Below, piece by piece: positions 1 to 64,000 of a stretch of 64,000 bases of DNA (the first letter of the stretch is position 1; each line of letters begins with the position of its first letter). The notes under the pieces were generated by a model, which saw only the letters and a program-made list of their open reading frames with translations, was not told the DNA's origin and did not search any database. The DNA is taken from contig NZ_JAFIMU010000007.1 in assembly GCF_017302985.1 (NCBI RefSeq), positions 124,001 through 188,000 on the forward strand. The letters run 5' to 3'. A program made the position numbers and the translations under genes. The stretch comes from Corallococcus macrosporus (lineage in GTDB: Bacteria; Myxococcota; Myxococcia; Myxococcales; Myxococcaceae).

Positions 1-617
1 TGCTGCGGGTCTCCGCGCCCGTGCTCTACGGCCGCCGGTACCTCACCCCCGTGATCTCGAAGTACCTCGCCCGCTATCCCCAGGCGCGGGTGGAGCTGGT
101 GCTGGCGGACCGCCGGCCCCACCTCATCGAGGAGGGCTTCGACGTCGCCATCCACATCGGCCCGCTCAATGACTCATCGCTCGTGGCGCGGAAGCTGGGA
201 GAGGGCGCGGTCCGCTTCGTGGCCAGTCCGCGCTTCCTGTCGAAGCACGGGACGCCGGATGCCCGGGGGCTCGGCTCCGCGCGCTGCATCGGCTTCAGCG
301 CGTTCGAGACGTGGGAGGCCGAGGGCGTGAAGTCCCGGATCGATCCGGTCCTGATGGTGAATGACAGCGAGCTCGCGTGCGAGGCGGCCATCGCCGGGGT
401 CGGCATCGCGCGGGTGCCGGACATCGTCTGCCAGGAGGCCGTCCGCGATGGCCGGCTCAAGGTCCTCTTCGGGCCCAAGCCCGCCGCGATGCGGCCCATC
501 CACGTCGTCTATCCCAGCCGGCGGAACCTGCCGCACAAGGTCCGCCTCTTCGTGGATGCGCTGGCGACGCTGGCCGAACTGCCTCCTCCGAAGCCTCGCG
601 GCCGGAAGCGGAAGTGA
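1..617 (+). CDS. LysR-type transcriptional regulator, C-terminal part (cut by window start)
   Basis: The reading frame is open from the first bases of the window, so the gene begins upstream. What remains is the effector-binding domain of a LysR-family regulator: it opens with the conserved strand LRVSAPVLYGRRYLTP, then a helix and the AxxGFDVAIHIG-type segment, and runs through to the second subdomain (GVGIARVPD, then a C-terminal VYPSRRNLPHKVRLFVD stretch typical of the CrgA/DmlR-like group). The DNA-binding helix-turn-helix is not in the window. The C-terminal tail is basic (PKPRGRKRK). The effector and target genes cannot be read from the sequence. The next gene faces it tail to tail after three bases. 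Confidence 0.85.
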   Translation, partial: LRVSAPVLYGRRYLTPVISKYLARYPQARVELVLADRRPHLIEEGFDVAIHIGPLNDSSLVARKLGEGAVRFVASPRFLSKHGTPDARGLGSARCIGFSAFETWEAEGVKSRIDPVLMVNDSELACEAAIAGVGIARVPDIVCQEAVRDGRLKVLFGPKPAAMRPIHVVYPSRRNLPHKVRLFVDALATLAELPPPKPRGRKRK

Positions 618-620
618 GCC

Positions 621-1760
621 TCACTTCGTGACAGGCATGAAGAGCTCTCCCAGCTGCGCGGCCTGCTCCTCGGCGAAGTCCGCGTAGGTGTTGCCCAGCA
701 GGGCCACGACGAGCTGGGAGTCCGGGAAGAGCATCAGCATGGCGCGTCCCCCTTCGATGGCGCCCCGGTGGTGGAAGATGCGCCGCCCCTGGGCGGAGAC
801 ACCCACCCGCCAGCCCATGCCCACGCCCGTCTCCTTGCCGGACTTCAGCTTCCGCGGCGTGAAGAGGAGGGCCAGTGTCTCCTTGCGCAGGAAGCCGGGC
901 TGGAGGTGCGCGGAGCCGAAGAGGACCAGGTCCTCGGCGGTGGAGAGGAACCCGCCACCGGGCCACTTGTAGCTGTTGTCCACGTGGGCGGCGTGCTGAT
1001 GGCTTCCCTCCGGGCCGTTCGCGTAGAAGCGCGTGCGGTGGGGCACCAGTTGATGCGGGTGGTCCGCCCCGGTGTGGCGCATGCCCAGCGGTTCGAAGAC
1101 GGCGCGCTGCATGTAGCGGAGGAACTCCTCGTGAGCGGCGCCTTCCACCACCGCGCCCACCAGGTTGAAGCCATAGCTGGAGTAGGCGTAGGCCGTGCCG
1201 GGCTCGGACAGCAGCGGGTCGTCCCGGAAGAGCTCCAGGCCCTGCGTGACGCTCGTGAAGTGCTTCGCCTCCTTGAAGACGGCTTCATCCCGGTCCAGGT
1301 AGTGGCGGATGCCCGCCAGGTGTCCGGTGAGCTGTCTTGTGGTGATGGGCCAGGGCTTCACGGGGAATGACGGCACGTACTGCTGGATGGGAGCGTCCAG
1401 GTTCAGGCGCCCCTCCTCCACCAGCCGCGCCACGCCCGCGGTGGTGAGCACCTTGGACACGCTGCCCACGCGGAAGCGCGTCAACGGCGTGACGGGAAGG
1501 CCCTGCTCCAGGTCCGCGAAGCCAAAGCCCTCCGACCAGACAATCCGGCCGCGATGCGCGACGGCCACGGAGAGGCCCGGCAACTGGAAGTCCTTGAGCA
1601 GCTTCTGTGCGAAGGCGCGTGCCTGCTGGACCTGTGCTTCATGGCGGGAGGAGACCGGGGGGAGCGGATACGACCCGGCGTGCGCGGCGGGCAGCGCGAG
1701 CAGCGTGCCCAGGAACAGGGAGCACGCGAACCGCCGGATGGATACGGACGAGAGGAGCAC
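621..1760 (-). CDS. Secreted beta-lactamase-fold serine hydrolase (LACTB / class C-like)
   Basis: About 379 residues. A signal peptide is visible (SIRRFACSLFLGTLLALPAAHA), so the product acts in or beyond the periplasm. The penicillin-binding/class C beta-lactamase fold is indicated by S100-V-S-K103 (the SxxK nucleophile motif), a Y193-S-S at the YxN position, and an HRG near the C terminus at the KTG-like position. The YSS variant and the PLTRFRVGSVSK context resemble LACTB-type peptidases or esterases more than true antibiotic-degrading enzymes. I chose the GTG start at 1760 because AAGGA lies 7 bases upstream; an ATG at 1793 in the same frame would add 11 residues before the signal peptide. 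The substrate is unknown. Confidence 0.85.
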   Translation of the reverse strand: MLLSSVSIRRFACSLFLGTLLALPAAHAGSYPLPPVSSRHEAQVQQARAFAQKLLKDFQLPGLSVAVAHRGRIVWSEGFGFADLEQGLPVTPLTRFRVGSVSKVLTTAGVARLVEEGRLNLDAPIQQYVPSFPVKPWPITTRQLTGHLAGIRHYLDRDEAVFKEAKHFTSVTQGLELFRDDPLLSEPGTAYAYSSYGFNLVGAVVEGAAHEEFLRYMQRAVFEPLGMRHTGADHPHQLVPHRTRFYANGPEGSHQHAAHVDNSYKWPGGGFLSTAEDLVLFGSAHLQPGFLRKETLALLFTPRKLKSGKETGVGMGWRVGVSAQGRRIFHHRGAIEGGRAMLMLFPDSQLVVALLGNTYADFAEEQAAQLGELFMPVTK

Positions 1761-1882
1761 GGAGCATTCCTTGGAAGCGGAGCCGGAATGCAACGTGCCC
1801 GCGCGCGCGTCACACGGGGAAAGTGTTCAGCCAGTGGGACCCGGGGCGCGGCGAAGCGGTGCCCGCGCGCCGCGAACGGGCT

Positions 1883-2683
1883 TCAGCGCAGGTGCTGGAA
1901 CTTCTCACGGTGGCTGCGGGCGACGCGCAGCTCCGCGCCGGAGGTGAGCACCACCACCAGGTCCCTGCGCCCCTCGCTGCGCAGCTCCCGGATGCGGCGC
2001 GCGTTGACGATGGCCGAGCGGTGGATGCGCATGAAGCGCTCCGGCTCCAGGCGCGCCTCCAGGCTCTGCATCGTCTCGCGGTGGAGGTACGCCTTCCCGC
2101 CCGCGTGGATCTGCACGTAGTAGTCGGCCGCCTCGATGTATTCGATTTCGTCCACGTCCAGGAACACCACGCGGCCCGCGTCGCGGATGGCCAGCCGCCG
2201 CACCCACGGGTCAGGCGTGGCGGGAGTTGGCGCGGGCGTGGCGTCGCGCTCGCCGTAGGTGGAGAGCACGGACATCAGCCGTTGGCCGAGGTCGGACATC
2301 CTCGCCAGGCGGATCTGCGCCTTCGCGCGGCCGATGGCGTCGTGGAAGCGGTCGTCGCGGAAGGGCTTGAGCAGGTAGTCGAGCGCGTGGATGTCGAAGG
2401 CGCGCAGCGCGTACTGGTCATACGCGGTGACGAAGATGACGGCGGGGACTTCCGAGGGGTTCAGCCGGGCCAGCACCTCGAAGCCGTTGAGCTCCGGCAT
2501 CTGCACGTCCAGCAGGACCAGGTCCGGCCGCTGCTCGCGGATGAGGCGCACGGCCTCCGGGCCGTTGCCAGCCTCGCCCACCACGCGGACCTCGGAGTCC
2601 GTGGCCAGCAGCAGGCGCAGGCCCTCGCGGGCCAGGGGCTCGTCATCCACGACGAGCGTGCGGATGGCGGCGGCCGCGTTCAT
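1883..2683 (-). CDS. LytTR-family response regulator
   Basis: 266 residues. An N-terminal receiver domain (about 1-125) has the acidic pocket VVDDE, the phospho-acceptor D59 (LVLLDVQMPELNG), the conserved T of FVTAY and the K of LLKPF. The C-terminal LytTR DNA-binding domain (about 155-266) shows FLDVDEIEYIEAADYYVQIH and FMRIHRSAIVN, matching the AlgR/LytR group. It overlaps the stop of the sensor kinase by 4 bases (start 2683, kinase stop 2680), so the pair is translationally coupled and is a cognate two-component system. Members of this family often control envelope or exopolysaccharide genes; no target is evident here. Confidence 0.93.
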   Translation of the reverse strand: MNAAAAIRTLVVDDEPLAREGLRLLLATDSEVRVVGEAGNGPEAVRLIREQRPDLVLLDVQMPELNGFEVLARLNPSEVPAVIFVTAYDQYALRAFDIHALDYLLKPFRDDRFHDAIGRAKAQIRLARMSDLGQRLMSVLSTYGERDATPAPTPATPDPWVRRLAIRDAGRVVFLDVDEIEYIEAADYYVQIHAGGKAYLHRETMQSLEARLEPERFMRIHRSAIVNARRIRELRSEGRRDLVVVLTSGAELRVARSHREKFQHLR

Positions 2684-3822
2684 GCCCCGACCGCCTCCGC
2701 CGGAGTGGCGGCCTGGAAGGGCAGCTCCAGCCGGGCGCGCACGCCGCCTCCCTCCCGGTTCTCCAGCGTGAAGACGTGGCGGTCGCCGTAGAGCGGGTGC
2801 AAACGGGCGCGCACGTTGGCCACGCCGATGCGGCCGTCCTGGCGGTCCCAGCCGGGCGCGAGCCCCGGGCCGTCGTCGAGCACCTCCAGCACCAGCCGCG
2901 CGCCCTCACGCGAGGCGCGCAGCTCCACGCGGCCCGCGCCGGAGCGGGTGGCGATGCCGTGCTTGATGGCGTTCTCCACCAGCGGCTGGAGGATGAGGCT
3001 GGGCACGAGCGCCCCCAGCGTCGCGGGGTCGATGGCGCGGATCACCTGGAGCCGGTCCTGGAAGCGGGTCTGCTCGATGTCGAGGTAGCGCTCCAGGAAG
3101 TCCACGTCCTCGTGGAAGGGAACGAGCTGGCGGCCCGTGGTGTGGAGGGCCATGCGCAAAAGCTCGCTGACGCCCGTGAGCATGCGGATGGAGCCGGCGG
3201 TGTCCTGCTTGCGCACCAGCACGGAGATGGCGTTGAGCGTGTTGAAGAGGAAGTGCGGGTGGAGCTGGGCGCGCAGGACGTCCAGCTGCGCGTGCGCCAG
3301 TCGCGTCTCCAGTTGGGCCTGGACCAGCTCTCCCTCACGGTAGCGGCGGTGGTAGTCCACGGCGTAGCCGATGGCGAGGATGCCGCCGTAGATGAGCAGG
3401 GACAGGACGCTGTACTTCGCCATCATCAAGGGCAGCATCCGTCCCCAGGAGGCATCGAGGAGCCACGTCTCTCCCGCGGCCCGGGCGGCGAAGAAGATGA
3501 GGCTCACGTAGGGGACCATCACCGCGACCAGGCCTGCCAGGAGGACCGCGAGGCTCCGGGGCCAGACGCGTCGCTCCAGGCGGAAGCGCTGTCCGAGCGC
3601 GAGGACGAACGGCGTGGCCAGCGCCCAGTACTGCCATTGCGGCACCTGCACCAGCAGCGCCCGGCCCAGTGGATAGCCCGGCTCCCGGGCCTGCGCGTAC
3701 ACCCAGGTGTGGAGCGCGGTGACGACGCCCGGCACGGCATAGGCCAGCATCAGCAGCGGCAGGCGGCGCAGCAGGGGCAGCAGCACGGACGGCGCCTGCG
3801 CGGAGGGAGCGGTGGTTTCCAC
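2680..3822 (-). CDS. LytS/YpdA-type membrane sensor histidine kinase
   Basis: 380 residues. The N-terminal half (about 20-155) has four or more hydrophobic segments and no recognisable periplasmic sensor domain. It is followed by a short coiled-coil linker and the His_kinase domain with LHPHFLFNTLNAISVLV, where H190 is the likely phospho-acceptor as in the NPHFLFN motif of LytS. The ATPase domain has N-box PLVENAIKHGI and G-box DDGPGL and GRIGVANVRARL motifs. It is the partner of the overlapping LytTR regulator downstream. The signal is unknown; no ligand-binding domain other than the membrane helices is visible. Confidence 0.92.
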   Translation of the reverse strand: METTAPSAQAPSVLLPLLRRLPLLMLAYAVPGVVTALHTWVYAQAREPGYPLGRALLVQVPQWQYWALATPFVLALGQRFRLERRVWPRSLAVLLAGLVAVMVPYVSLIFFAARAAGETWLLDASWGRMLPLMMAKYSVLSLLIYGGILAIGYAVDYHRRYREGELVQAQLETRLAHAQLDVLRAQLHPHFLFNTLNAISVLVRKQDTAGSIRMLTGVSELLRMALHTTGRQLVPFHEDVDFLERYLDIEQTRFQDRLQVIRAIDPATLGALVPSLILQPLVENAIKHGIATRSGAGRVELRASREGARLVLEVLDDGPGLAPGWDRQDGRIGVANVRARLHPLYGDRHVFTLENREGGGVRARLELPFQAATPAEAVGA

Positions 3823-3905
3823 GGCGCGTGGAGTCTACGCCCGAACCGGCGCCCCTTCCGGGCGGGTGCAGCCAAAGGGCTCCGGGGTGCAGCGAACGGG
3901 CCGGC

Positions 3906-4904
3906 TCAGCGCTTCCGGGCGCCCGCGGGTGCCCTTCCCCGGGGAGTCTCACCGGCGTACCGGCGATACACGCGGCGGAACGCGGCCGCATCGGCGTAGC
4001 CCACCCGTGCGGAGACCTCCTCGACGGACTCGCGCGTCGTCTCCAGGAGGTGGGAGGCGTGAGCCATGCGGACCCGCTGCACGAATTCGAGCGGCGTCAT
4101 GCCGAGGCCTGCCTGGACCCGCCGGGCGAGCGTCCGCGTGGAGGTGGCGGCGGCGTGGGCCAGCTCATCGAGCGACAGCTGCCGGCCGAGGTTCGCGGCG
4201 ACGAAGCGCTCGACCGCGCTCAGCGCCGGATCCGAGACGCGCAGGTGCTCCATGACCATGTACCGGGCCTGGGAAGCGCGCTCATCGAGCACGAGGTAGC
4301 GCGCCACCAGGTGCGCCAGTGACGGGCTGGCGACTCGCGCGACGAGGGCCAGCATCAGGTCCGCGTGCGCGAAGGCCGAGCCCGCCGTGAGGACGCCCTC
4401 GCTTTCCACGACCATCCGGTCCGCGCGGACGGTGACCTGCGGGAAGCGGCGCACGAACGCGGGCACGAGCCACCAGGTCGTCGTCGCGCTCCGTCCCGTC
4501 AGCAGTCCCGACGCGGCGAGGACGAAGGTCGCCGAGCACGACGCCGCGACCACCGCCCCTTTCGCCGCCGCCCGGGCCAGCAGCTCGGCGCCGCGCGCGG
4601 CATCGTCGCGGGAGAGCAGGTGCCCGACGGCGCGCTCGGTGGCGGCGGAGAGCCCCGGCACCACCAGCACGTCTCCCGCCTTCACGCCGCGAAGGCTGAG
4701 CGCGCCGTCCACGGACACGGGGCGCCCCGTGCCGGAGCGGACAGGACGGCCATCCAGGGACACCACCCGCTGACGCAGCGGCTTCGCCTGACGGAGCCCC
4801 GGGACGAGGCCCGCCTCCGCGAGCCGCGCCGCCGTGCCGACCACGTCGAGCCCCACGCCCAGCGGGCCCTCGGCTACGCCATCCAGGACGACATGCGTGA
4901 TCAC
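3906..4904 (-). CDS. GlxA-family transcriptional regulator (DJ-1/PfpI domain plus AraC helix-turn-helix)
   Basis: About 332 residues. The N-terminal half is a DJ-1/PfpI-like domain (GDVLVVPGL and VVAASCSATFVLAASGLLTGR, with the Cys at the nucleophile elbow). The C-terminal third is an AraC-type double helix-turn-helix (LAHAAATSTRTLARRVQ and VSARVGYADAAAFRRVYRR). The long open frame continues far upstream but loses similarity, so I place the start at GTG 4904, where the DJ-1 strand begins (VITHVVLDG); no strong ribosome site is visible. The gene diverges from a dienelactone hydrolase across 75 bases, which suggests that it controls that enzyme. The inducer is unknown. Confidence 0.85.
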   Translation of the reverse strand: MITHVVLDGVAEGPLGVGLDVVGTAARLAEAGLVPGLRQAKPLRQRVVSLDGRPVRSGTGRPVSVDGALSLRGVKAGDVLVVPGLSAATERAVGHLLSRDDAARGAELLARAAAKGAVVAASCSATFVLAASGLLTGRSATTTWWLVPAFVRRFPQVTVRADRMVVESEGVLTAGSAFAHADLMLALVARVASPSLAHLVARYLVLDERASQARYMVMEHLRVSDPALSAVERFVAANLGRQLSLDELAHAAATSTRTLARRVQAGLGMTPLEFVQRVRMAHASHLLETTRESVEEVSARVGYADAAAFRRVYRRYAGETPRGRAPAGARKR

Positions 4905-4979
4905 CCTGGCAAGACTAGACCGAAGAGTGTCAATCCCGCCACTGGCCGTGGAGAGGGCTTCTTCTGCATCTTCCAGGGC
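4905..4979. promoter_or_regulatory. Divergent promoter region between GlxA-type regulator and dienelactone hydrolase
   Basis: This is the only non-coding stretch between the two outward-facing genes, so both promoters and any operator for the regulator should lie here or just inside the coding ends. I see no convincing -35/-10 pair and no clear inverted repeat, so the call rests on gene arrangement alone. Confidence 0.35.
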
Positions 4980-5807
4980 ATGCGCGCTTCCACTCCCGAC
5001 TCCACCGCCGACGACCCGCTCGATGACTTCGAGCGGCGGTCCATCACCCTCCGCTCGGCCATGCGGACGGTCTACGTCACCGGCCGCGGCCCCGCGGTCA
5101 TCGTCATGGCCGAGATGCCCGGCATCAGCCCCCACGTCGCGCGCTTCGCGCGATGGGTGCGTGACGCCGGCTTCACGGTCTACATGCCGTCGCTGTTCGG
5201 GAAGGACGGGGCCTACCCTCAAGCGGAGGCAGGGCTCGCCGTGATGAAGCGCGCCTGCGTGAGCGCGGAGTTCCGCGCGTTCGCGGCGAACGAATCCAGC
5301 CCCGTGACGCAGTGGCTGCGGGAGCTGGCCCGGCTGGCGCACGCGGAATGCGGAGGCCCTGGCGTCGGCGCCATCGGCATGTGCTTCACGGGCAACTTCG
5401 CGCTCAGCATGATGCTCGAGCCCTCGGTGCTGGCGCCTGTCCTGTGCCAGCCCTCGCTGCCACTCGACGACACGGGGGCCATCCAGATTGCCCCGGAGGA
5501 AGCAGCGGCCGTGAAGGAGCGGCTCGAGCGCGAGGACCTGACGGTGCTCGCGTACCGCTTCGAGGGGGACCGCTACTGCCCGGCGCAGCGCTTCGCGGCC
5601 TACACCCAGGCGCTGGGGCCGCGCTTCGTCCCGAAGGTGCTGCCCGCTTCGGCCGCGAACCCTACACCTCCGCCCTTCTTCGCGAAGGTCGTCGGCGGAG
5701 CCCACAGCGTCGTGACGGCCCACCTCATCGACGCGGCCGGAGAGCCGACGCTCGCGGCGCGCGATGAAATCCTGGCCTTCTTCGCGCGGAGGCTCCATCC
5801 GGGGTGA
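4980..5807 (+). CDS. Dienelactone hydrolase family protein
   Basis: 275 residues, alpha/beta hydrolase of the dienelactone hydrolase family. The Cys-Asp-His triad is visible: C135 in GAIGMCFTGN (the GxCxGG-like elbow), D197 in FEGDRYCP and H242 in GGAHSVV. Family members hydrolyse cyclic esters such as dienelactones in chloroaromatic breakdown, but many act on other small esters, so the substrate is open. There is no signal peptide, so it should be cytoplasmic. The start ATG 4980 was chosen because upstream sequence in the same frame has no family similarity. It diverges from the GlxA-type regulator. Confidence 0.88.
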   Translation: MRASTPDSTADDPLDDFERRSITLRSAMRTVYVTGRGPAVIVMAEMPGISPHVARFARWVRDAGFTVYMPSLFGKDGAYPQAEAGLAVMKRACVSAEFRAFAANESSPVTQWLRELARLAHAECGGPGVGAIGMCFTGNFALSMMLEPSVLAPVLCQPSLPLDDTGAIQIAPEEAAAVKERLEREDLTVLAYRFEGDRYCPAQRFAAYTQALGPRFVPKVLPASAANPTPPPFFAKVVGGAHSVVTAHLIDAAGEPTLAARDEILAFFARRLHPG

Positions 5808-5858
5808 GTCCCCGGAGGCCGCACCCAGGGCCGGGCCGCGCTACATTGCCGGCCGCGC

Positions 5859-7106
5859 ATGCCGTCCTGGTCCCGCCTCCTCCGCCGCTCCCCTGCCCTC
5901 GCGCTGGCCGTGCTGCTCTCCAGCCGGGCCGCGCTCGCGGACAACCCGCCGCTGACCAGCTCGAACTACGCCATCGACGTGTTCCAGGGCCCGGTGCTGG
6001 CGCCGGTGCGGGTGTCGGGTCTCGCCGGCGCGTACGCCCCCATCGCGGAGGGCGTGGAAGGCATCGCCGTCAACACGGCCGCTCCCGCCGTGCGCTCGCT
6101 CTATTCGAGCGAGCACGTCGACTACGACCTGTCGCTGGGCTTCACGTTCCCCAGCTCCGTGCGCAACACCGACTTCGACAACAACGGCTCGGTGGGCTTC
6201 ACCTTCAAGGACTTCGTCTTCCCGCAGCTTGGAGGCCTCATCCAATGGGGCCCCTGGGGCTTCGGCGGCCTCGCGTCCATCCAGACCTATACGCTGGGCC
6301 AGGACGCGAACGGGCAGACGCTGCTCCTGAACACCAGCCGCTTCCAGCTCCAGCTCGCGCGCACGTTCCTCGACGGTGAGCTGTCGGCCGGAGTCGGCCT
6401 GCGCGCGGTGTCCCTCACCCTCGACTCCGACGCGGCTCCGGAGGCAGGCCTCGCGTCCATGCTCGGCGGCAACCTCGAGGCCGGAGCCCTCTGGACTCCC
6501 ATGGCCCTGCCGCTGCGCGCGGCCCTGACGTTCCGCGCCCCCGTCCAGGGCCGGCTCACGCCCGACAGTCCGGCCGCCGCCGACGCGGAGGGCAACGTGA
6601 AGGTCGCCGACCTCTACCTGCCCTCCACCATCAAGCTCCCCTGGGAGGTGGAAGCGGGCATCGCCTGGCAGTTCGGCGGCCGCCCCCTCCAGATGCCGTG
6701 GGGACCGGACCGCGCCGAGCGCTACCGGGCCCTGCCGCGCGAGAAGCTGCTGCTGACGGGCTCGGTGCTCATCAGCGGCGCATCTTCAAACGCCATCGGC
6801 TTCGAGTCGTTCCTCTCGCAGCAGTTGGAGCGCTCCGGACGCCGGCTCGTCATCTCCCCGCGCGTCGGCGCGGAGTGGGAGCCCCTGGAGAACCGGCTCC
6901 AACTGCGCGCGGGCAGCTACCTGGAGCCCAGCCGCTTCGACTCCATTGGCCCCCGGCTGCATGGCACCGCGGGCGCGGAGCTGCGGCTGTTCAGCTGGTC
7001 CGTCTTCGGCCTGATGTCGCCCGGCACGTCATGGCGCATCAGCGGCTTCGCCGACGTGTCCCGCCTCTACTTCGGCTGGGGCTTCGGCGTGGGCACCTGG
7101 CACTAA
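5859..7106 (+). CDS. Predicted outer-membrane beta-barrel protein, function unknown
   Basis: 415 residues. A signal peptide (LALAVLLSSRAALA) is followed by VSGLAGAYAPIAEGVEGIAVN, which resembles the opening of PorV/UPF0164/FadL-like barrels (G-GGA-A-I-D---N-A). Much of the rest alternates hydrophobic and polar residues with many Gly and aromatic positions (GLIQWGPWGFGGLASI, GFGVGTW), and the protein ends close to an aromatic residue (GTWH). I infer an outer-membrane barrel with no assigned cargo. A TACATT hexamer lies 11 bases before the ATG and could be a -10 box. It ends tail to tail with the next gene, overlapping it by 4 bases. Confidence 0.6.
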   Translation: MPSWSRLLRRSPALALAVLLSSRAALADNPPLTSSNYAIDVFQGPVLAPVRVSGLAGAYAPIAEGVEGIAVNTAAPAVRSLYSSEHVDYDLSLGFTFPSSVRNTDFDNNGSVGFTFKDFVFPQLGGLIQWGPWGFGGLASIQTYTLGQDANGQTLLLNTSRFQLQLARTFLDGELSAGVGLRAVSLTLDSDAAPEAGLASMLGGNLEAGALWTPMALPLRAALTFRAPVQGRLTPDSPAAADAEGNVKVADLYLPSTIKLPWEVEAGIAWQFGGRPLQMPWGPDRAERYRALPREKLLLTGSVLISGASSNAIGFESFLSQQLERSGRRLVISPRVGAEWEPLENRLQLRAGSYLEPSRFDSIGPRLHGTAGAELRLFSWSVFGLMSPGTSWRISGFADVSRLYFGWGFGVGTWH

Positions 7107-9211
7107 CCCTCCGTCGTCTCCAGCGGCACCGCCGGTCCAATCCAGAGGATGTCCCGGAAGGACAGGAGCCGTTCGCGGTACGAGCCGATGGGCGCGCGCG
7201 GGTGGAGGAGGATTCCCTCGTCGGTGACTTCGAGCAGGGCCCCGAGCGCGTACCACGTCCCGTACTGCGTCTGGCGCAGCATCACGCCCTGGCCGAGATA
7301 CTTCTTGAGATTGTCGCGGTTGATGGCGGGGCCGTGCGTGAACACGGGCTCGGCCCGGTAGTGATCCAGCGGCCACGTGGGCGCGTTGTATTGCTTCAGG
7401 AAGCCCCACTTCGCGTGCCGGGCGTCTCTCGCGGCCAGCGTCTCGCCCTCGGGCACGGGGACGTGGCGCTCCTCGAATGGGGCCTCCGCCGGAGGCGTGA
7501 CGGGCCAGGGGGCCGCGTCCTCCCAGCGCGCGTGCCGGGTCCCCACGGCCCAGCGCCAGGGCCAGGCATGGCGCCCCGCCACCGAGAACATCAGCCGGGG
7601 CTCCAGCTTCTCCCGCGAGCCCGGGGGACACACCACGGCGCCGTCCTGCTGCACCCGCGTGAAGTCCCAGCCGCGCGCGGTCGGGATGAAGCGTGCGTCT
7701 TCGTCCGGCCAGGGGTTCCAGTCGCTCGGGGGCGGCACGCGGCCCGGCTCCAGCTCCAACGAGGTCTGGAAGCGCAGCAGTCCGGTGTTCACGTCCCAGA
7801 AGGCGATGTCGTGGTGCCCCGTCCCCACGAGCGTGTCGTCCGCGCCCCAGGCCAGTCCGTCGATGCCGCGCACGCCTTCGATCTTCCGAAGCAGCCTGGC
7901 CGAGGCCCCCACCTTCCACAGCTCGATGGTGCCGCCTCCCTCGCGCAGCAGGCATGCGCCCATGGAGCCATCCGGAGACCAGGCCCAGCGGCCCAGGTCG
8001 CCGCTGCGGGAAGCCGGCCCGAACGAGCGGCGCTTCAGGTCCACGTGGCACAGGAGCTTGCCGGACTCGAAGATGAGGACCTGGGGGAACTCGTAGCCGT
8101 TGATGAGCACGGCCAGGCGCTGGCCGTCGCGCGACCAGACGTACTCCTCGATCGCGTGGATGCGCACCTTGGTGTGCTGGCCCAGGTCGGCCACCGTCTG
8201 GCCCGTGTGTCCATCCGCGAGCCGGGGCGGCTCCTTGCCATAGGCAAGGCCGGCGCCGTCCGGTGAGAACGCCACGGGCAGCTTCAGCTCATCGAAGCGG
8301 TACGCGAGGTCGCCGCTCCGCAGGTCGATGACGGAGGCGGACGGATGGGGCTCCTGGGACGAGGCGGCGCCCGGCTCGAGCACGAACTCGTCCTTGCAAT
8401 AGCCATGGATGCGGGAGCCATCCGGGCTCCACCGCACCCAGGTGTGCGGGCGCGACCTGGAGGGCTGTCCGCCCAGCCGGGCCGGGCACCAGCGCAGCCC
8501 TTCACTGTCCTCGTCGACCCGGGTCCCCTCCTTGAACGGGACGACGCAGCCCAGCGCACCGTCGGGGCCGAGGGTGGAGATGAACAGGCGGGTTTCATCC
8601 GGAGACCAGCACCACGCGGGCAGGTGCCCCGTGTTCGCCACGTGCGCGGGGTTGCTCACCGACCACGCCGGGGGCGAGCCCCAGCGCCGGGTGACGTCGG
8701 CGGTGAAGGACGGCAGCGTTCCGGCGAAGGCCCGCAGCACGCCGACGACGACCTGATTCAGGATGACGCCGAGCCACTCGCCCGACGGAGACCACTGGAG
8801 GCAGGAGGGCTCCCGCGTCGAACCGACGAGCGTCGTCTCGAACCCGACCGCGTCGACCACGCGCCCGGTCGCCAGCTCCCAGATGCGCACGTCCCCACCG
8901 TGGGACTCCTCGAGGCGGTTGCTCGCGATGGCGAGGTGGCGTCCATCCGGGCTGAGCGCGAAGCAGCGCTGCATGCCGATGTAGCGCGGGGTCTCCACGA
9001 GCCGCGCGCCCGTGGCCAGGAGCTTGTCGGAGAAGCGCCGGTGGACGTCCGTGATGCCCTGCTCGCGCTCGAGCCGCAGGAGCCGCTCCCGCAGGGGTGG
9101 AAGGTCCCGGCTGGCCACGAAGGCGCCGAAGTCGGCCTGCTCCACCAGCGTTTCGAGCTCGGCGTCGGAGCAATGGACCAACTGGGAGAGGTTCGCGAAG
9201 GGGCCGGTCAT
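7103..9211 (-). CDS. WD40-like beta-propeller protein, function unknown
   Basis: 702 residues, no signal peptide. After an alpha-helical N-terminal segment of about 90 residues there are at least seven SPDG or related turns (ALSPDGRHLAIAS, WSPDETRLFIS, WSPDGSRIHGYC, FSPDGAGLAYG, WSRDGQRLAVL, WSPDGSMGACLL), with blade ends such as VRIWELATG, IELWKVG and IAFWDVNTG. These are typical of WD40/TolB-like propellers. The last 200 residues are not repeat-like (GWDFTRVQQDG, GQGVMLRQTQYGTWYALG) and I do not recognise them. Start ATG 9211 was taken because the frame upstream is low-complexity read-through. It lies 61 bases downstream of the frameshifted gene at 9273-9840 and may have formed an operon with it. 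Confidence 0.75.
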   Translation of the reverse strand: MTGPFANLSQLVHCSDAELETLVEQADFGAFVASRDLPPLRERLLRLEREQGITDVHRRFSDKLLATGARLVETPRYIGMQRCFALSPDGRHLAIASNRLEESHGGDVRIWELATGRVVDAVGFETTLVGSTREPSCLQWSPSGEWLGVILNQVVVGVLRAFAGTLPSFTADVTRRWGSPPAWSVSNPAHVANTGHLPAWCWSPDETRLFISTLGPDGALGCVVPFKEGTRVDEDSEGLRWCPARLGGQPSRSRPHTWVRWSPDGSRIHGYCKDEFVLEPGAASSQEPHPSASVIDLRSGDLAYRFDELKLPVAFSPDGAGLAYGKEPPRLADGHTGQTVADLGQHTKVRIHAIEEYVWSRDGQRLAVLINGYEFPQVLIFESGKLLCHVDLKRRSFGPASRSGDLGRWAWSPDGSMGACLLREGGGTIELWKVGASARLLRKIEGVRGIDGLAWGADDTLVGTGHHDIAFWDVNTGLLRFQTSLELEPGRVPPPSDWNPWPDEDARFIPTARGWDFTRVQQDGAVVCPPGSREKLEPRLMFSVAGRHAWPWRWAVGTRHARWEDAAPWPVTPPAEAPFEERHVPVPEGETLAARDARHAKWGFLKQYNAPTWPLDHYRAEPVFTHGPAINRDNLKKYLGQGVMLRQTQYGTWYALGALLEVTDEGILLHPRAPIGSYRERLLSFRDILWIGPAVPLETTEG

Positions 9212-9272
9212 CCCCGCCAGGATACCCGCCTCGGGGCCAACATGCGCGAGGCGCGGTCCACCCTCCCGGGGG

Positions 9273-9840
9273 TCAATCGCCCGCGTCCTCCGCCGTGAAG
9301 CACAGCGCCTGGATCCGCGCCTCGAGCTCGGGTGCCACCCGGACGCGCGGCTCGAACCAGTTGGCGTACATGGAGACCTCCCGTGTCGGCCGGGGAAGCG
9401 GCTCCGCGTCACGCACGTCGACGCGGAGCACCTCCTCGAACCGTGACTCGAGGACGCCGAACATCCCGGCCCTCAGCACGGGGAGAGGCGTCCTCCCTGC
9501 CGATGAACGGGCCCGTCTCCTGGACGAACAACGGGCGCCCCTCCTCCGCCACGCCGTTCACGGCCACCCACTCCGTGGAGCACCCATCCTCCGTGGAGCA
9601 GGCCCACAGGGGCACGAGCGTCAGCTTCACCGTGACGGGCCCGGCGAGCGACCGCTCGGCGAGCGCCAGGCAGCGGTCGTGGTCCAGGCGCCCCGCGAGC
9701 ATCGGTCTCGCCGGTGCGGCCTTGCGGACGAACTCCGCCCACTCGCCCCGCTGGCACGCCTGGAGCGCCGCGGAGGCCTGCATCCACTCTCCGCCCAAAA
9801 TCCGCTGCGCGATCTCGATGCTCATGTCGGCTCCGCTCAT
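9273..9840 (-). pseudogene. Unknown small protein gene interrupted by a single-base frameshift
   Basis: Two overlapping frames on the same strand read as one protein. The 5' frame (from ATG 9840, MSGADMSIEIAQRILGG) makes good sense up to FIGREDASP. It then turns into an Arg/Pro-rich tail, while the next frame continues with VLRAGMFGVLESRFEEVLRV and ends ALCFTAEDAGD at 9273. Removing one base in the G run at 9480-9483 (CCCC on the coding strand) joins them into about 188 residues. This could be a true pseudogene or a sequencing error at a short homopolymer. I do not recognise the family. The WD40-like gene follows on the same strand. Confidence 0.6.
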
Positions 9841-9847
9841 TCGCGGC

Positions 9848-12370
9848 CTACGGCAGCGTCACAGGGAGGGGACGGGGACTGTTCGCCGCCTCTCCGTTGC
9901 CCAGCTGGCCCACGAGATTGCTACCCCATGACCAGACGGTGCCGTCCTTGGCCACGGCGAGGGTGTGCTTGGCACCCGCCGAGAGTGCCCGGACGCCGAG
10001 GAGCGCGACGACCAGCCCGCGCGACTGACCCTGGGCGTCCGCGCCCAGCCCCAGCTGTCCGGAGGCGTTCCAGCCAAAGGTGACGAGCGGAGCGCCGTCC
10101 AGCGCGGCCAGCGAGTGGTAATCCCCCGCGGCGATGCGCTCGATGTCCGAAAGCCCCAGGACCTTCTCCGGTGACGTGCGCTCAAGGACAAGCAGGTCGC
10201 CATGCTGCCCGGCCGAATTGCTCCCCCAGGCCCAGACGGTGCCGTCCTCACGCAGGGCCAGCGAGTGGTACCGGCCCGCGGCCACGGCGATGATGCTCGC
10301 CAGTCCCGGGACCTGCGCCGCCACGTCACGCCGGGTGTGCGTTCCATCCCCGAGCTGGCCCTGGCTGTTGTCCCCCAGGGCCCAGACGGTGCCGTTCTGA
10401 CGCAGGGCCAGCGTGTGGTAGCCACCCGCCGCGATGGCGGTCACCTGCGTCAGCCCCGCCACCTGCACCGGCGTGGTCTGCCTGAGGGCCGCCGCGGCCC
10501 CCAGCTGCCCGCCGTCGTTGCGCCCCCAGCCCCACACCGTGCCGTCCTGACGCAGGGCCAGCGAATACCCGGAGGACGCGGCCACGGCCGAGACACCGGT
10601 CAGCGACGCGACGGCGGTGGGCTTGGACGTCCCGAACCCGGTCAACTCGCTCCCCAGCTGCCCATCGCCATTGAATCCCCAGGCCATGACGGAGCCATCG
10701 TCGAGCACCACCAGCGAATGGGACGTGCCCGCGGCGACGCCCCGGACCCCGGCCAGTCCCGGCACCTGGACCGGTGCCGGGCTGGCGCTGCGGTCTTCCG
10801 AGAGCCCCAGAACGCCCGCGCCGTTGCTCCCCCAGCCCCAGACGGTGCCATCCGCCCGCAGGGCCAGGGAATGGGACGGGCCCGCGGCCACGGTCGACAC
10901 CTCCGTCAGCCCCAGCACCCGCACGGGCGCGCTGCGATTCGCGGCGTCCGGATCGCTTGCGAGCTGGGCCAGCCGGTTGTCGCCCCAGGCCCGCAGGCTT
11001 CCGTCCGCGAGCACGGCCAGGACATGCTCACTGCCCGCCGCCACGGCCCTCACGTCCGCGAGCCCCGGCACCAACTCCGGAGTCACCCGGCGCGTGTACT
11101 TCCCATCCCCCAACTGGCCGAAGGTGTTGACGCCCCAGGTGCGGACGGTGCCGTCCTCCATCAGGGCCACCGCCAGGCGGCTCCCCAGCGACAGGGCACT
11201 CACACGGTTCAACCCGGGCACCCGGTCCGGAAGGCTCCAGTTCAACCGGTCCTCGGGCCCCAGGGTGGCGTACCCGGCCGTGCCCCACGAGGACACCCCG
11301 CCGTCGGCGTGCAGGACGAACGACAGGCCATTGCCCGCGCTGACGGAGACGACCTCCTTCACCCCGGGCACCGGGACAGGGACACGGCTGCCGGACGCGC
11401 TGGCCCGTCCATCCCCGAACTCACCGTAGGTGTTGCTCCCCCACGCCCGGAGCGTTCCATCCGGAAGCAGGGCCAGGGCGTGGTCCCAGCCCATGGCCAC
11501 GGCGGTGACACGGGGCAGGCCGTGCACCTGCACGGGCGTGAGCCGGTCCTCGGTCGTCCCGTCCCCGAGCTGTCCCGCGCCGTTGCGTCCCCACGCCCAG
11601 ACGGTGCCGTCCTTGCGCAGGGCCAGCGTGGCGTAGAGGCTGGCGGAGATGGCGATGATGTCCCTCAGCCCCTCCACCTGCGCCGGCACGCCGCGCGCGG
11701 TGAACGTGCCATCCCCCAGCTGGCCGTAGTTGTTGGCGCCCCAGGCCCAGACGGTGCCGTCCCTTCGCAGGGCCAGGGAGTGGAGGACGCCGGAGGCCAC
11801 GGCCTGGACGTCCGTCAGCCCCGGCACCTTCCGGGGCACGGCGGCGCGCTCATCGCCGAGGGCGCCGAACGAGCCCCACTCCCAGACCGTGCCGTCAGGG
11901 CGCGCGACCACGGAGTAGGTGCCGCCCGAGGCGATGGACGGCAGGGCCGGGCACGCGACGACGGACACCGGGAAGGTGCGCAGGGTGGCGGGCGCCACGC
12001 CATTGGTGATGGTCACCGTCACCTTGACGCGCGTCCCGGCGGGCAGGCACTCCGGGCCCTTCCAGCTCACGTCGCTGGCCGTCGCGGTGCTCTGCGCCGG
12101 CTCGAGGACGCCCGCGCTGGCCTCCCAGCTGAAGCCCAGGCTCCGCTGCGCGTCATCCGTCGCGGCGACGTGGAACGTCACCGTCTCGCTCGCCAGCACG
12201 TTGATGGCGGACTGCGTGCTCTCGACGAGCTTGGGGGACGGGGCCTCCGGCGGGGGGGCCGGGTCGGAGCCACAGCCCATCCCCAGGAGCGCCACCACGG
12301 CCAGCATCACGAGGTTGAAACAAGGGCGACCCCAGGGGTGCCAGGAGGAAAAGCCAGTCAGTCGGTTCAT
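9848..12370 (-). CDS. Lipoprotein with 14 RCC1-type repeats
   Basis: 840 residues. A hydrophobic leader ending LLGMGC precedes a Ser/Pro-rich linker and an Ig-like segment (about 45-140) with bacterial Ig/PKD character (FSWEASAGVLEP, VKVTVTITNG). Then follow 14 RCC1 repeats of about 50 residues, each with DGTVWAWGxNxxGQLGDGT followed by a Val/Pro strand and a VxAVAAGxxHSLAL strand. Fourteen units would build two seven-bladed propellers (inference). Such proteins are common on myxobacterial surfaces and no enzymatic role is known. The lipobox is atypical because Gly, not Leu, is at -3. The repeats make the DNA itself a tandem array with a period of roughly 150-160 bases. Confidence 0.85.
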   Translation of the reverse strand: MNRLTGFSSWHPWGRPCFNLVMLAVVALLGMGCGSDPAPPPEAPSPKLVESTQSAINVLASETVTFHVAATDDAQRSLGFSWEASAGVLEPAQSTATASDVSWKGPECLPAGTRVKVTVTITNGVAPATLRTFPVSVVACPALPSIASGGTYSVVARPDGTVWEWGSFGALGDERAAVPRKVPGLTDVQAVASGVLHSLALRRDGTVWAWGANNYGQLGDGTFTARGVPAQVEGLRDIIAISASLYATLALRKDGTVWAWGRNGAGQLGDGTTEDRLTPVQVHGLPRVTAVAMGWDHALALLPDGTLRAWGSNTYGEFGDGRASASGSRVPVPVPGVKEVVSVSAGNGLSFVLHADGGVSSWGTAGYATLGPEDRLNWSLPDRVPGLNRVSALSLGSRLAVALMEDGTVRTWGVNTFGQLGDGKYTRRVTPELVPGLADVRAVAAGSEHVLAVLADGSLRAWGDNRLAQLASDPDAANRSAPVRVLGLTEVSTVAAGPSHSLALRADGTVWGWGSNGAGVLGLSEDRSASPAPVQVPGLAGVRGVAAGTSHSLVVLDDGSVMAWGFNGDGQLGSELTGFGTSKPTAVASLTGVSAVAASSGYSLALRQDGTVWGWGRNDGGQLGAAAALRQTTPVQVAGLTQVTAIAAGGYHTLALRQNGTVWALGDNSQGQLGDGTHTRRDVAAQVPGLASIIAVAAGRYHSLALREDGTVWAWGSNSAGQHGDLLVLERTSPEKVLGLSDIERIAAGDYHSLAALDGAPLVTFGWNASGQLGLGADAQGQSRGLVVALLGVRALSAGAKHTLAVAKDGTVWSWGSNLVGQLGNGEAANSPRPLPVTLP

Positions 12371-12491
12371 GCAGGGTCCGCGTGGAGAACAGGGAACGCG
12401 GGGCGTTTATCACGGATGGCTCGGGGTCGAAGCTGACCGCGAGCCCCAGCCCGATAGTCTTTGGGGGCCCCGAGCAAACACTGGCGGACTG

Positions 12492-12520
12492 TTTACAGCC
12501 GGACACGTCATCACTACGCT
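12492..12520 (+). promoter_or_regulatory. Sigma-70-type promoter giving a leaderless start
   Basis: TTTACA at 12492-12497 (five of six bases of TTGACA) is separated by exactly 17 bases from TACGCT at 12515-12520 (a TANNNT -10 box). Eight bases later comes the ATG of the next gene, which has no Shine-Dalgarno sequence. Transcription would start at or within a base or two of the A of the start codon. Confidence 0.6.
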
Positions 12521-12528
12521 GCCGCGCG

Positions 12529-13440
12529 ATGCCGCATGCGCGAGTGATTGGCTTTTTCGTGCTGGCGGCGGTCCTTGCGTTGCCTGGGATTGCCCACGCG
12601 CAGACCGTTGTCGGCCTCTACCCCATCCAGGGAAAACTCGAACCCGGTCCGCGTGCGGACGCGGAAGGGCTCATCGTGTCCGGAGTCCGCGCCAGTGAGC
12701 GGCGCTTCGGCGCGTTCATCCTGCGGGGACCCGTGCCGCTGAAGGCGTCGTGCGACCCCACGCCGACGACGGAGTGCCTGGCGGGGCTGAACCGGGGAGG
12801 CGCGACCCTCTTCGCGGAAGGGGCCATGGGGGCGGACGGCGTGGTCACCGTCACCCTGACGGCCATCCGCGGAGCGCAGCGGACGCGCCCCATTTCGTTC
12901 CGCTTCATCCCGGGCTTCCTGGACCTGCGGCCGGCGCACTTCGCCGTCGACCAGTTGGAGAAGGCCTTCGCGGAGCTGGGCACGCCCCTCGCGGACAGCG
13001 CGGCGCCCAGGACGGAGGCCCCCGTGGCGCAGGCCCCCGTCGCGGACGCGGCTCCCAGCGAAGCGGACCCGGTGTCGCTCACCTCCGGGTCGCCCTATGA
13101 GGACGACGCGCCGGCCCCCACGTCCTCCGGGTGGATGCGCAAGACGGGCATCTACGCGTCCATTGGCGGCGCGGTGCTGGTGGGCGCGGGCGGCGTCTTC
13201 GGGCTGCGCAGCCGCAGCCTGAACAACGACCTGTCCACCCGCTACACGGAGGGCCGCCTGGTGCCGGGGGACCGCTCGAGGTTCGACCGGGCGAAGACGT
13301 CCAGCACGCTGGCGAACACGCTGATGATTGGCGGCGGCGTCATCGCGCTCACCGGGCTCACCTTCTGGGGCCTGTCGGCCGTGTCGTTCGACTCGGATGG
13401 CCGCGGCGGCGGCAAGCTCAACGTGGGGGGACGCTTTTGA
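12529..13440 (+). CDS. Secreted/membrane protein of unknown function with C-terminal hairpin of membrane segments
   Basis: 303 residues. A signal peptide (VIGFFVLAAVLALPGIAHAQ) is followed by a domain of about 130 residues with two Cys (C in KASCDPTPTTEC), then an Ala/Pro-rich linker, and two hydrophobic segments near the C terminus (IYASIGGAVLVGAGGVFGL and ANTLMIGGGVIALTGLTFWG) joined by a polar loop. This two-segment ending is frequent in uncharacterised myxobacterial envelope proteins. I do not recognise the first domain. The gene's TGA stop overlaps the TTG start of the next gene (TTGA), so the two are probably coupled. Start ATG 12529 fits the leaderless promoter upstream. Confidence 0.65.
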   Translation: MPHARVIGFFVLAAVLALPGIAHAQTVVGLYPIQGKLEPGPRADAEGLIVSGVRASERRFGAFILRGPVPLKASCDPTPTTECLAGLNRGGATLFAEGAMGADGVVTVTLTAIRGAQRTRPISFRFIPGFLDLRPAHFAVDQLEKAFAELGTPLADSAAPRTEAPVAQAPVADAAPSEADPVSLTSGSPYEDDAPAPTSSGWMRKTGIYASIGGAVLVGAGGVFGLRSRSLNNDLSTRYTEGRLVPGDRSRFDRAKTSSTLANTLMIGGGVIALTGLTFWGLSAVSFDSDGRGGGKLNVGGRF

Positions 13441-14792
13441 TTCGCGCATTCATGGTGTGGGGAGCGGTGCTGTTCCTGGCGTCGTGCTCGAGCACGGTGG
13501 AGGGACTGTGCGAGGACGACTCGGACTGTCTGGCGGGCCTGAGCTGCCAGGGCGGCGTCTGCGTCGGGTGCGGCGGCGACGACCAGTGCAAGGCCTGGCA
13601 GGCCTGCACGGCGGACCGGCGGTGCGAGCTGCGCGAGGGCATGTGCGAGAAGAGCGCGCAGTGCAAGTCGTGGGAGACGTGCGGGGCCAACAACACCTGC
13701 GTCGTCGCGTCGGGCGCGTGCGCGACCGCGGCGGACTGCAAGGCCCACGAGAGCTGCGACGAGGCGGCGAAGCGCTGCGTGCTCCAGGAGGGCCGGTGCA
13801 ACACCGCCGATGACTGCAACGAGGGCGCCCTCTGGACGTCCGCGTGCGGGGCCGACAACCAGTGCCACACGGAAGAGGCGTCCGGGAACGACGTGCTCAT
13901 CTGGGGCACGCTCATGGAGGGCATCTGCGGCTACGACGCGATCTCCAGCGTCCTGACGCCCTTGCGCGTGCAGGTGGGCTTCGGCTGCTACACCACCAGC
14001 GTCTACGACGACGCGGTGGTCTCCCCCAACGGCCGCGTCTACTACGTCGACCGGGCCGCGGACCCGCAGCGCGTGAAGATCTTCAACCCGGATCCCTTCA
14101 AGGTCGAAGGTGGAAAGCGCACGTACCCGCCCCAGGCCACCGACAACGACACCAAGCTGCCGGCCCCGGGCTGCAAGGCGGACCAGGACCTCGGGACCTT
14201 CGTGCTCCAGGCGGGAACCGGCGCCATCGCCTACAGCTGCAACCTCGCCGGCACCGACACCACGTACTACGACACCAACGGGGCGGTCGTGGCGGCCGGC
14301 TACGAGCTGCTGGCGTGGAACGCCGACAACCACCTGCTCGCGCAGACCGGCGGCTTCAAGCTGTTCGTGCTGACGCCGGACCGGACGCCGCTCCCGGTGA
14401 CGGGGCTGCCGAGCGGCTGGGCCTTCCGCGACGCGCGCGCGACCACGGCGGGCTTCTGGCTGGCCATCTCCCTGTCGGGGACCGACTTCCAGCTGTGGCG
14501 CGTCGGCCACGACGGCGTGGCGACCCTCCAGGGGAACTACGGCGCGCTCCCGCAGGGCGTCACCGGGTACTCGGCGGGCGTGCTGGACCGCTCGGGCGCC
14601 CTGTACGTGGAAGGGACCTTGCGGGATGCCACGGGCGACCTCGTCGACATCGTCGTCCAGCGGCCGCCCGACGGCACCACGGCCACCATCGTGTACTCCG
14701 AGGCCAACGCCCCGGAGAAGGTGAACTACGCGGCGGACTACAAGGTGCTCTTCAACTTCATGCACATCTCGTATCTCTTCGCGGGCCCCTGA
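13437..14792 (+). CDS. Cysteine-rich lipoprotein with Dickkopf-like repeats and beta-propeller-like C-terminal part
   Basis: About 451 residues if read from TTG 13437. That start overlaps the previous stop and has GGGGGG about 5 bases upstream; ATG 13452 is the alternative but would lose the basic residue of the leader. The leader ends LFLASC, a good lipobox, so it is probably an outer-membrane lipoprotein. Residues of roughly 20-130 hold five cysteine-rich units of the form CxxDxDCxxGxxCxxxxC, resembling the short disulfide-linked modules of myxobacterial surface proteins. The remaining 300 residues have repeated beta strands (VVSPNGRVYYVDR, LLAWNADNHLLAQ, GVLDRSGALYVEG) and may form a propeller. 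Function unknown. Confidence 0.7.
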   Translation: MIRAFMVWGAVLFLASCSSTVEGLCEDDSDCLAGLSCQGGVCVGCGGDDQCKAWQACTADRRCELREGMCEKSAQCKSWETCGANNTCVVASGACATAADCKAHESCDEAAKRCVLQEGRCNTADDCNEGALWTSACGADNQCHTEEASGNDVLIWGTLMEGICGYDAISSVLTPLRVQVGFGCYTTSVYDDAVVSPNGRVYYVDRAADPQRVKIFNPDPFKVEGGKRTYPPQATDNDTKLPAPGCKADQDLGTFVLQAGTGAIAYSCNLAGTDTTYYDTNGAVVAAGYELLAWNADNHLLAQTGGFKLFVLTPDRTPLPVTGLPSGWAFRDARATTAGFWLAISLSGTDFQLWRVGHDGVATLQGNYGALPQGVTGYSAGVLDRSGALYVEGTLRDATGDLVDIVVQRPPDGTTATIVYSEANAPEKVNYAADYKVLFNFMHISYLFAGP

Positions 14793-14797
14793 CGCGC

Positions 14798-16003
14798 GTG
14801 CCCGCCCCGGAGTCCATCGGCGCTGTCGCACGGGGACTCCGGGCCGGCTGGCTCTGCACCGGCCTCCTGCTGGCCGCGTGCAGGGCCCCCGCGCCCCCGC
14901 CGGAGAGTCCTTCCATGACCTGGGTGAGCATCGCGGCGTCGGACGCGCGGGTGCGGTACGTGGGCCGGACGTACCGCTCCGCCGCGGGCGTCGTCTTCTC
15001 CCACCCGGGCGTCACGGTGCGCGCGCGCTTCTGGGGGGACGCGGTGCGGATGCGGCTGGACGACGCGGGCACCGGCGGCGACGTGGGGACGAACCACTTC
15101 GACGTCGTGGTGGACGGGGCGCCTGCGCGCCTGCTGGCGGTGCGGCCCGGCCAGGGCAGCTACGTGCTCGCCAGCGGCCTCCCCGTGGGCCTGCACACGG
15201 TGGAGGTCCTCAAGCGCACCGAGTCCCTGGTGGGCGCCAGCACGCTCCTGTCGCTGGAGGTGCACGGCGAGCTGCGGGAGCCGCCCCCGCGCACCGGGCC
15301 GCGGCTGGAGTTCATCGGGGACTCCATCACCTGCGGCTACGGCACCGACGTCACCTTCGTCCCGGAGTCGTCCTCCTCGAAGGTGCCTGGGTTCACGGCG
15401 AAGCACCAGAATCCCAGACGCGGCTATGGCTGGCTCACGGCGCAGCGCCTGGGCGCGGAGGCGGAGCTCGTCTGTTATTCGGGCCACGGCGTGTACCGCA
15501 ACCTGGACCTGACCACGTCCGCGTTGATCCCCGCCCTCTACGAGCAGGCCGTCCCGGACCATCCCGCCGTCTGGGATTTCCCCAGCGGCTCGCCGGATGT
15601 GATTGTCCTCAACGCCGGCACCAATGACACGTTCGCGGGCAGCGGCACGCCCGCGTTCCTCCCGGACGAAGCGGCCTTCAAGGCCGCCTACCGCGGCTTC
15701 CTCGCGCGGCTCCGCGCGCTGCATCCGCGCGCGCACATCGTGTGCACGCTGGGCAGCATGACGGATGGCTTCAAGCGGATGGAGCAGCAGGGCGTGGTGA
15801 GGTCCGTGCACGTCGGCGACTGGATTTCGGAGCTGGTGGCGGAGCGCCAGCGCGACGGCGACACGCGAATCCACCGCCACGTCATGGCCGTGCAGAACCC
15901 CTTCGCCGACGGCGTGGGCGAGGACTGGCATCCCTCCGCCGCCACGCACCAGAAGATGGCGGAGTCGCTGGGCCGCTTCCTCCAGGACGTCGTCCGGCCC
16001 TGA
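14798..16003 (+). CDS. SGNH/GDSL esterase lipoprotein, carbohydrate esterase family 2-like
   Basis: About 401 residues. The leader ends GLLLAAC (lipobox). An N-terminal jelly-roll-like domain (about 35-160: VRYVGRTYRS, VVDGAPARLLAV) precedes an SGNH hydrolase domain with GDSITCGYG (block I, catalytic Ser), NAGTND (block III) and DWHPS (block V, Asp-His). This two-domain order is that of CE2 acetyl esterases, which remove acetyl groups from polysaccharides; the natural substrate here is unknown. It begins 5 bases after the cysteine-rich lipoprotein gene, so 12529-16003 probably form one transcript. GTG 14798 was chosen as the first start after the upstream stop. Confidence 0.82.
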   Translation: MPAPESIGAVARGLRAGWLCTGLLLAACRAPAPPPESPSMTWVSIAASDARVRYVGRTYRSAAGVVFSHPGVTVRARFWGDAVRMRLDDAGTGGDVGTNHFDVVVDGAPARLLAVRPGQGSYVLASGLPVGLHTVEVLKRTESLVGASTLLSLEVHGELREPPPRTGPRLEFIGDSITCGYGTDVTFVPESSSSKVPGFTAKHQNPRRGYGWLTAQRLGAEAELVCYSGHGVYRNLDLTTSALIPALYEQAVPDHPAVWDFPSGSPDVIVLNAGTNDTFAGSGTPAFLPDEAAFKAAYRGFLARLRALHPRAHIVCTLGSMTDGFKRMEQQGVVRSVHVGDWISELVAERQRDGDTRIHRHVMAVQNPFADGVGEDWHPSAATHQKMAESLGRFLQDVVRP

Positions 16004-16157
16004 ACCGCCACGCATGAGCGACGGGGCGAGGGGGCCAACCCCTGGCATCCCGCCATGCGATTGCAGCACTCAGAGTGCGTGTCGAAGGTTGCGTGGAACC
16101 CGAGGAGGCCTCCGAGAACCACCGAGGCCGGCAGGCTCCTCCTTCCACAGGGCATGT

Positions 16158-16973
16158 ATGAGTCCCGTCCTCTTCCTCTTCGCGGCCCTGGCCCAGACAC
16201 CCACGCCTCCTGACGACGCGGCGGATGCTCCCTCCGCGGCTTCCGTCGAGTCCGAAGCAGACGACGAAGAGGACGCGGGCTGGACGGGCTCCGTTGGGCT
16301 GGGTGCGTCCTTCTTCACCGGCAACAGCCGCGCCTTCACCCTCACGGGCGATGCCCTGGCGGAGTACGACTCTCCGGTGTGGGCGCTGACGGTGGAGGCG
16401 GATGGTGCGTACGGCAACGCCGCCGCCGAGGACGCGGAGGAGCGCGAGGTCACGGCCAAGACGCTGGGCGGCTGGGCGCGCGGTGACTACCGCTTCACGC
16501 CCCTGGTCAGCGCCTACACCTTCCTGGGCGCGCAGGCCGACCACCCCGCGAGCCTGGAGCTGCGCACCGAGGCGGAGCTGGGCGTGGGCCTCACGTTCCT
16601 CGAGCGGCACGAGGCGTCGAACGAGCTCCTGCTGCGCACGTACATTGGCGGCAGCTACGCGCGCGACCGCCGGTTCCAGTACTTCCCCACGCGGCAGAAC
16701 CTGCCGGACGTGAACCTGTGGTCGCCCGCGGTGGGCGTGGCGTTCCGCTACGACATCAACGAACGGGTGCACCTGCGCGAGGACGCCCTGCTGCTGCCGG
16801 ATGTCTTTGGCGACGCCCGCGTGCTCCTGGACTCCACCACGAAGCTGTCCGTGCACCTGACGGACCGCTTCGCGCTCACCACGTTCTTCGAAGTGCAACA
16901 CGACAGCGCACCCGCGGCGGGAAAGGTCCGGACGGACACTTCGCTTTCGCTGGGAGGCGAGCTGACGCTCTGA
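16158..16973 (+). CDS. DUF481 family outer-membrane protein
   Basis: 271 residues. A short leader (MSPVLFLFAALAQ) is followed by an acidic Asp/Glu-rich linker and a DUF481 (YdiY-like) barrel domain from WTGSVGLGASFFTGNSRAF to the end. The repeated strands (GGWARGDYRFTPLVSAYTF, VGVAFRYDINERVHL, RFALTTFFEV) and the terminal GGELTL fit an outer-membrane barrel. Members have no assigned substrate. It lies 25 bases ahead of an AbgT transporter gene on the same strand, so it could be the outer-membrane component of that uptake unit (inference). Start ATG 16158 has only a weak AGGG ribosome site. Confidence 0.75.
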   Translation: MSPVLFLFAALAQTPTPPDDAADAPSAASVESEADDEEDAGWTGSVGLGASFFTGNSRAFTLTGDALAEYDSPVWALTVEADGAYGNAAAEDAEEREVTAKTLGGWARGDYRFTPLVSAYTFLGAQADHPASLELRTEAELGVGLTFLERHEASNELLLRTYIGGSYARDRRFQYFPTRQNLPDVNLWSPAVGVAFRYDINERVHLREDALLLPDVFGDARVLLDSTTKLSVHLTDRFALTTFFEVQHDSAPAAGKVRTDTSLSLGGELTL

Positions 16974-16998
16974 GGGATTGGAAAGGAGCAGCACTCCC

Positions 16999-18591
16999 AT
17001 GGCCAAAGCGGCTCATTTCGACGACATCGACGTCCCCGGCGAGACGAAGAAGAAGCGGAGCGCGACGCCGCCGAAGAAGAAGGGCATGGAGCGGGTGCTC
17101 GACACCATCGAGCGGGTGGGCAACAAGGTCCCCCACCCCGCGGTCATCTTCGTGGCGCTGATTGCCATCGTGATGGTGCTCTCCCACGTCTTCTACCGGC
17201 TGGGCGCCAGCGTCACCTACGAGGCCATCAACCCGGAGACGCACCAACTGGAGCAGACGACCACCGCCGCGAAGAGCCTGCTCACCGGCGAGGGGCTGCG
17301 CTTCATGTTCGCGGGCGTCGTCCAGCACTTCATGGACTTCAACGCGGTGGGCGTCATCATCGTCGCCATGCTGGGCGTGGGCGTCGCGGACGCGGCGGGC
17401 CTGGTGGGTGCGCTCATCCGCAAGCTCGTCGCCGTCGCGCCGGCCCGGGCCCTCACGTACATCCTGGTGTTCGTGGGCATCCTGTCGAGCATCGCCGCGG
17501 ATGCCGGCTACCTGGTGCTGATTCCCCTGGCGGCGGCGGCCTACCTCACCGTGGGCAGGCATCCGTTGGCGGGGCTGGCGGCGTCCTTCGCGGGCGTCGC
17601 CGCGGTCTTCACCGTCAACATCCTGATCAAACCCCTGGATGGCATCCTGACGGAGATCACCAACGACGCCATCCACATCATGGCGCCGGACCGCTCCATC
17701 GACCTGACGGCGAACTTCTGGTTCTCCGCCGCGTCGGTGGTCATGCTGACCCTCGTCGTGTCGCTCATCAGCGACCGGCTGATTGAACCCCGGCTGGGGC
17801 CCTACGCGGGAGAGAAGCCCGCCGCGACGGGCGCGAAGCTGTCCCCGGAGGAGTCGCGGGGGCTGAAGTTCGCGTTCTGGGGGCTCGTGGGCGTCCTGGT
17901 GTTCTTCGGGCTGCTGGCGCTTCCTCCGGGGGCTCCGCTGCGCAACCCGGAGACGGGCGCGCTCGTGGGGGATTCGCCGTTCATGAACGGCCTCATCGTC
18001 GCCATCACCGTGCTGTTCCTGGTGACGGGGGCCGCCTACGGCGTTGGCGCCGGGACGCTCAAGAACAGCGTGGACGTCATCAAGGCCATGGAGAAGGCCG
18101 TCGCGGGGCTGGGCGGCCTCATCTTCCTGCTCTTCATCATCAGCCAGTTCATCGCCCTGTTCACCTACACGAACATGGCGACCATCGCGGCCGTGAAGGT
18201 GGGTGACGCGCTGGAGCACGCGGGCCTGGGCGCGCTGCCGCTGCTCATCGGGTTCGTGCTGGTCGTCGCCGTCCTGGACCTCATCATGACGGGGGCCATT
18301 CCCAAGTGGGCCATCTTCGCGCCCGTGTTCGTGCCGCTGCTGATGCGGCTGAACGTGGACCCGGAGGCCGTGCTCGCCGCCTACCGCGTGGGCGACGGCC
18401 CGTTCAATGCCATCTCACCGCTCAACGCCTACTTCGCGCTCATCGTCACCTTCGCCCAGAAGTACCAGAAGGACGCGGGCGTCGGGACGGTCGTGGCCCT
18501 GATGCTGCCGTACGTCATCGTCGTCTTCGCCGTGTGGATTGCCCTCCTGGTGGCCTGGCAGGTGCTGGGGTTGCCATGGGGGCTTGGGTAG
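16999..18591 (+). CDS. abgT: AbgT family transporter
   Basis: 530 residues. A Lys-rich cytoplasmic N terminus (TKKKRSATPPKKK) precedes about 11-13 membrane segments. The AbgT family is recognised by VGNKVPHPAVIF near the start, GVGVADAAGLVGALIRK, GILSSIAADAGYLVLIPL and the MTGAIPKWAIFAPVFVPL segment late in the protein. In Escherichia coli the family member imports p-aminobenzoyl-glutamate; others export antimetabolites such as sulfonamides. ATG 16999 has GAAAGGAG ten bases upstream. The next gene, an M17 aminopeptidase, could cleave the imported dipeptide-like substrate, replacing the M20 hydrolases AbgA/AbgB found elsewhere (inference). Confidence 0.9.
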   Translation: MAKAAHFDDIDVPGETKKKRSATPPKKKGMERVLDTIERVGNKVPHPAVIFVALIAIVMVLSHVFYRLGASVTYEAINPETHQLEQTTTAAKSLLTGEGLRFMFAGVVQHFMDFNAVGVIIVAMLGVGVADAAGLVGALIRKLVAVAPARALTYILVFVGILSSIAADAGYLVLIPLAAAAYLTVGRHPLAGLAASFAGVAAVFTVNILIKPLDGILTEITNDAIHIMAPDRSIDLTANFWFSAASVVMLTLVVSLISDRLIEPRLGPYAGEKPAATGAKLSPEESRGLKFAFWGLVGVLVFFGLLALPPGAPLRNPETGALVGDSPFMNGLIVAITVLFLVTGAAYGVGAGTLKNSVDVIKAMEKAVAGLGGLIFLLFIISQFIALFTYTNMATIAAVKVGDALEHAGLGALPLLIGFVLVVAVLDLIMTGAIPKWAIFAPVFVPLLMRLNVDPEAVLAAYRVGDGPFNAISPLNAYFALIVTFAQKYQKDAGVGTVVALMLPYVIVVFAVWIALLVAWQVLGLPWGLG

Positions 18592-18627
18592 GCCCGTCTC
18601 ATTCGCCATCTTCCTCAGGAGGCTTCC

Positions 18628-20190
18628 ATGTTGACGTCGTTCCATTCGCGCGCGCAGGCCGAGTTCCACCCCGCTCCCTCCATTGAACCCCCGGAGGAGA
18701 CGAAGCTCGCCGTGTCGTCCTCGCTCCCCGCCAACGCCGGCTGCATCGGCGCGCTCGTGGGGGTGGATGAAGGGTTGAAGTTGAAGGACGCCCAGGTCGA
18801 CCGCGCGTTCCTGAAGGCCGCGGGCTTCGAGGGCAAGGCCGGGCAGACGCTCGTCATCCCCCGCACGGACGGACCGCCCCTCGTCGCCGTCGGCGTTGGA
18901 GCCATCGCGAAGCTCGACGCGGGCACGCTCCGGGATGCGGGCGCCGCGTTCGCGCGGGCCGCGGGCAGGCAGCCGCACCTCGCGCTCCGGCTGCCGGACA
19001 CGGTGGGCGTCCCGGTGGACGTCGCCGCGCAGGCGCTGACCGAGGGCGTGCTGCTCGCCCGCTACCGCTACCGGCCCTACAAGCAGCACTCGGAGCAGGA
19101 GCCGCCGCTCGAAGCCCTGACGCTCGTCACGGACTCGAAGGACACCGCGAAGGTCGAACAGGGACTGCTGCGCGGAGGCATCCACGCCCGCGCCACGATG
19201 TTCGCGCGCGACCTGGCCAACGCTCCCGCCACGCTGCTGACCGCCGCCCGCATGGCCGAGGTGGCCGAGTCCCTGGCCGAGCGCTGCGGACTCAAAGTCG
19301 AGGTCTTCGACGGAGAGGCGCTGGCCCGGCTGGGCTGCGGCGGCCTGCTGGGCGTCAACGCGGGCAGCGCGGAGCCGCCCCGGATGATCAAGCTGACGTA
19401 CACGCCCGAGGCGAGCCGGCAGGGCCCTGTCACGGGCGTGGGCCGGGTCGCGCTGGTGGGCAAGGGCATCATGTTCGACTCGGGCGGCCTGGGCCTGAAG
19501 CCCAACGACCTGGTCCACGCCACCATGAAGGGCGACATGTCCGGCGCGGGCGCCATCCTCGCGGCGATGACGGCGCTCAAGTCCCTGGGCTGCAAGGCGG
19601 AGGTGACGGCTTACCTCATGTGCACCGACAACATGCCCTCGGGCACCGCCATGAAGCTGGGGGACGTGCTGACGGTGCGCGGCGGCAAGACGGTGGAGGT
19701 CATCAACACGGACGCGGAGGGCCGCCTGGTGATGTCGGACGGGCTCGTGCTGGCCACCGAGCAGACGCCCCGGCCGGACGCCATCGTGGACATCGCCACG
19801 CTCACCGGCGCCTGCCAGCGCGCGCTGGGCGTCCTGAGCGCGGGGGTCATGGGCAATGACCAGTCCCTCGTGGACCAGGTGCGCGGCGCCGGGGAGCGGA
19901 CCGGCGACACCGTGTGGCAGCTCCCGCTGGACCGGCGCCTGCGCCCGGAGCTGGAGTCGGAGGTGGCGGACCTGAAGAACGTCGGCGGCGACAACGCCGG
20001 GGCCATCACCGCGGCCCTCTTCCTGGAGGAGTTCGTGGACGGCCTGCCCTGGGCCCACATCGACATGGCGGGGACGGCACGGGCCGAGCGCGACAACGCG
20101 TGGCGCAGCAAGGGAGCGACGGGCTACGGCACGCGCCTGCTCATCGACTTCCTCATGGGCTTCACGCCCCCGCGCCAGGGCCGCAACTGA
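18628..20190 (+). CDS. pepA: Leucyl aminopeptidase (peptidase M17)
   Basis: 520 residues, typical of M17. The C-terminal catalytic domain contains the metal and active-site residues K279 and D284 (VGKGIMFDSGGLGLKP), K301 and D303 (MKGDMSG), and D362, E364 and R366 (VINTDAEGRLVMSDGLVLA). It should remove N-terminal residues from peptides in the cytoplasm using two divalent metals. A clear AGGAGG lies 6 bases before the ATG. It is 36 bases downstream of abgT on the same strand and is probably cotranscribed. The N-terminal domain (about 1-170) is divergent, as is usual in the family. Confidence 0.93.
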   Translation: MLTSFHSRAQAEFHPAPSIEPPEETKLAVSSSLPANAGCIGALVGVDEGLKLKDAQVDRAFLKAAGFEGKAGQTLVIPRTDGPPLVAVGVGAIAKLDAGTLRDAGAAFARAAGRQPHLALRLPDTVGVPVDVAAQALTEGVLLARYRYRPYKQHSEQEPPLEALTLVTDSKDTAKVEQGLLRGGIHARATMFARDLANAPATLLTAARMAEVAESLAERCGLKVEVFDGEALARLGCGGLLGVNAGSAEPPRMIKLTYTPEASRQGPVTGVGRVALVGKGIMFDSGGLGLKPNDLVHATMKGDMSGAGAILAAMTALKSLGCKAEVTAYLMCTDNMPSGTAMKLGDVLTVRGGKTVEVINTDAEGRLVMSDGLVLATEQTPRPDAIVDIATLTGACQRALGVLSAGVMGNDQSLVDQVRGAGERTGDTVWQLPLDRRLRPELESEVADLKNVGGDNAGAITAALFLEEFVDGLPWAHIDMAGTARAERDNAWRSKGATGYGTRLLIDFLMGFTPPRQGRN

Positions 20191-20203
20191 CAGAGGCGCG
20201 CCG

Positions 20204-21547
20204 TCAGTCCGGAAGCCAGTCCGCGCGGCACCGCTCGATGCGCGTGCGGCGCTCACCCTGGAAGGAGGCCCGGACGCGCTCCGCCTGGGTGAGCAGCCGG
20301 TGGAAGCGGTCGCGCTCCGGAGAGCCCTGGACGTCCGCGAGCACGCGGGCCAGCAGCGCGTGCGCCGCGGCGCGGTCCTGCGCGTCGCGCGCGACCAGGC
20401 CCACGGTGAGGGCCATCTGGAGCACCTCCTCCAGGACCTCGGGGTCGCCCCCCGCGTAGTGCAGGGGGCCGTCCACGGCGAGGAAGAGGTAGTCGCGCAG
20501 CCGCAGGGCCGCGAGCGAGACGCGCGCCCTGCCGTCGGGGTCCACGACGTTCCAGTCCCCCAGCGGCAGGCTCGCCAGCCGGCGCATCACCGAGCGGATC
20601 TGCTGGAGCGCCTGCCGCGCCGTGTACGGGTCGTTCGAGGACGAGGACAGGGCCCGGTTCGCCACGTCGACGAGGATGCGCAAGCCCAGGGCGGGGTCGC
20701 AGTCGGGCTCGCGCACCGGGGTGATGGCCAGCGTGTCCGCGAGGTCGCGGAGCACGTGCGCGTCCACGGGCCCGCGGCCGTCCCTCACCACCCAGCCGGC
20801 GACCTCCTCCCGGTCGATGTACTCGCCCACGGTGATGCCGATGCGGACCCGCACGCCCCACTTCCGGGCCCGCGCCGCGAGGGCCGGCAGGTCCACCTCC
20901 GCGAGGTAGCCCGACGTGGGCGCCACGAGCGAGGTGGCGTCCGCCGGCAGCCGCAGCGCCGCCGACGGGTCCAGCGGAAGCCGCTCCAGGCGGGCCTGGA
21001 TGCGGCGCTCCGTCGCGGAGACGATGAGGTGCTGGACGAGCCCCAGGACGCGCTCCACCCGCAGGAAGCGGAAGGTGCGGACCAGGAAGACGATGAGCAG
21101 ACCCAGCGCCACGAGCACCAGGACGATGGCCGCGGACAGCACGGGCCGGGGTTTGACGCCGGCGTCCTCCATGACGCCCAGCTCCCGGATGGCCGCCAGG
21201 AGGAAGCTGCTGGAGAGGGCGAAGAAGGGAATGGCCCGGCGCAGCGGCGCGCTCTTCAGGTAGATGGGCACCAGCCGGGGCGAGTACTGGTTCGCCGCGG
21301 ACTGGATGACCGGCGCGTTCAGGGACAGGACCAGCGTCAGCACGGTGACCTGGAACCCGAGCAGCGTCCCCAGCGCGCCCCGCGTGTCGTCCAGGTCCCC
21401 CGGCCACGCGTGGCCCACCAGCGCCCAGCCGGTGTCGGCCTGCACACGCGCGAGCGCGGTTCCCAGCACCACGCCCACGCAAATCATGCCGCCCAGCACC
21501 AGCCAGTAGGGCTCGCGGAACAGCCGGCGCAGGCGGTGGGTGGGCAT
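20204..21547 (-). CDS. DUF2254 family membrane protein
   Basis: 447 residues. There are four hydrophobic segments in the first half (YWLVLGGMICVGVVLGTAL, LGFQVTVLTLVLSLNAPV, AIPFFALSSSFLLAAI, VLVLVALGLLIVFLV). A large soluble C-terminal domain follows, with the DUF2254 signatures IQSAANQYSPRLVP, GYLAEVDLPALAARA and DPALGLRILVDVANRALSSSSNDPYTA. The biochemical function of the family is unknown. It lies 32 bases downstream of the aspartase gene on the same strand and may be read from the same transcript. It meets the aminopeptidase gene tail to tail. Confidence 0.85.
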   Translation of the reverse strand: MPTHRLRRLFREPYWLVLGGMICVGVVLGTALARVQADTGWALVGHAWPGDLDDTRGALGTLLGFQVTVLTLVLSLNAPVIQSAANQYSPRLVPIYLKSAPLRRAIPFFALSSSFLLAAIRELGVMEDAGVKPRPVLSAAIVLVLVALGLLIVFLVRTFRFLRVERVLGLVQHLIVSATERRIQARLERLPLDPSAALRLPADATSLVAPTSGYLAEVDLPALAARARKWGVRVRIGITVGEYIDREEVAGWVVRDGRGPVDAHVLRDLADTLAITPVREPDCDPALGLRILVDVANRALSSSSNDPYTARQALQQIRSVMRRLASLPLGDWNVVDPDGRARVSLAALRLRDYLFLAVDGPLHYAGGDPEVLEEVLQMALTVGLVARDAQDRAAAHALLARVLADVQGSPERDRFHRLLTQAERVRASFQGERRTRIERCRADWLPD

Positions 21548-21579
21548 GGGGACTCGCGCTCCAGGCAGGTGCTGGCCGC

Positions 21580-23067
21580 CTAGTGCGTGCCCTCCTCGTC
21601 CTGCGCGGCCATCGCCTGGGCCCGAGTCAGCCGCTCCGGGGAGAGCAGCTCGGCCAGTTGCTCGCGCGTCAGCAGCCCGGCGGACACCACCAGGTCCGCG
21701 ATGCTGGCGTTCGTGGCCAGGGCCTCCCGCGCCAGCCGCGCCGCCGGGGCGTAGCCGATGTGCGGCATGAGGGCGGTGATGATGCCCACGAAGGAGTCCA
21801 CCTGGTGCGCGAGCCGCTCCTTGTTGGCGGTGATGCCCGTCACGCAGTTGAGCCGCAGCGTCGCCATGGCGGCGGTCATGTACTTGAGGTTCTCGAAGAG
21901 CACGTGGGCCATGACCGGCCCGAAGGCGTTGAGCTGGAGCTGCCCCGCCTCCGCGGCCATGGTCAGCGTCACGTCTCCCCCGGCGACCACGAAGGCCACC
22001 TCGTTCACGACCTCCGGGATGACCGGGTTCACCTTGCCCGGCATGATGCTGGAGCCCGCCTGCCGGGGCGGGAGGTTGATTTCGTGGAAGCCCGCCTGGG
22101 GCCCGGAGGCGAGCAGCCGCAGGTCGTTGCAGATCTTCGACAGCTTCATCGCGCTGCGCTTGAGGGTGCCGGACACCTCCATGAAGACGCCCACGTCGGT
22201 GGTCGCCTCAATCAGGTCCGGCGCGGTGACGATGGCCCGCCCGGTGATGTCCGCCAGGTGCTTGCGGGCCGCCTCCGCGAAGCCGGGGTCCGCCGCGATT
22301 CCGGTGCCAATCGCCGTCGCCCCCAGGTTGATCTCCCCCAGGCGGCGGGTGACGTCCGTCAGGCTCGCGTGGTCCTCGGCCAGCGTGACGGCGAAGCCCT
22401 CGAACTCCTGCTGGAGCGTCATGGGCACGGCATCCTGGAGCTGCGTGCGGCCAATCTTCACGATGCCCGCGAACTGCTGCCCCTTGTCGCGGAAGGCCTG
22501 CTCCAGGCGCTGGAGCTCCTCCAGCAGCCGCTCGATGGACAGCATCAGCCCGACCTTGAGCGCCGTCGGGTAGGTGTCGTTCGTGCTCTGGCTCCGGTTC
22601 ACGTGGTCGTTCGGATCCAGGTGCGCGTAGGCCCCCCGGGGATGGCCCGCCAGCTCCAGGCCCCGGTTGGCGATGACCTCGTTGAAGTTCATGTTCGTGG
22701 AGGTGCCCGCGCCGCCCTGCATGACGTCCACGATGAACTGCTCGTGCAGCCCGCCGGACTTGATCTCCTCGCACACGCGGTCGATGAGCGCGGCCCGCTC
22801 CGGGTCCAGCGCCCCCACCTCCGCGTTCGCGCGCGCGGCGGCCTGCTTCACGCAGGCGTAGCCATAAAGCAGGTCGGGGTAGACGGAGATGGGGCGCCCG
22901 CTGATGGCGAAGTTGTCCAGGGCGCGGCAGACGTTGATGCCCCAGTAGGCCCCCGCCGGAATCTGGCGGGAGCCCAGGCTGTCCATCTCCGTCCGGGGCG
23001 GGGCGCCGTCCGGCGACACCGTCTGGGTGCTCTTCCTGAACGTCTCTTCCGCGCGTGGGTCCGCCAT
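21580..23067 (-). CDS. aspA: Aspartate ammonia-lyase
   Basis: 495 residues, fumarase/aspartase superfamily. The family signature GSSIMPGKVNPV is present at the usual position, with the substrate-loop strands NVNRSQSTNDTYPTA-like (here HVNRSQSTNDTYPTA), GGAGTSTNMNFNEV and GRTQLQDAVPMTL. The conserved N terminus (TEMDSLGSRQIPAGAYWG) favours aspartase over class II fumarase. It reversibly converts aspartate to fumarate and ammonia and is cytoplasmic. A C-terminal extension (LVVSAGLLTREQLAELLSPERLT) matches the usual family ending. The start ATG 23067 gives an 18-20 residue leader before the homologous core. Fumarase cannot be fully excluded. Confidence 0.9.
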   Translation of the reverse strand: MADPRAEETFRKSTQTVSPDGAPPRTEMDSLGSRQIPAGAYWGINVCRALDNFAISGRPISVYPDLLYGYACVKQAAARANAEVGALDPERAALIDRVCEEIKSGGLHEQFIVDVMQGGAGTSTNMNFNEVIANRGLELAGHPRGAYAHLDPNDHVNRSQSTNDTYPTALKVGLMLSIERLLEELQRLEQAFRDKGQQFAGIVKIGRTQLQDAVPMTLQQEFEGFAVTLAEDHASLTDVTRRLGEINLGATAIGTGIAADPGFAEAARKHLADITGRAIVTAPDLIEATTDVGVFMEVSGTLKRSAMKLSKICNDLRLLASGPQAGFHEINLPPRQAGSSIMPGKVNPVIPEVVNEVAFVVAGGDVTLTMAAEAGQLQLNAFGPVMAHVLFENLKYMTAAMATLRLNCVTGITANKERLAHQVDSFVGIITALMPHIGYAPAARLAREALATNASIADLVVSAGLLTREQLAELLSPERLTRAQAMAAQDEEGTH

Positions 23068-23154
23068 CCGCGGGAAGGTAGGGACACGGGAGGCCCGGTG
23101 GACGTGCCCTCCGGGGAGGAGGACCGTCCTCCGGGCGTCCCTTGTGGCCCTACG

Positions 23155-25029
23155 TCACTTCGCGGGTGCGCACTTCGCGGGACCGACCGAGGCCCCGAAG
23201 TACGGCGTGTAGAGGTCCGGCACGAGCGTGAAGTTGCAGGTGTTCACCGTGTCCGGCGACAGGTCCTGGTGCGCCCGCATGTAGCGCTCGACGTAGTCCC
23301 GCACGCCGTCCGCGGAGGACCACAGCAGGCGGCCCTCCTTGAACATGCTGTACCCGCCGCCGCCACCGCCGCGGTAGTTGTTCACCGCGATGCGGAAGAC
23401 CTGGTCGTCCCGCACGTCCTGGCCCTGGAAGCGCAGGTGCGTGAGCCGGGAGCCCGCGGGCTTCGTCAGGTCGTAGCCGTAGTCGATGCGCGAGTAGAGG
23501 TCCCAGTTGTAGTCCGCGACGGAGGGCGTGGTGGCCTTCGCGTCCTGGGGCTTCGCGGGCAGGTTGGCCGCGTCCAACTGCTTGAAGTACAGCGTGTTCA
23601 TCTCCAGCGCGCGGCGGAGGATGGAGCCGTTGATCTCCATCACGTAGAGCGTGTTGTCGTAGATGTAGACGCTGTAGGCGTCACGCAGGGTGACGTCCCC
23701 CTTCGGCAGCGCGACGTCGTTGCTGAACAGGGCGGTCGCGGACAGGTCCACCGGGAACCCGGCCTCTTCCGAGGCCTCTTCCTGCACGGTGTTGAGCAGG
23801 TCCCCCAGGGCACTGTCCACGTAGCGTCCGGGGAAGCCGCCCGTGAAGGCCGCGGTGGTGCTGCCGATCTTCTGGTTCACGTAGGCCACCGTGGTGTCGT
23901 GGTAGCTCTGGGTGAGCCCCTTGACGGTGGCGTCCTCCACCACCGTCTCGTCCACCGCGTGGAGCAGCGAGTCGTGCGCGTCCACGCCCCAGCGCTCGCC
24001 GTTCCAGGTGACGTTGAGCTGCACGTGGGCCAGGTGGCTGCCCCAGCGGTTGGGCTGCGTGAGGAGGACCTCGCGGCCCTGCGCGTTCTTCAGCAGCATC
24101 TTCGGGATGGGCTGGTGGGTGTGGCCGGTGAGGAGCACGTCCACGTCCGCCACCTGCTGGGCGATCTGCGCGGCCTCGTTCTCACCGGCGATATTGCCCC
24201 GGTCGGTCCACTTGGTGGCGTCCGCGTAGTCCGCGAGCCACGACTCGGGGAGGCTCGCGTTGCCGGTGGGCTGCTTGTCCGGGCCGCTGTGGATGGCCAC
24301 CACCACGACGTCCGCGCCGGCCTGCTTCATCTTCGGCACGTAGAGCTTCGCGGTCTCCAGCGGGTCGTCGAAGCGCAGCCCGGTGATGTTGTCCTTGCGC
24401 TCCCACGTCGCCACGCCCGGCGTCACCAGGCCAAGGATGCCGACCTTCACGTCGCACACCGTGGTCATCACGTACGGGGTGAAGGCCTCGGAGCCGTCCG
24501 CGACCTTGCGCACGTTGGCGCCCAGCAGGGGGAAGTTCGCCTCGCTCTTGAACTTTCCGAGGACGTCCTGGCCGTAGTTGAACTCGTGGTTGCCCAGGGC
24601 CATGGCCGCGTAGCCCAGCTCGTTCATGGCGGTGGCCATGGGGTGCTTGGGCGCGTTGTCCACCAGGGCGTAGTAGGTGCCGAGCGGCGAGCCCTGGATG
24701 GTGTCACCGGTATCCACCAGCAGCGTGCAGTCCGGGTTCTTCGCGCGCTCCTGCTTGATGAGCGTGGCCACCCTGGCGAGGCCGCGCTTCGCGTCCGGCT
24801 TCCCGGTGAAGTAGTCCCACGGGAAGATGTTGGTGTGCAGGTCGCTCGTCTGCAGCAGCGTCAGCGTGCGCGGCGAGGTGTCCACCGGGGGCGGATTGGG
24901 AGGGGGCGGGTCGTCGTTGGAATCACAGCCGGCCATCAGCGAGCTGGCGCCCACGAGACAGAACGTGCCGGTGCGCAGCGCGCGCAGCAGGAAGGAGGAG
25001 CGGTTCAAGAGGCCTCGACCTTGAGCCAT
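23155..25029 (-). CDS. 5'-nucleotidase / 2',3'-cyclic-nucleotide phosphodiesterase family lipoprotein
   Basis: 624 residues. The leader ends LMAGC (lipobox) and is followed by a Pro-rich linker, so it is a membrane-anchored periplasmic or surface enzyme. The metallophosphoesterase domain shows LLQTSDLHTN, VDTGDTIQGSP, LGNHEFNYG, and HTHQPIP, which give the two-metal site of the UshA/CpdB family. The C-terminal 5'-nucleotidase domain (about 340-600) includes FSNDVALPKGDVTLRDAYSVY and FRIAVNNYRGGGGGGY. It should release phosphate from extracellular nucleotides; CpdB-type and UshA-type specificities cannot be told apart here. A hairpin sits directly against its start codon. Confidence 0.88.
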   Translation of the reverse strand: MAQGRGLLNRSSFLLRALRTGTFCLVGASSLMAGCDSNDDPPPPNPPPVDTSPRTLTLLQTSDLHTNIFPWDYFTGKPDAKRGLARVATLIKQERAKNPDCTLLVDTGDTIQGSPLGTYYALVDNAPKHPMATAMNELGYAAMALGNHEFNYGQDVLGKFKSEANFPLLGANVRKVADGSEAFTPYVMTTVCDVKVGILGLVTPGVATWERKDNITGLRFDDPLETAKLYVPKMKQAGADVVVVAIHSGPDKQPTGNASLPESWLADYADATKWTDRGNIAGENEAAQIAQQVADVDVLLTGHTHQPIPKMLLKNAQGREVLLTQPNRWGSHLAHVQLNVTWNGERWGVDAHDSLLHAVDETVVEDATVKGLTQSYHDTTVAYVNQKIGSTTAAFTGGFPGRYVDSALGDLLNTVQEEASEEAGFPVDLSATALFSNDVALPKGDVTLRDAYSVYIYDNTLYVMEINGSILRRALEMNTLYFKQLDAANLPAKPQDAKATTPSVADYNWDLYSRIDYGYDLTKPAGSRLTHLRFQGQDVRDDQVFRIAVNNYRGGGGGGYSMFKEGRLLWSSADGVRDYVERYMRAHQDLSPDTVNTCNFTLVPDLYTPYFGASVGPAKCAPAK

Positions 25030-25030
25030 G

Positions 25031-25049
25031 CCGGAAGGGAATCTTCCGG
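25031..25049 (-). promoter_or_regulatory. Hairpin abutting the start codon of the nucleotidase gene
   Basis: CCGGAAG (25031-25037) and CTTCCGG (25043-25049) are perfect 7-base inverted repeats around a 5-base loop, ending one base before the ATG on the minus strand. The GGAAG of the distal arm is the nearest purine-rich stretch to the start, so folding of the mRNA could hide it. Regulation by this element is inference. Confidence 0.35.
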
Positions 25050-25101
25050 AGGGGCGCGCACCCTACAGGCTCGCTCTGACATTCTCCCTGGAAATGATTG
25101 C

Positions 25102-25503
25102 TCAATCCTCGTCGGCGGTCGGATAGGCGGACACCGCCAGCGCGATGCCCTGGTCCGCGAACCACTGGACGTCCTCGGGTGGGAAGTGGATGGAGCTGGC
25201 GAAGTGCAGGGCGCTGCCGACGAAGAGGCCGAAGTCCACGACGCACGGGACGGACAGCTGCCGCAGCTCCATGAGCAGCGGGGCCAGCACCTCCAACTGC
25301 CGGCGGGCCGCGGCGACGGGCCCGTGCAGCGTGCCCTCCCCGTCCTCCACCAGCGTGAGGTTGAAGCCAGAGGTCGAATGTCTCCCCGACAGCCGCTGCT
25401 CCCCTTGAAGCCAGACGGCATCCGGGTGGCAATCCGGAAAGCGGTCCAGGACAGACGCCACATCGAACTCCGGGGCCTGGGCCCGCAGGACTGCCACCGT
25501 CAT
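25102..25503 (-). CDS. Hypothetical protein
   Basis: 133 residues, no signal peptide or membrane segment, acidic. It begins MTVAVLRAQAPEFDVASVL and ends AVSAYPTADED, with a central strand-rich part (GFNLTLVEDGEGTL, PCVVDFGLFVGSALHF). The start ATG 25503 has GGGAG about 8 bases upstream; the frame continues 12 codons further but without a better site. I do not recognise the family; phrases such as VVDFGLFVG and FADQGIALAVSAYP resemble small DUF4279-like proteins found as orphans in many genomes, but this is uncertain. It stands alone between two transcription units. Confidence 0.6.
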   Translation of the reverse strand: MTVAVLRAQAPEFDVASVLDRFPDCHPDAVWLQGEQRLSGRHSTSGFNLTLVEDGEGTLHGPVAAARRQLEVLAPLLMELRQLSVPCVVDFGLFVGSALHFASSIHFPPEDVQWFADQGIALAVSAYPTADED

Positions 25504-25655
25504 GAGAACACTCCCTTCCAATCCGCCCGCGCCTGCCATCCCGGAGCAGGCCCTCGAGGTTCATATCGCAGCCCGGGCGGGAGCGGCTTCGTTGGCGCTC
25601 CCGCACTGTTCAGGCGCACGACCCGGGTGGCCCCCGCCCGCTGCCCTCCCCGCGA

Positions 25656-25683
25656 TTGCATCAGGGGGGCTGGTACCTACCTT
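25656..25683 (+). promoter_or_regulatory. Possible promoter of the GH15 gene
   Basis: TTGCAT (25656-25661) and TACCTT (25678-25683) are 16 bases apart and lie 36 bases before the ATG of the glycosidase gene. This leaves room for a short leader containing the GAGAGG ribosome site. The hexamers match the sigma-70 consensus only partly. Confidence 0.35.
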
Positions 25684-25719
25684 TTTCCTGGACCCCCACC
25701 CCAGGCCGAGAGGCATGCC

Positions 25720-27570
25720 ATGATTTCGACAGAGACGACGCCGCGGAAGAGCGAAGCCCCCAGGACCGGATGGGGGAGCAGCCTCCAGGCGGAGCCGGGC
25801 CCGCTCATCGAGGACCACGCGCTCCTCGGAGACCTCTACACGGCCGCGCTCGTGGCCCGGGATGGCTCCATCGACTTCCTCTGCCTCCCGGACTTCGACT
25901 CGGACGCGTGCTTCGCGTCCCTGCTGGGCACCTCCGACAATGGCCGGTGGAAGCTCGCACCGAAGGCGTCCGTGCGCGAGGTGAAGCGCCGCTACCGGGG
26001 CAAGACGCTCATCCTGGAGACGGAGTTCGTGACGGACGAGGGCGCGGTGCGCGTCGTGGACTTCATGCCCATCCGCAAGGGAGTCCCCCACCTGGTGCGC
26101 TGGGTGGAGGGCGTCCGGGGCACGGTGACCCTGCGCTCCGAGCTGCGCCCCCGGTTCGCCAACGGCTTCACCCTGCCCCTCATCGCCAGGAGGGATGGCG
26201 CCTCCTCCGCTGTCGCCGGGCCGGACGCGGTGTTCCTCCGGGGAGGCCTCAGCAAGGATCCGCCTGACTTCGAGTCGGAGTTCACGGTCAAGGCCGGCCA
26301 GCGGATCCCCTTCGTGCTCTCCTGGGCCCGGCCCTATGACGGCGTCCCCGCGGCGCTCGATCCAGAGGTCGCCCTGCGTGAGACGGAGGCCTACTGGGAG
26401 GACTGGGCCTCGCGGCTGCGCCTGCCCCCCCATCACCAGGACGTGGTCGTCCGCTCCCTGCTCACCCTCAAGGCGTGCAGCTACCAGCCCTCGGGAGCTC
26501 TGGTCGCCGCGCCCACGTTCGGTCTTCCGGAGACGCCCGGCGGAGAGCGCAACTGGGACTACCGCTTCTGCTGGATCCGCGACTCGGTCCTGACGCTGAA
26601 CGCGCTCATGCGCGCGGACCTCATGGAGGAAGCGGGGGCGTTCGGGAACTGGCTGGAGGACGCCATTGGTGGCGCGCCGGACCAACTGCAGATCATGTAC
26701 GGCATCCGTGGCGAGCGCCGCCTCACCGAGGTCACGCTGGACTGGCTGGCGGGTTACGAGGGGGCCCGGCCCGTGCGGATCGGCAACGGGGCCTACTCGC
26801 AGTTCCAGCTCGACGTGCTCGGCGAGTTCGCCGCGGTCCTCTACATCCACGCGCAACAGGCGGGCAAGATGAAGGAGCGCGCACAGAAGGCGCTCAAGAT
26901 CCTCGCGAACCGCGTGTCCGAGGTCTGGACGGAGCCGGACCACGGCATCTGGGAGATGCGCGGCCCGAAGCACTCGTTCACCGCCTCCAAGGTGTCGGCG
27001 TGGATCGTCATCGATTGCTGGGTGCGGGCCATCGATCAGTACGGCCTGAAGGAGGACAAGGCGCCGTGGGTGGAGCTGCGGCAGACCATCCACGATGAGG
27101 TGTGCAGCAAGGGCTACGACGCCCAGCGGGGCACCTTCACGCAGTACTACGGCTCCAAGGGCGTGGACGCGAGCCTGCTCATCATCGCGCTCAGCGGGTT
27201 CCTCCCGCCGGAGGATCCCCGCATCGCCGGAACGGTGCGGGCCATCGAGGAGGAGCTGATGCCGGAAGGGCTGGTGCTGCGCTACCGGACGGAGGAGAGC
27301 GTCGACGGCCTCGCGGGCGAGGAGGGCGCGTTCCTCGCCTGCTCCTTCTGGCTCGCGAACACCTACCAACTGATGGGGCGGACCGAGGACGCGTGGAGGC
27401 TCTTCGAAAAGCTGGTGGGGCTCTGCAACGACGTGGGGCTGCTCGCGGAGGAGTACCTGCCGAAGGAGCGCAGGCAGATTGGCAACTTCCCCCAGGCGTT
27501 CAGCCACCTGGCGCTCGTGAACAGCGCCTACTTCCTCGACGGAGGAAGCAGGGCGACGATGTATTCCTAG
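25720..27570 (+). CDS. Glycoside hydrolase family 15 protein (glucoamylase/trehalase-like)
   Basis: 616 residues, no signal peptide. The N-terminal beta-sandwich (about 25-240) opens with IEDHALLGDLYTAALVARDGSIDFLCLPDFDSDACFASLLG, diagnostic of this GH15 subgroup when its parts are read together. The (alpha/alpha)6 barrel includes NWDYRFCWIRDS and candidate catalytic acids E412 (DHGIWEMRG) and E577/E578 (GLLAEEYLP). The closest characterised members are cytoplasmic alpha-glucan hydrolases and mycobacterial-type trehalases, so glucoamylase and trehalase activity are both possible. The ATG at 25720 is preceded by GAGAGG. No other sugar gene is adjacent. Confidence 0.88.
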   Translation: MISTETTPRKSEAPRTGWGSSLQAEPGPLIEDHALLGDLYTAALVARDGSIDFLCLPDFDSDACFASLLGTSDNGRWKLAPKASVREVKRRYRGKTLILETEFVTDEGAVRVVDFMPIRKGVPHLVRWVEGVRGTVTLRSELRPRFANGFTLPLIARRDGASSAVAGPDAVFLRGGLSKDPPDFESEFTVKAGQRIPFVLSWARPYDGVPAALDPEVALRETEAYWEDWASRLRLPPHHQDVVVRSLLTLKACSYQPSGALVAAPTFGLPETPGGERNWDYRFCWIRDSVLTLNALMRADLMEEAGAFGNWLEDAIGGAPDQLQIMYGIRGERRLTEVTLDWLAGYEGARPVRIGNGAYSQFQLDVLGEFAAVLYIHAQQAGKMKERAQKALKILANRVSEVWTEPDHGIWEMRGPKHSFTASKVSAWIVIDCWVRAIDQYGLKEDKAPWVELRQTIHDEVCSKGYDAQRGTFTQYYGSKGVDASLLIIALSGFLPPEDPRIAGTVRAIEEELMPEGLVLRYRTEESVDGLAGEEGAFLACSFWLANTYQLMGRTEDAWRLFEKLVGLCNDVGLLAEEYLPKERRQIGNFPQAFSHLALVNSAYFLDGGSRATMYS

Positions 27571-27749
27571 ACGCTTCCCCGTAGCGCCGCCCCGTCCCGC
27601 CCCTGGCCTTGTCAGGCCGCGCGGGCCGGGGCGTCCCTGCGGGCGCGGACGCTCCGGCGTCCCGACCGCGGCTGCTGACCCGAGGTCTCGAATCCATCGC
27701 TCACGTCCCCCGGGCCGCAAGTCCGCCCGGGTCAGATTCCGAGAAGGTC

Positions 27750-29174
27750 ATGCAGCCGAACCTGAACCGGCTCCTGCGGGCACTCGCCCGCGAGGGGCTC
27801 GACGTCACCTACGACGGACGTGTGTACACCGTCCGCCTCCAGACCCATCCCCATGCTCCGCCCGCCGAGGTCCTGCTTCCGCCGGACCTGCCGGTGGAGG
27901 GCAAGGCGCTCCAACAACTCGCGGCGCTCGCCGCGCTTCACCATCCCAACGGCGGCCGCGTGAAGCAGGTGCGCGCGACGCCAGACTTCCATCCGGGCGA
28001 CTCCGGGGTGGCCATCGGGTCGGTGGTCCACACGGAAGGCCTGGTGGTGCCCGGCGCCGTGGGCACGGACATCAACTGCGGCATGCGCCTGCACGTCGCG
28101 GACATCCCCGTGGACGCCTTCCTCGCCCGCCGCGACGCCTTCGTCGAGCGGATGAAGGGGCACTGCTTCTTCGGCACGCGCGACGTCCCCCAGGGCTCGC
28201 GCGCGCTGGAGGCGCTGCTGCGCGACGGCCTGCCCGGCTGGCTCCAGGAGACGGTGGAGCAGCCGCTGGGCATGGCGGCCCGGGTGGACCTGGGCCAGTT
28301 GGACCGCGAGTCCGGGCGCGTCCACCTGGGAGGCGCGCTGGAGGGCGACCCGGCCTGGGCGCCCACGGGGCTGCGGCGCGAGGGCGTGGTGCGGGACCCG
28401 GGGCTGGCCACCATTGGCGGCGGCAACCACTTCGTGGAGGTGCAGCGCGTGGAGGCCGTGGTGGACCGCGCGCGGGCCTGGGCATGGGGCGTGCGAGAGG
28501 GCCAGCTCGCCTTCATGGTGCACTCCGGCTCGCGGGACATGGGCAAGCACGTGGGGAGAGCGTGGCAGGAGCGGGCGCGGGCCGCGTGGCCCCCGGGGGC
28601 GGCGCACCCGGGGAGCGGCATCTTCCCGCTCGCGGATCCCGTGAAGGTGCGCGAGTACCTGAAAGCGGAGGCCACGGCGGCCAACTACGCCTTCCTCAAC
28701 CGGCTGCTGCTCGCGGAGCTGGTGCGGCAGACGCTGCGGGAGCTGTTCGGGGACGTGGAGGCGCCGCTCGTCTACGACGTGCCCCACAACATCACCCTGC
28801 CCTGGGAAGGCGGCTGGCTGGCGCGCAAGGGCGCCTGCCCGGCCGAGGAGGACCAGCCGGTCATCATCCCCGGCTCCATGGGCGCGACGTCCTACCTGAT
28901 GCGGGGGCTGGGCAACGCGAAGGCGCTGGCGTCGGCCTCGCACGGGGCGGGCCGGGCGCACTCGCGCTTCTCCCTGTCGCGCGGCGGCGCGAAGCACCGT
29001 GAGGAGGACCTGGGCCTCACGGGGGTGGACTGCATCGCGCTGCGGGCCGAGCGCCGCATCGAGGAGGCCCCCGCCGCCTACAAGCCCATTGGCCCGGTCA
29101 TCGACTCGCAGGTGGAAGCGGACATCGTGCGGGAGGTGGCCCGGCTCAAGCCGCTGATGACGTTCAAGGCCTGA
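27750..29174 (+). CDS. rtcB: RtcB family RNA ligase
   Basis: 474 residues. The RtcB signature residues are in place: C110 in GTDINCGMR and H227 in TIGGGNHFVE and H258 in MVHSGSRDMG for metal binding, and H398 in SASHGAGR as the guanylate-accepting nucleophile. The enzyme joins 2',3'-cyclic phosphate or 3'-phosphate RNA ends to 5'-OH ends with GTP and Mn2+, in tRNA repair or splicing. No archease or Rtc operon partner is adjacent. ATG 27750 follows GAGAAGG. A 7-base inverted repeat (27709-27715 with 27725-27731) lies in the leader, of unknown meaning. Confidence 0.92.
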   Translation: MQPNLNRLLRALAREGLDVTYDGRVYTVRLQTHPHAPPAEVLLPPDLPVEGKALQQLAALAALHHPNGGRVKQVRATPDFHPGDSGVAIGSVVHTEGLVVPGAVGTDINCGMRLHVADIPVDAFLARRDAFVERMKGHCFFGTRDVPQGSRALEALLRDGLPGWLQETVEQPLGMAARVDLGQLDRESGRVHLGGALEGDPAWAPTGLRREGVVRDPGLATIGGGNHFVEVQRVEAVVDRARAWAWGVREGQLAFMVHSGSRDMGKHVGRAWQERARAAWPPGAAHPGSGIFPLADPVKVREYLKAEATAANYAFLNRLLLAELVRQTLRELFGDVEAPLVYDVPHNITLPWEGGWLARKGACPAEEDQPVIIPGSMGATSYLMRGLGNAKALASASHGAGRAHSRFSLSRGGAKHREEDLGLTGVDCIALRAERRIEEAPAAYKPIGPVIDSQVEADIVREVARLKPLMTFKA

Positions 29175-29302
29175 TGGGCAGCTCGCCACCGCCCTGGGCC
29201 AGCTCGCCACGGATTGAGAGCCATTGGCGTCAGGGGCGTTCCGACTGTCATTGAGGCCCGGTACTCCTGGGCGCGTCTTCCACCCGCGTCCAGGAGTCAC
29301 CC

Positions 29303-29899
29303 ATGTCGAAGCGTTTCGTGTCCTACGCCATGCCGGCGGCCGCGCTGTTGCTGGGGGCCTGCGGCGGCCCTGAGACCCTCGAGTCCGAGGTCCCGGCGGA
29401 GCCGTCCGTGGCCACCACGGAGCAGGGCCTGTCCAGCATCACCATCAACGACTTCCCGCTGGCCTTCTACGTCCCGCCGAAGACGCCGGGAGGTGACGCG
29501 GACTTCGCCGGTCACGGCCCGCGGATGGCCCTCAACTTCGAGTTCGAGGTGCGCAACGCCAACGAGCTGTGGGTCGGCATGTTCATCTGGGGAGACGAAA
29601 CGGGCGGACGGGACACCCATGTCTTCGGGGGCCAGTGGTACCACATCGCCACCACCGCGACGCCCATCGTGGGCGTGACGCCGGCGCCGTGGCCCGTCGC
29701 GGACTACTGGCAGGGCGCCGAATTCACCTTCACGTACACGGACTCGGGACACTACCAGGACGCCTATGGCTTCCCGCAGCTGTCGTCGAACACGCGCATG
29801 GTGCAGAACATCACCTGCGTGGGTGACACCTCGGGCGACGAGGCCGGGACGAAGACGGGCTGCTCGGCCGTGCTGCACGACCTGACCATCACCTTCTGA
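29303..29899 (+). CDS. Lipoprotein of unknown function
   Basis: 198 residues. The leader AMPAAALLLGAC has a good lipobox, so the protein should be lipid-anchored in the envelope. After a Glu/Pro/Ser-rich linker comes a beta-rich domain (NDFPLAFYVPP, MALNFEFEVRNANELWVGMFIWGDE, GAEFTFTYTDSGHYQDAYGF) with one Cys pair near the end (ITCVGD and KTGCSAV), which probably forms a disulfide. I do not recognise the fold. CAGGAG lies 6 bases before the ATG. A strong double hairpin follows the stop. Confidence 0.65.
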   Translation: MSKRFVSYAMPAAALLLGACGGPETLESEVPAEPSVATTEQGLSSITINDFPLAFYVPPKTPGGDADFAGHGPRMALNFEFEVRNANELWVGMFIWGDETGGRDTHVFGGQWYHIATTATPIVGVTPAPWPVADYWQGAEFTFTYTDSGHYQDAYGFPQLSSNTRMVQNITCVGDTSGDEAGTKTGCSAVLHDLTITF

Positions 29900-29901
29900 C
29901 A

Positions 29902-29959
29902 CCCCGCGTGAGCGCGGCGTGACGCGGGGCGTCCGGTTCGAGGGGGCCGGACGCCCCGC
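29902..29959 (+). terminator. Two overlapping GC-rich hairpins after a lipoprotein gene, probable terminator
   Basis: The first hairpin pairs CCCCGCGT (29902-29909) with ACGCGGGG (29922-29929). The second pairs a 13-base arm (29924-29936) with 29947-29959 around a 10-base loop, all perfect matches. They share six bases, so only one can form at a time. There is no U tract, as is common for terminators in GC-rich genomes. Confidence 0.45.
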
Positions 29960-29990
29960 CGATTGGCTCGCGCGGCAACGGCGGTCCCGT

Positions 29991-29996
29991 TAGCTT
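29991..29996 (+). promoter_or_regulatory. Possible -10 box of a leaderless transcript
   Basis: TAGCTT is placed 8 bases before the ATG at 30005, and there is no Shine-Dalgarno sequence. The spacing equals that of the better-supported promoters at 12492-12520 and 52040-52068. No good -35 box is visible at 16-18 bases. Confidence 0.35.
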
Positions 29997-30004
29997 GCGC
30001 GCCC

Positions 30005-30511
30005 ATGTACTTCGAGACCTTTTCCCAGATGAAGAAGCAGCTCGGGCAGTTGGGCAAGTGGCTGGAGGCGGGCGCTGCCCATGCCAAGGCGAAGTCCTTC
30101 GACCCCAACCTCTACCTGGGCTTCCGGCTGGCGCCGGATCAGCTCCCGTTCGTCAAGCAGGTGCAGATCGCCTGTGACGCCGCGAAGCTGGGGGCCTCGC
30201 GGCTGACCGGCAAGCCCGCGCCGTCGCACGCGGACACGGAGCAGACGCTGGAGGAGCTCGGCGCCCGCGTCCGGTCCACCATCGAGTACCTGGACACGCT
30301 CACGGCGAAGGACTTCGAGGGCGCGGCCACCCGCGTCATCACCAATCCCCGGTGGGAGGGCAAGGTGATGAGCGGCGCGGACAACTTCCAGGAGCACATC
30401 ATCCCGAACTTCTACTTCCACCTCACCCACACGTACGCGCTGCTGCGGCACAACGGCGTCAACCTGGGCAAGGCGGACTACCTGGGGACGCTGAGCCTTC
30501 GCGCGCCGTGA
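30005..30511 (+). CDS. DUF1993 family protein
   Basis: 168 residues, all-helical. The DUF1993 pattern is clear: SQMKKQLGQLGKWLEAG, RLAPDQLPFVKQVQIACDAAK, TLEELGARVRSTIEYLDTL, and NFYFHLTHTYALLRHNGVNLGKADYLG at the end. This family belongs to the DinB-like four-helix group; no function is established. The gene meets the oxidosqualene cyclase gene tail to tail with a 53-base antisense overlap. ATG 30005 is preferred to upstream in-frame codons because homology begins there and a -10-like box is 8 bases upstream. Confidence 0.85.
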   Translation: MYFETFSQMKKQLGQLGKWLEAGAAHAKAKSFDPNLYLGFRLAPDQLPFVKQVQIACDAAKLGASRLTGKPAPSHADTEQTLEELGARVRSTIEYLDTLTAKDFEGAATRVITNPRWEGKVMSGADNFQEHIIPNFYFHLTHTYALLRHNGVNLGKADYLGTLSLRAP

Positions 30512-32423
30512 GGCCTGGGCCTGTCGCTTCCGCGAGCGACAGCGCCCACAGCGGGAAGATGCGCAGGTAGGCGTCGTAGTGGATGGCGCAGGTGCGGTTG
30601 AACACGCCGGCCAGGGGCTCCGGGGGCCACTGGCCGTGCGGCCCCTGGGTCGCGCGCAGCCACGCCACGCCCCTTCGTGTGGCATCGCTGTCCCGCTCGC
30701 CCGCCGCCACCAGTGCCAGCACGGCCCAGGACGTCGTCACCGCGTGGCCGGTGCGCCCCTCCACCCAGCGGCGCTCGCGGCAGGACTGGAGGGTCTCACT
30801 CCAGGAGCCGTCCTCGCGCTGGTGGGCCCCGAGGAACGTGACCGCCTTGCGCAGCGCGGGGTCCCTGGCACTCGCGCCCGCGGCCACCAGTCCGGTAACG
30901 CCGAACCAGGTGCCATAGCTGAAGCACACGCCCCACGAACCCTCCCAGCTTCCGTCCGCACGCTGCTGGCGGCGCAGGAAGTCCGCGCCCCGCGCGATGG
31001 CCCGTCCCACTGGCGCCTCCGGCCACGCGTTCCGCCACGCGGCCAGCGCCTGCACGCAGGCCGACGTGCACTCCACGTAGCTGGGGTCCACCATGATGCT
31101 GGCGAACACGTCCGAGGGATTGAACCGCTCCAGCCAGCGCGGGCCCCGCTGCCGCTCGTAGGTGGCCCAGCCTCCGTCCCGGTTCTGCAAGGACAGGATG
31201 AATGCCACCGCCTGCTCCAGGCGCTCGTGCGGCACGCGGTTGAGCCTGAGCGGCTGCAACAACAGACACGCCTTCAGTGCCTCCGCCGTGCAATCGCTGA
31301 TGGGCCAGCCGTGCGCGCGCGTGCTGAAGGGCCACCCTCCCCGGCTCGGGTGCCGGTGGTGGCGCGCGGCGTCTGGCGAATCCTCCAGCACCTGCTGCGC
31401 TTCCAGGAAGCGGCCCGCGCGCTCCAGCGTGTCCCGCGCTCCAGCCGCCTCGCCGGACGCCACCAGCGCCTGCACCGCGAAGGCGGTGTCCCAGAGCTGC
31501 GAGGAGTTGTAGCCGTTGAACGTGATGCCTTCCCGGGTGTGTTGGAGGTAGTCCGGCAGGCGCTCCAGGTGGGCGCGCACCTCGGGGCCGTCCGGCCGCG
31601 CCACGTGCCACACCACCATGTCGAGGACCTTGTTGATGGGCCCGATGCAGATGGCGTGCGTCGCCGTGTCCTCCCCGCGAATCAACGCCAGGGACTCGTC
31701 CAGCGCGCGGGCCCGCAGCCGCTTCGAGTGGAAGCGCTCATACCACCCCAGCACCCGGTGCACGGCGCGCAGCCCCAGGCCGTGGGGCGTGTACGCATCC
31801 GTCCCGGCCACCCGGCCGCGCGCCGCCTTCCAGTCCACGTCCGCGTAGGGCTGGGGATACAGCTCGCGCCGCAGCTCGGCCAGCAGCGGCGTTTCCCTGG
31901 CGCGGACCCGGCGGCCATAGAGCCAGCCCATGGGCAGGTACACCATGCGGCAGTGACACCAGAGCCGCGACGGATGGAACGGCAGCGCTCGCGGCAGCAG
32001 CCAGAGCTCCGGCGGCACGGGCGCCAGGCCCGCGTAGTCGTAGAGCCCCAGCAGGGCGAGGACGAACTTCCCCCAGGACGCGCTGCCCCGCGGGCCGCCC
32101 CGGGGAAGGAACCACGCCCGCGCGCGGAGCAGGTCCGCGTCCTCCGCGCCGACGCCCAGCAGCCGCTGCGCGACGTAGTTGAGCACCGTCGTGAAGACGA
32201 GGCTGGGCGACTCCACGTCCAGCCCCCAGCCGCCGTCCGCGTTCTGGCGCGCGCGCATGTACGCGATGAGCCCGTCCCTCACGCGCGCGTCCGGCGAGCG
32301 GCCCATCACGTACAGCCCGGCCACGTACACCGGGGCCAGGAAGAGCGGGCCGCTGTAGTCCCCCTTCCAGGAGCCGTCCGCCTCCTGCGTCCGGGCCAGC
32401 ACGTCGCGCGCGTGGCGAAGCAT
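30459..32423 (-). CDS. osc: Oxidosqualene cyclase, predicted cycloartenol-synthase type
   Basis: 654 residues. It cyclises 2,3-oxidosqualene to a protosterol. QW motifs recur (QNADGGWG 60-67, QNRDGGWATY, QQRADGSWEGSWG, QREDGSW). The catalytic acid lies in SDCTAE (D377, C378), the oxidosqualene-cyclase motif, and not in the DxDD of squalene-hopene cyclases. VECTSA (C452) matches the second active-site Cys. Residues that separate cycloartenol from lanosterol synthases in plants and fungi are Y305 (GYNSSQLWDT), H371 and I375 (HGWPISD), all of the cycloartenol kind. ATG 32423 was chosen because it overlaps the squalene synthase stop as TGATG; an ATG 42 bases upstream is possible but lies inside that gene. 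Confidence 0.92.
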   Translation of the reverse strand: MLRHARDVLARTQEADGSWKGDYSGPLFLAPVYVAGLYVMGRSPDARVRDGLIAYMRARQNADGGWGLDVESPSLVFTTVLNYVAQRLLGVGAEDADLLRARAWFLPRGGPRGSASWGKFVLALLGLYDYAGLAPVPPELWLLPRALPFHPSRLWCHCRMVYLPMGWLYGRRVRARETPLLAELRRELYPQPYADVDWKAARGRVAGTDAYTPHGLGLRAVHRVLGWYERFHSKRLRARALDESLALIRGEDTATHAICIGPINKVLDMVVWHVARPDGPEVRAHLERLPDYLQHTREGITFNGYNSSQLWDTAFAVQALVASGEAAGARDTLERAGRFLEAQQVLEDSPDAARHHRHPSRGGWPFSTRAHGWPISDCTAEALKACLLLQPLRLNRVPHERLEQAVAFILSLQNRDGGWATYERQRGPRWLERFNPSDVFASIMVDPSYVECTSACVQALAAWRNAWPEAPVGRAIARGADFLRRQQRADGSWEGSWGVCFSYGTWFGVTGLVAAGASARDPALRKAVTFLGAHQREDGSWSETLQSCRERRWVEGRTGHAVTTSWAVLALVAAGERDSDATRRGVAWLRATQGPHGQWPPEPLAGVFNRTCAIHYDAYLRIFPLWALSLAEATGPGLTAREGSASPGSPPCPG

Positions 32424-33469
32424 CAGAGCCGGGCCTCCATGCCGTGCCGGGGCGCTCGCGAGCACCAGGCGTAGAGCGCCCGCAGCGCCTCATCCGAGTC
32501 GACGTTCTCCTGCGTGAGCCGCATCAGCGCCTCCACCGTCTCCCGGCGGATCTTCACCGGCTCCGGTTCGAGCACCGCGGGGTTGCCCTCCAGCGCGTCC
32601 AGCGTCGCGGCCGCGAAGAAGAGCGGGTAGAGGCAGAACAGCCGCAGGCCGGGCTCCTCGCGCGGAAGGGCCAGGGAGTATTCGAGCGCGACCTCCAGCT
32701 CACCGCGCGCCACCGCCACCAGCTCGTCCATCAGCGCCACCGCCCGCGAGCGCAGGGACGGCAGGGCCAGCGTGGCGGGCGTGAGGCCATGCGCGGCCAT
32801 GCGGTCCCTGGGCAGCCAGCAACTGCCCCGGTCCAGGTCCTCGCGCACGTCCTTCAGGATGTTGGTGAGCTGCAGGGCGCGGCCAAAGGCAGGCGCCCGC
32901 GACGTCAGGCCCTCCTGGCGCCAGGCCACCCGGGGTGAGCTGGCGATGAAGAGCCCGGTCAGCATCTCGCCCACGACGCCGGCCACGTAATAGCAATACC
33001 TGAACGTCGCCTGGAGGTCGGGCAGCCCCATCACCTGCCCGCTCCCGCCGTGCATCCGCTGCATCTGGTTCATCCCGCCGGTCATCGTGCGCACGCACCG
33101 GGCGATGGGCGGGTGGACCCAGGTGGGAAGCGAGGCCAGGGTCTCGAGCACCGTCAGGGTCTCCAGCACCAGCTCGGCCTCCGGGGCGGGCGCCTCGTCC
33201 CGCAGGGCGAGCCGCGCCCTCCGCGCGAAGGAACGGGCCTGGGCCTCCCAGCCCGGCCCCAATGACACCAGGGCGCCCAGCTCGTCGAGCAGCGCGGATT
33301 GGGATGGCGCGGGGGACTCGTCCTCCAGCGTGTCCGCGATGCGGCACAGCAGGTAGGCCACCGTGACCGCGAGGTCCAGGGGCTCGGGCAGCAACGGGAT
33401 GTTGAGCGCGAACGTCCGGGAAACCCGGGGCAGTTGCGTGCGACAGAATGACGCTCCCTGCTCTTTCAT
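32423..33469 (-). CDS. sqs: Squalene/phytoene synthase family, predicted squalene synthase
   Basis: 348 residues, all-helical trans-isoprenyl diphosphate synthase family. The two Asp-rich motifs are DTLED (46-50) and NILKDVREDLDRG (from N203, with D207 and D211), and the YCYYVAGVVGEMLTGLF helix is typical. The family condenses two farnesyl (squalene) or two geranylgeranyl (phytoene) diphosphates. The neighbouring oxidosqualene cyclase and squalene epoxidase favour squalene, but sequence alone does not prove it. AGGAGG lies 5 bases before the ATG. The gene is first in a two-gene unit with the cyclase and diverges from the epoxidase gene across 48 bases, so the promoters must be shared or overlapping. 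Confidence 0.88.
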   Translation of the reverse strand: MKEQGASFCRTQLPRVSRTFALNIPLLPEPLDLAVTVAYLLCRIADTLEDESPAPSQSALLDELGALVSLGPGWEAQARSFARRARLALRDEAPAPEAELVLETLTVLETLASLPTWVHPPIARCVRTMTGGMNQMQRMHGGSGQVMGLPDLQATFRYCYYVAGVVGEMLTGLFIASSPRVAWRQEGLTSRAPAFGRALQLTNILKDVREDLDRGSCWLPRDRMAAHGLTPATLALPSLRSRAVALMDELVAVARGELEVALEYSLALPREEPGLRLFCLYPLFFAAATLDALEGNPAVLEPEPVKIRRETVEALMRLTQENVDSDEALRALYAWCSRAPRHGMEARL

Positions 33470-33517
33470 GCCTGCCTCCTCTGCGTGCGATGCCGCGATT
33501 CAATGGCTAAGTAGTCA

Positions 33518-35056
33518 ATGCCAGACATGGTGTCTGGGAACCCGAGCGGAGGCCACGTGGAGGACGCCGAGGTGGTGATAGCCGGAGGTGGGCCCGCGGG
33601 CTGCACGGTGGCGGCGGCGCTCGTCGAGCTGGGGTTGTCCGTCCTGCTGCTGGACGCGGGCGTGGACCGGCACAAACAGCTCGCGGGCGAGCTCCTGCAC
33701 CCCGCCGGCATCCGGGACCTGCGCGCGCTGGGCTTCGGGGACGTCGTGGAGGGCTGGAAGGCCCAGCCCGTGCGCGGCTTCGCGGTGCGCTTCCATGCCC
33801 CTGCCCGCACCCTCGTCCTGCCCTACGGCCGGGGTGCCACGGGGCTGTCGCTGGAGCACGCCACGCTCACGGAGCCCCTGCTGGAGGCGGTGTCGCGGCG
33901 GCGCGGCGTCACCGTGCGCACCCGGGCCCGCGTGACGGCGGTGGAGCACAACGGCGAGCACGGCGTGCGCCTGCGCTACACGCACGCGGGCGCCGAGCAC
34001 ACCGTGCGCGCCCGGCTGCTCGTGGCCGCGGACGGACGCGCGTCGCCGGTGCGGCGGATGCTGGGCATCGCCGAGCACCACACGCGCCTGTCCACCATGC
34101 TGGGAGTGACGGTGGACAGCGCCTGCCTGACCCACCCGGACCACGGCCACCAGTTCGTGGGCGGCGCCGTGCACGCGCTGGCCTACGGCATCCAGCCCGG
34201 CGTGGCGCGCGTGATGGTGGACCTGCCCCTGGGCAGCACCGTCCAGACGCTGCGGGACAGGCCGGAGCTGCTGCTCGCCCTGCCCTCCAGTCTGAGGCAC
34301 GCCGTCTGGCGGGCGCTGGAGCAACGGCCCGCCGTGCGCATGGCGTCCAACGACGACTGGCTGGCGGAGACCGTCTGGATGGGCAGCGCCGTGCTCGTCG
34401 GCGACGCCGCGGCGTGCTGCCACCCGCTCACCGCGAGCGGCATGGCGTCCTGCTTCCACGACGCCCGCGCCCTCCAGGAATCGCTGGAGCGCCACCCGGG
34501 CCACATCGCCCGCGCGCTGGAGCACTACGCGCACGCGCGGCGTCCCGCCCAGCGCACGCGCGTCGCGCTCGCGTCCGCGCTCTACAGCGCCTTCGCCGGA
34601 CAGGACGAGGGCATGCGGGCCCTGCGCATGGGCCTGTTGCACTACTGGGAGCACAGCCCTCGCGGCGCGCGGGCCTCCATGGCGCTGCTCTCCTCCGAGG
34701 AGCCCCGCATGCGGGTGATGGCCCGCGAGTACCTGCGCGTCATCGCGCATGCCTTCGCCGCGATGCTCTCGCCCAGCGGCCCCGGAGGCAGCCTCCGGTC
34801 CGCCGGGCCTCTGTTGCGCTCGGCCGGGCCGCCCCTGCGGGGCACGGTGGCGAGCGCGGTGGAACAGGTGGGGAGCTGGCTGCATCGTCGCGTCCGCCGT
34901 CCCGTCTACACGCTGGCCCGCGCCGGCTGGGTTTCACCGAGGCGCGCCTTCGCGTCCAACCGGTACCCCCGGCCGCGCCAGTCCACCTGCCGCGACAGCC
35001 GCGCGGACAGCGCCACGCCGGCCCCCAGCAGCGGAAGGACCGCCGGCACCCAGTAG
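33518..35056 (+). CDS. sqmo: FAD-dependent squalene monooxygenase (squalene epoxidase)-like
   Basis: 512 residues. It should epoxidise squalene to 2,3-oxidosqualene using FAD, O2 and an electron donor. The FAD site is GGGPAG (23-28) followed by the acidic end of the second strand (LLLDAG). GELLHPAGIRDLRALG corresponds to the GExLQPGG segment of squalene epoxidases, LVAADGR is the second nucleotide motif, and GDAAACCHPLTASGM (295-309) matches the GDA--HPLTGGGM signature. The last 45 residues are low-complexity and lie over the end of the opposing glycosyltransferase gene. ATG 33518 and ATG 33527 are both possible starts. The companion donor reductase is not obvious in the window. Confidence 0.88.
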   Translation: MPDMVSGNPSGGHVEDAEVVIAGGGPAGCTVAAALVELGLSVLLLDAGVDRHKQLAGELLHPAGIRDLRALGFGDVVEGWKAQPVRGFAVRFHAPARTLVLPYGRGATGLSLEHATLTEPLLEAVSRRRGVTVRTRARVTAVEHNGEHGVRLRYTHAGAEHTVRARLLVAADGRASPVRRMLGIAEHHTRLSTMLGVTVDSACLTHPDHGHQFVGGAVHALAYGIQPGVARVMVDLPLGSTVQTLRDRPELLLALPSSLRHAVWRALEQRPAVRMASNDDWLAETVWMGSAVLVGDAAACCHPLTASGMASCFHDARALQESLERHPGHIARALEHYAHARRPAQRTRVALASALYSAFAGQDEGMRALRMGLLHYWEHSPRGARASMALLSSEEPRMRVMAREYLRVIAHAFAAMLSPSGPGGSLRSAGPLLRSAGPPLRGTVASAVEQVGSWLHRRVRRPVYTLARAGWVSPRRAFASNRYPRPRQSTCRDSRADSATPAPSSGRTAGTQ

Positions 35057-36096
35057 TGCCGGGGCGCCACGTCCGGCCCGTGGCAGGCCCGCTGGAGCCG
35101 CAGCTGGCTCCACACGCAGAAGCCGATGGGCACCGCCGCCAGGGCCGCCGTCTCCCAGGCCCTCCGCGCCACCGCCGCCGCCAGGCTGCCCCAGGACAGC
35201 CAGCTCACCCCGCCGCGCACCCAGTGCGTCCGGGCGAAGGCCCCCGGCAGCCCCGCCTCCGAGAAGAGGATCCACCGCCGGAAGATGCGCAGGAAGGCGC
35301 CCAGCTCCAGGTGCCCCGTGACGACGCGCAGGGGCGCGTGCACGACGCGGTTCTTCCACCCGGCCTCGTGCAGCCGGCGCCCCAGGTACATGTCATCCAC
35401 GAACTGCCCGGCCGCGCAGCCCACGCCCCCGATGGCTGCGAGCGCCTCACGGCGGAAGACCATCAACTGCCCCATGATGAAGGGCAGCGCGCCATCCGGC
35501 TTTGCCGCGCACGCGACCGACGCGCCGTACCACGCGTTCACCAGCAGCCCGTAGCCCACGTCCCCCGCGAGGGGCGCGTCCGCCGCCGCGTAGATGGGCG
35601 CGAACGTGGCGCCCGTCCGGCCATCCTCCAGGAGGGCCCCCACCAGCGCCGTGAGCACGCCGGGCGTGGGCCGCGTGTCTGAATCGCTGAAGGCCAGGAG
35701 CTCACACCGGGAGCGGGCCACGCCCACCTGCATCGCGTTGAGCTTGCCGGTCATCCCTTCCGGAGGCTCGCCCGCGACCACCAGCTCCACCCGCTTCGCG
35801 CGCGTGGAGCGCGCGGCCACCTCCTCGCGGGTGGGGAGGAACGCCGGGTCCTCCTCGCTGTCGAAGACGAAGAGCACCTCCCACTCGCCGGGATAGTCCA
35901 GGTCCAGCAGCGCGCGCACGTTCGCTCGCGCGTCCACGTCCAGGCCGCGGATGGGACGGATGACCGTCACGGAGGGCGGCTCGAAGCGCCTCGAAGGTGG
36001 CACCGGGCGCCGTCGCAGGCCGGCCATCAATTCCAGGTGGCCCTGCACGAGCACGCCCAGCGCCGCCGCCGTCCACCCCAGGTTCCGCGCGTTCAT
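34906..36096 (-). CDS. Ceramide glucosyltransferase-like GT family 21/2 enzyme (HpnI-like)
   Basis: 396 residues. A hydrophobic N-terminal segment (WTAAALGVLVQGHLELMAG) anchors a GT-A domain with SVTVIRPIRGLD, D79 (VLFVFDSEEDPA), GKLNAM, the DxD motif D138-S-D140 and the acid pair D234-D235 (GQFVDDMYLG). RIFRRW resembles the (Q/R)xxRW motif but is spaced one residue wider. Two or three membrane segments end the protein. Relatives transfer sugars to ceramide or act in hopanoid gene clusters (HpnI). Here the acceptor could be a sterol, ceramide or diacylglycerol. Its ATG overlaps the stop of the MMPL gene (ATGA). Confidence 0.85.
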   Translation of the reverse strand: MNARNLGWTAAALGVLVQGHLELMAGLRRRPVPPSRRFEPPSVTVIRPIRGLDVDARANVRALLDLDYPGEWEVLFVFDSEEDPAFLPTREEVAARSTRAKRVELVVAGEPPEGMTGKLNAMQVGVARSRCELLAFSDSDTRPTPGVLTALVGALLEDGRTGATFAPIYAAADAPLAGDVGYGLLVNAWYGASVACAAKPDGALPFIMGQLMVFRREALAAIGGVGCAAGQFVDDMYLGRRLHEAGWKNRVVHAPLRVVTGHLELGAFLRIFRRWILFSEAGLPGAFARTHWVRGGVSWLSWGSLAAAVARRAWETAALAAVPIGFCVWSQLRLQRACHGPDVAPRHYWVPAVLPLLGAGVALSARLSRQVDWRGRGYRLDAKARLGETQPARASV

Positions 36097-38375
36097 GGCC
36101 GCACCTCCGTGCCGCGAGGCCCTGGCGCCCGCGCGTGCGAGCGCCGCCAGTGGCCCGGCCCCCACCAGTTGAAGTCCCCCATCAGCCGCATCATCGCGGG
36201 GACGATGAGCACCCGGACCAGCGTCGCATCCAGCGCGACCGCGATGGCCATGCCCAGCCCCATCGCCTTCACCACCACCACCGACGCCAGCGTGAAGGCC
36301 GCGAACACCGCCACCATGATGGCCGCCGCGCTGGTGATGAGGCCGCCGGTGCGCTCCAGGCCTTCGGCCACCGCGTGGGTGTTGTCGCCCGTGCGCAGCC
36401 ACTCCTCGCGGATGCGGCTGAGCAGCAGCACCTCGTAGTCCATGGACAGGCCGAACAGCGCGCAGAACAGCAGGATGGGCAGCGACGGTTCGATGGGCCC
36501 GGGCTCGAAGCGCAGCAGCCGGTGCAGGTGGCCTTCCTGGAAGATGAACACCAGGGCCCCGAACGAACCGCACAGCGACAGCAGGTTCATCAGGAGCGCC
36601 TTCAACGGCAGCACCACCGAGCGCAGGAGCACGAAGAGGACGATGCACGTCATCCCCATCACGAACCCCACGGCCGCGGGCGTGTGCTGCTTCACGAAGG
36701 CCGCCGCGTCCACGTCCGTCGCGGTCTGCCCGCCCACCTGCCACCGGCCGTCCCCCACCGCGCGGTCCTCGCGCAGCGCGCGCACCAGGTTCCGGGCCTC
36801 GACGCTGCTGGGCGCCGAGGACGTCAGCACCTGCATCACCGCGACGTTGCCGGTGACGTACGCGGCGCGCGCGGCCTGGAGCTCCGGCGGAAGGAACTGG
36901 GGCGGAGCGGCGGCCATCCGTTGAACGGTCGCCCGGTCCATGCCGGGGACCAGGGTCACCGCGCTCTCCACGCCGAGCACCCCGGGCAGCGCGGCGATCC
37001 TCCGGCTGGCGTCATGAAGCGCGCCCGCGCGCTCCGGCGTGAGGGGTGTGCCGCCCGGGAACTCCACGGCCACCAGCACGCGGGTGGCGGCCTCGCGGGG
37101 AAACAGGCGGGCCAGGGTCTCCGCGCCCCGGCGGGCCTCGGTGCCCTCGGGCAGCGCCGTGATGTCCGTGGCCGCCAATTGCAGACGCCGGAACGGCAGC
37201 CCCATGGCCAGCAGCAGCGCCAGCGTCGGCAAGAGCACCCACCAGGGATGCCGCATCACCCAGGTGGCCAGCGCGTGCCAGCCCCCGCCGCGCCCCTCCG
37301 CGCGCGCGAAGGGCAGCCGCCCCCGGTCCACGCGAGGCCCCAGCCAGGCCAGGAGCGCGGGCAGCACGGTGAGCGCGAAGAGGACCGCGAAGGCCACCAC
37401 CAGGGCGCCCCCCAGCCCCATGGCGCTCAGGTACGAGCCCCGGAAGAACAGCAGGCCTCCCAGCCCCACCGTGACCGCCAGTCCGGAGAACGCCACCGCG
37501 CGCCCGGCGGTGTCCAGGGTGCGCGTCAGCGCCTGCTCCGTGGAGAGCCCGTGGGCAAGCTCCGCGCGGAAGCGGCTCACGATGAAGAGCGAGTAGTCGA
37601 TGGCCACGCCCAGCCCGATGAGCGACACCACGTTGAGCGTGTACTGGGCCATGTTCGTGACGTGCGACAACAGCAGCACGCCCGCCACGCCGCAGAGCAC
37701 CGCCAGCCCGCCCACCACCAGGGGCAGCATGGCCGCGACCACCGTGCGGAACACCCACAGCAACACGAGCAGCGCCAGCGGGAACGACAGCAACTCCGCG
37801 CGCAGCAGGTCGTGCTCCAGCAGTTCGTTGAGCGCGGCCAGGAAGGCCACCTTGCCGGTGAGCGTCGTCTGGAGGCCCGAGTCATCCAGCGCCGCGCGCA
37901 CGGCGGGGAACGCGGCGGTGGCCTCGCGCTCGCCGCCCTTGAGCCGCACCAGCGCCAGCAGGTCGTGGCCCGTCGGCGCCACGAAGCGGGCCCGGAAGGC
38001 CTCGGGCGCCCCGATGGGTGACACCACCGACGCGACCTCCGGCAGCCGCTGCACGCGCGACAGCGCGGACGTCACCGCCTGGGCGAAGCGCGGATCCTCC
38101 GTCGCCCAGGCGTCGTGGTGGAAGATGACCGCCAGGGTCTGGTCGTTGGACCCGGCGGCGGCGCCCCGCGCGAGCGACTCGGCCCGCGCGGCTTCGATGC
38201 CCTCGATGGTCCCGGTGGTGAGGTGCCCGCCCCGGAGCAGCGCCCACACCGCCGCGCCGAGGAGCAGGAGCGTGCCCACCAGCACCCGGCCCCGGTGCCG
38301 GAACACGCCCACCGCCAGCCGGGCGAACAGGGACGGCGCGCCCCCCGCTGATGAGTCGTCCCCCCGTGTCCCCAT
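36093..38375 (-). CDS. MMPL/RND family membrane transporter (HpnN/BstA-like by context)
   Basis: About 760 residues with the duplicated RND layout: one membrane helix, a periplasmic loop (about 40-190), five or six helices, then a second helix, loop (about 400-560) and five helices. The MMPL signatures GLGVAIDYSLFIVSRFRAEL and FGLSMDYEVLLLSRIREEW occur in the two halves. MMPL proteins move lipids across the envelope using the proton gradient. HpnN carries hopanoids and the RND protein BstA of Methylococcus carries sterols, so a sterol or glycolipid cargo is plausible here. ATG 38375 is preceded by GGAGGG; a GTG at 38408 in frame is the alternative. The gene is coupled to the glycosyltransferase. 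Confidence 0.87.
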   Translation of the reverse strand: MGTRGDDSSAGGAPSLFARLAVGVFRHRGRVLVGTLLLLGAAVWALLRGGHLTTGTIEGIEAARAESLARGAAAGSNDQTLAVIFHHDAWATEDPRFAQAVTSALSRVQRLPEVASVVSPIGAPEAFRARFVAPTGHDLLALVRLKGGEREATAAFPAVRAALDDSGLQTTLTGKVAFLAALNELLEHDLLRAELLSFPLALLVLLWVFRTVVAAMLPLVVGGLAVLCGVAGVLLLSHVTNMAQYTLNVVSLIGLGVAIDYSLFIVSRFRAELAHGLSTEQALTRTLDTAGRAVAFSGLAVTVGLGGLLFFRGSYLSAMGLGGALVVAFAVLFALTVLPALLAWLGPRVDRGRLPFARAEGRGGGWHALATWVMRHPWWVLLPTLALLLAMGLPFRRLQLAATDITALPEGTEARRGAETLARLFPREAATRVLVAVEFPGGTPLTPERAGALHDASRRIAALPGVLGVESAVTLVPGMDRATVQRMAAAPPQFLPPELQAARAAYVTGNVAVMQVLTSSAPSSVEARNLVRALREDRAVGDGRWQVGGQTATDVDAAAFVKQHTPAAVGFVMGMTCIVLFVLLRSVVLPLKALLMNLLSLCGSFGALVFIFQEGHLHRLLRFEPGPIEPSLPILLFCALFGLSMDYEVLLLSRIREEWLRTGDNTHAVAEGLERTGGLITSAAAIMVAVFAAFTLASVVVVKAMGLGMAIAVALDATLVRVLIVPAMMRLMGDFNWWGPGHWRRSHARAPGPRGTEVRP

Positions 38376-38569
38376 GCCCGCCCTCCGTTCGCTCGCCCCG
38401 CCGTGCACCCAGGAACTGGTGACGGGCGGAGCGCTTGGACAGGGGCTTCATCCCTTGGGGCCATGCGGGAGTGGACGGCACGGCCGCGCGCCTGCCCCTC
38501 CCTTCGGGCCTGGACCAGGATGGACTACTGGAAGGTCACCTTGCCCTCCCCATTTCCCAGAGGCTCAGG

Positions 38570-39529
38570 TCACTCCGGCACGGGCATGCGCACGCCCGCG
38601 AGCTTCCGCTCCTCCAGCACGGAGTGCAGCGCATGGATGCGTCCGTGCGCGTCCACGTCCACGCGAATCACGGTGTGCAGGGCCATGAGCGGGTCCTTCG
38701 CCGGAGGGTACACGGCGACGAAGGCGGGCAGTCCGTTGAGCATCCGGGCCTCCCACGCCACCGGAGCGCCACGCATCTCCATCAAGCGGCGGACGACGAG
38801 GACGACGCGCGGTGCCCCCACGATGGGCACCAGGGCCGCACGCACCTTGCCGCCTCCGTCCGAAAGGGCACGAGCATCGGAGGTCAGCAACGCCTCCGCG
38901 GCGGCGACGTCGCCCGTCATCATCGCCGCGAGGAACGCCTCCAACGCGGCCCGGGTGCGGGCCTGCAGCTCGCGCGTGGGCACGCAGCGGGACTGGTCAT
39001 ACGAGGCCATCGCCGCACGTGCGCGGTGGTGCACCACCTTCACGTTCGCTTCGCTCATGCGAAGCGCCTCGGCCACTTCCAGCACCGAGTAGTCAAAGAC
39101 ATCCCGCAGCAGCAGCACGGCCCGCTGCTTGGGCGACAGGGCCTCCAGCGCCAGCAGGAAGGCGAAGGAGACGCTCTCCAGCAACTCATAGCGCCCCTCC
39201 GTCGAGCCGCCACCGGGAAGCCGTGCCTCCGCCGAGGGAGGGACCTCCTCGTCGCCGGTCTCCACGGGCGAAGGCAGCCAGGGTCCGATGTAGCCCTCGC
39301 GCCGTCGCCGCCGCAGGTGGTCACGGGCCAGGTTCACCGCCACGCGGGTCAGCCAGGGCCGCAGGGTGTCCAGGCGCTCCGGGGGAGTCGCGAGCGCGCG
39401 AGCATAGACCTCCTGCACCAGGTCATCCGCGTCCGCCGCCACACCGGTCATCCGGTAGCAGAGCCCCCAGAGGAAGCGCTCATGCTCGCGTGCGGCCTGT
39501 CCCAGTGCCCCTCGCGCCTGTGAATCCAT
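38570..39529 (-). CDS. ECF41-family RNA polymerase sigma factor with SnoaL-like C-terminal domain
   Basis: 319 residues. Sigma region 2 (about 10-75: DADDLVQEVYARAL, RPWLTRVAVNLARDHLR), sigma region 4 (about 120-180: LSPKQRAVLLLRDVFDYSVLEVAEAL) and an NTF2/SnoaL-like extension (185-319). YIGPWLPSP (80-88) in the linker and DGGGK (224-228) in the extension are hallmarks of ECF41 sigma factors, whose C-terminal domain controls activity in place of an anti-sigma factor. ECF41 genes are usually beside a COE-type oxidoreductase or epimerase gene; none is adjacent. ATG 39529 was chosen by homology. It lies between the sterol block and a repeat-filled intergenic region. Confidence 0.9.
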   Translation of the reverse strand: MDSQARGALGQAAREHERFLWGLCYRMTGVAADADDLVQEVYARALATPPERLDTLRPWLTRVAVNLARDHLRRRRREGYIGPWLPSPVETGDEEVPPSAEARLPGGGSTEGRYELLESVSFAFLLALEALSPKQRAVLLLRDVFDYSVLEVAEALRMSEANVKVVHHRARAAMASYDQSRCVPTRELQARTRAALEAFLAAMMTGDVAAAEALLTSDARALSDGGGKVRAALVPIVGAPRVVLVVRRLMEMRGAPVAWEARMLNGLPAFVAVYPPAKDPLMALHTVIRVDVDAHGRIHALHSVLEERKLAGVRMPVPE

Positions 39530-39656
39530 CCCGTTCAAGCCTCCACCGCGCATTGGAAGGGAGCGCCCAGGCCCAGGCCCTCGGACATCCCTCCTGTCTT
39601 CACGAATGAGAAGGTGAGATCCCGATTGCAGCGCCCCGTCAACGGAGCACCGCACA

Positions 39657-39893
39657 AACCTGTCCGACTGTCGGACAGGTTCAGAGAGCCATCCTGGCCA
39701 GCCCCCTCCGCGCCATCCGGACCGCGGAAACCTGCCCGACTGTCGGACCCGTTGGGAGAGCCGCGCTGGCCGGGCCCCTGCGCCATCCAGGCAGCCGAAA
39801 CCTGTCCGACTGTCGGACAGGTTGGGAGAACCGCGCTGGCCGGGGCCCTGCCCCAGCCGGTCCGCGGAAACCTGTCCGACTGTCGGACCCGTT
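39657..39893. repeat. Four tandem palindromic repeat units of about 70 bp in a 492-bp gap
   Basis: The gap 39530-40021 contains no convincing gene. Four units start at 39657, 39729, 39799 and 39869 (spacing 72, 70 and 70). Each has the palindrome AACCTGTCCGA-CTG-TCGGACAGGTT or a close variant; units 1 and 3 are perfect over 11-base arms, while units 2 and 4 end in TCGGACCCGTT. The flanks between palindromes are also similar (GAGAGCCGCGCTGGCC-like), so these are tandem repeats and not spacers. They could be REP-like mobile elements, regulator-binding sites or transcript hairpins. No transposase is nearby. Confidence 0.85.
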
Positions 39894-40021
39894 GGGAACG
39901 CGTCGGCCGGGGGGCCCTCCTGGATATCCGTGGGTCTGGTGCCTGCGCGTCCATGCCGTGGTCTCTCTCGGCGGTGAAGTGCTTACGCTGGGTGCCCTTC
40001 CCTCCTGTGCTCCCATTCAGC

Positions 40022-41326
40022 TCAAGCTCCCGCTACGCGACGCTGTGGCGTCGCGATGCGTTGCAGCAGGGCGTGCTCCACGGCTTCGGCGCTTGCCAGG
40101 GACGCGTCCGCGAGCATTCCCTCCGCGCCCACCCAGTCACCTACGCGGTACAGCCCTCCGAGGTGCGGCACCTCCACGGCGGGACGCCCCGCGAGTCCAC
40201 CCTTGGCGGCCTGGGGCAGTCCGGCGCTGACGGTGAGTGACGGACGGAAGCGCCGCGCCACCAACTTCGCTCGCCAACCTGGCTGGAGCGCGTCCATCAC
40301 GGCTTCCAGTTCGGACTCGCGGCACTCCGTGTCCGCTCCGCCCAGGTACTTGGCCACGTGCACCATCGCGCCTCCTTCCGGCGCCAGCTTCGCGGAGGCC
40401 GAATGCACCGACGCGTACCAGGGCCCGTCCACCCCCAACGCGAAGAACGCATCCGGCCTCGGCAGCTCCGACAACCCAAGCTCCAGCGTCGCGGCGTGAA
40501 TGGGCACCGCCTCCCGCGCCTCCCGGGCCAGCGCCGCGTCCCCTGGCACGAGCGCCGCCACGTCCGCGGGACTGCCCGCCAACACCACCGCGTCCGCGCC
40601 TCGCACCGTGCCGTCCGCGAGCCGTACGCCTTCGACCTTCGTGCTCCCTTCCTGGAGGACGACGGACTCCACCCGCGTGGACAGCTCCAGCCGGACTCCG
40701 GCCTCTCGCCCCAGTTGCTCCACCGCGTCCACCAGGGTGCTCCAGCCACCGTCCACGTACAGCACGTTCGCCGCGGTCGCGGCCTGGAGCTGTCTCACCG
40801 CCGCCTCCGCGCTGAGGGCTTCCAGGTCCGCGCAGTACGTCGCCACGCGCACCAGCGCCGCGATGAGCGCCTGACTGTCCCTTCGTGCCAGGCGCGTCTC
40901 CAGCCACGCCCGCGTCGACAGGGGCCCCAGCGGCCCCGTGTCGATTCGCGCCAGCCCCGCCAGCAGCTTCGCCACCTCCAGCTTCCCGGCGAGCGACAGC
41001 ACGTCCGTCGTCATGAGCGTCACCGGCCCGCGCGGCAGCGTGTGCAGCCGGCCCGCTCGCAGCGCGTGGGAGCCCGTTCCCACCGGCACACCGCCCTGGG
41101 GCTTCACGCCCAGGCGGCCCAGCACCCGCAGCGCCGCGCCCGCCCGGTACAGGGCATGCGGCCCCAGGTTGAAGCGGAAGCCCTCCACCTCCGTCGTCCG
41201 CGCCCGCCCGCCCAGGGACTTCGAGCGTTCGTACAGCGTCACCTCGCAGCCGCCGCGCGCCAGCAACGCCGCCGCCGTGAGCCCGCCCAGCCCTCCTCCC
41301 ACCACGGCCACCTTCATCGCCTGCAT
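40022..41326 (-). CDS. Phytoene-desaturase-like FAD-dependent oxidoreductase
   Basis: 434 residues. The Rossmann FAD motif VAVVGGGLGGLTAAALLARGG opens the protein when its two halves are read together, followed by the SLGGRARTTEVEGF segment and, at the C terminus, GLYRVGDWVGAEGMLADASLASAEAVEHAL, the second FAD motif of the carotenoid desaturase/amine oxidase family. Substrates in the family include carotenoids, squalene precursors (HpnE) and protoporphyrinogen. Its position near the sterol block invites a link but it lies 1.6 kb beyond the MMPL gene with a sigma factor between. ATG 41326 (MQAMKV) and ATG 41317 (MKV) are both near a GGAGG; the former is used here. Confidence 0.8.
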   Translation of the reverse strand: MQAMKVAVVGGGLGGLTAAALLARGGCEVTLYERSKSLGGRARTTEVEGFRFNLGPHALYRAGAALRVLGRLGVKPQGGVPVGTGSHALRAGRLHTLPRGPVTLMTTDVLSLAGKLEVAKLLAGLARIDTGPLGPLSTRAWLETRLARRDSQALIAALVRVATYCADLEALSAEAAVRQLQAATAANVLYVDGGWSTLVDAVEQLGREAGVRLELSTRVESVVLQEGSTKVEGVRLADGTVRGADAVVLAGSPADVAALVPGDAALAREAREAVPIHAATLELGLSELPRPDAFFALGVDGPWYASVHSASAKLAPEGGAMVHVAKYLGGADTECRESELEAVMDALQPGWRAKLVARRFRPSLTVSAGLPQAAKGGLAGRPAVEVPHLGGLYRVGDWVGAEGMLADASLASAEAVEHALLQRIATPQRRVAGA

Positions 41327-41415
41327 GTCCGTCCTCCGTCCCGGCGCCCGGCGCATTCCGGGCATCCGACGGCCTCCACGAAAGAGGACGCCAAAAGGTT
41401 ACAGCGCGGGTTGCA

Positions 41416-41883
41416 TCAGGCTCCCCGGTCGACCGGCAGCCCGGAGCGCGCGAAGGAGAACACCAGCGACGTCTCGATGCGGCTCACCTCCGGGCGGCTG
41501 GTGAAGGACTGGATGGTGAGCACCCGCAGGTGTTCCGTGTCCCGACACACGACGTGCACCAGGAAGTCCGTCGTCCCGCCCAGGCAGTAGACGGCCACCG
41601 TCTCCGGCAGCGAGCGCAGGTGGTCACCGATGCTGCCGAACGCCTCTCCCACGTGGAGCCGCAGCTGCACGGCGATGAGCGCCTGGAGCCCCAACCCCAG
41701 CGAGCGCGCATCCAGGTCCGCTCGATAGGACTTGATGACCCCGTCCGTCTCCAGCCGCTTCACCCTCGCGAGGCACGACGAGGGAGCCAGCCCCACCCGC
41801 GCGGCCAGCTCCTTGTTGGACAGCCGTGCATTGTTCTGGAGGGCCTCCAGAATCTGGCGATCGATTCGGTCGAGTGCGGCCAT
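41416..41883 (-). CDS. Lrp/AsnC family transcriptional regulator
   Basis: 155 residues, the usual length. An N-terminal helix-turn-helix (DRIDRQILEALQNNARLSNKELAARVGLAPSSCLARVKRLE read in pieces) is followed by the RAM ligand-binding domain (LQALIAVQLRLH, VAVYCLGGTTDFLVHVVCRD, IETSLVFSFAR). Members sense amino acids and act as octamers. ATG 41883 has GGGAG 6 bases upstream. It diverges from an M3 oligopeptidase gene across 64 bases, so regulation of peptide breakdown by amino-acid availability is a reasonable inference. Confidence 0.92.
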   Translation of the reverse strand: MAALDRIDRQILEALQNNARLSNKELAARVGLAPSSCLARVKRLETDGVIKSYRADLDARSLGLGLQALIAVQLRLHVGEAFGSIGDHLRSLPETVAVYCLGGTTDFLVHVVCRDTEHLRVLTIQSFTSRPEVSRIETSLVFSFARSGLPVDRGA

Positions 41884-41935
41884 TCGAGGCTCCCGGGCGA
41901 ATTCCATTCGATGGATGCCGCTCAATCCTGGCTCC

Positions 41936-41941
41936 TATTCT
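41936..41941 (+). promoter_or_regulatory. -10 box of the M3 peptidase gene, probably leaderless
   Basis: TATTCT (five of six bases of TATAAT-like TANNNT form) ends 6 bases before ATG 41948, and no ribosome-binding sequence is present. A matching -35 is not obvious. Confidence 0.4.
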
Positions 41942-41947
41942 GTCCGC

Positions 41948-44062
41948 ATGCCACGACACAGAATCGCTGCATGCCTCCTCCTCCTGGCGGGCACGGCCTT
42001 CGCGGGCCCTGCTCCGTCGCCGGATGTCCTGCTCGCGCCCTGGTCGGGGGCCCACGGCGGCGTCCCGCCCTTCGACCGCGCGCAGGTGGCGGACTTCGCA
42101 CCGGCGCTCGAAGCCGCGATGGCGCAGGCACGGCGCGAGCTGGCCGCCATCGCGGACTCGAAGGAGCCGCCCACGTTCGAGAACACCATCGCCGCGCTGG
42201 AGGACTCGGGCCGCGCGTTCAACCGCGTCTACGAGGTCTACAACGCGTGGTCGTCGTTCGTGAGCTCACCGGAGTACCAGGCCGTGGAACGCCAGATGGC
42301 GCCCCGGCTGTCGGCCTTCTGGGATGAGCAGTCCCAGAACCGGAAGCTCTTCCGGCGCGTCAAGGCGGTCCGGGACTCGGCCGGGAAGGCGAAGCTGACG
42401 CCCGAGCAGCAGCGCGTCGTGGCGTACTACTACGACGACTTCGTGCGCTCGGGCGCCCTCCTGGACGCGGCGGGTTCGAAGCGGCTGGCCGCGCTCAACC
42501 AGCGGCTCGCCACGCTCTACACGGCGTTCAACCAGAACGTGCTCGCGGACGAGAAGCGCTACACGCTCCTGGAGAACGAAGCGGACCTCGCGGGCCTGCC
42601 AGAGCCCCTGCGGAAGGCCGCCGCGGCCGAGGCCACCGCGCGCGGACAGCCGGGGAAGTGGGCCGTGGCCAACACCCGCTCGGGGGTGGCGGACTTCCTC
42701 ACGTACTCGGAGCGGAGGGAGCTTCGCGAGAAGGTGTGGCGCAACTACGACAGCCGGGGGGACCACGGCGACGCTCATGACAACACCGCCGTCATCACGC
42801 GCATCCTCGCGGCGCGCGCGGAGGCAGCGAAGCTCATGGGCTACCCCACCCACGCGCACCGCCAGCTCCAGCACGCGATGGTGAAGACGCCTGAGCGCGC
42901 CATGCAGTTGCTGGAGACGCTGTGGACGCCCGCCGTCGCGCGCGTGCGCGAAGAGGTCGCCGCGATGACTGTCATTGCGCGGAGCCAGGGCCAGCAGGAG
43001 CCCATCGCGCCCTGGGACTACCGCTACTACGCGGAGAAGGTGCGCAAGCAGGCGTATGACTTCGACGACAGCGAGGTGAAGCCCTATCTCCAACTGGAGA
43101 CCCTGCGTGAAGGCATGTTCTGGGTCGCGGGCGAGCTCTTCGGCCTCACCTTCACGCCCGCGCCGGACGTGCCCGTCTACCACCCGGACGTGCGCGTCTT
43201 CGCGGTGAAGGACCGCGAGAGCGGCCGCGAGCGGGGGCTCCTGTACTTCGACCCCTACGCGCGCGAGGGCAAGTACAACGGAGGGCAGACGGAGACGTAC
43301 CGCGTCCAGGAGCGCTTCCGGGGCGAGGTGCCGGCCCTGGTGGCCATCAGCATGTCCTTCGTGAAGCCAGGGGCCGGGAGCCCCGCGCTGCTGGGCTGGC
43401 GCGACGCCCAGACGCTGTTCCATGAGTTCGGCCATGCGCTGCACACGCTGTGCGGGGACGTGACGTACCCGGCGCTCGGGGGCAGCCGGGTGGTGAGTGA
43501 TTACTCGGAGTTCCCCTCCAAGCTGTTCGAGCATTGGGTTTCCACGCCGGAGGTGCTGGGCCGCTTCGCGGTGCACCACGCGACGGGCCAGCCCATGCCT
43601 CGGGCGCTGGTGGCGCGCATCCAGAAGGCGGCGACGTTCAACCAGGGCTTCTACACCGTGGACTTCCTCACCTCCGCGCTGGTGGAGATGAAGCTGCACC
43701 TGGCCGGAGCCCGGCGCATCGACCCCGACGCCTTCGAGCGCGACGTGCTCCGGCAGCTTGGAGCGCCCGCGGAGGTCGGCATGCGCTTCCGCATGCCGCA
43801 CTTCGGACACGTCTTCAGCAGCAACGCGTACGCGGCCGGCTACTACCGCTACCTCTGGGCGGACATGCTGGCGGCGGATGCCTTCGCGGCCTTCCAGGAA
43901 GGCGGCGGCGCCTACGACGCGAAGGTGGCCGCGCGGCTGCGCGAGCACGTCCTGTCGGTGGGCAACACCGTGGATCCGTTCGAGGGCTACCGGAAGTTCC
44001 GGGGAAGGGACGCGAACCTCGACGCGCTGATGCGCGAGCGCGGCTTCATGCCCGTAGACTGA
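41948..44062 (+). CDS. dcp: Exported M3 family metallopeptidase (Dcp/oligopeptidase A-like)
   Basis: 704 residues. A signal peptide (HRIAACLLLLAGTAFAG) distinguishes it from the cytoplasmic enzymes and places it in the periplasm. The zinc site is H492-E-F-G-H496 with E521 (YSEFPSKLFEHW) as third ligand. The substrate channel segments SFVKPGAGSPALLGWRDAQTLFHEFG and MRFRMPHFGHVFSSNAYAAGYYRYLWAD-type C-terminal strands fit Dcp, which releases dipeptides from the C terminus, or OpdA. It diverges from the Lrp regulator and is followed after 5 bases by a VOC-family gene. Confidence 0.9.
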   Translation: MPRHRIAACLLLLAGTAFAGPAPSPDVLLAPWSGAHGGVPPFDRAQVADFAPALEAAMAQARRELAAIADSKEPPTFENTIAALEDSGRAFNRVYEVYNAWSSFVSSPEYQAVERQMAPRLSAFWDEQSQNRKLFRRVKAVRDSAGKAKLTPEQQRVVAYYYDDFVRSGALLDAAGSKRLAALNQRLATLYTAFNQNVLADEKRYTLLENEADLAGLPEPLRKAAAAEATARGQPGKWAVANTRSGVADFLTYSERRELREKVWRNYDSRGDHGDAHDNTAVITRILAARAEAAKLMGYPTHAHRQLQHAMVKTPERAMQLLETLWTPAVARVREEVAAMTVIARSQGQQEPIAPWDYRYYAEKVRKQAYDFDDSEVKPYLQLETLREGMFWVAGELFGLTFTPAPDVPVYHPDVRVFAVKDRESGRERGLLYFDPYAREGKYNGGQTETYRVQERFRGEVPALVAISMSFVKPGAGSPALLGWRDAQTLFHEFGHALHTLCGDVTYPALGGSRVVSDYSEFPSKLFEHWVSTPEVLGRFAVHHATGQPMPRALVARIQKAATFNQGFYTVDFLTSALVEMKLHLAGARRIDPDAFERDVLRQLGAPAEVGMRFRMPHFGHVFSSNAYAAGYYRYLWADMLAADAFAAFQEGGGAYDAKVAARLREHVLSVGNTVDPFEGYRKFRGRDANLDALMRERGFMPVD

Positions 44063-44067
44063 GGTCC

Positions 44068-44460
44068 ATGCTCGACCACACAGGCATCGGAGTCGCCGAC
44101 GTCGCCCGTTCGGCACGCTTCTACGACGCGGCACTGGGGGCGCTCGGCCTCCGCCGCGCCATGCAGCTCCCCGAGGACACCGGCGCGGATGGCATTGGCT
44201 ACGGCCGGGAGTACCCCATCTTCTGGATCGACCGCTTCCATCCGCACAGCGTGAAGCAGCACACGGCCTTCGCGGCCACGAGCCGCGCCCAGGTCGACGC
44301 CTTCCACGTGGCGGCGGTGGCGGCGGGGGGAACGGACAACGGCGCTCCCGGACTGCGCCCCACTGGCGCGGGATACCCCCAGGGCTATTACGCGGCCTTC
44401 GTGCTCGACCCGGACGGCAACAACATCGAAGCGGTCTTCCGGCAGCCTTCCGGGACCTGA
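44068..44460 (+). CDS. VOC/glyoxalase superfamily protein
   Basis: 130 residues, one complete vicinal-oxygen-chelate unit. The start LDHTGIGVADVARSARFYDAALGALGLRR and the end YAAFVLDPDGNNIEAVFR are typical, with H3 (first strand) and E125 region (NNIEAV) at metal-ligand positions. Functions in the family include isomerases, dioxygenases, fosfomycin-type resistance and lactoylglutathione lyase; none can be selected. GAGG precedes the ATG, 5 bases after the peptidase stop, so both are probably on one mRNA. Confidence 0.88.
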   Translation: MLDHTGIGVADVARSARFYDAALGALGLRRAMQLPEDTGADGIGYGREYPIFWIDRFHPHSVKQHTAFAATSRAQVDAFHVAAVAAGGTDNGAPGLRPTGAGYPQGYYAAFVLDPDGNNIEAVFRQPSGT

Positions 44461-44468
44461 GCGCGGCC

Positions 44469-45311
44469 TCACTGCACGGCGCGCGCGAACTGTCCCGGGG
44501 TGATGCCGACGATGCGCTTGAAGTGCCGGTTGAGCAGGCTCTGATCATAGAGCCCGACCTGGAGCGCGACCTCCGAGGGCGCCAGCCCCTGGGACAGCAG
44601 CCGCTGGGCTCGCGCGACGCGCAGGTGCGTGAGGTACGCGTGGGGCGGCATGCCCAGCTCCTCGCGGAAGGCGCGGCACAGGTGGAAGCGGTTCCAGCCC
44701 ACCTGACGGGCCAGCGCCTCCAGCGTGATGCCCTCTGGAATGGCTTCGTGCAGGGCCTCCACCACGCGCTGGAGGGGCCAGCGGTGGCGCCGCTCCCGTT
44801 CGCCTGAAGGCTCCAGGCATCCGACCAGTGAGGAGAGGGCTTCCGCCATGGCCGTCTGGAGCGCGAGGGCGCAGGAGCGTCCCTCCAGGCCCGCATCCAG
44901 CACGGCGTGGAGGCGCACGAAGGCGGCCGCCGCCGGCTGCGATGTTTCGAGTTGGAGCTGTCGAAGCCGGGCGGAGGCCGGCGCGTCCAGCGCCTCGCGG
45001 GCCTCGGAGACGAGCGACGCGTCGAAGGCGATGACCTGGAACCGGGCGGGTCCGTCGCGGCGCAGGTCCCGGTGCACCTCGCCGGGCTGCTTGAGGTCGA
45101 CCGTTCGGGGCGAGGAGGCATGGACCCTGCCCCGCCCCCACCACTCCGAGTGCCCTCGCTGCGTCAGCATCACGCAGAAACGCTCCTTCACGGAGCGCAG
45201 CAGCCGCCCGTCGGTCCGGTAGCGCACGAGCCGCAAGCCCGGCAGTTCCGGGAACAGGGAGGTCCGGATGGACAGGGGGCCGTCCACGACAGCGTGATGG
45301 AGAGCGGGCAC
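44469..45311 (-). CDS. AraC family transcriptional regulator
   Basis: 280 residues. An N-terminal cupin-like sensor domain (about 1-110: RYRTDGRLLRSVKERFCVMLTQRG, VDLKQPGEVHRDL) is followed by a linker and the two AraC helix-turn-helix units (ITLEALARQVGWNRFHLCRAFREELGM and PSEVALQVGLYDQSLLNRHFKRIVGITPGQFARA, read in parts). The inducer is unknown. Start GTG 45311 is the first codon of the homologous region. It diverges from an SDR gene across 130 bases that contain a perfect inverted repeat, so the SDR is its likely target. Confidence 0.9.
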   Translation of the reverse strand: MPALHHAVVDGPLSIRTSLFPELPGLRLVRYRTDGRLLRSVKERFCVMLTQRGHSEWWGRGRVHASSPRTVDLKQPGEVHRDLRRDGPARFQVIAFDASLVSEAREALDAPASARLRQLQLETSQPAAAAFVRLHAVLDAGLEGRSCALALQTAMAEALSSLVGCLEPSGERERRHRWPLQRVVEALHEAIPEGITLEALARQVGWNRFHLCRAFREELGMPPHAYLTHLRVARAQRLLSQGLAPSEVALQVGLYDQSLLNRHFKRIVGITPGQFARAVQ

Positions 45312-45342
45312 GGGTGGATTCTAGGAACGAGCGTCCTCCGTC

Positions 45343-45387
45343 GCTTGGACGTTGTTGACCTGCCCCGCATGGCAACAACGTCCAAGC
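45343..45387. promoter_or_regulatory. Perfect 15-bp inverted repeat, probable operator in a divergent promoter
   Basis: GCTTGGACGTTGTTG (45343-45357) and its exact reverse complement CAACAACGTCCAAGC (45373-45387) flank a 15-base spacer. A 15/15 match is far beyond chance in such a short region. It lies between the AraC-type regulator and the SDR gene, so binding by that regulator or another dimeric protein is likely. The half-site centres are 30 bases apart, close to three helical turns. Confidence 0.65.
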
Positions 45388-45441
45388 CCGCCATGACTCC
45401 GACCGGGTACGCCTGCGGTTGGAAATCCCAAGGAGGACGTC

Positions 45442-46179
45442 ATGTCAGGCATCCAGGACAAGGTCATTGCCATCACCGGAGCCAGCACCGGCATTGGCGA
45501 AGCGGCGGCGCTGCTGCTCGCCGGGCGAGGAGCGAAGGTCGTCCTCGGCGCGCGCCGTCTGGAACGGCTGGAGCCGGCGGTGGAGCGCATCGTGAAGGCA
45601 GGAGGAGCAGCCCTCGCCGCACGAACCGACGTGAGGCGGCGCGAGGACGTCGACGGGCTCGTCCGCCTGGCCCGCGAGCGGTTCGGCAGGCTGGACGTGC
45701 TCATCAACAATGCAGGCAGCCTGGCGACCTCTCCGCTGGACGACCTGCGCGTCGATGACTGGGAGGAGCTGATCGACACCAACATCAAGGGGGTGCTGTA
45801 TGGCATCGCAGCCGCGCTGCCGCTCTTCCGCGAGCAGGGCTTCGGGCACTTCATCAACACCGCGTCGACCTCGGCGCACCGGATCGTCCCCGGCCAGGCG
45901 GTCTACGCCGGGACGAAGTTCGCCGTGCGAGCCATCTCCGAAGGCCTGCGCCAGGAGGCGGGCCCCAGCCTGCGGGTCACGGTCATCTCGCCGGGGATGA
46001 CCCGGACGAACTTCCTCGAGCACGTGAAGAACCCCGAACTTCGGGCCCGGTTCGAGGAGGTCCGGGACAGGCTCGCCATCCCACCGGATGCGATTGCCCG
46101 GGCCATGGCCTTCGCCATCGAGCAGCCCGCCGAAGTGGACGTGGGCGAGGTGATTGTCCGGCCCACGGCGCAGGACTGA
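45442..46179 (+). CDS. Short-chain dehydrogenase/reductase (classical SDR)
   Basis: 245 residues. TGASTGIGEAAA is the NAD(P)-binding Gly motif, NNAG the structural motif, and the catalytic Ser and Tyr-Lys appear as NTASTSAHRIVPGQAVYAGTKFA (S in TASTS, Y and K in YAGTK). The basic ARR after the second strand favours NADPH. The alcohol or ketone substrate is unknown. AAGGAGG lies 5 bases before the ATG, the best ribosome site in the area. It diverges from the AraC regulator. Confidence 0.92.
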   Translation: MSGIQDKVIAITGASTGIGEAAALLLAGRGAKVVLGARRLERLEPAVERIVKAGGAALAARTDVRRREDVDGLVRLARERFGRLDVLINNAGSLATSPLDDLRVDDWEELIDTNIKGVLYGIAAALPLFREQGFGHFINTASTSAHRIVPGQAVYAGTKFAVRAISEGLRQEAGPSLRVTVISPGMTRTNFLEHVKNPELRARFEEVRDRLAIPPDAIARAMAFAIEQPAEVDVGEVIVRPTAQD

Positions 46180-46195
46180 CCGGGGTCTCCGCCCA

Positions 46196-47122
46196 TCACC
46201 TGGATGTCGCGGCCGGGTGGAACGAGGACATCCACTGCTTCCGCTCCTCTGTGCTGAACGTGGGAGCGTGGGTCTTCAGCCAATCCGCCAGCGCCTGGCC
46301 CATCGCTTCGGCGGACGGGTAGCGGTCGTCCGCGGACCTCGCCAGCGCGCGGTCGAGGATCCGCACGAGGTCCGCGTCCAGTGAGGGATTGCGCTTCCAG
46401 GCAGGAACCAGCCGTCCCTCCAGGACCTCCTTGACGTCCTGCATCTCGGAGTCACCGCTCATGGGGAGCTCTCCGCACAGCAGCCAGTAGAGCAACATGC
46501 CCAGGACATAGATGTCTGAGCGGACATCCACGGGCTCGCGCAGCAACTGCTCGGGCGCGAAGTACCGGAGCTTGCTCCCCATCACGCCAGCCCTCGACCA
46601 CGCCTCGGGCGACAGCATCCAGCGGTTGAAGCCGAACTCGTAGACCTTCACCGCTCCGTCGAAACCCACCAGCACGTTCGAGGGCGAGAGGTCTCCATGC
46701 AGCAGGCCCACGCGAGTGTGCGCGGGGTGCAACCCGTGGCAGATGTCGATGGCGATGCTCACCGCGAGAGGCGCGGACACCAGCGCCATGCCCCGTCTCC
46801 GTGACAGGGTCTGCACGGCGCCCAGGTCCCGCCCCTCCACCCACTCCCGGACCAGGAAGGGCTCTCCCTCGACCTCTCCGAAGTCCAGGACGCGCGCGAC
46901 GTTGTCGTGCTGGACGCAGGCCGAAAGGGAGGCGAGGTCGAGGAACTTCTCGACGATCTTCCGGTCCTCCAGGAGCGATGGCAGCAGCCGCTTGAGGACC
47001 ACGGGACCGCTGCCAGCGGGCGCCGCCGTGTCGAGCGCCCGATGCAGCAGGGTCAGGCCGCTGATCCATATCCGCTCCAGCAGCTCGAACCTGCCAAACC
47101 GTTCCGTCCGGGGAGGGCCCAT
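46196..47122 (-). CDS. Ser/Thr protein kinase-like protein with altered catalytic motifs
   Basis: 308 residues, kinase domain only and no membrane segment. The ATP-anchoring Lys is present (K44 in VVLKRLL), the catalytic loop reads LLHGDLSPSNVLV (H142-G-D144, N149), and the APE and DxxxxG regions are seen (YFAPEQLL, SDIYVLGMLLYWLL). However, the Gly-rich loop has only one Gly (RIWISGLTLL), the Arg of HRD is Gly, and the metal-binding DFG is EFG (E162-F-G164). It may be a weak kinase or a pseudokinase. It follows an esterase lipoprotein gene on the same strand after 33 bases. Its partners are unknown. Confidence 0.85.
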   Translation of the reverse strand: MGPPRTERFGRFELLERIWISGLTLLHRALDTAAPAGSGPVVLKRLLPSLLEDRKIVEKFLDLASLSACVQHDNVARVLDFGEVEGEPFLVREWVEGRDLGAVQTLSRRRGMALVSAPLAVSIAIDICHGLHPAHTRVGLLHGDLSPSNVLVGFDGAVKVYEFGFNRWMLSPEAWSRAGVMGSKLRYFAPEQLLREPVDVRSDIYVLGMLLYWLLCGELPMSGDSEMQDVKEVLEGRLVPAWKRNPSLDADLVRILDRALARSADDRYPSAEAMGQALADWLKTHAPTFSTEERKQWMSSFHPAATSR

Positions 47123-47155
47123 GCGCAGGAACGCTATCAGCCCGGGCCGGAACGG

Positions 47156-48064
47156 CTAGCGGTGCTGGGCGAGGAGCCAATCCCAGAACGCGTCGTTGTC
47201 GTACTGCTGCGTCCAGCAGTCATGCGCGGAGCCGGGCAGCACGGTGAGGCGCGCGATGTCGCTCCCGGTGGCCACCACGCCGGGCTGTGACGTCCACGTG
47301 GGGCTGCTGGCTCCCGGGAACAGGTACGTCACCGTCTGGGCCGGCGCCGGCACCGCGACCAACTGGAACTGACCGTAGTTCTTCGTCACGCCCTGCAGCC
47401 AGGAACGCTCGGCCGAAAGGGAGGTGCCGTCCGCGAAGGAATGCACCGCCCATACCGGCACGTTCTTGAGCTGGGTGATGGTGGGCCCCGGCGCGCCGAT
47501 GTTCGTGGCCATGGGCGCCAGCGCGGCCAGCCGGCCCCCGTACGTGTACGCGTACTGCCAGGCGCCATAGCCCCCGAAGCTGATCCCCGTCAGGTAGATG
47601 CGCGTCGTGTCCACCCGGTAGTTCGCCACGAGGAAGCTGACGAACGCGTCGATTGCAGCCGGCTCCCACTTCGTCGCCGCTTGCGGCGTGAAGACCATCA
47701 CCTGGTGCTGCCCGAAGTACGCCTTGCCCTGGCTCGTGAAGCGGATCTTCTTCAGCGCCCCGTGGCGGGTCACCACCTCCAGCAGCCCCGCCTCCGTCGT
47801 CGACGTGCCGAACTCACCGCGCCCGTTCAGGTGGATGATGACCGGATAGGACCCGGTGGACGTCAGGTAGCCCGGAGGCAGGTACTCCCCGTACCCGTAC
47901 CCCGCCCCCGTGCTCGCGGGCAGCCGGGCCACGACCTGGTCCTCGGTGGTGATGGTGAGCCCCGCCTCGTGCGTTCCCCACGCCTCGGGCGCCTCCTGCT
48001 CGAAGCTCCCGCCGCAGGCAACGGCCCCCACCGCGATGGCCAGTGCAATCCATTGCATCCGCAT
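47156..48064 (-). CDS. Alpha/beta-hydrolase lipoprotein (esterase / PHB depolymerase LpqC-like)
   Basis: 302 residues. The leader ends VGAVAC (acceptable lipobox), so the product is lipid-anchored. The hydrolase domain has the nucleophile elbow GISFGGYGAW, an Asp in VHSFADGTS and a His in LPGSAHDCW, forming the expected triad, and the strand PVIIHLNGRGEFG carries the oxyanion region. Relatives include feruloyl esterases, polyhydroxybutyrate depolymerases and LpqC, so the ester substrate is uncertain. ATG 48064 follows GGAGAG by 4 bases; upstream in-frame sequence is read-through. The kinase-like gene follows. Confidence 0.83.
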   Translation of the reverse strand: MRMQWIALAIAVGAVACGGSFEQEAPEAWGTHEAGLTITTEDQVVARLPASTGAGYGYGEYLPPGYLTSTGSYPVIIHLNGRGEFGTSTTEAGLLEVVTRHGALKKIRFTSQGKAYFGQHQVMVFTPQAATKWEPAAIDAFVSFLVANYRVDTTRIYLTGISFGGYGAWQYAYTYGGRLAALAPMATNIGAPGPTITQLKNVPVWAVHSFADGTSLSAERSWLQGVTKNYGQFQLVAVPAPAQTVTYLFPGASSPTWTSQPGVVATGSDIARLTVLPGSAHDCWTQQYDNDAFWDWLLAQHR

Positions 48065-48168
48065 GGTGCTCTCCAGGTCCGGGTTCGAGACACCTGGAGT
48101 CTGCATTCCCAGACATAAATAGGAAAGACGCCACTTCCCGGAAAGATCCAATCACATGCGACGCGGTG

Positions 48169-49038
48169 TCAGCGCCGGGCCTCCTCCAGCACCCAGGCCT
48201 TGAAGGCCGCCACGTCCCTCCGGCCCGTCAGGGGACGCGGGTGCACGAGCCAATAACTGAAGTCATTGGGCAGGACGGCCTTGAACGGCTGCACCAACCG
48301 GCCTGCCTTCAGGTCGTCGGCCGCGAGCATCAGCCGCCCCAGCGCCACGCCATCCCCCAGCCGCGCGGCCTGGAGCGCGAGCCCGGCGTCGTTGAACACG
48401 GGGCCCCGGTCCGCGTCCACGCCCGTCACTCCCGCGGCATCCAGCCAGCGGCGCCAGGCGTCCTTGGGTGTGTCGTGGATCAACCGGACCCGGCCCAGGT
48501 CCTGGGGCGTCCGGAGCCGCTTCGCCAGCGCCGGAGTGCACACGGGCGCGAGCCGCTCCGTCGCTAGCTGCTCCGCCTTGAGCCCCGTCCACCGGCCCAG
48601 CCCGGAGCGGATGCCCACGTCGAAGCGGTCATCGAGGAAGTCCCAGAGCGACTCGGAGCTGTTCACGTGCAGCTCGATGTCCGGGTGCTGCTTCCGGAAG
48701 CGCTCCAGCCGAGGCAGCAGCCAGCACGCGGCGAAGGACGGCAGCACGGTGAGGCGCAGCGGGCCCTGCTCGTGCGCGTACAGCCGTGTGGTCGCTTCGG
48801 ACATGCGCTCGAACACGGGCGTCAGCTCGCGCAGGTACGCGGCGCCGCGCGCCGTCAGCGTCAGCGCATGGCCCCGGCGGTCGAACAGCGAGACGCCCAG
48901 CCAGTCCTCCAGTTGCCGCACCTGATGGCTGATGGCCGCCTGGGTCACGCGCAGCTCCGTGGCGGCGCGGGTGAAGCTCAGGTGCCGCGCTCCCGCCTCG
49001 AAGGCTCGGAGGGCACCCAGCGGTGGAATGCGGCGCAT
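48169..49038 (-). CDS. LysR-type transcriptional regulator, GcvA-like
   Basis: 289 residues. The N-terminal helix-turn-helix (PPLGALRAFEAGARHLSFTRAATEL and TQAAISHQVRQLEDWLGVSLF) closely follows the GcvA pattern, and the effector domain begins LRLTVLPSFAACWLLPRLERF. ATG 49038 is the family start; the longer frame upstream has no similarity. It diverges from a LysE-family exporter gene across 121 bases, a common arrangement in which the regulator senses the exported amino acid. The specific ligand is unknown. Confidence 0.92.
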   Translation of the reverse strand: MRRIPPLGALRAFEAGARHLSFTRAATELRVTQAAISHQVRQLEDWLGVSLFDRRGHALTLTARGAAYLRELTPVFERMSEATTRLYAHEQGPLRLTVLPSFAACWLLPRLERFRKQHPDIELHVNSSESLWDFLDDRFDVGIRSGLGRWTGLKAEQLATERLAPVCTPALAKRLRTPQDLGRVRLIHDTPKDAWRRWLDAAGVTGVDADRGPVFNDAGLALQAARLGDGVALGRLMLAADDLKAGRLVQPFKAVLPNDFSYWLVHPRPLTGRRDVAAFKAWVLEEARR

Positions 49039-49159
49039 GCTCGATGAGCCCCTTTTATCGAGCACGCGAGGATAGCTCGCTGGGTCCGCGCGCGGAATTG
49101 GAGTCTGTCCTGCGCTGCGAGAAGGCGCGATGGACGCGCCGCGCGCGAGGTGCCCCGTC

Positions 49160-49765
49160 ATGATCTCCGCCGAGGTGTGGATGTTGTTCCTGGGCTACAC
49201 GGTGCCCATGGTCGTGAGCCCCGGGCCGGGCAACACGGTGCTCGCCACCGCCGGAGGGCGCTTCGGCGTCCGGGGCACGCTGCCGTTCTGGATGGGCTTC
49301 GAGGTGGCCAACGTCGCGCTGTGCCTCCTCTACGGCATCGGCCTGGGACGCGTGCTCCAGGGGCTTCCAGCGCTGCACCAGGTCCTGCGCTGGGGCAGCG
49401 TCGTGTACCTGCTCTACCTCGCGTGGGGCTTCTTCCGCGCCTCGGCCGCTTCCGGTGAGGCGACCGACGCGCCCGCGCGCCTCGGGTTCGTGGAGGGGCT
49501 GCTCGCGGTGGCGCTCAACCCGAAGATCCACTCGATGGTGCTGGTGATGTTCTCCCAGTTCCTGGACCCTTCGCGCGGGATGCTCTCGCAGACGGCGCAG
49601 CTCACCGTGGCGTTCCTCGCCGTCTGCGTGGCGTGCCACTTCCCGTGGATCTACGGCGGCAAGCTCATCCTGGGACGCTTCCGCTCCGAGCGCGCCATGC
49701 GCATCCAGGGCTGGACCTTCGGCGCCTGCATGGTCGCCGTCGCGGCCTACGTGGCCTTCGCCTGA
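49160..49765 (+). CDS. LysE/RhtB family amino-acid exporter
   Basis: 201 residues with about six membrane segments. The family signature near the N terminus is PGPGNTVLATAGGRFGVRG, and NPKIHSMVLVMFSQF and CHFPWIYGGKLILGRF match later conserved positions. It should export an amino acid or derivative from the cytoplasm. AGGTG lies 6 bases before ATG 49160; an ATG ten codons upstream is less likely. The divergent GcvA-like LysR gene is the probable regulator. Confidence 0.9.
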   Translation: MISAEVWMLFLGYTVPMVVSPGPGNTVLATAGGRFGVRGTLPFWMGFEVANVALCLLYGIGLGRVLQGLPALHQVLRWGSVVYLLYLAWGFFRASAASGEATDAPARLGFVEGLLAVALNPKIHSMVLVMFSQFLDPSRGMLSQTAQLTVAFLAVCVACHFPWIYGGKLILGRFRSERAMRIQGWTFGACMVAVAAYVAFA

Positions 49766-49848
49766 CACCCAGCTTGCCGAATCCGGCCGTTCCTTCGCGC
49801 CCGGCTCGCGGACAAACTCCACCGCATGAACATGAAGACGAGGCGGCG

Positions 49849-50877
49849 ATGAGCACGGTCCTGGTCACCGGCGGGTCTGGCTTCATTGGCAGTCATTGCA
49901 TCGTGCAGCTGCTGGAGGCGGGCCATCAGGTGCGCACCACGGTGCGGAGCCTGAAGCGCGAGGGCGAGGTGCGCGCCATGCTCAAGGAGGGCGGCGTGGA
50001 TCCGGGCTCCCGCCTGTCCTTCGCCGCGGCGGACCTGGAGCAGGACGCGGGCTGGGCGGAGGCGGTAGCGGGCTGCGACTTCGTGCTGCACGTGGCGTCC
50101 CCCTTCCCTCCCGGTGTCCCCAGGCACGAGGACGAGCTGATCATCCCCGCGCGGGATGGAGCGCTCCGCGTGCTGCGTGCCTCGCGCGACGCGGGCGTCA
50201 AGCGCGTGGTGCTCACGTCCTCGTTCGCGGCCATCGGCTACGGACATCCGCAAGACAAGACGCAGTTCACCGAGGCAGATTGGACGGATCCGCGAGGGCC
50301 CGGCGTCGCCGCGTATCAGAAGTCGAAGACGCTGGCGGAGCGCGCGGCCTGGGACTTCATCGCCCGTGAAGGCGGGGCGCTGGAGCTGTCCGCCATCAAC
50401 CCGGTGGGCGTGTTCGGTCCCGTCCTCGGGCCGGACTACTCCAGCTCCATCATGCTGCTGAAGCGGCTGCTGGACGGCGCCATGCCCGCCGTTCCCCGGC
50501 TCTACTTCGGCGTCGTCGGCGTGCGCGACGTCGCGGACCTGCACCTGCGCGCGATGACGCACCCGGCGGCCCGGGGAGAGCGCTTCCTCGCCGTCGCGGG
50601 CGACTTCCTGGCGCTCATCGACATGGCGCGGATCCTCCGCGCTCAACTGGGGGACGTGGCCCGGAAGGTCCCGGCGCGGCAGCTTCCGGACTGGGTGGTG
50701 CGGCTCGCGGCGCTGTGGACGCCGGTGGCGCGGCAGACCCTTCCGGAGCTGGGCAAGGTGAAGAACGGCTCCAACGAGAAGGCGCGGCGCGTGCTCGGCT
50801 GGGCGCCTCGGTCCAACGCGGAGTGCCTGGTCGCCACCGTGGAGAGCCTTCAGCGGCTGGGCTTGCTGAAGGGCTGA
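49849..50877 (+). CDS. NAD(P)-dependent epimerase/reductase of the extended SDR family
   Basis: 342 residues. VLVTGGSGFIGSHCIVQLLEAGH is the extended-SDR nucleotide motif when read in two parts. VLHVASPFPPG, VVLTSSFAAIGYG (catalytic Ser region) and YQKSKTLAERAAW (YxxxK) match the dihydroflavonol-reductase/aldehyde-reductase subgroup. It probably reduces a carbonyl substrate with NADPH. ATG 49849 has a modest GAGG upstream. It starts 83 bases after the LysE gene on the same strand, but cotranscription is not certain. Confidence 0.9.
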   Translation: MSTVLVTGGSGFIGSHCIVQLLEAGHQVRTTVRSLKREGEVRAMLKEGGVDPGSRLSFAAADLEQDAGWAEAVAGCDFVLHVASPFPPGVPRHEDELIIPARDGALRVLRASRDAGVKRVVLTSSFAAIGYGHPQDKTQFTEADWTDPRGPGVAAYQKSKTLAERAAWDFIAREGGALELSAINPVGVFGPVLGPDYSSSIMLLKRLLDGAMPAVPRLYFGVVGVRDVADLHLRAMTHPAARGERFLAVAGDFLALIDMARILRAQLGDVARKVPARQLPDWVVRLAALWTPVARQTLPELGKVKNGSNEKARRVLGWAPRSNAECLVATVESLQRLGLLKG

Positions 50878-51057
50878 TGACGGCGGGCATCGGAGCGGTG
50901 ACGGCAGTCACCAGGGCCGGCCGCCGTGGCCCCTGTCGTTGCCCGTGAAATCCGGGGGTTGCCCGCGTCCGCGCGGCCCGGAGGGGCTGGCACACGCGCT
51001 GCTATGGGGTCCCGTGTCGCTTCAACGGAAACCCAATCCCCTTCGAGGTCCCCCGCC

Positions 51058-51993
51058 ATGGCCATCTCGCCCCTCCGCAGCGCCTCCACCCCCGTCTCCT
51101 ACATGCCGGTGCAGGACGCCGGCAGCGCCCGCGTCCAGGGCAGTGGCATGGAGGGGCGCTCCAGCCAGGCCACGAGCCCGAACCGCTGCGGCTCGGGCGT
51201 CGGGATGTTCCAGCAGGACGGCTTCGACGCCGGCCCGCGCAAGAACGCGGAGCTGGGCAAGCTGCTCCAGGACACGCTGTCGGCGCTGACGTCCATCGTC
51301 CAGTTGGTGGCGCAGACCGTGCCGGGCGCCGCGCAGGCGCTCCAGGGCGCGCAGGGGGCCACGGGTGGCAACGCCGGCACGGGTTCGCCGCCGTTCTCCG
51401 ACAGCGGCTTCACCCCGCGGGACGCCTCGCGTCCCCCCGTGGCGCTCAACGGCAACACCGGCGTCGTGGGCCCGGGGGCTTCGCAGCAGGTGTCGCCGTC
51501 CCAGTCCCAGGGCGGCTCGAAGCTGGGCGGCAACCTGCCCCCGGCGCTGGAGAAGTTCCGCGGCGCCATCGAGTCCGCGTCCGCCAAGACGGGCATGCCG
51601 GCGGAGATGCTGGCCGCGCAGATCTGGCAGGAGTCGCGCGGCAACCTGGAGGCCGTCTCAACCAACGGCGGCAACGGCCTGACGGACACCGGCCTGATGC
51701 AGGTCAACCCCAACACCTACGGGGAGCTGCAGGCGAAGCACCCGGAGCTCCAGGGCAAGAACCTCTCCGACCCGGAGACCAACATCCTCGCGGGCGCCTT
51801 CTACATGAAGGACATGAAGGAGCAGTTCGGCAGCGATGAGCTGGCCCTGCGCGCCTACAACTCCGGCCCCAACGGCGTGGACAGGAGCAACCCGGACGCC
51901 ATCCCCGCCGGCACGGGCGACGCCACCTACGTGCAGAAGGTGAAGTCCTTCATGAACACGCTGGCCACCGGCCAGGGCTCGCTGCCCGCGTAG
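51058..51993 (+). CDS. Lytic transglycosylase domain protein without a signal peptide
   Basis: 311 residues. The first 180 are Gln/Gly/Ser-rich and disordered-looking, with a helical patch (ELGKLLQDTLSALTSIVQLV). The C-terminal SLT domain has the catalytic Glu in QIWQESRGN, the DTGLMQVNPNTYGE motif and ALRAYNSGPNGV, so it should cleave the glycan strands of peptidoglycan. No export signal is visible, unusual for a cell-wall enzyme. Secretion by another route, for example with a secretion apparatus, or action during lysis are possible. ATG 51058 has GAGG ten bases upstream. Confidence 0.82.
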   Translation: MAISPLRSASTPVSYMPVQDAGSARVQGSGMEGRSSQATSPNRCGSGVGMFQQDGFDAGPRKNAELGKLLQDTLSALTSIVQLVAQTVPGAAQALQGAQGATGGNAGTGSPPFSDSGFTPRDASRPPVALNGNTGVVGPGASQQVSPSQSQGGSKLGGNLPPALEKFRGAIESASAKTGMPAEMLAAQIWQESRGNLEAVSTNGGNGLTDTGLMQVNPNTYGELQAKHPELQGKNLSDPETNILAGAFYMKDMKEQFGSDELALRAYNSGPNGVDRSNPDAIPAGTGDATYVQKVKSFMNTLATGQGSLPA

Positions 51994-52039
51994 CGAGCAG
52001 CCCATGACACGCCCATGACGGAAGCATTGCGTCCCCCGG

Positions 52040-52068
52040 GGGACAGGGGCCGAAGCGGCGTCTAGCTT
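52040..52068 (+). promoter_or_regulatory. Sigma-70-like promoter giving a leaderless start
   Basis: GGGACA (52040-52045, four of six bases of TTGACA) is 17 bases from TAGCTT (52063-52068), which stands 8 bases before ATG 52077. There is no ribosome-binding sequence. The layout repeats that at 12492-12520. Confidence 0.45.
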
Positions 52069-52076
52069 CGCGCCCC

Positions 52077-52601
52077 ATGACCACCTCCCTCTTCCGTCCG
52101 TTCATGCAGGCCGCCGTCGCCTCCACGGGGTTGTTCCTGGTCGCGTGCGCGGGCACCTCCGCCGCGCCCCGCCCCGCGGAGTCCCTCTCCGTCCGGGAGC
52201 TGAACATCGTCGACGAGCACGGCCAGGCGCGCATCCGCATCGCCGCGCCCATGCCCAACCCCCAGGGCCTGAAGCGCGCCGTCACCGCCTACGGCATCCA
52301 GTTCCTCAGCCCCACGGGCCAGGAGATTGGAGGCCTGGGGATGCTGGACGCCATCGGCATCCGGGGGCTCTGCTTCGACAGCGAGGAGGGCTACGAGGCC
52401 ATGTGCATGGGCCTGGAGCAGGGAAAGCCCACCGTCACCTTCCGGCATGACTGGAAGGAGCGCATCACCCTGGGCGTGGTGGACGGCGTCGCGAGCATCG
52501 TGCTCCACGACGCCCAGGGCACCCCTCGGCTCAAGCTGGAGGTGGACAAGGACGGCAAGGTCCAGACGGTCGGCGTGACGCCGGCGCCGTCCGTCCCCTG
52601 A
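52077..52601 (+). CDS. Small lipoprotein of unknown function
   Basis: 174 residues. The leader ends GLFLVAC (lipobox). The mature part has alternating beta strands (SVRELNIVDEHGQARIRIAAP, GIQFLSPTGQEIGGLGML, RITLGVVDGVASIVLHDAQGTPRLKLEVD) in which the pattern strand-D-x-x-G-x-x-R recurs about three times, suggesting a small repeated beta structure. I do not recognise a named family. It ends 4 bases before the opposing histidine kinase gene. A leaderless promoter precedes it. Confidence 0.68.
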   Translation: MTTSLFRPFMQAAVASTGLFLVACAGTSAAPRPAESLSVRELNIVDEHGQARIRIAAPMPNPQGLKRAVTAYGIQFLSPTGQEIGGLGMLDAIGIRGLCFDSEEGYEAMCMGLEQGKPTVTFRHDWKERITLGVVDGVASIVLHDAQGTPRLKLEVDKDGKVQTVGVTPAPSVP

Positions 52602-52605
52602 GCCC

Positions 52606-53718
52606 TCAGCCGCGCGGAGGCGTCGCGGGCAGGTGCACGGTGAAGCGCGCGCCGCCCAGCGGACCGTCCTCCACCTGGAGGGTGCCGCCGTGCTGGGTGA
52701 CGATGGCGTGCACGATGGAGAGCCCCAGCCCGCTGCCGCTCGCCTTCGTCGTGAAGAAGGGCTCGAAGAGCCTCCCGCGTGCGTCCTCCGGCACGCCGGG
52801 TCCACTGTCGTCCACGAGGAGGGCGACCTCACCTCCGCGTGCGCTCGCGCTGAAGCGCACCCGGCCTCCTGGCGGCGTCGCCTCCAGTGCGTTGAGCGCC
52901 AGGTTCAGCAGCACCTGCCGCAGCCGCTCCTCCTCGCCCCACACCTCCAGGGGCCCCGGGGGCTCCACGTCCAGCGCCACGCCGCGCTGCTCGGCCTGCC
53001 AGGCCAGCAGGCCCCCCACCCGCTCGAACAGCGGCGCCACCGCCACGGCGGCCGACCGGAACTCGCGCGGGCGGGCGAACTGGAGGAAGTCCTCGAGGAT
53101 GTGGTCCAGGCGGCGGATCTCATCCCGCACCAGCAGGAGCGGCTCCAGCAGCGGGCCCTGGACGTCCTGCTCCAGCCTGCGCACGCGCCGCTCCAGGACG
53201 GTGAGCTGCAGGACGGCGGCGTTGAGGGGGTTGCGGATTTCATGGGTCAGGCCCGCGGTCAGCGTGCCCACCGCGGCCAGCTTCTCCGTCACCTGCGCCC
53301 GCCGAGCCAGCACCTGCTTCTCGCGGTGCAGCCGCACCTGGCGCAGCGCCTGCTCCAGGGTCACCAGCAGCTCCGGCGTGGCGCAGGGCTTGAGCAGGTA
53401 CGCGCACGCGCCCGCGTGCACCGCGGCCACCGCCGCCTCCAGCATGCCCAGGCCGGTGAGCAGCACCACCTCTCCGTCCGGCACCAGCGCCTTGAGCTGG
53501 GGGGCGAGCTTCGTGCCCTCGCCGTCTGGCAGCCGGATGTCCACCAGCGCCACGTCGAAGCCCGACGGCGCGTGCGCGAGCGCCCCCGCGCAGCTCGTCG
53601 CGCTGGAGACCGCGTAGCCCTGGTCCTCCAGCAGCTCCTTCATGTTGTCCAGGAACGCCGCGTTGTCATCCACCACCAGCACCCGGGGCCGCTCCCCCGC
53701 GCCGCCCGGCGCCGTCAC
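52606..53718 (-). CDS. Hybrid histidine kinase with N-terminal receiver domain
   Basis: About 370 residues, soluble. The receiver (about 10-125) has VVDDN, phospho-acceptor D60 (VALVDIRLPDGEG) and YLLKP. The HisKA helix carries H159 in LTAGLTHEIRNPLN, and the ATPase domain shows the N-box LNLALNALEATPP, DDSGPGVP and GSGLGLSIVHAI. Because input arrives at a receiver, it should act as a phosphorelay or receiver-gated kinase. GTG 53718 overlaps the stop of the upstream gene as GTGA, so it is the last member of the coupled four-gene operon that starts at 56997. Confidence 0.9.
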   Translation of the reverse strand: MTAPGGAGERPRVLVVDDNAAFLDNMKELLEDQGYAVSSATSCAGALAHAPSGFDVALVDIRLPDGEGTKLAPQLKALVPDGEVVLLTGLGMLEAAVAAVHAGACAYLLKPCATPELLVTLEQALRQVRLHREKQVLARRAQVTEKLAAVGTLTAGLTHEIRNPLNAAVLQLTVLERRVRRLEQDVQGPLLEPLLLVRDEIRRLDHILEDFLQFARPREFRSAAVAVAPLFERVGGLLAWQAEQRGVALDVEPPGPLEVWGEEERLRQVLLNLALNALEATPPGGRVRFSASARGGEVALLVDDSGPGVPEDARGRLFEPFFTTKASGSGLGLSIVHAIVTQHGGTLQVEDGPLGGARFTVHLPATPPRG

Positions 53719-54416
53719 GCGCGGCCCCCGTGCACCTGCTCGAGCGCGGCGAGCAGCGCCCCGGTGTCGAAGGGCTTGCGGACACAGCGGCCCTCGAAGT
53801 CCTCGGGCAGCGCCTCCGGATAGGCCGTGACGACGAAGGGGGTGGCCGAGGGGAAGCGCTCCCGCACGCGGCACAGCGCCTCGCCGTCGCGGCCGCCCGG
53901 CACGCGCAGGTCCACGAGCGCGGCGAAGGGGCGCACCGACTGGAGCCCCGCCACCTCCGGCACCGAGTGCGCGACCACGGACGTGAAGCCGCGCTCGCGC
54001 AGCAGCTCCGTGAGGTTGTCCGTGAGCTGCGCGTCGTCCTCCACCAGCACGACGAGCCCGTCGCGGCGCGCCCGCGCGAGCAGCTCCACCAGCGCGGGCA
54101 CCGGCACCGGCTTGGGCAGCACCGCGAGCACGCCCTCCGCGTGTGCGCGCGCCAGCTCGGCCTCCCCCGGATGCGCGGTGACGACGATGGCCGCGAGCCC
54201 CGGGTCCCGCTGGCGCAGGTGGTGCACCAGCGAGGCGCCGCTCATCCCGGCCATGCGCATGTCGGTGATGAGCACGTCGTAGCGCTCGGCGCGCGCGGCC
54301 TGGAGCGCGGCCTCGCCGCAGTCCACCACGGTGGTCGTATGGCCCGCGTCCTCGAGGATCTCCGCCAGGTTCTCGGCGAAGGCCCGGTTGTCATCCACCA
54401 CCAGGAAGCGGCCCAT
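53715..54416 (-). CDS. Double-receiver response regulator without output domain
   Basis: 233 residues made of two receiver domains and nothing else. The first has VVDDN, D52 (VLITDMRMAGMSG), the T of VVTAH and K102 (LPKP). The second has LVEDD, D169 (AALVDLRVPGG), VTAYP and VRKPF. Such proteins pass phosphate between kinases or act as sinks. Its ATG overlaps the stop of the globin-coupled kinase gene by one base (TGATG) and its own stop overlaps the next gene, so it probably connects the two kinases. Confidence 0.88.
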   Translation of the reverse strand: MGRFLVVDDNRAFAENLAEILEDAGHTTTVVDCGEAALQAARAERYDVLITDMRMAGMSGASLVHHLRQRDPGLAAIVVTAHPGEAELARAHAEGVLAVLPKPVPVPALVELLARARRDGLVVLVEDDAQLTDNLTELLRERGFTSVVAHSVPEVAGLQSVRPFAALVDLRVPGGRDGEALCRVRERFPSATPFVVTAYPEALPEDFEGRCVRKPFDTGALLAALEQVHGGRA

Positions 54417-55593
54417 CAGGAAGGCTCCGGCGTCAGGGGAAGCTCCACCACGAAGCGGGCCCCTCCCGGCCCACCCCGGGTGGGAGCGTAGCCAATCCCG
54501 CCGCCATGCCGCTCGAGGATGCGCCGCACGAGCGCCAGTCCCAGCCCCAGCCCCCGCGCCTTCGTGGTCATCAGCGGTTCGAAGACACGCGCGCGGATGG
54601 CCGGGTCCAGGCCCGGCCCGCTGTCCTCCAGCGCCAGGCGGATCCGCCGCGCGCCGTCCTCCGGAAGGTCCGCCGTCAGCCGCACCTCGCCTTCGCGCTC
54701 GCCCAGGGCCTGCACGGCGTTCTGCAGCAGGTTCACGAAGACCTGCCGCAACTGCACCGCGTCCCCCTCCACGGAGGGCAGGGCCTCCAGCCCTTGCGCG
54801 TGCACGCGCACGTGCCCCGGCGGCGCGACGGCCTCCAGCGCGGACGTCCACACCTCCGCGAGCCGCAGCGGCGCGCGCACGAGCGGGCGGGAGCGGATCA
54901 TGTCCAGCAGGCTGGTGACGATGTGGTTGGCGACCGCCACCTGTTCGCCGATGCGGTCCAGGTGCTTGACCACGCGCGCGTCCTCCTGCGTGGCGGGGCG
55001 GCCCTTGAGGATGAAGAGCGAGGTTTCAATCACGCCCAGGGGGTTGCGCAGCTCGTGTCCGATGGAGCCCACGAGCTGCCCGAAGGTCGCCAGCCGCTCG
55101 GCCCGGGCCGCCTGGGCCAGCAGGTCCTCGCGGTACGTGTGCAGCATGATGGCGAGCTCCAGGTCGAGGATCTTCCCCAGCGCCCGGTTCAGGCTCGCGG
55201 CCCGCGCGGGCGCGTCATGCAGCGCCTCCTCCAGCACCGCCATGAACTCCTGGCGCAGCAGGTTCATGGCGCCGAACATGTAGTGCTGCGGCAGGTGGAT
55301 GCGCACGTGCACCCGTCCGATGCGGCAGCGGCGCTCGAAGTACGCCGCGTCCCACGGCCCCAGCAGCAGCGACCCCATCCAGTCCTGGAGCGTCACCTTG
55401 AGGTGGCCCACCTGGCTCTCACCACCCTCCAGCGCCTTGCGCGCCTCCGGGTGTTCGAGGATGCGCCGGTAGAAGACGTCCGCGATGCGCTCGAAGTGCG
55501 CGCAGGCGATGGGGTGCAGTTCCCGCAGGGCCTCTCCGTCCTCGGGGGAGAAGCCCACGTAGCGCTGGAGCTCCGCCAGGACGTTGTCGTCCG

Positions 55594-55618
<25 letters not shown>
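54416..55618 (-). CDS. Globin-coupled sensor histidine kinase
   Basis: 400 residues, soluble. Residues of about 10-165 form a protoglobin domain: [29 protein letters not shown] (Y50 at the distal B10 position) and [12 protein letters not shown] with H104 as proximal heme ligand. The kinase core has H188 in [14 protein letters not shown]-box [12 protein letters not shown] and [21 protein letters not shown]. It should bind heme and sense O2 (or another diatomic gas) and adjust phosphorylation of the NtrC-type regulator encoded just upstream, whose end overlaps it by 25 bases. Confidence 0.9.
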
Positions 55619-56997
<1,379 letters not shown>

Positions 56998-57059
56998 GCC
57001 TCCGATTACTACCAGACCTGGAGCGGCGGGAGAGGCTTGGAGGAGAGGGGCCAGGAGCG

Positions 57060-57449
57060 TCATCGGTCCGTGTCCCGGGCCCGCGCGTCCGCGCACGTCA
57101 GGCAGCAGCGCGCCTCGGGGACGGCCAGCAGCCGCTGCCGGCCGATGGCGCCCCCGCACTGCTCGCAGCCGCCGAAGCGGCCTTGCGCGATGCGCTCGAG
57201 CGCCGCCTCCACCTCCTCCAGCTCGCGCGGTGGGCAGAGCGCTCCCCGCACGGGCGGGCAGCCGTCCCCCGCGCCGCCGGCCGGAGCGGGCCCTTCCACG
57301 CACGACGCCCGCAGCGCGCTCTGGCGGGACAGCAGCATCTGCCGCGCCCGGTTCACCATGGGGTCGCCGCGCACGGCGTCCTCCGGCCCGGTCCGGCGAT
57401 GCGGCCCACGGCTCCCAGCGGCTGTCGTGTCTTCACGTTCCAGGTCCAT
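57060..57449 (-). CDS. DksA/TraR-type zinc-finger protein
   Basis: 129 residues. A charged N-terminal part and a coiled-coil-like helix (RELEEVEAALERIAQGRFG) precede the zinc finger CEQCGGAIGRQRLLAVPEARCCLTCA, which has the C-x2-C-x17-C-x2-C spacing of the family when counted across it. DksA-type proteins enter the RNA polymerase secondary channel and modulate initiation. The N-terminal half is Arg/Gly-rich and not family-like. It is 7 bases downstream of a membrane transporter gene and 62 bases upstream of the NtrC-type gene, so all may be cotranscribed. Confidence 0.87.
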   Translation of the reverse strand: MDLEREDTTAAGSRGPHRRTGPEDAVRGDPMVNRARQMLLSRQSALRASCVEGPAPAGGAGDGCPPVRGALCPPRELEEVEAALERIAQGRFGGCEQCGGAIGRQRLLAVPEARCCLTCADARARDTDR

Positions 57450-57456
57450 GAGAGCC

Positions 57457-58503
57457 TCAGGGGGCCGGGGGGAGTGACAGGGGAACAGGACGCTTGCGCC
57501 GCGCCGCGAGCACGCCCGGCACCGCGAGCACCGCGACGGCCACCGTCACCAGCGCGGCGCCCGCCAGCTCCCGCACGCTCACGCCGGGGAGCCCCAGCCA
57601 CACGGAGAGCACGAACGTCGCGCCCACGCCCGCGAACACGCTGGAGGCGCGGTTGATGGGCACCGTGAAGGTGTTCTCCCGCGCATCCAGCAGCACCAGC
57701 CCGCCGAAGATGCCGCTGCCCTGGGACAGCAACCCCACGGCCAGCTCCACGGGCAGCGAGGGCCGCGTGAACATCCCGGTGAAGCCCTCGCGCAGCGCTT
57801 CCGCCGCGCCCCCCACGCCCACCAGGGCCCACAGCGACAGCAGGACGACGAGCGCGGGCGCGGCCACCATCTGCTCCTCCACGAAGTAGCGCTCGCGCGC
57901 GCCGGGCACGTGGTTCTTCGCCAGCCGGCTCATGAAGCGCAGCCGCACGAAGTAGCTGACGACGTACACGGCCCAGTCCAGCGCGGCCACCCAGGAGAGG
58001 CGCGGGTCCGCGCCCGGCCCCGTGGCGACGAGCAGCGCCGCGAGGCTCACGCCCAGCGCCACGCGCGAGGGCCACGCGACGTGCCGGCCACTCACCGCGT
58101 CCACCACGGGCGCCAGCACCAGCACGCCGCCGCGCATGAGCAGCATCATGAAGACGATGGAGGTGCCGTCGAAGGTGTACGCCAGCGTGGTGGTGGCGAT
58201 GATGCCCGTGGTGCACAGGCCCGACAGGAACGTCCAGCGCCCCGGCCACGGCAGCTCCACCGGCCCGAAGCGCCGGCGCCCCGCGTGCCGGAAGGAGCCG
58301 CTCCACGCCAGGTAGGCGAACATCCCCACCAGCGTGGCCAGCGCCGTGGAGGGCAGCAGCACGAAGCCCGGCAGCCCCCCGCTCATGCCCGGCAGGGCCC
58401 CCAGGCTCAGCGCCTTCGTCAGCGCGCTGTAGGGCAGGTAGCAGGCGAAGTAGCCCAGCGCGAACCACCCGATGGAGACCGGGGCCTTCGGGGGCGCGCT
58501 CAT
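57457..58503 (-). CDS. Multipass membrane protein, EamA/DMT-like transporter
   Basis: 348 residues with about ten hydrophobic segments and short loops (IGWFALGYFACYLPYSALT, LSGLCTTGIIATTTLAYTF, IVFMMLLMRGGVLVLAPVV, VAALDWAVYVVSYFV, ALVVLLSLWALVGVG, ALVTVAVAVLAVPGVLAA). The layout and the TSIVFMMLLMRGGVLVLAP segment, which resembles the fourth helix region of EamA proteins, suggest a drug/metabolite-type transporter; the substrate is unknown. ATG 58503 overlaps the stop of a very small upstream zinc-finger-like gene (ATGA). Confidence 0.7.
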   Translation of the reverse strand: MSAPPKAPVSIGWFALGYFACYLPYSALTKALSLGALPGMSGGLPGFVLLPSTALATLVGMFAYLAWSGSFRHAGRRRFGPVELPWPGRWTFLSGLCTTGIIATTTLAYTFDGTSIVFMMLLMRGGVLVLAPVVDAVSGRHVAWPSRVALGVSLAALLVATGPGADPRLSWVAALDWAVYVVSYFVRLRFMSRLAKNHVPGARERYFVEEQMVAAPALVVLLSLWALVGVGGAAEALREGFTGMFTRPSLPVELAVGLLSQGSGIFGGLVLLDARENTFTVPINRASSVFAGVGATFVLSVWLGLPGVSVRELAGAALVTVAVAVLAVPGVLAARRKRPVPLSLPPAP

Positions 58504-58604
58504 CGTCCACGCGCCGCGCAGCGCGGGCAGCACCGCGCCTCGGGCGGTGCCAGGAGCCGCGCGGGCTCGATGCGCGCTCCGACTGCGTCCCGCATGGCAT
58601 CCAT
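58500..58604 (-). CDS. Very small degenerate DksA/TraR-like finger protein
   Basis: 34 residues from ATG 58604, which has GGAGGT 6 bases upstream; an ATG at 58673 in frame gives 57 residues but no ribosome site. Its end IEPARLLAPPEARCCPRCAARG aligns with the finger half of the DksA/TraR-like protein one gene downstream (RQRLLAVPEARCCLTCA), keeping the second Cys pair. The first CxxC is replaced by RDAV. Its stop overlaps the start of the transporter gene (ATGA), a sign that it is translated. It could be a functional micro-protein or a decayed duplicate. Confidence 0.45.
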   Translation of the reverse strand: MDAMRDAVGARIEPARLLAPPEARCCPRCAARGR

Positions 58605-58854
58605 GGCTCGACCTCCGGTGCGCGCCCGGAAGGGTCCGGGGTCGGGTCCATCCAGTTTCAGGATGCGTGCCATGGCCGCGCCAGGGAGGGCCGGGGGCGC
58701 CCCCGCAGGAATTGCGCGGCCCCGCGTGCGCTCCGCAACGCTTGCGCCCCGCGGCACTCCGGACCGATGTCACCGCCGCGCATGGCGGATGCAAGGTGCG
58801 GGGACGGAAAAGCTCGCGGCCGCGCCGTCCAGCGGTCCCCCAAGGAACACGTCC
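58605..58854. other. Divergent intergenic region between small zinc-finger gene and D-lactate dehydrogenase
   Basis: About 250 bases should hold promoters for the operon read leftward from 58604 and for the dehydrogenase gene. The stretch is GC-rich, contains no convincing longer gene, and shows no clear sigma-70 or sigma-54 (-24/-12) element by eye. Confidence 0.4.
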
Positions 58855-59871
58855 ATGCGCATCGCCTTCTTCGACACCCACCGCTTCGACCGCACGGCCT
58901 TCGAGGCGGCCAACGCCACGTCCGGCCACGCCCTCACCTGGTTCGAGCCCCGCCTGACGTCCCAGACGGTGGGGCTGGCGGCGGGCTTCCCCGCGGTGTG
59001 CTCCTTCGTGAACGACCGGCTGGACGGCCCCTGCCTCCAGGCGCTGGCGGCGGGCGGCACGCGGCTGGTGGCGCTGCGCTCGGCGGGCTTCAACCACGTG
59101 GACCTGGAGGAGGCGGGCCGGCTGGGCATGGCCGTCGTGCGCGTCCCCGAGTACTCGCCGCAGGCCGTGGCGGAGCACACCGCCGCGCTGGTGCTCGCGC
59201 TCAACCGCAAGGTGCACCGCGCCTATGCCCGGGTGCGGGAGTGGAACTTCTCGCTGGACGGGCTGGTGGGGTTCGACCTGCACGGCAGGACGGTGGCCCT
59301 GGTGGGGCTGGGGCGCATCGGCCGGGCCACCGCGCGCATCTTCCACGGCTTCGGCTGCCGGCTGCTCGCGGTGGACCCCCGGCTGTCCGCGGACGACGCG
59401 AAGGCGCTGGGGCTGGAGCCCGTGACGCTGGAGGACGCGCTGGGCCGCGCGGACATCCTCTCGCTGCACGTGCCCCTCACGCCCGCCACGCGCCACCTCA
59501 TCGACGCGAAGGCGCTCGCCCGCATGAAGCCCGGGGCCATGCTCATCAACACCGGGCGCGGGGCGCTCATCGACAGCCACGCCCTGCTGGGCGCGCTCAA
59601 GTCCGGCCACCTGGGCGCGGCCGGCCTGGACGTGTACGAGGAGGAGGAGGGCATCTTCTTCCAGGACCTCTCCGGCCAGGTGCTCCAGGACGACGTGCTC
59701 GCGCGCCTCCTGACGTTCCCCAACGTGCTCGTCACCGCGCACCAGGCCTTCCTCACCCGCGAGGCGCTGGACGCCATTGCCCGGACCACGCTGCAGAGCG
59801 TGACGCGCTTCGAGCGGGGCGAGCCCCTGGGGGTGACGGAGGTCCGGGCCGAGCAGGTGCTCCCGCGCTGA
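58855..59871 (+). CDS. ldhA: D-lactate dehydrogenase (2-hydroxyacid dehydrogenase family)
   Basis: 338 residues. NAD-binding motif GLGRIG (151-156) with the acidic residue of VDPR after the next strand, and the catalytic set R235 (NTGRGALID), E264 (DVYEEEEG) and H296 (TAHQAFLT). LRSAGFNHVDLEEAGRLGM and the YEEEEGIFFQDLS insertion are typical of fermentative D-lactate dehydrogenases of the LdhA type. It reduces pyruvate to D-lactate when respiration is limited. AAGGA lies 9 bases before ATG 58855. The neighbouring oxygen-sensor operon makes low-oxygen control attractive, though no binding site was found. Confidence 0.92.
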   Translation: MRIAFFDTHRFDRTAFEAANATSGHALTWFEPRLTSQTVGLAAGFPAVCSFVNDRLDGPCLQALAAGGTRLVALRSAGFNHVDLEEAGRLGMAVVRVPEYSPQAVAEHTAALVLALNRKVHRAYARVREWNFSLDGLVGFDLHGRTVALVGLGRIGRATARIFHGFGCRLLAVDPRLSADDAKALGLEPVTLEDALGRADILSLHVPLTPATRHLIDAKALARMKPGAMLINTGRGALIDSHALLGALKSGHLGAAGLDVYEEEEGIFFQDLSGQVLQDDVLARLLTFPNVLVTAHQAFLTREALDAIARTTLQSVTRFERGEPLGVTEVRAEQVLPR

Positions 59872-59883
59872 AGGCCCGGCCCC

Positions 59884-61308
59884 CTACTCCAGCGTCACGC
59901 GCTCGCCGTCGCGCGCCACGCGCACATGCCAGCCCATGCGTTCGCGGATGCTCTCCGCCAGCGCCTGGCTGGCGTCGGGCTCTCCGTGGACGAGCCAGGT
60001 CTCGCGCGGGGGGCGCGGGAACGTGCGCAGCCAGCCGAGCAGCTCCTCCCGGTCCGCGTGCGCCGACAGGCCGTCCACCGTCTCCACGCGCGCCCGCACG
60101 GGGACGTCCTCGCCGTGGATGCGCACCCGGGCCGCGCCGTCCTGGAGCGCGCGCCCCCGGGTGCCCACGGCCTGGTGGCCCACGAGCACCACCGTGTTGC
60201 GCACGTCCGGCAGCAGGTGCTTCAGGTGGTGCAGCACCCGGCCGCCCGTGGCCATGCCGCTGGCCGCGAGGATGACGCGGGGGCCCGTCCTCTCCGTCAG
60301 CGCCCGGGACTCCTCCGGGGTGCGCACCCAGTGGCGCTCCGAGGCGCACAGCGGACAGCGCGCCTGTCCGGTGAGCCGCAGCATGTCCACGTCATGGTCC
60401 TCCGGGTGGCGGCAGTAGAGCTCCGTCACGTCCTGCGCCATGGGGCTGTCCAGGAACACGGGCACGTGCGGCAGGCGCTGCTCGGCGCGCAGGCGGTGCA
60501 GCGTCCAGAGCAGCTCCTGCGCGCGCCCCACCGCGAAGACGGGGATGACCACCGCGCCGCCCTGGTGGGCCGTGCGCGTGATGATGCGCGCCAGGTGCCC
60601 CTCCGGCCAGGTCGCGTGCACGCGGTCGCCATAGGTGGACTCCAGCAGCAGCACGTCCGCCCCGGGCACGGCTTCCGGGTCGCGCAGGATGGGACGGCCC
60701 GGACGCCCCAGGTCCCCGGAGAAGACCAGGTGGCGCGCGGCGTCTCCCCTCCCCCAGGCCACGTCCACCGTGGCCGAGCCAAGGATGTGGCCCGCGCGCC
60801 GGAACGTCACCTCCAGCCCCGCCCCCACCGAGAAGGGCGTGCCGTAGGGGTGCGTGCGCAGGAGCGCGAGCGCACGCCGCGCGTCCTCCACCGTGTAGAG
60901 CGGCAGCGCGGGCTGGTGCTTCGTGTAGCCGTGGCGGTTGGCCCGCTCCGCGTCCTCCTCCTGGAGGTACGCGGAGTCGAGCAGCAGCGGGCCCAGCAGG
61001 TCCGCCGTGCCCGGCGTGCAGTGGACGGCCCCCTGGAACCCGCCGCGCACCAGCAGCGGCAGGGCCCCGGAGTGGTCCAGGTGGGCGTGGCTGAGGACCA
61101 CGGCGTCCAGCGTCACCGGGTCGAACGGCGGCGGCGCCCAGTTGCGCTGGCGCAGGGCCTTGAGCCCCTGGAACAGGCCGCAGTCGAGCAGCACACGGCC
61201 CTTCTCGCGGCCCTCCCGCTCCAGCAGGAACCGGGAGCCGGTGACGGTGCCCGCCGCCCCCAGGAACCGCAGCGAGACCGTGGACGCCGCCTCATCCCTC
61301 ACGTTCAT
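59884..61308 (-). CDS. Metallo-beta-lactamase/beta-CASP exonuclease-like protein
   Basis: 474 residues. The metal motif is H74-A-H76-L-D78-H79 (LSHAHLDHSG), followed by further motifs (FRRAGHILGSATV, FSGDLGRPGRPI, LLESTYGDR). A beta-CASP domain follows (about 190-350: AVVIPVFAVGRAQELLWTL, VFLDSPMAQDVTELY), and the RNA-specificity (RMMBL) motif is VDGLSAHADREELLGWL. Relatives of the YSH1/CPSF-73 group are RNA nucleases; the bacterial role is poorly known. A Cys pair in ARCPLCASERHW is an unusual insertion. ATG 61308 overlaps the stop of the P-type ATPase gene (ATGA) with AAGGAG 6 bases upstream, so both are coupled. Confidence 0.9.
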   Translation of the reverse strand: MNVRDEAASTVSLRFLGAAGTVTGSRFLLEREGREKGRVLLDCGLFQGLKALRQRNWAPPPFDPVTLDAVVLSHAHLDHSGALPLLVRGGFQGAVHCTPGTADLLGPLLLDSAYLQEEDAERANRHGYTKHQPALPLYTVEDARRALALLRTHPYGTPFSVGAGLEVTFRRAGHILGSATVDVAWGRGDAARHLVFSGDLGRPGRPILRDPEAVPGADVLLLESTYGDRVHATWPEGHLARIITRTAHQGGAVVIPVFAVGRAQELLWTLHRLRAEQRLPHVPVFLDSPMAQDVTELYCRHPEDHDVDMLRLTGQARCPLCASERHWVRTPEESRALTERTGPRVILAASGMATGGRVLHHLKHLLPDVRNTVVLVGHQAVGTRGRALQDGAARVRIHGEDVPVRARVETVDGLSAHADREELLGWLRTFPRPPRETWLVHGEPDASQALAESIRERMGWHVRVARDGERVTLE

Positions 61309-63767
61309 GCCCTGCTCCTTCGCGTCATGCCGCGCGCCAGCAGCTTGCGCAGCTCCAGCACGCTCACCGGGATGAGCCCCAGGCCCAGCGCGAGCGCGAG
61401 GTGCGCGGCGTCCAGCGGGACGAGCGAGAAGAACGCGGCGAGCAGGGGCACCTCCGGCAGCGCGACCTGGAGCGCCAGCGTGCCGGCGACCACCCCGAGC
61501 AGCGGCCCGTTGCTGAACGACCCGACCTCCCAGTGGACCATTCCGGCGCTGCGCGCGGCGAAGGCCCGCAGCACCTGACAGAACACCAGCACGGTGAACG
61601 TCAGGGTGCGCGCCTCCTCCTGCGACATGCGTTCGAGCGCCCAGAGGAAGGTGCCCAGCGTGACACACGCATCCAGCAGGCCCGTGGCCAGCACCGACGC
61701 CCACTCCCGCCGGCCCAGCATGGGCTCCTCCGGCCTTCGGGGCGGACGCCGCATGACGTCCGGGGGCGCGGGGTCCATGACCAGCGCCAGGGCGGGCAGC
61801 CCGTCCGTGACGAGGTTCACCCAGAGCAGGTGCAGGGGCAGCAGCGGCAGGGGCAGTCCCAAGAGCGACGCGCAGAGCATCAGCACCAGCTCACCGCCGT
61901 TGCCGGCCAGCAGGTAGACGAGCGTCTTGCGGATGTTCTCGTAGATGCCGCGCCCCTCGCGCACGGCCGCGACGATGCTCGCGAAGTTGTCGTTCGTGAG
62001 GATGAGGTCGGACGCCTCGCGGGTGACCTCCGCGCCGGTGCGGCCCATGGCGATGCCGATGTGCGCCTCGCGCAGGGCCGGGGCGTCGTTCACGCCGTCG
62101 CCCGTCATGGCGACCACCTCTCCGCGCGCCTTCCACCCCCGGACGATTTGAAGCTTCTGTTCCGCCGTGGCCCGCGCGTGCACGATGCCCTCCGGGGATT
62201 CGCCCTCGCGCAGGAGGCCCAGCTCCTTCGCGATGGCCAGGGCCGTGGCGGGGTGGTCGCCGGTGATCATCACCGTGCGCACCCCGGCCTCGCGCGCCGC
62301 GCGCACGGCCTCCACGGCTTCGGGCCGGGGCGGATCCGCCAGGCCCACCAGCCCCACCAGCGTGAGGTCCCGCTCCTCGGGGCCCTTCCCCTCCGCCACC
62401 GCCAGCACGCGCAGGGCGCGCCCCGCCAGCGAGGCCAGGGCCTCCGTCACGCCCGGAGGCACCTGCTTGCACAGCGGCAGCAGCGCCTCCAGCGCGCCCT
62501 TCACGTAGAGCACGCCGTCCGAGCGCAGGATGCTCATGCGCCGCCGGTCCGAATCAAAGGGCTGCTCCGACACGCGGGGGCGCTCGCGCTCCACGTCCGC
62601 GCGCTCCACGCCCGTCGCCCGCGCGGCCACGAGCAGCGCCAGCTCCGTGGGGTCGCCCGCGCCGGGCCCCTCCTGGCCCCGCGCCGGCAGCTCCGCGTCA
62701 CAGCACGCCGCGGCCACCTCCAGCACGCGGTGCGCGGACGCCGGGGGCCACACCTCGCGCACCTCCATGATGCCCAGGGTGAGCGTGCCCGTCTTGTCCG
62801 TGCAGATGACCGTGGCGGAGCCCAGCGTCTCCACCGCTTGCATCCGCCGCACCAGCACGTGGCCCTTCACCATGCGCTGCACACCCACCGCGAGCGCGAG
62901 CGTCACCACCGTGGGCAGCCCCTCCGGCACCGCCGCGACCGCGAGCGCCACCGCCGCGAGCAGCAGCGCCACGCCCGACTCGCCTCGCATCAGCCCCAGC
63001 CCCGCGACCAGGGCCCCCACCGCCACGCACAGCACCAGCAGCATGCGGGTGACGCCCTCCAGCCGCTGCTGCAGCGGGGTCTGCGACACCTGCGCCGTGC
63101 GCACCAGGTGCGCGATGCGGCCCAGCTCCGTCTCCATGCCGGTGGCCGTCACCTCCGCGACCGCCGTGCCCGCCGCCACGGACGTTCCCATGAAGACGCG
63201 GTCCCTGCGCTCCGCCAGCGGGGTGGAGTCCGGCAGCGCGCCCACCTGCTTGTCCACCGGCGTGCTCTCCCCGGTGAGCGCCGCCTCCAGGGTGAGCAGC
63301 GCGTGCGCGGTGAGCAGCCGCGCGTCCGCGGCCACCACGTCCCCGGCCTCCAGCACCAGCGCGTCCCCCGGCACCACCTGGGACGCCGGAATCACGGCGC
63401 TCACGCCGTCGCGCAGCACCCGTGCGCCAGGCGCGGTGAGCGCGCGCAGGGCCAGCACGGCGCGGTCCGCGCGGTACTCCTGGAGGAAACCCACCAGCGC
63501 GTTGAGCACCACGATGGTGGCGATGGCCACCGCGTCCGCGCCCTCCCCCAGCAGCGCCGCCACGCCGCACGCCCCCAGCAGCAGCCACACCATGCCGGAG
63601 CGGAACTGACGGGCCAGGAAGCGCCACGCGGAAGCGGGCTGCTCGCGCGTCAGCGTGTTGGGGCCATGCTGGCGGAGCCGCGCCTCCGCCTCCTGCTGGC
63701 CCAGCCCCATGCGCTGCTCCGGAGCCGCCGCCACCGCCACCGCCACCTCGCCATGTGCCGCGCTCAC
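61305..63767 (-). CDS. Ca2+-type P-type ATPase (cation pump, P2A-like)
   Basis: About 820 residues. The phosphorylation site is D324 in CTDKTGTLT, the phosphatase loop TGES (165-168) and hinge TGDGVNDAP (555-563). Membrane ligands match those of Ca2+ pumps: E282 in PEGLP (M4), N623 and E626 (AGNGGELV, M5), and N651, T654 and D655 (NLVTDG, M6). It should export Ca2+ from the cytoplasm using ATP. GTG 63767 was chosen because AAGGAAGGTGG stands 5-7 bases upstream; ATG 63803 in frame adds 12 residues. The metallo-beta-lactamase gene is coupled downstream. The 230 bases before it, to the window end, hold no gene I can support. Confidence 0.9.
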   Translation of the reverse strand: MSAAHGEVAVAVAAAPEQRMGLGQQEAEARLRQHGPNTLTREQPASAWRFLARQFRSGMVWLLLGACGVAALLGEGADAVAIATIVVLNALVGFLQEYRADRAVLALRALTAPGARVLRDGVSAVIPASQVVPGDALVLEAGDVVAADARLLTAHALLTLEAALTGESTPVDKQVGALPDSTPLAERRDRVFMGTSVAAGTAVAEVTATGMETELGRIAHLVRTAQVSQTPLQQRLEGVTRMLLVLCVAVGALVAGLGLMRGESGVALLLAAVALAVAAVPEGLPTVVTLALAVGVQRMVKGHVLVRRMQAVETLGSATVICTDKTGTLTLGIMEVREVWPPASAHRVLEVAAACCDAELPARGQEGPGAGDPTELALLVAARATGVERADVERERPRVSEQPFDSDRRRMSILRSDGVLYVKGALEALLPLCKQVPPGVTEALASLAGRALRVLAVAEGKGPEERDLTLVGLVGLADPPRPEAVEAVRAAREAGVRTVMITGDHPATALAIAKELGLLREGESPEGIVHARATAEQKLQIVRGWKARGEVVAMTGDGVNDAPALREAHIGIAMGRTGAEVTREASDLILTNDNFASIVAAVREGRGIYENIRKTLVYLLAGNGGELVLMLCASLLGLPLPLLPLHLLWVNLVTDGLPALALVMDPAPPDVMRRPPRRPEEPMLGRREWASVLATGLLDACVTLGTFLWALERMSQEEARTLTFTVLVFCQVLRAFAARSAGMVHWEVGSFSNGPLLGVVAGTLALQVALPEVPLLAAFFSLVPLDAAHLALALGLGLIPVSVLELRKLLARGMTRRSRA

Positions 63768-64000
63768 CGCGCCACCTTCCTTGGGGAGCGCCCGCCAGGG
63801 CATCGCGCGCGGAGGCCGCGCTCGGGGTCCAGCCAGCCAGGTAGGCTCATCTCGGGTCGCTCCGGCGCCAGGGGTTGTCCGGCCGGATTGCGAAGCCCGT
63901 GCCGCGAGGAGATGGCAGGCCCGGAGCAGCGGAGCGCGCAGCTTTTGCGCCCGCGCCCCCAGCCACCGCAAGCGTTGCGCGGGCGGGGGCCGGGCGCGCC

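Follow-up and report, generated by a model that had tools for sequence, protein, structure and literature searches.

Organization of the cyclase locus

The window, a stretch of 64,000 nucleotides from Corallococcus macrosporus, carries on its minus strand a gene for an oxidosqualene cyclase of 654 aa, predicted to be a cycloartenol synthase (positions 30459-32423; ATG at 32423, stop ending at 30459). The sequence-only reading had placed the cyclase at these coordinates, which match an open frame, and had given no strand. Directly upstream, the gene for a squalene synthase-type prenyltransferase (SQS; 32423-33469, minus strand, 348 aa; PF00494, 166.7 bits) overlaps it, with the SQS stop and the cyclase ATG sharing the sequence TGATG. 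Divergent from the SQS gene across 48 bp is that for squalene epoxidase (SE; 33518-35056, plus strand), whose product alone in the genome matches PF08491 at E <= 0.001. An open frame on the minus strand at 33515-34885, a candidate for the epoxidase by position, has no family match and was rejected in favor of the plus-strand gene.

The minus strand also encodes a GT21/HpnI-like glycosyltransferase (GT) of 396 aa (34906-36096) and an MMPL-family (MmpL3/HpnN-like) RND transporter of 771 aa (36093-38408; PF03176, 262.7 bits), the gene for the latter overlapping the GT start by ATGA. The GT exceeds the Pfam gathering score for GT21/PF13506 (78.1 vs 21.7 bits), and its motifs DSD, GQFVDDMY and FRRW are invariant in all 12 aligned proteins (the window's and 11 relatives). 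Its only solved relative is ceramide glucosyltransferase, at E 0.1, and an AlphaFold model built from 9 close sequences was unusable (mean pLDDT 40.7). The best solved relative of the transporter is MmpL3; its score against the MmpL3 family lies below the cut-off (NF052608, 309.1 vs 1400 bits).

HpnI, a hopanoid glycosyltransferase, and HpnN, a hopanoid RND transporter, act on polycyclic triterpenoids. The window's GT and MMPL proteins belong to the same superfamilies, but both fall below the respective cut-offs (113.5 vs 310 bits for HpnI in NCBIfam; 66.8 vs 751.85 bits for HpnN, TIGR03480), and no hopene cyclase was found in the genome, where the profile matched the oxidosqualene cyclase and one 23.6-bit sequence, in a search in which no control scored above the cut-off either. 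A search of the genome for the ERG24 family likewise gave no match, as did its controls.

Other genes lie farther out. Beyond the MMPL gene, the minus-strand frames at 38570-39655 and 40022-41365 encode a sigma factor of the ECF type and a flavin amine oxidase resembling HpnE (86.8 bits against a cut-off of 283). The same pair directly follows the cyclase at another locus (L153:11989-14293, plus strand), so that its side of the cluster differs from species to species. A gene at 49633-50877 on the plus strand, some 11 kb from the MMPL gene, encodes an HpnA-like protein of the epimerase/3beta-HSD family (117 bits against a cut-off of 367.65; 72.1 bits against the SdmB cut-off of 600).

Estimates of dN/dS are low throughout: 0.22-0.34 for the cyclase (9 comparisons with chosen relatives), 0.17-0.41 for the epoxidase and 0.28-0.45 for SQS (9 chosen relatives), and 0.20-0.42 for the GT and 0.21-0.33 for the MMPL protein (8 relatives, the contig of L060 being too short). 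These ranges imply that the cluster is being kept.

The cyclase and its active site

The protein is a 2,3-oxidosqualene cyclase. It scores 887.6 bits against NCBIfam TIGR03463, above the cut-off of 851, and the match is thus not due to chance. The nearest solved protein in a phmmer search is human lanosterol synthase (1w6k). The AlphaFold model (mean pLDDT 90.6) has as its best PDB match human oxidosqualene cyclase with lanosterol (TM 0.94, rmsd 1.5, 45% identity). Fold and catalytic residues are common to the two enzymes, which differ in that the human protein has a longer N-terminus and Thr381, Cys449 and Val453 where the window cyclase has Tyr, His and Ile. Of the named cyclases among the best 80 of 255 relatives, the nearest come from Corallococcus, with that of C. 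exercitus 92% identical, and a cyclase is present in 16 of 16 genomes searched of the window's genus.

The sequence-only reading had aligned the motifs of the cyclase with what are presumably residues 410, 477, 481 and 483 in the numbering of plant cycloartenol synthase; the columns were compared here by way of human lanosterol synthase. Counted from the ATG, GYNSSQLWDT spans residues 304-313 (Y305) and HGWPISD residues 371-377 (H371, I375, D377), with C378 next. In the phmmer alignment with 1w6k, counted by hand, these residues fall on the columns expected of them: Y305 (codon 31509-31511, minus strand, as are all of these) on T381, H371 (31311-31313) on C449, I375 (31299-31301) on V453, and D377 and C378 (31290-31295) on D455 and C456, which we take to be the catalytic acid and its neighbor. 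The same five columns are in register in a profile alignment. Further pocket residues, also counted by hand, agree with the human enzyme in position: H157, F366, Y422 and C452 occupy the columns of human H232, F444, Y503 and C533, and W497, F608 and Y619 those of W581, F696 and Y707. The catalytic Asp-Cys and the pocket residues of a 2,3-oxidosqualene cyclase are therefore present. Because these residues lie at the human columns and the model superposes on the human enzyme, the cyclase looks intact.

In human numbering, the lanosterol set is given as T381/C,Q449/V453 and the cycloartenol set as Y381/H449/I453 (PMC4919349, section 14). The window cyclase has the Ile at 453 that PMC4919349 ties to cycloartenol (I375), and also the His at 449 and the Tyr at 381 (H371, Y305).

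Residues that discriminate among bacterial cyclases

Among eukaryotic enzymes the argument from tyrosine, which separates cycloartenol synthases (Tyr) from lanosterol synthases (Thr), holds. Its value in bacteria was examined in a survey of 139 loci, 137 with a cyclase, which yielded 106 distinct proteins after removal of duplicates, the window's included. The survey is skewed to close relatives, being drawn from the best 80 of 255 relatives and from a search of Myxococcota only at E 1e-100, and its lanosterol-type reference is a single Methylococcaceae MAG (L139, YNV) rather than a named, proven producer. The triplets at 305/371/375 (n=106) were YHI in 90, YQV in 7, AHV, YNV and EQV in 2 each, and YNT, FHI and YQI in 1 each.

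Histidine is found in 91 of the 92 cyclases with Ile and in 2 of the 14 without it. Tyrosine, present in 91/92 of the former, also occurs in 10/14 of the Val/Thr enzymes, and therefore does not separate the classes. The sequence-only reading had offered this tyrosine as a mark of cycloartenol synthesis, a use that stands for eukaryotes and fails in bacteria, where Tyr is not diagnostic and it is His that goes with Ile. In PMC4919349 (section 14) the signal was reduced to position 453 alone, and every organism tested there obeyed the Ile/Val rule, which is based on 11 strains tested in that study plus earlier ones.

The residues were also followed on a quick tree, computed without a mixture model from 105 rows with the three diagnostic columns removed; the window's duplicate and one short sequence (L058) were left out. 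The minimum number of changes is 8 for the Ile column, 10 for the His column and 3 for the Tyr column. The tree supports 5 independent pairs, and on average the His column changes along with Ile in 4.7 of them and the Tyr column in 1.2. With 5 such pairs the His/Ile covariation is not significant (median p 0.0625) and is suggestive only.

A few cyclases of the survey have unusual active sites. Those of a gammaproteobacterial and a verrucomicrobial MAG (L091, L101) have the uncommon set EQV, with GWAVSD or GWAVTD. In a Nocardia sp. enzyme (L129:9001-10863), Phe occupies the Tyr column and the catalytic Asp is followed by Gly instead of Cys (ISDGTAEA); SE- and SQS-like frames are nearby. One Myxococcota cyclase (L044, from genome G165) reads Tyr, Asn and Thr at 305/371/375, and so has neither Ile nor Val.

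Clade and expected product

On the quick tree the window cyclase belongs to a starred clade whose 30 rows all come from its own family, the Myxococcaceae. This clade includes the enzyme of G096, a genome whose bacteriophytochrome matches PDB 6bap at 514 of 515 residues; 6bap is presumably a Stigmatella aurantiaca protein, and G096 was matched to Stigmatella on this basis. The next wider group, of 43 rows and with a support of 86, is drawn open and contains the row from G092, a genome encoding a protein identical over 361 residues to PDB 8pak, which is titled Cystobacter fuscus. Cycloartenol is listed for both C. fuscus and Stigmatella aurantiaca (PMC4919349, Table 3). The window cyclase thus groups with the enzyme of a cycloartenol producer through the G096 clade, and with that of G092 in the wider open group. 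Its identity to the G096 enzyme (L003) is 69%, and the two agree at the three diagnostic columns and in the sequence HGWPISDCTAE.

Taken together, the residues, the predicted fold, the clade, the neighboring genes and the purifying selection computed here indicate that the product of this gene is very probably a functional oxidosqualene cyclase belonging to the cycloartenol-synthase clade of the Myxococcaceae; from this we infer cycloartenol as the likely main product. The sequence-only prediction of cycloartenol therefore remains the best reading, on the strength of Ile, His and the clade with G096 and shorn of the argument from Tyr. Cycloartenol arises by protonation of the epoxide, formation of the protosteryl cation and loss of a C19 proton. 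In the window, the squalene synthase encoded by the overlapping gene would supply squalene, which the neighboring squalene epoxidase would convert to the epoxide; the cyclase would protonate this epoxide through Asp377 and fold it to the protosteryl cation, which, given Ile and His at the diagnostic columns, would lose the C19 proton to yield mainly cycloartenol.

This prediction is not new: the C. coralloides gene COCOR_01777 is designated Cas in Table 4 of PMC4919349, and section 7 of PMC12004948 makes a family-wide prediction of cycloartenol for the Myxococcaceae. The Myxococcaceae cycloartenol synthases of Table 4 (Stigmatella STAUR_5418, Cystobacter D187_003104, Corallococcus COCOR_01777) are of the same family and clade as the window's; the diagnostic residues recur in the matched genomes, SQS and SE genes are nearby, and the same product is predicted.

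The residue rule is not free of strain. Strains of C. fuscus were reported earlier with either lanosterol or cycloartenol (PMC4919349, section 11), which makes a simple rule harder to uphold for the Myxococcaceae, and for E. salina and P. pacifica Table 3 of that paper has both lanosterol and cycloartenol, where the text gives lanosterol rather than cycloartenol. Site-directed work cited in its section 14 found that several residues steer the product. This work and the lanosterol reports from C. fuscus speak for a cyclase that is mixed, or dominated by lanosterol or parkeol, because other residues override the Ile/His pair, yet such an enzyme is improbable here, given that all organisms tested in PMC4919349 obeyed the Ile/Val rule and that the window cyclase is so like the G096 enzyme, matched to a cycloartenol producer, in overall identity, shared columns and active-site motif.

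Association of the glycosyltransferase and transporter with the cyclase

Across 195 Myxococcota genomes, a cyclase was found in 56 (E 1e-100), the GT in 30 (E 1e-50) and the MMPL protein in 47 (E 1e-100). The cyclase is present in 28 of the 30 genomes with the GT and in 37 of the 42 with an MMPL protein above 500 bits, or 37 of 47 when five genomes with weaker matches (G012, G183-G186; about 37-40% identity) are counted. With the window's genus excluded, the GT occurs in 13 genomes with and 2 without a cyclase, and the MMPL protein in 21 with and 5 without. Fisher tests of the co-occurrence give tiny p values, which take no account of kinship or physical linkage and are given little weight here. 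The pattern within genera says more: in g6, g7 and g19, where only some species have a cyclase, the MMPL gene is found in exactly the cyclase-bearing species, as is the GT gene in g19. Within the window's genus the GT is present in 15/16 genomes, the exception being G080, whose assembly is split into about 1,240 contigs.

Linkage is partial and its geometry varies. Among 62 distinct cyclase loci with at least 5 kb on both sides, the MMPL gene lies within 7 kb in 22 and the GT gene in 14. The MMPL gene is upstream of the cyclase in Corallococcus and Myxococcus and directly downstream in g6 and g7. It is directly downstream in the genomes matched to Stigmatella, Cystobacter and their congeners with a cyclase (G094-G097, G090-G092), in which the E 1e-50 search found no GT.

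The precursor genes also differ in arrangement. SE and SQS occupy one open frame in G090-G092 (which include C. fuscus), unlike the separate genes of the window; in C. fuscus, SE and OSC are two locus tags apart according to PMC4919349. In the three cyclase-bearing genomes of g6, one of them C. fuscus, these frames (L034:2057-5647, plus; L035:7645-11235, minus; L036:8011-11874, minus) encode about 1,200-1,290 aa upstream of the cyclase, and where domains were scanned (L034, L036) they comprise an N-terminal SE, a middle part resembling a cyclase C-terminus (PF13243, 31-32 bits) and a C-terminal SQS, an apparent natural fusion.

Possible glycosylation and export, and the sterol-free phenotype

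Corallococcus coralloides, the nearest strain examined, yielded squalene and no sterol despite having epoxidase and cyclase (PMC4919349, section 11 and Table 3), and the Corallococcus of Bode 2003 is tabulated likewise. The statement of the sequence-only reading that cycloartenol would be the first sterol made finds no support there. The authors noted much squalene and suggested a lack of expression. A cluster that is silent, or that leaves Corallococcus cells at squalene although the cyclase could make cycloartenol, is an appreciable possibility, well short of even, and is compatible with the cyclase being a cycloartenol synthase. It sits uneasily with the retention of the cyclase in every genome of the genus searched and with the purifying selection on cyclase, epoxidase, GT and MMPL genes (dN/dS 0.17-0.42). 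The published protocol also bears on it: cell pellets were used, the supernatant was discarded, and extracts were acetylated or silylated, with no hydrolysis described (section 6), conditions under which a sterol that had been exported or conjugated might have gone unnoticed. Enhygromyxa is known to have conjugated sterols, and in Calothrix it initially took acid hydrolysis for any sterols to be seen (PMC10202945).

The genes beside the cyclase suggest what might have escaped such a protocol. A GT21/HpnI-like enzyme would add a sugar to cycloartenol, and an MmpL3-like transporter would move cycloartenol or a derivative towards the outer membrane. From linkage and co-occurrence, there is about an even chance that the MMPL protein exports the cyclase product or a derivative of it; that the GT glycosylates this product is, on the same grounds, rather unlikely. 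The genomes matched to the genera with free cycloartenol on record (Stigmatella, Cystobacter) lack the GT at the search cut-off, whereas Corallococcus, in which no free sterol was seen, has it in 15 of 16 genomes, a contrast which suggests that cycloartenol is glycosylated and exported but which, with three genera only, is a lead and not a test. The full proposal, that in Corallococcus and its nearest kin cycloartenol is glycosylated by the GT and exported by the MMPL protein, the end product being a glycoside displayed on the cell surface or released into the medium, is accordingly tentative, and on present grounds unlikely.

The GT and MMPL proteins may instead serve another lipid, such as ceramide, and neighbor the cyclase for unrelated reasons, a substantial possibility that falls a little short of even. 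Ceramide glucosyltransferase is the GT's sole solved relative and MmpL3 the transporter's best, and neither protein reaches the HpnI or HpnN cut-off. Half of the cyclase genomes (28/56) are without the GT and 19/56 are without the MMPL protein; in genus g4 five genomes have a cyclase and one has an MMPL gene, on another contig. Conversely, cyclase-free genomes carry homologues of the GT (G056, G008) and of the MMPL protein above 500 bits (G027, G056, G057, G058, G155), with G058, a member of g40, among the latter. As far as they were scanned, the surroundings in these genomes are unrelated and have no common partner, and no terpene or sterol gene was found among the 20 neighboring ORFs covered (the neighbors in G016 included). 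In G056 the GT and MMPL genes are adjacent (G056:C37, L140; 48% and 57% identity) with no cyclase in the genome, which indicates that the pair can exist without sterol synthesis. What counts against another lipid is the strength of the association, 28 genomes with vs 2 without a cyclase for the GT and 37 vs 5 for the MMPL protein, and the fact that the MMPL gene adjoins the cyclase in differing positions, upstream in Corallococcus and Myxococcus and downstream in g6 and g7.

There is a partial precedent for the proposed export of a cyclase product. In Methylococcus capsulatus, the BstA/BstB/BstC system likewise has an MMPL-family RND transporter encoded beside osc, a likeness drawn from its description; according to PMC10942540, this MMPL protein has a sterol-binding periplasmic domain. 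The window cluster differs from what is described there in that a GT is part of the run.

Meaning for sterol biology in the Myxococcaceae

Among the titles and abstracts listed in the literature search, whose scope did not extend to subscription papers such as Bode 2003, there was no report of a sterol glycosyltransferase beside a bacterial cyclase, of an MmpL-type transporter in Myxococcota sterol biology or of bacterial cycloartenol glucosides, and PMC4919349 was the only paper to combine Corallococcus and cycloartenol. Insight into bacterial sterol-transport proteins is still slight according to PMC12004948, and PMC10202945 states that an intact sterol conjugate has yet to be identified from a sterol-producing bacterium.

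The cyclase itself is ordinary, one more member of its family with a prediction already in print, and it is the cluster that is of interest. The GT and the exporter largely come and go with the cyclase, making both sterol transport and modification of cycloartenol directly testable, and they could account for the failure to see sterols in a genus whose pathway is intact and under selection. If the proposal is true, the cluster would constitute a bacterial pathway for de novo synthesis of a steryl glycoside and would explain the sterol-free appearance of Corallococcus in free-lipid extracts. It would also correct the published inference that Myxococcaceae leave cycloartenol unmodified (PMC12004948, section 7).
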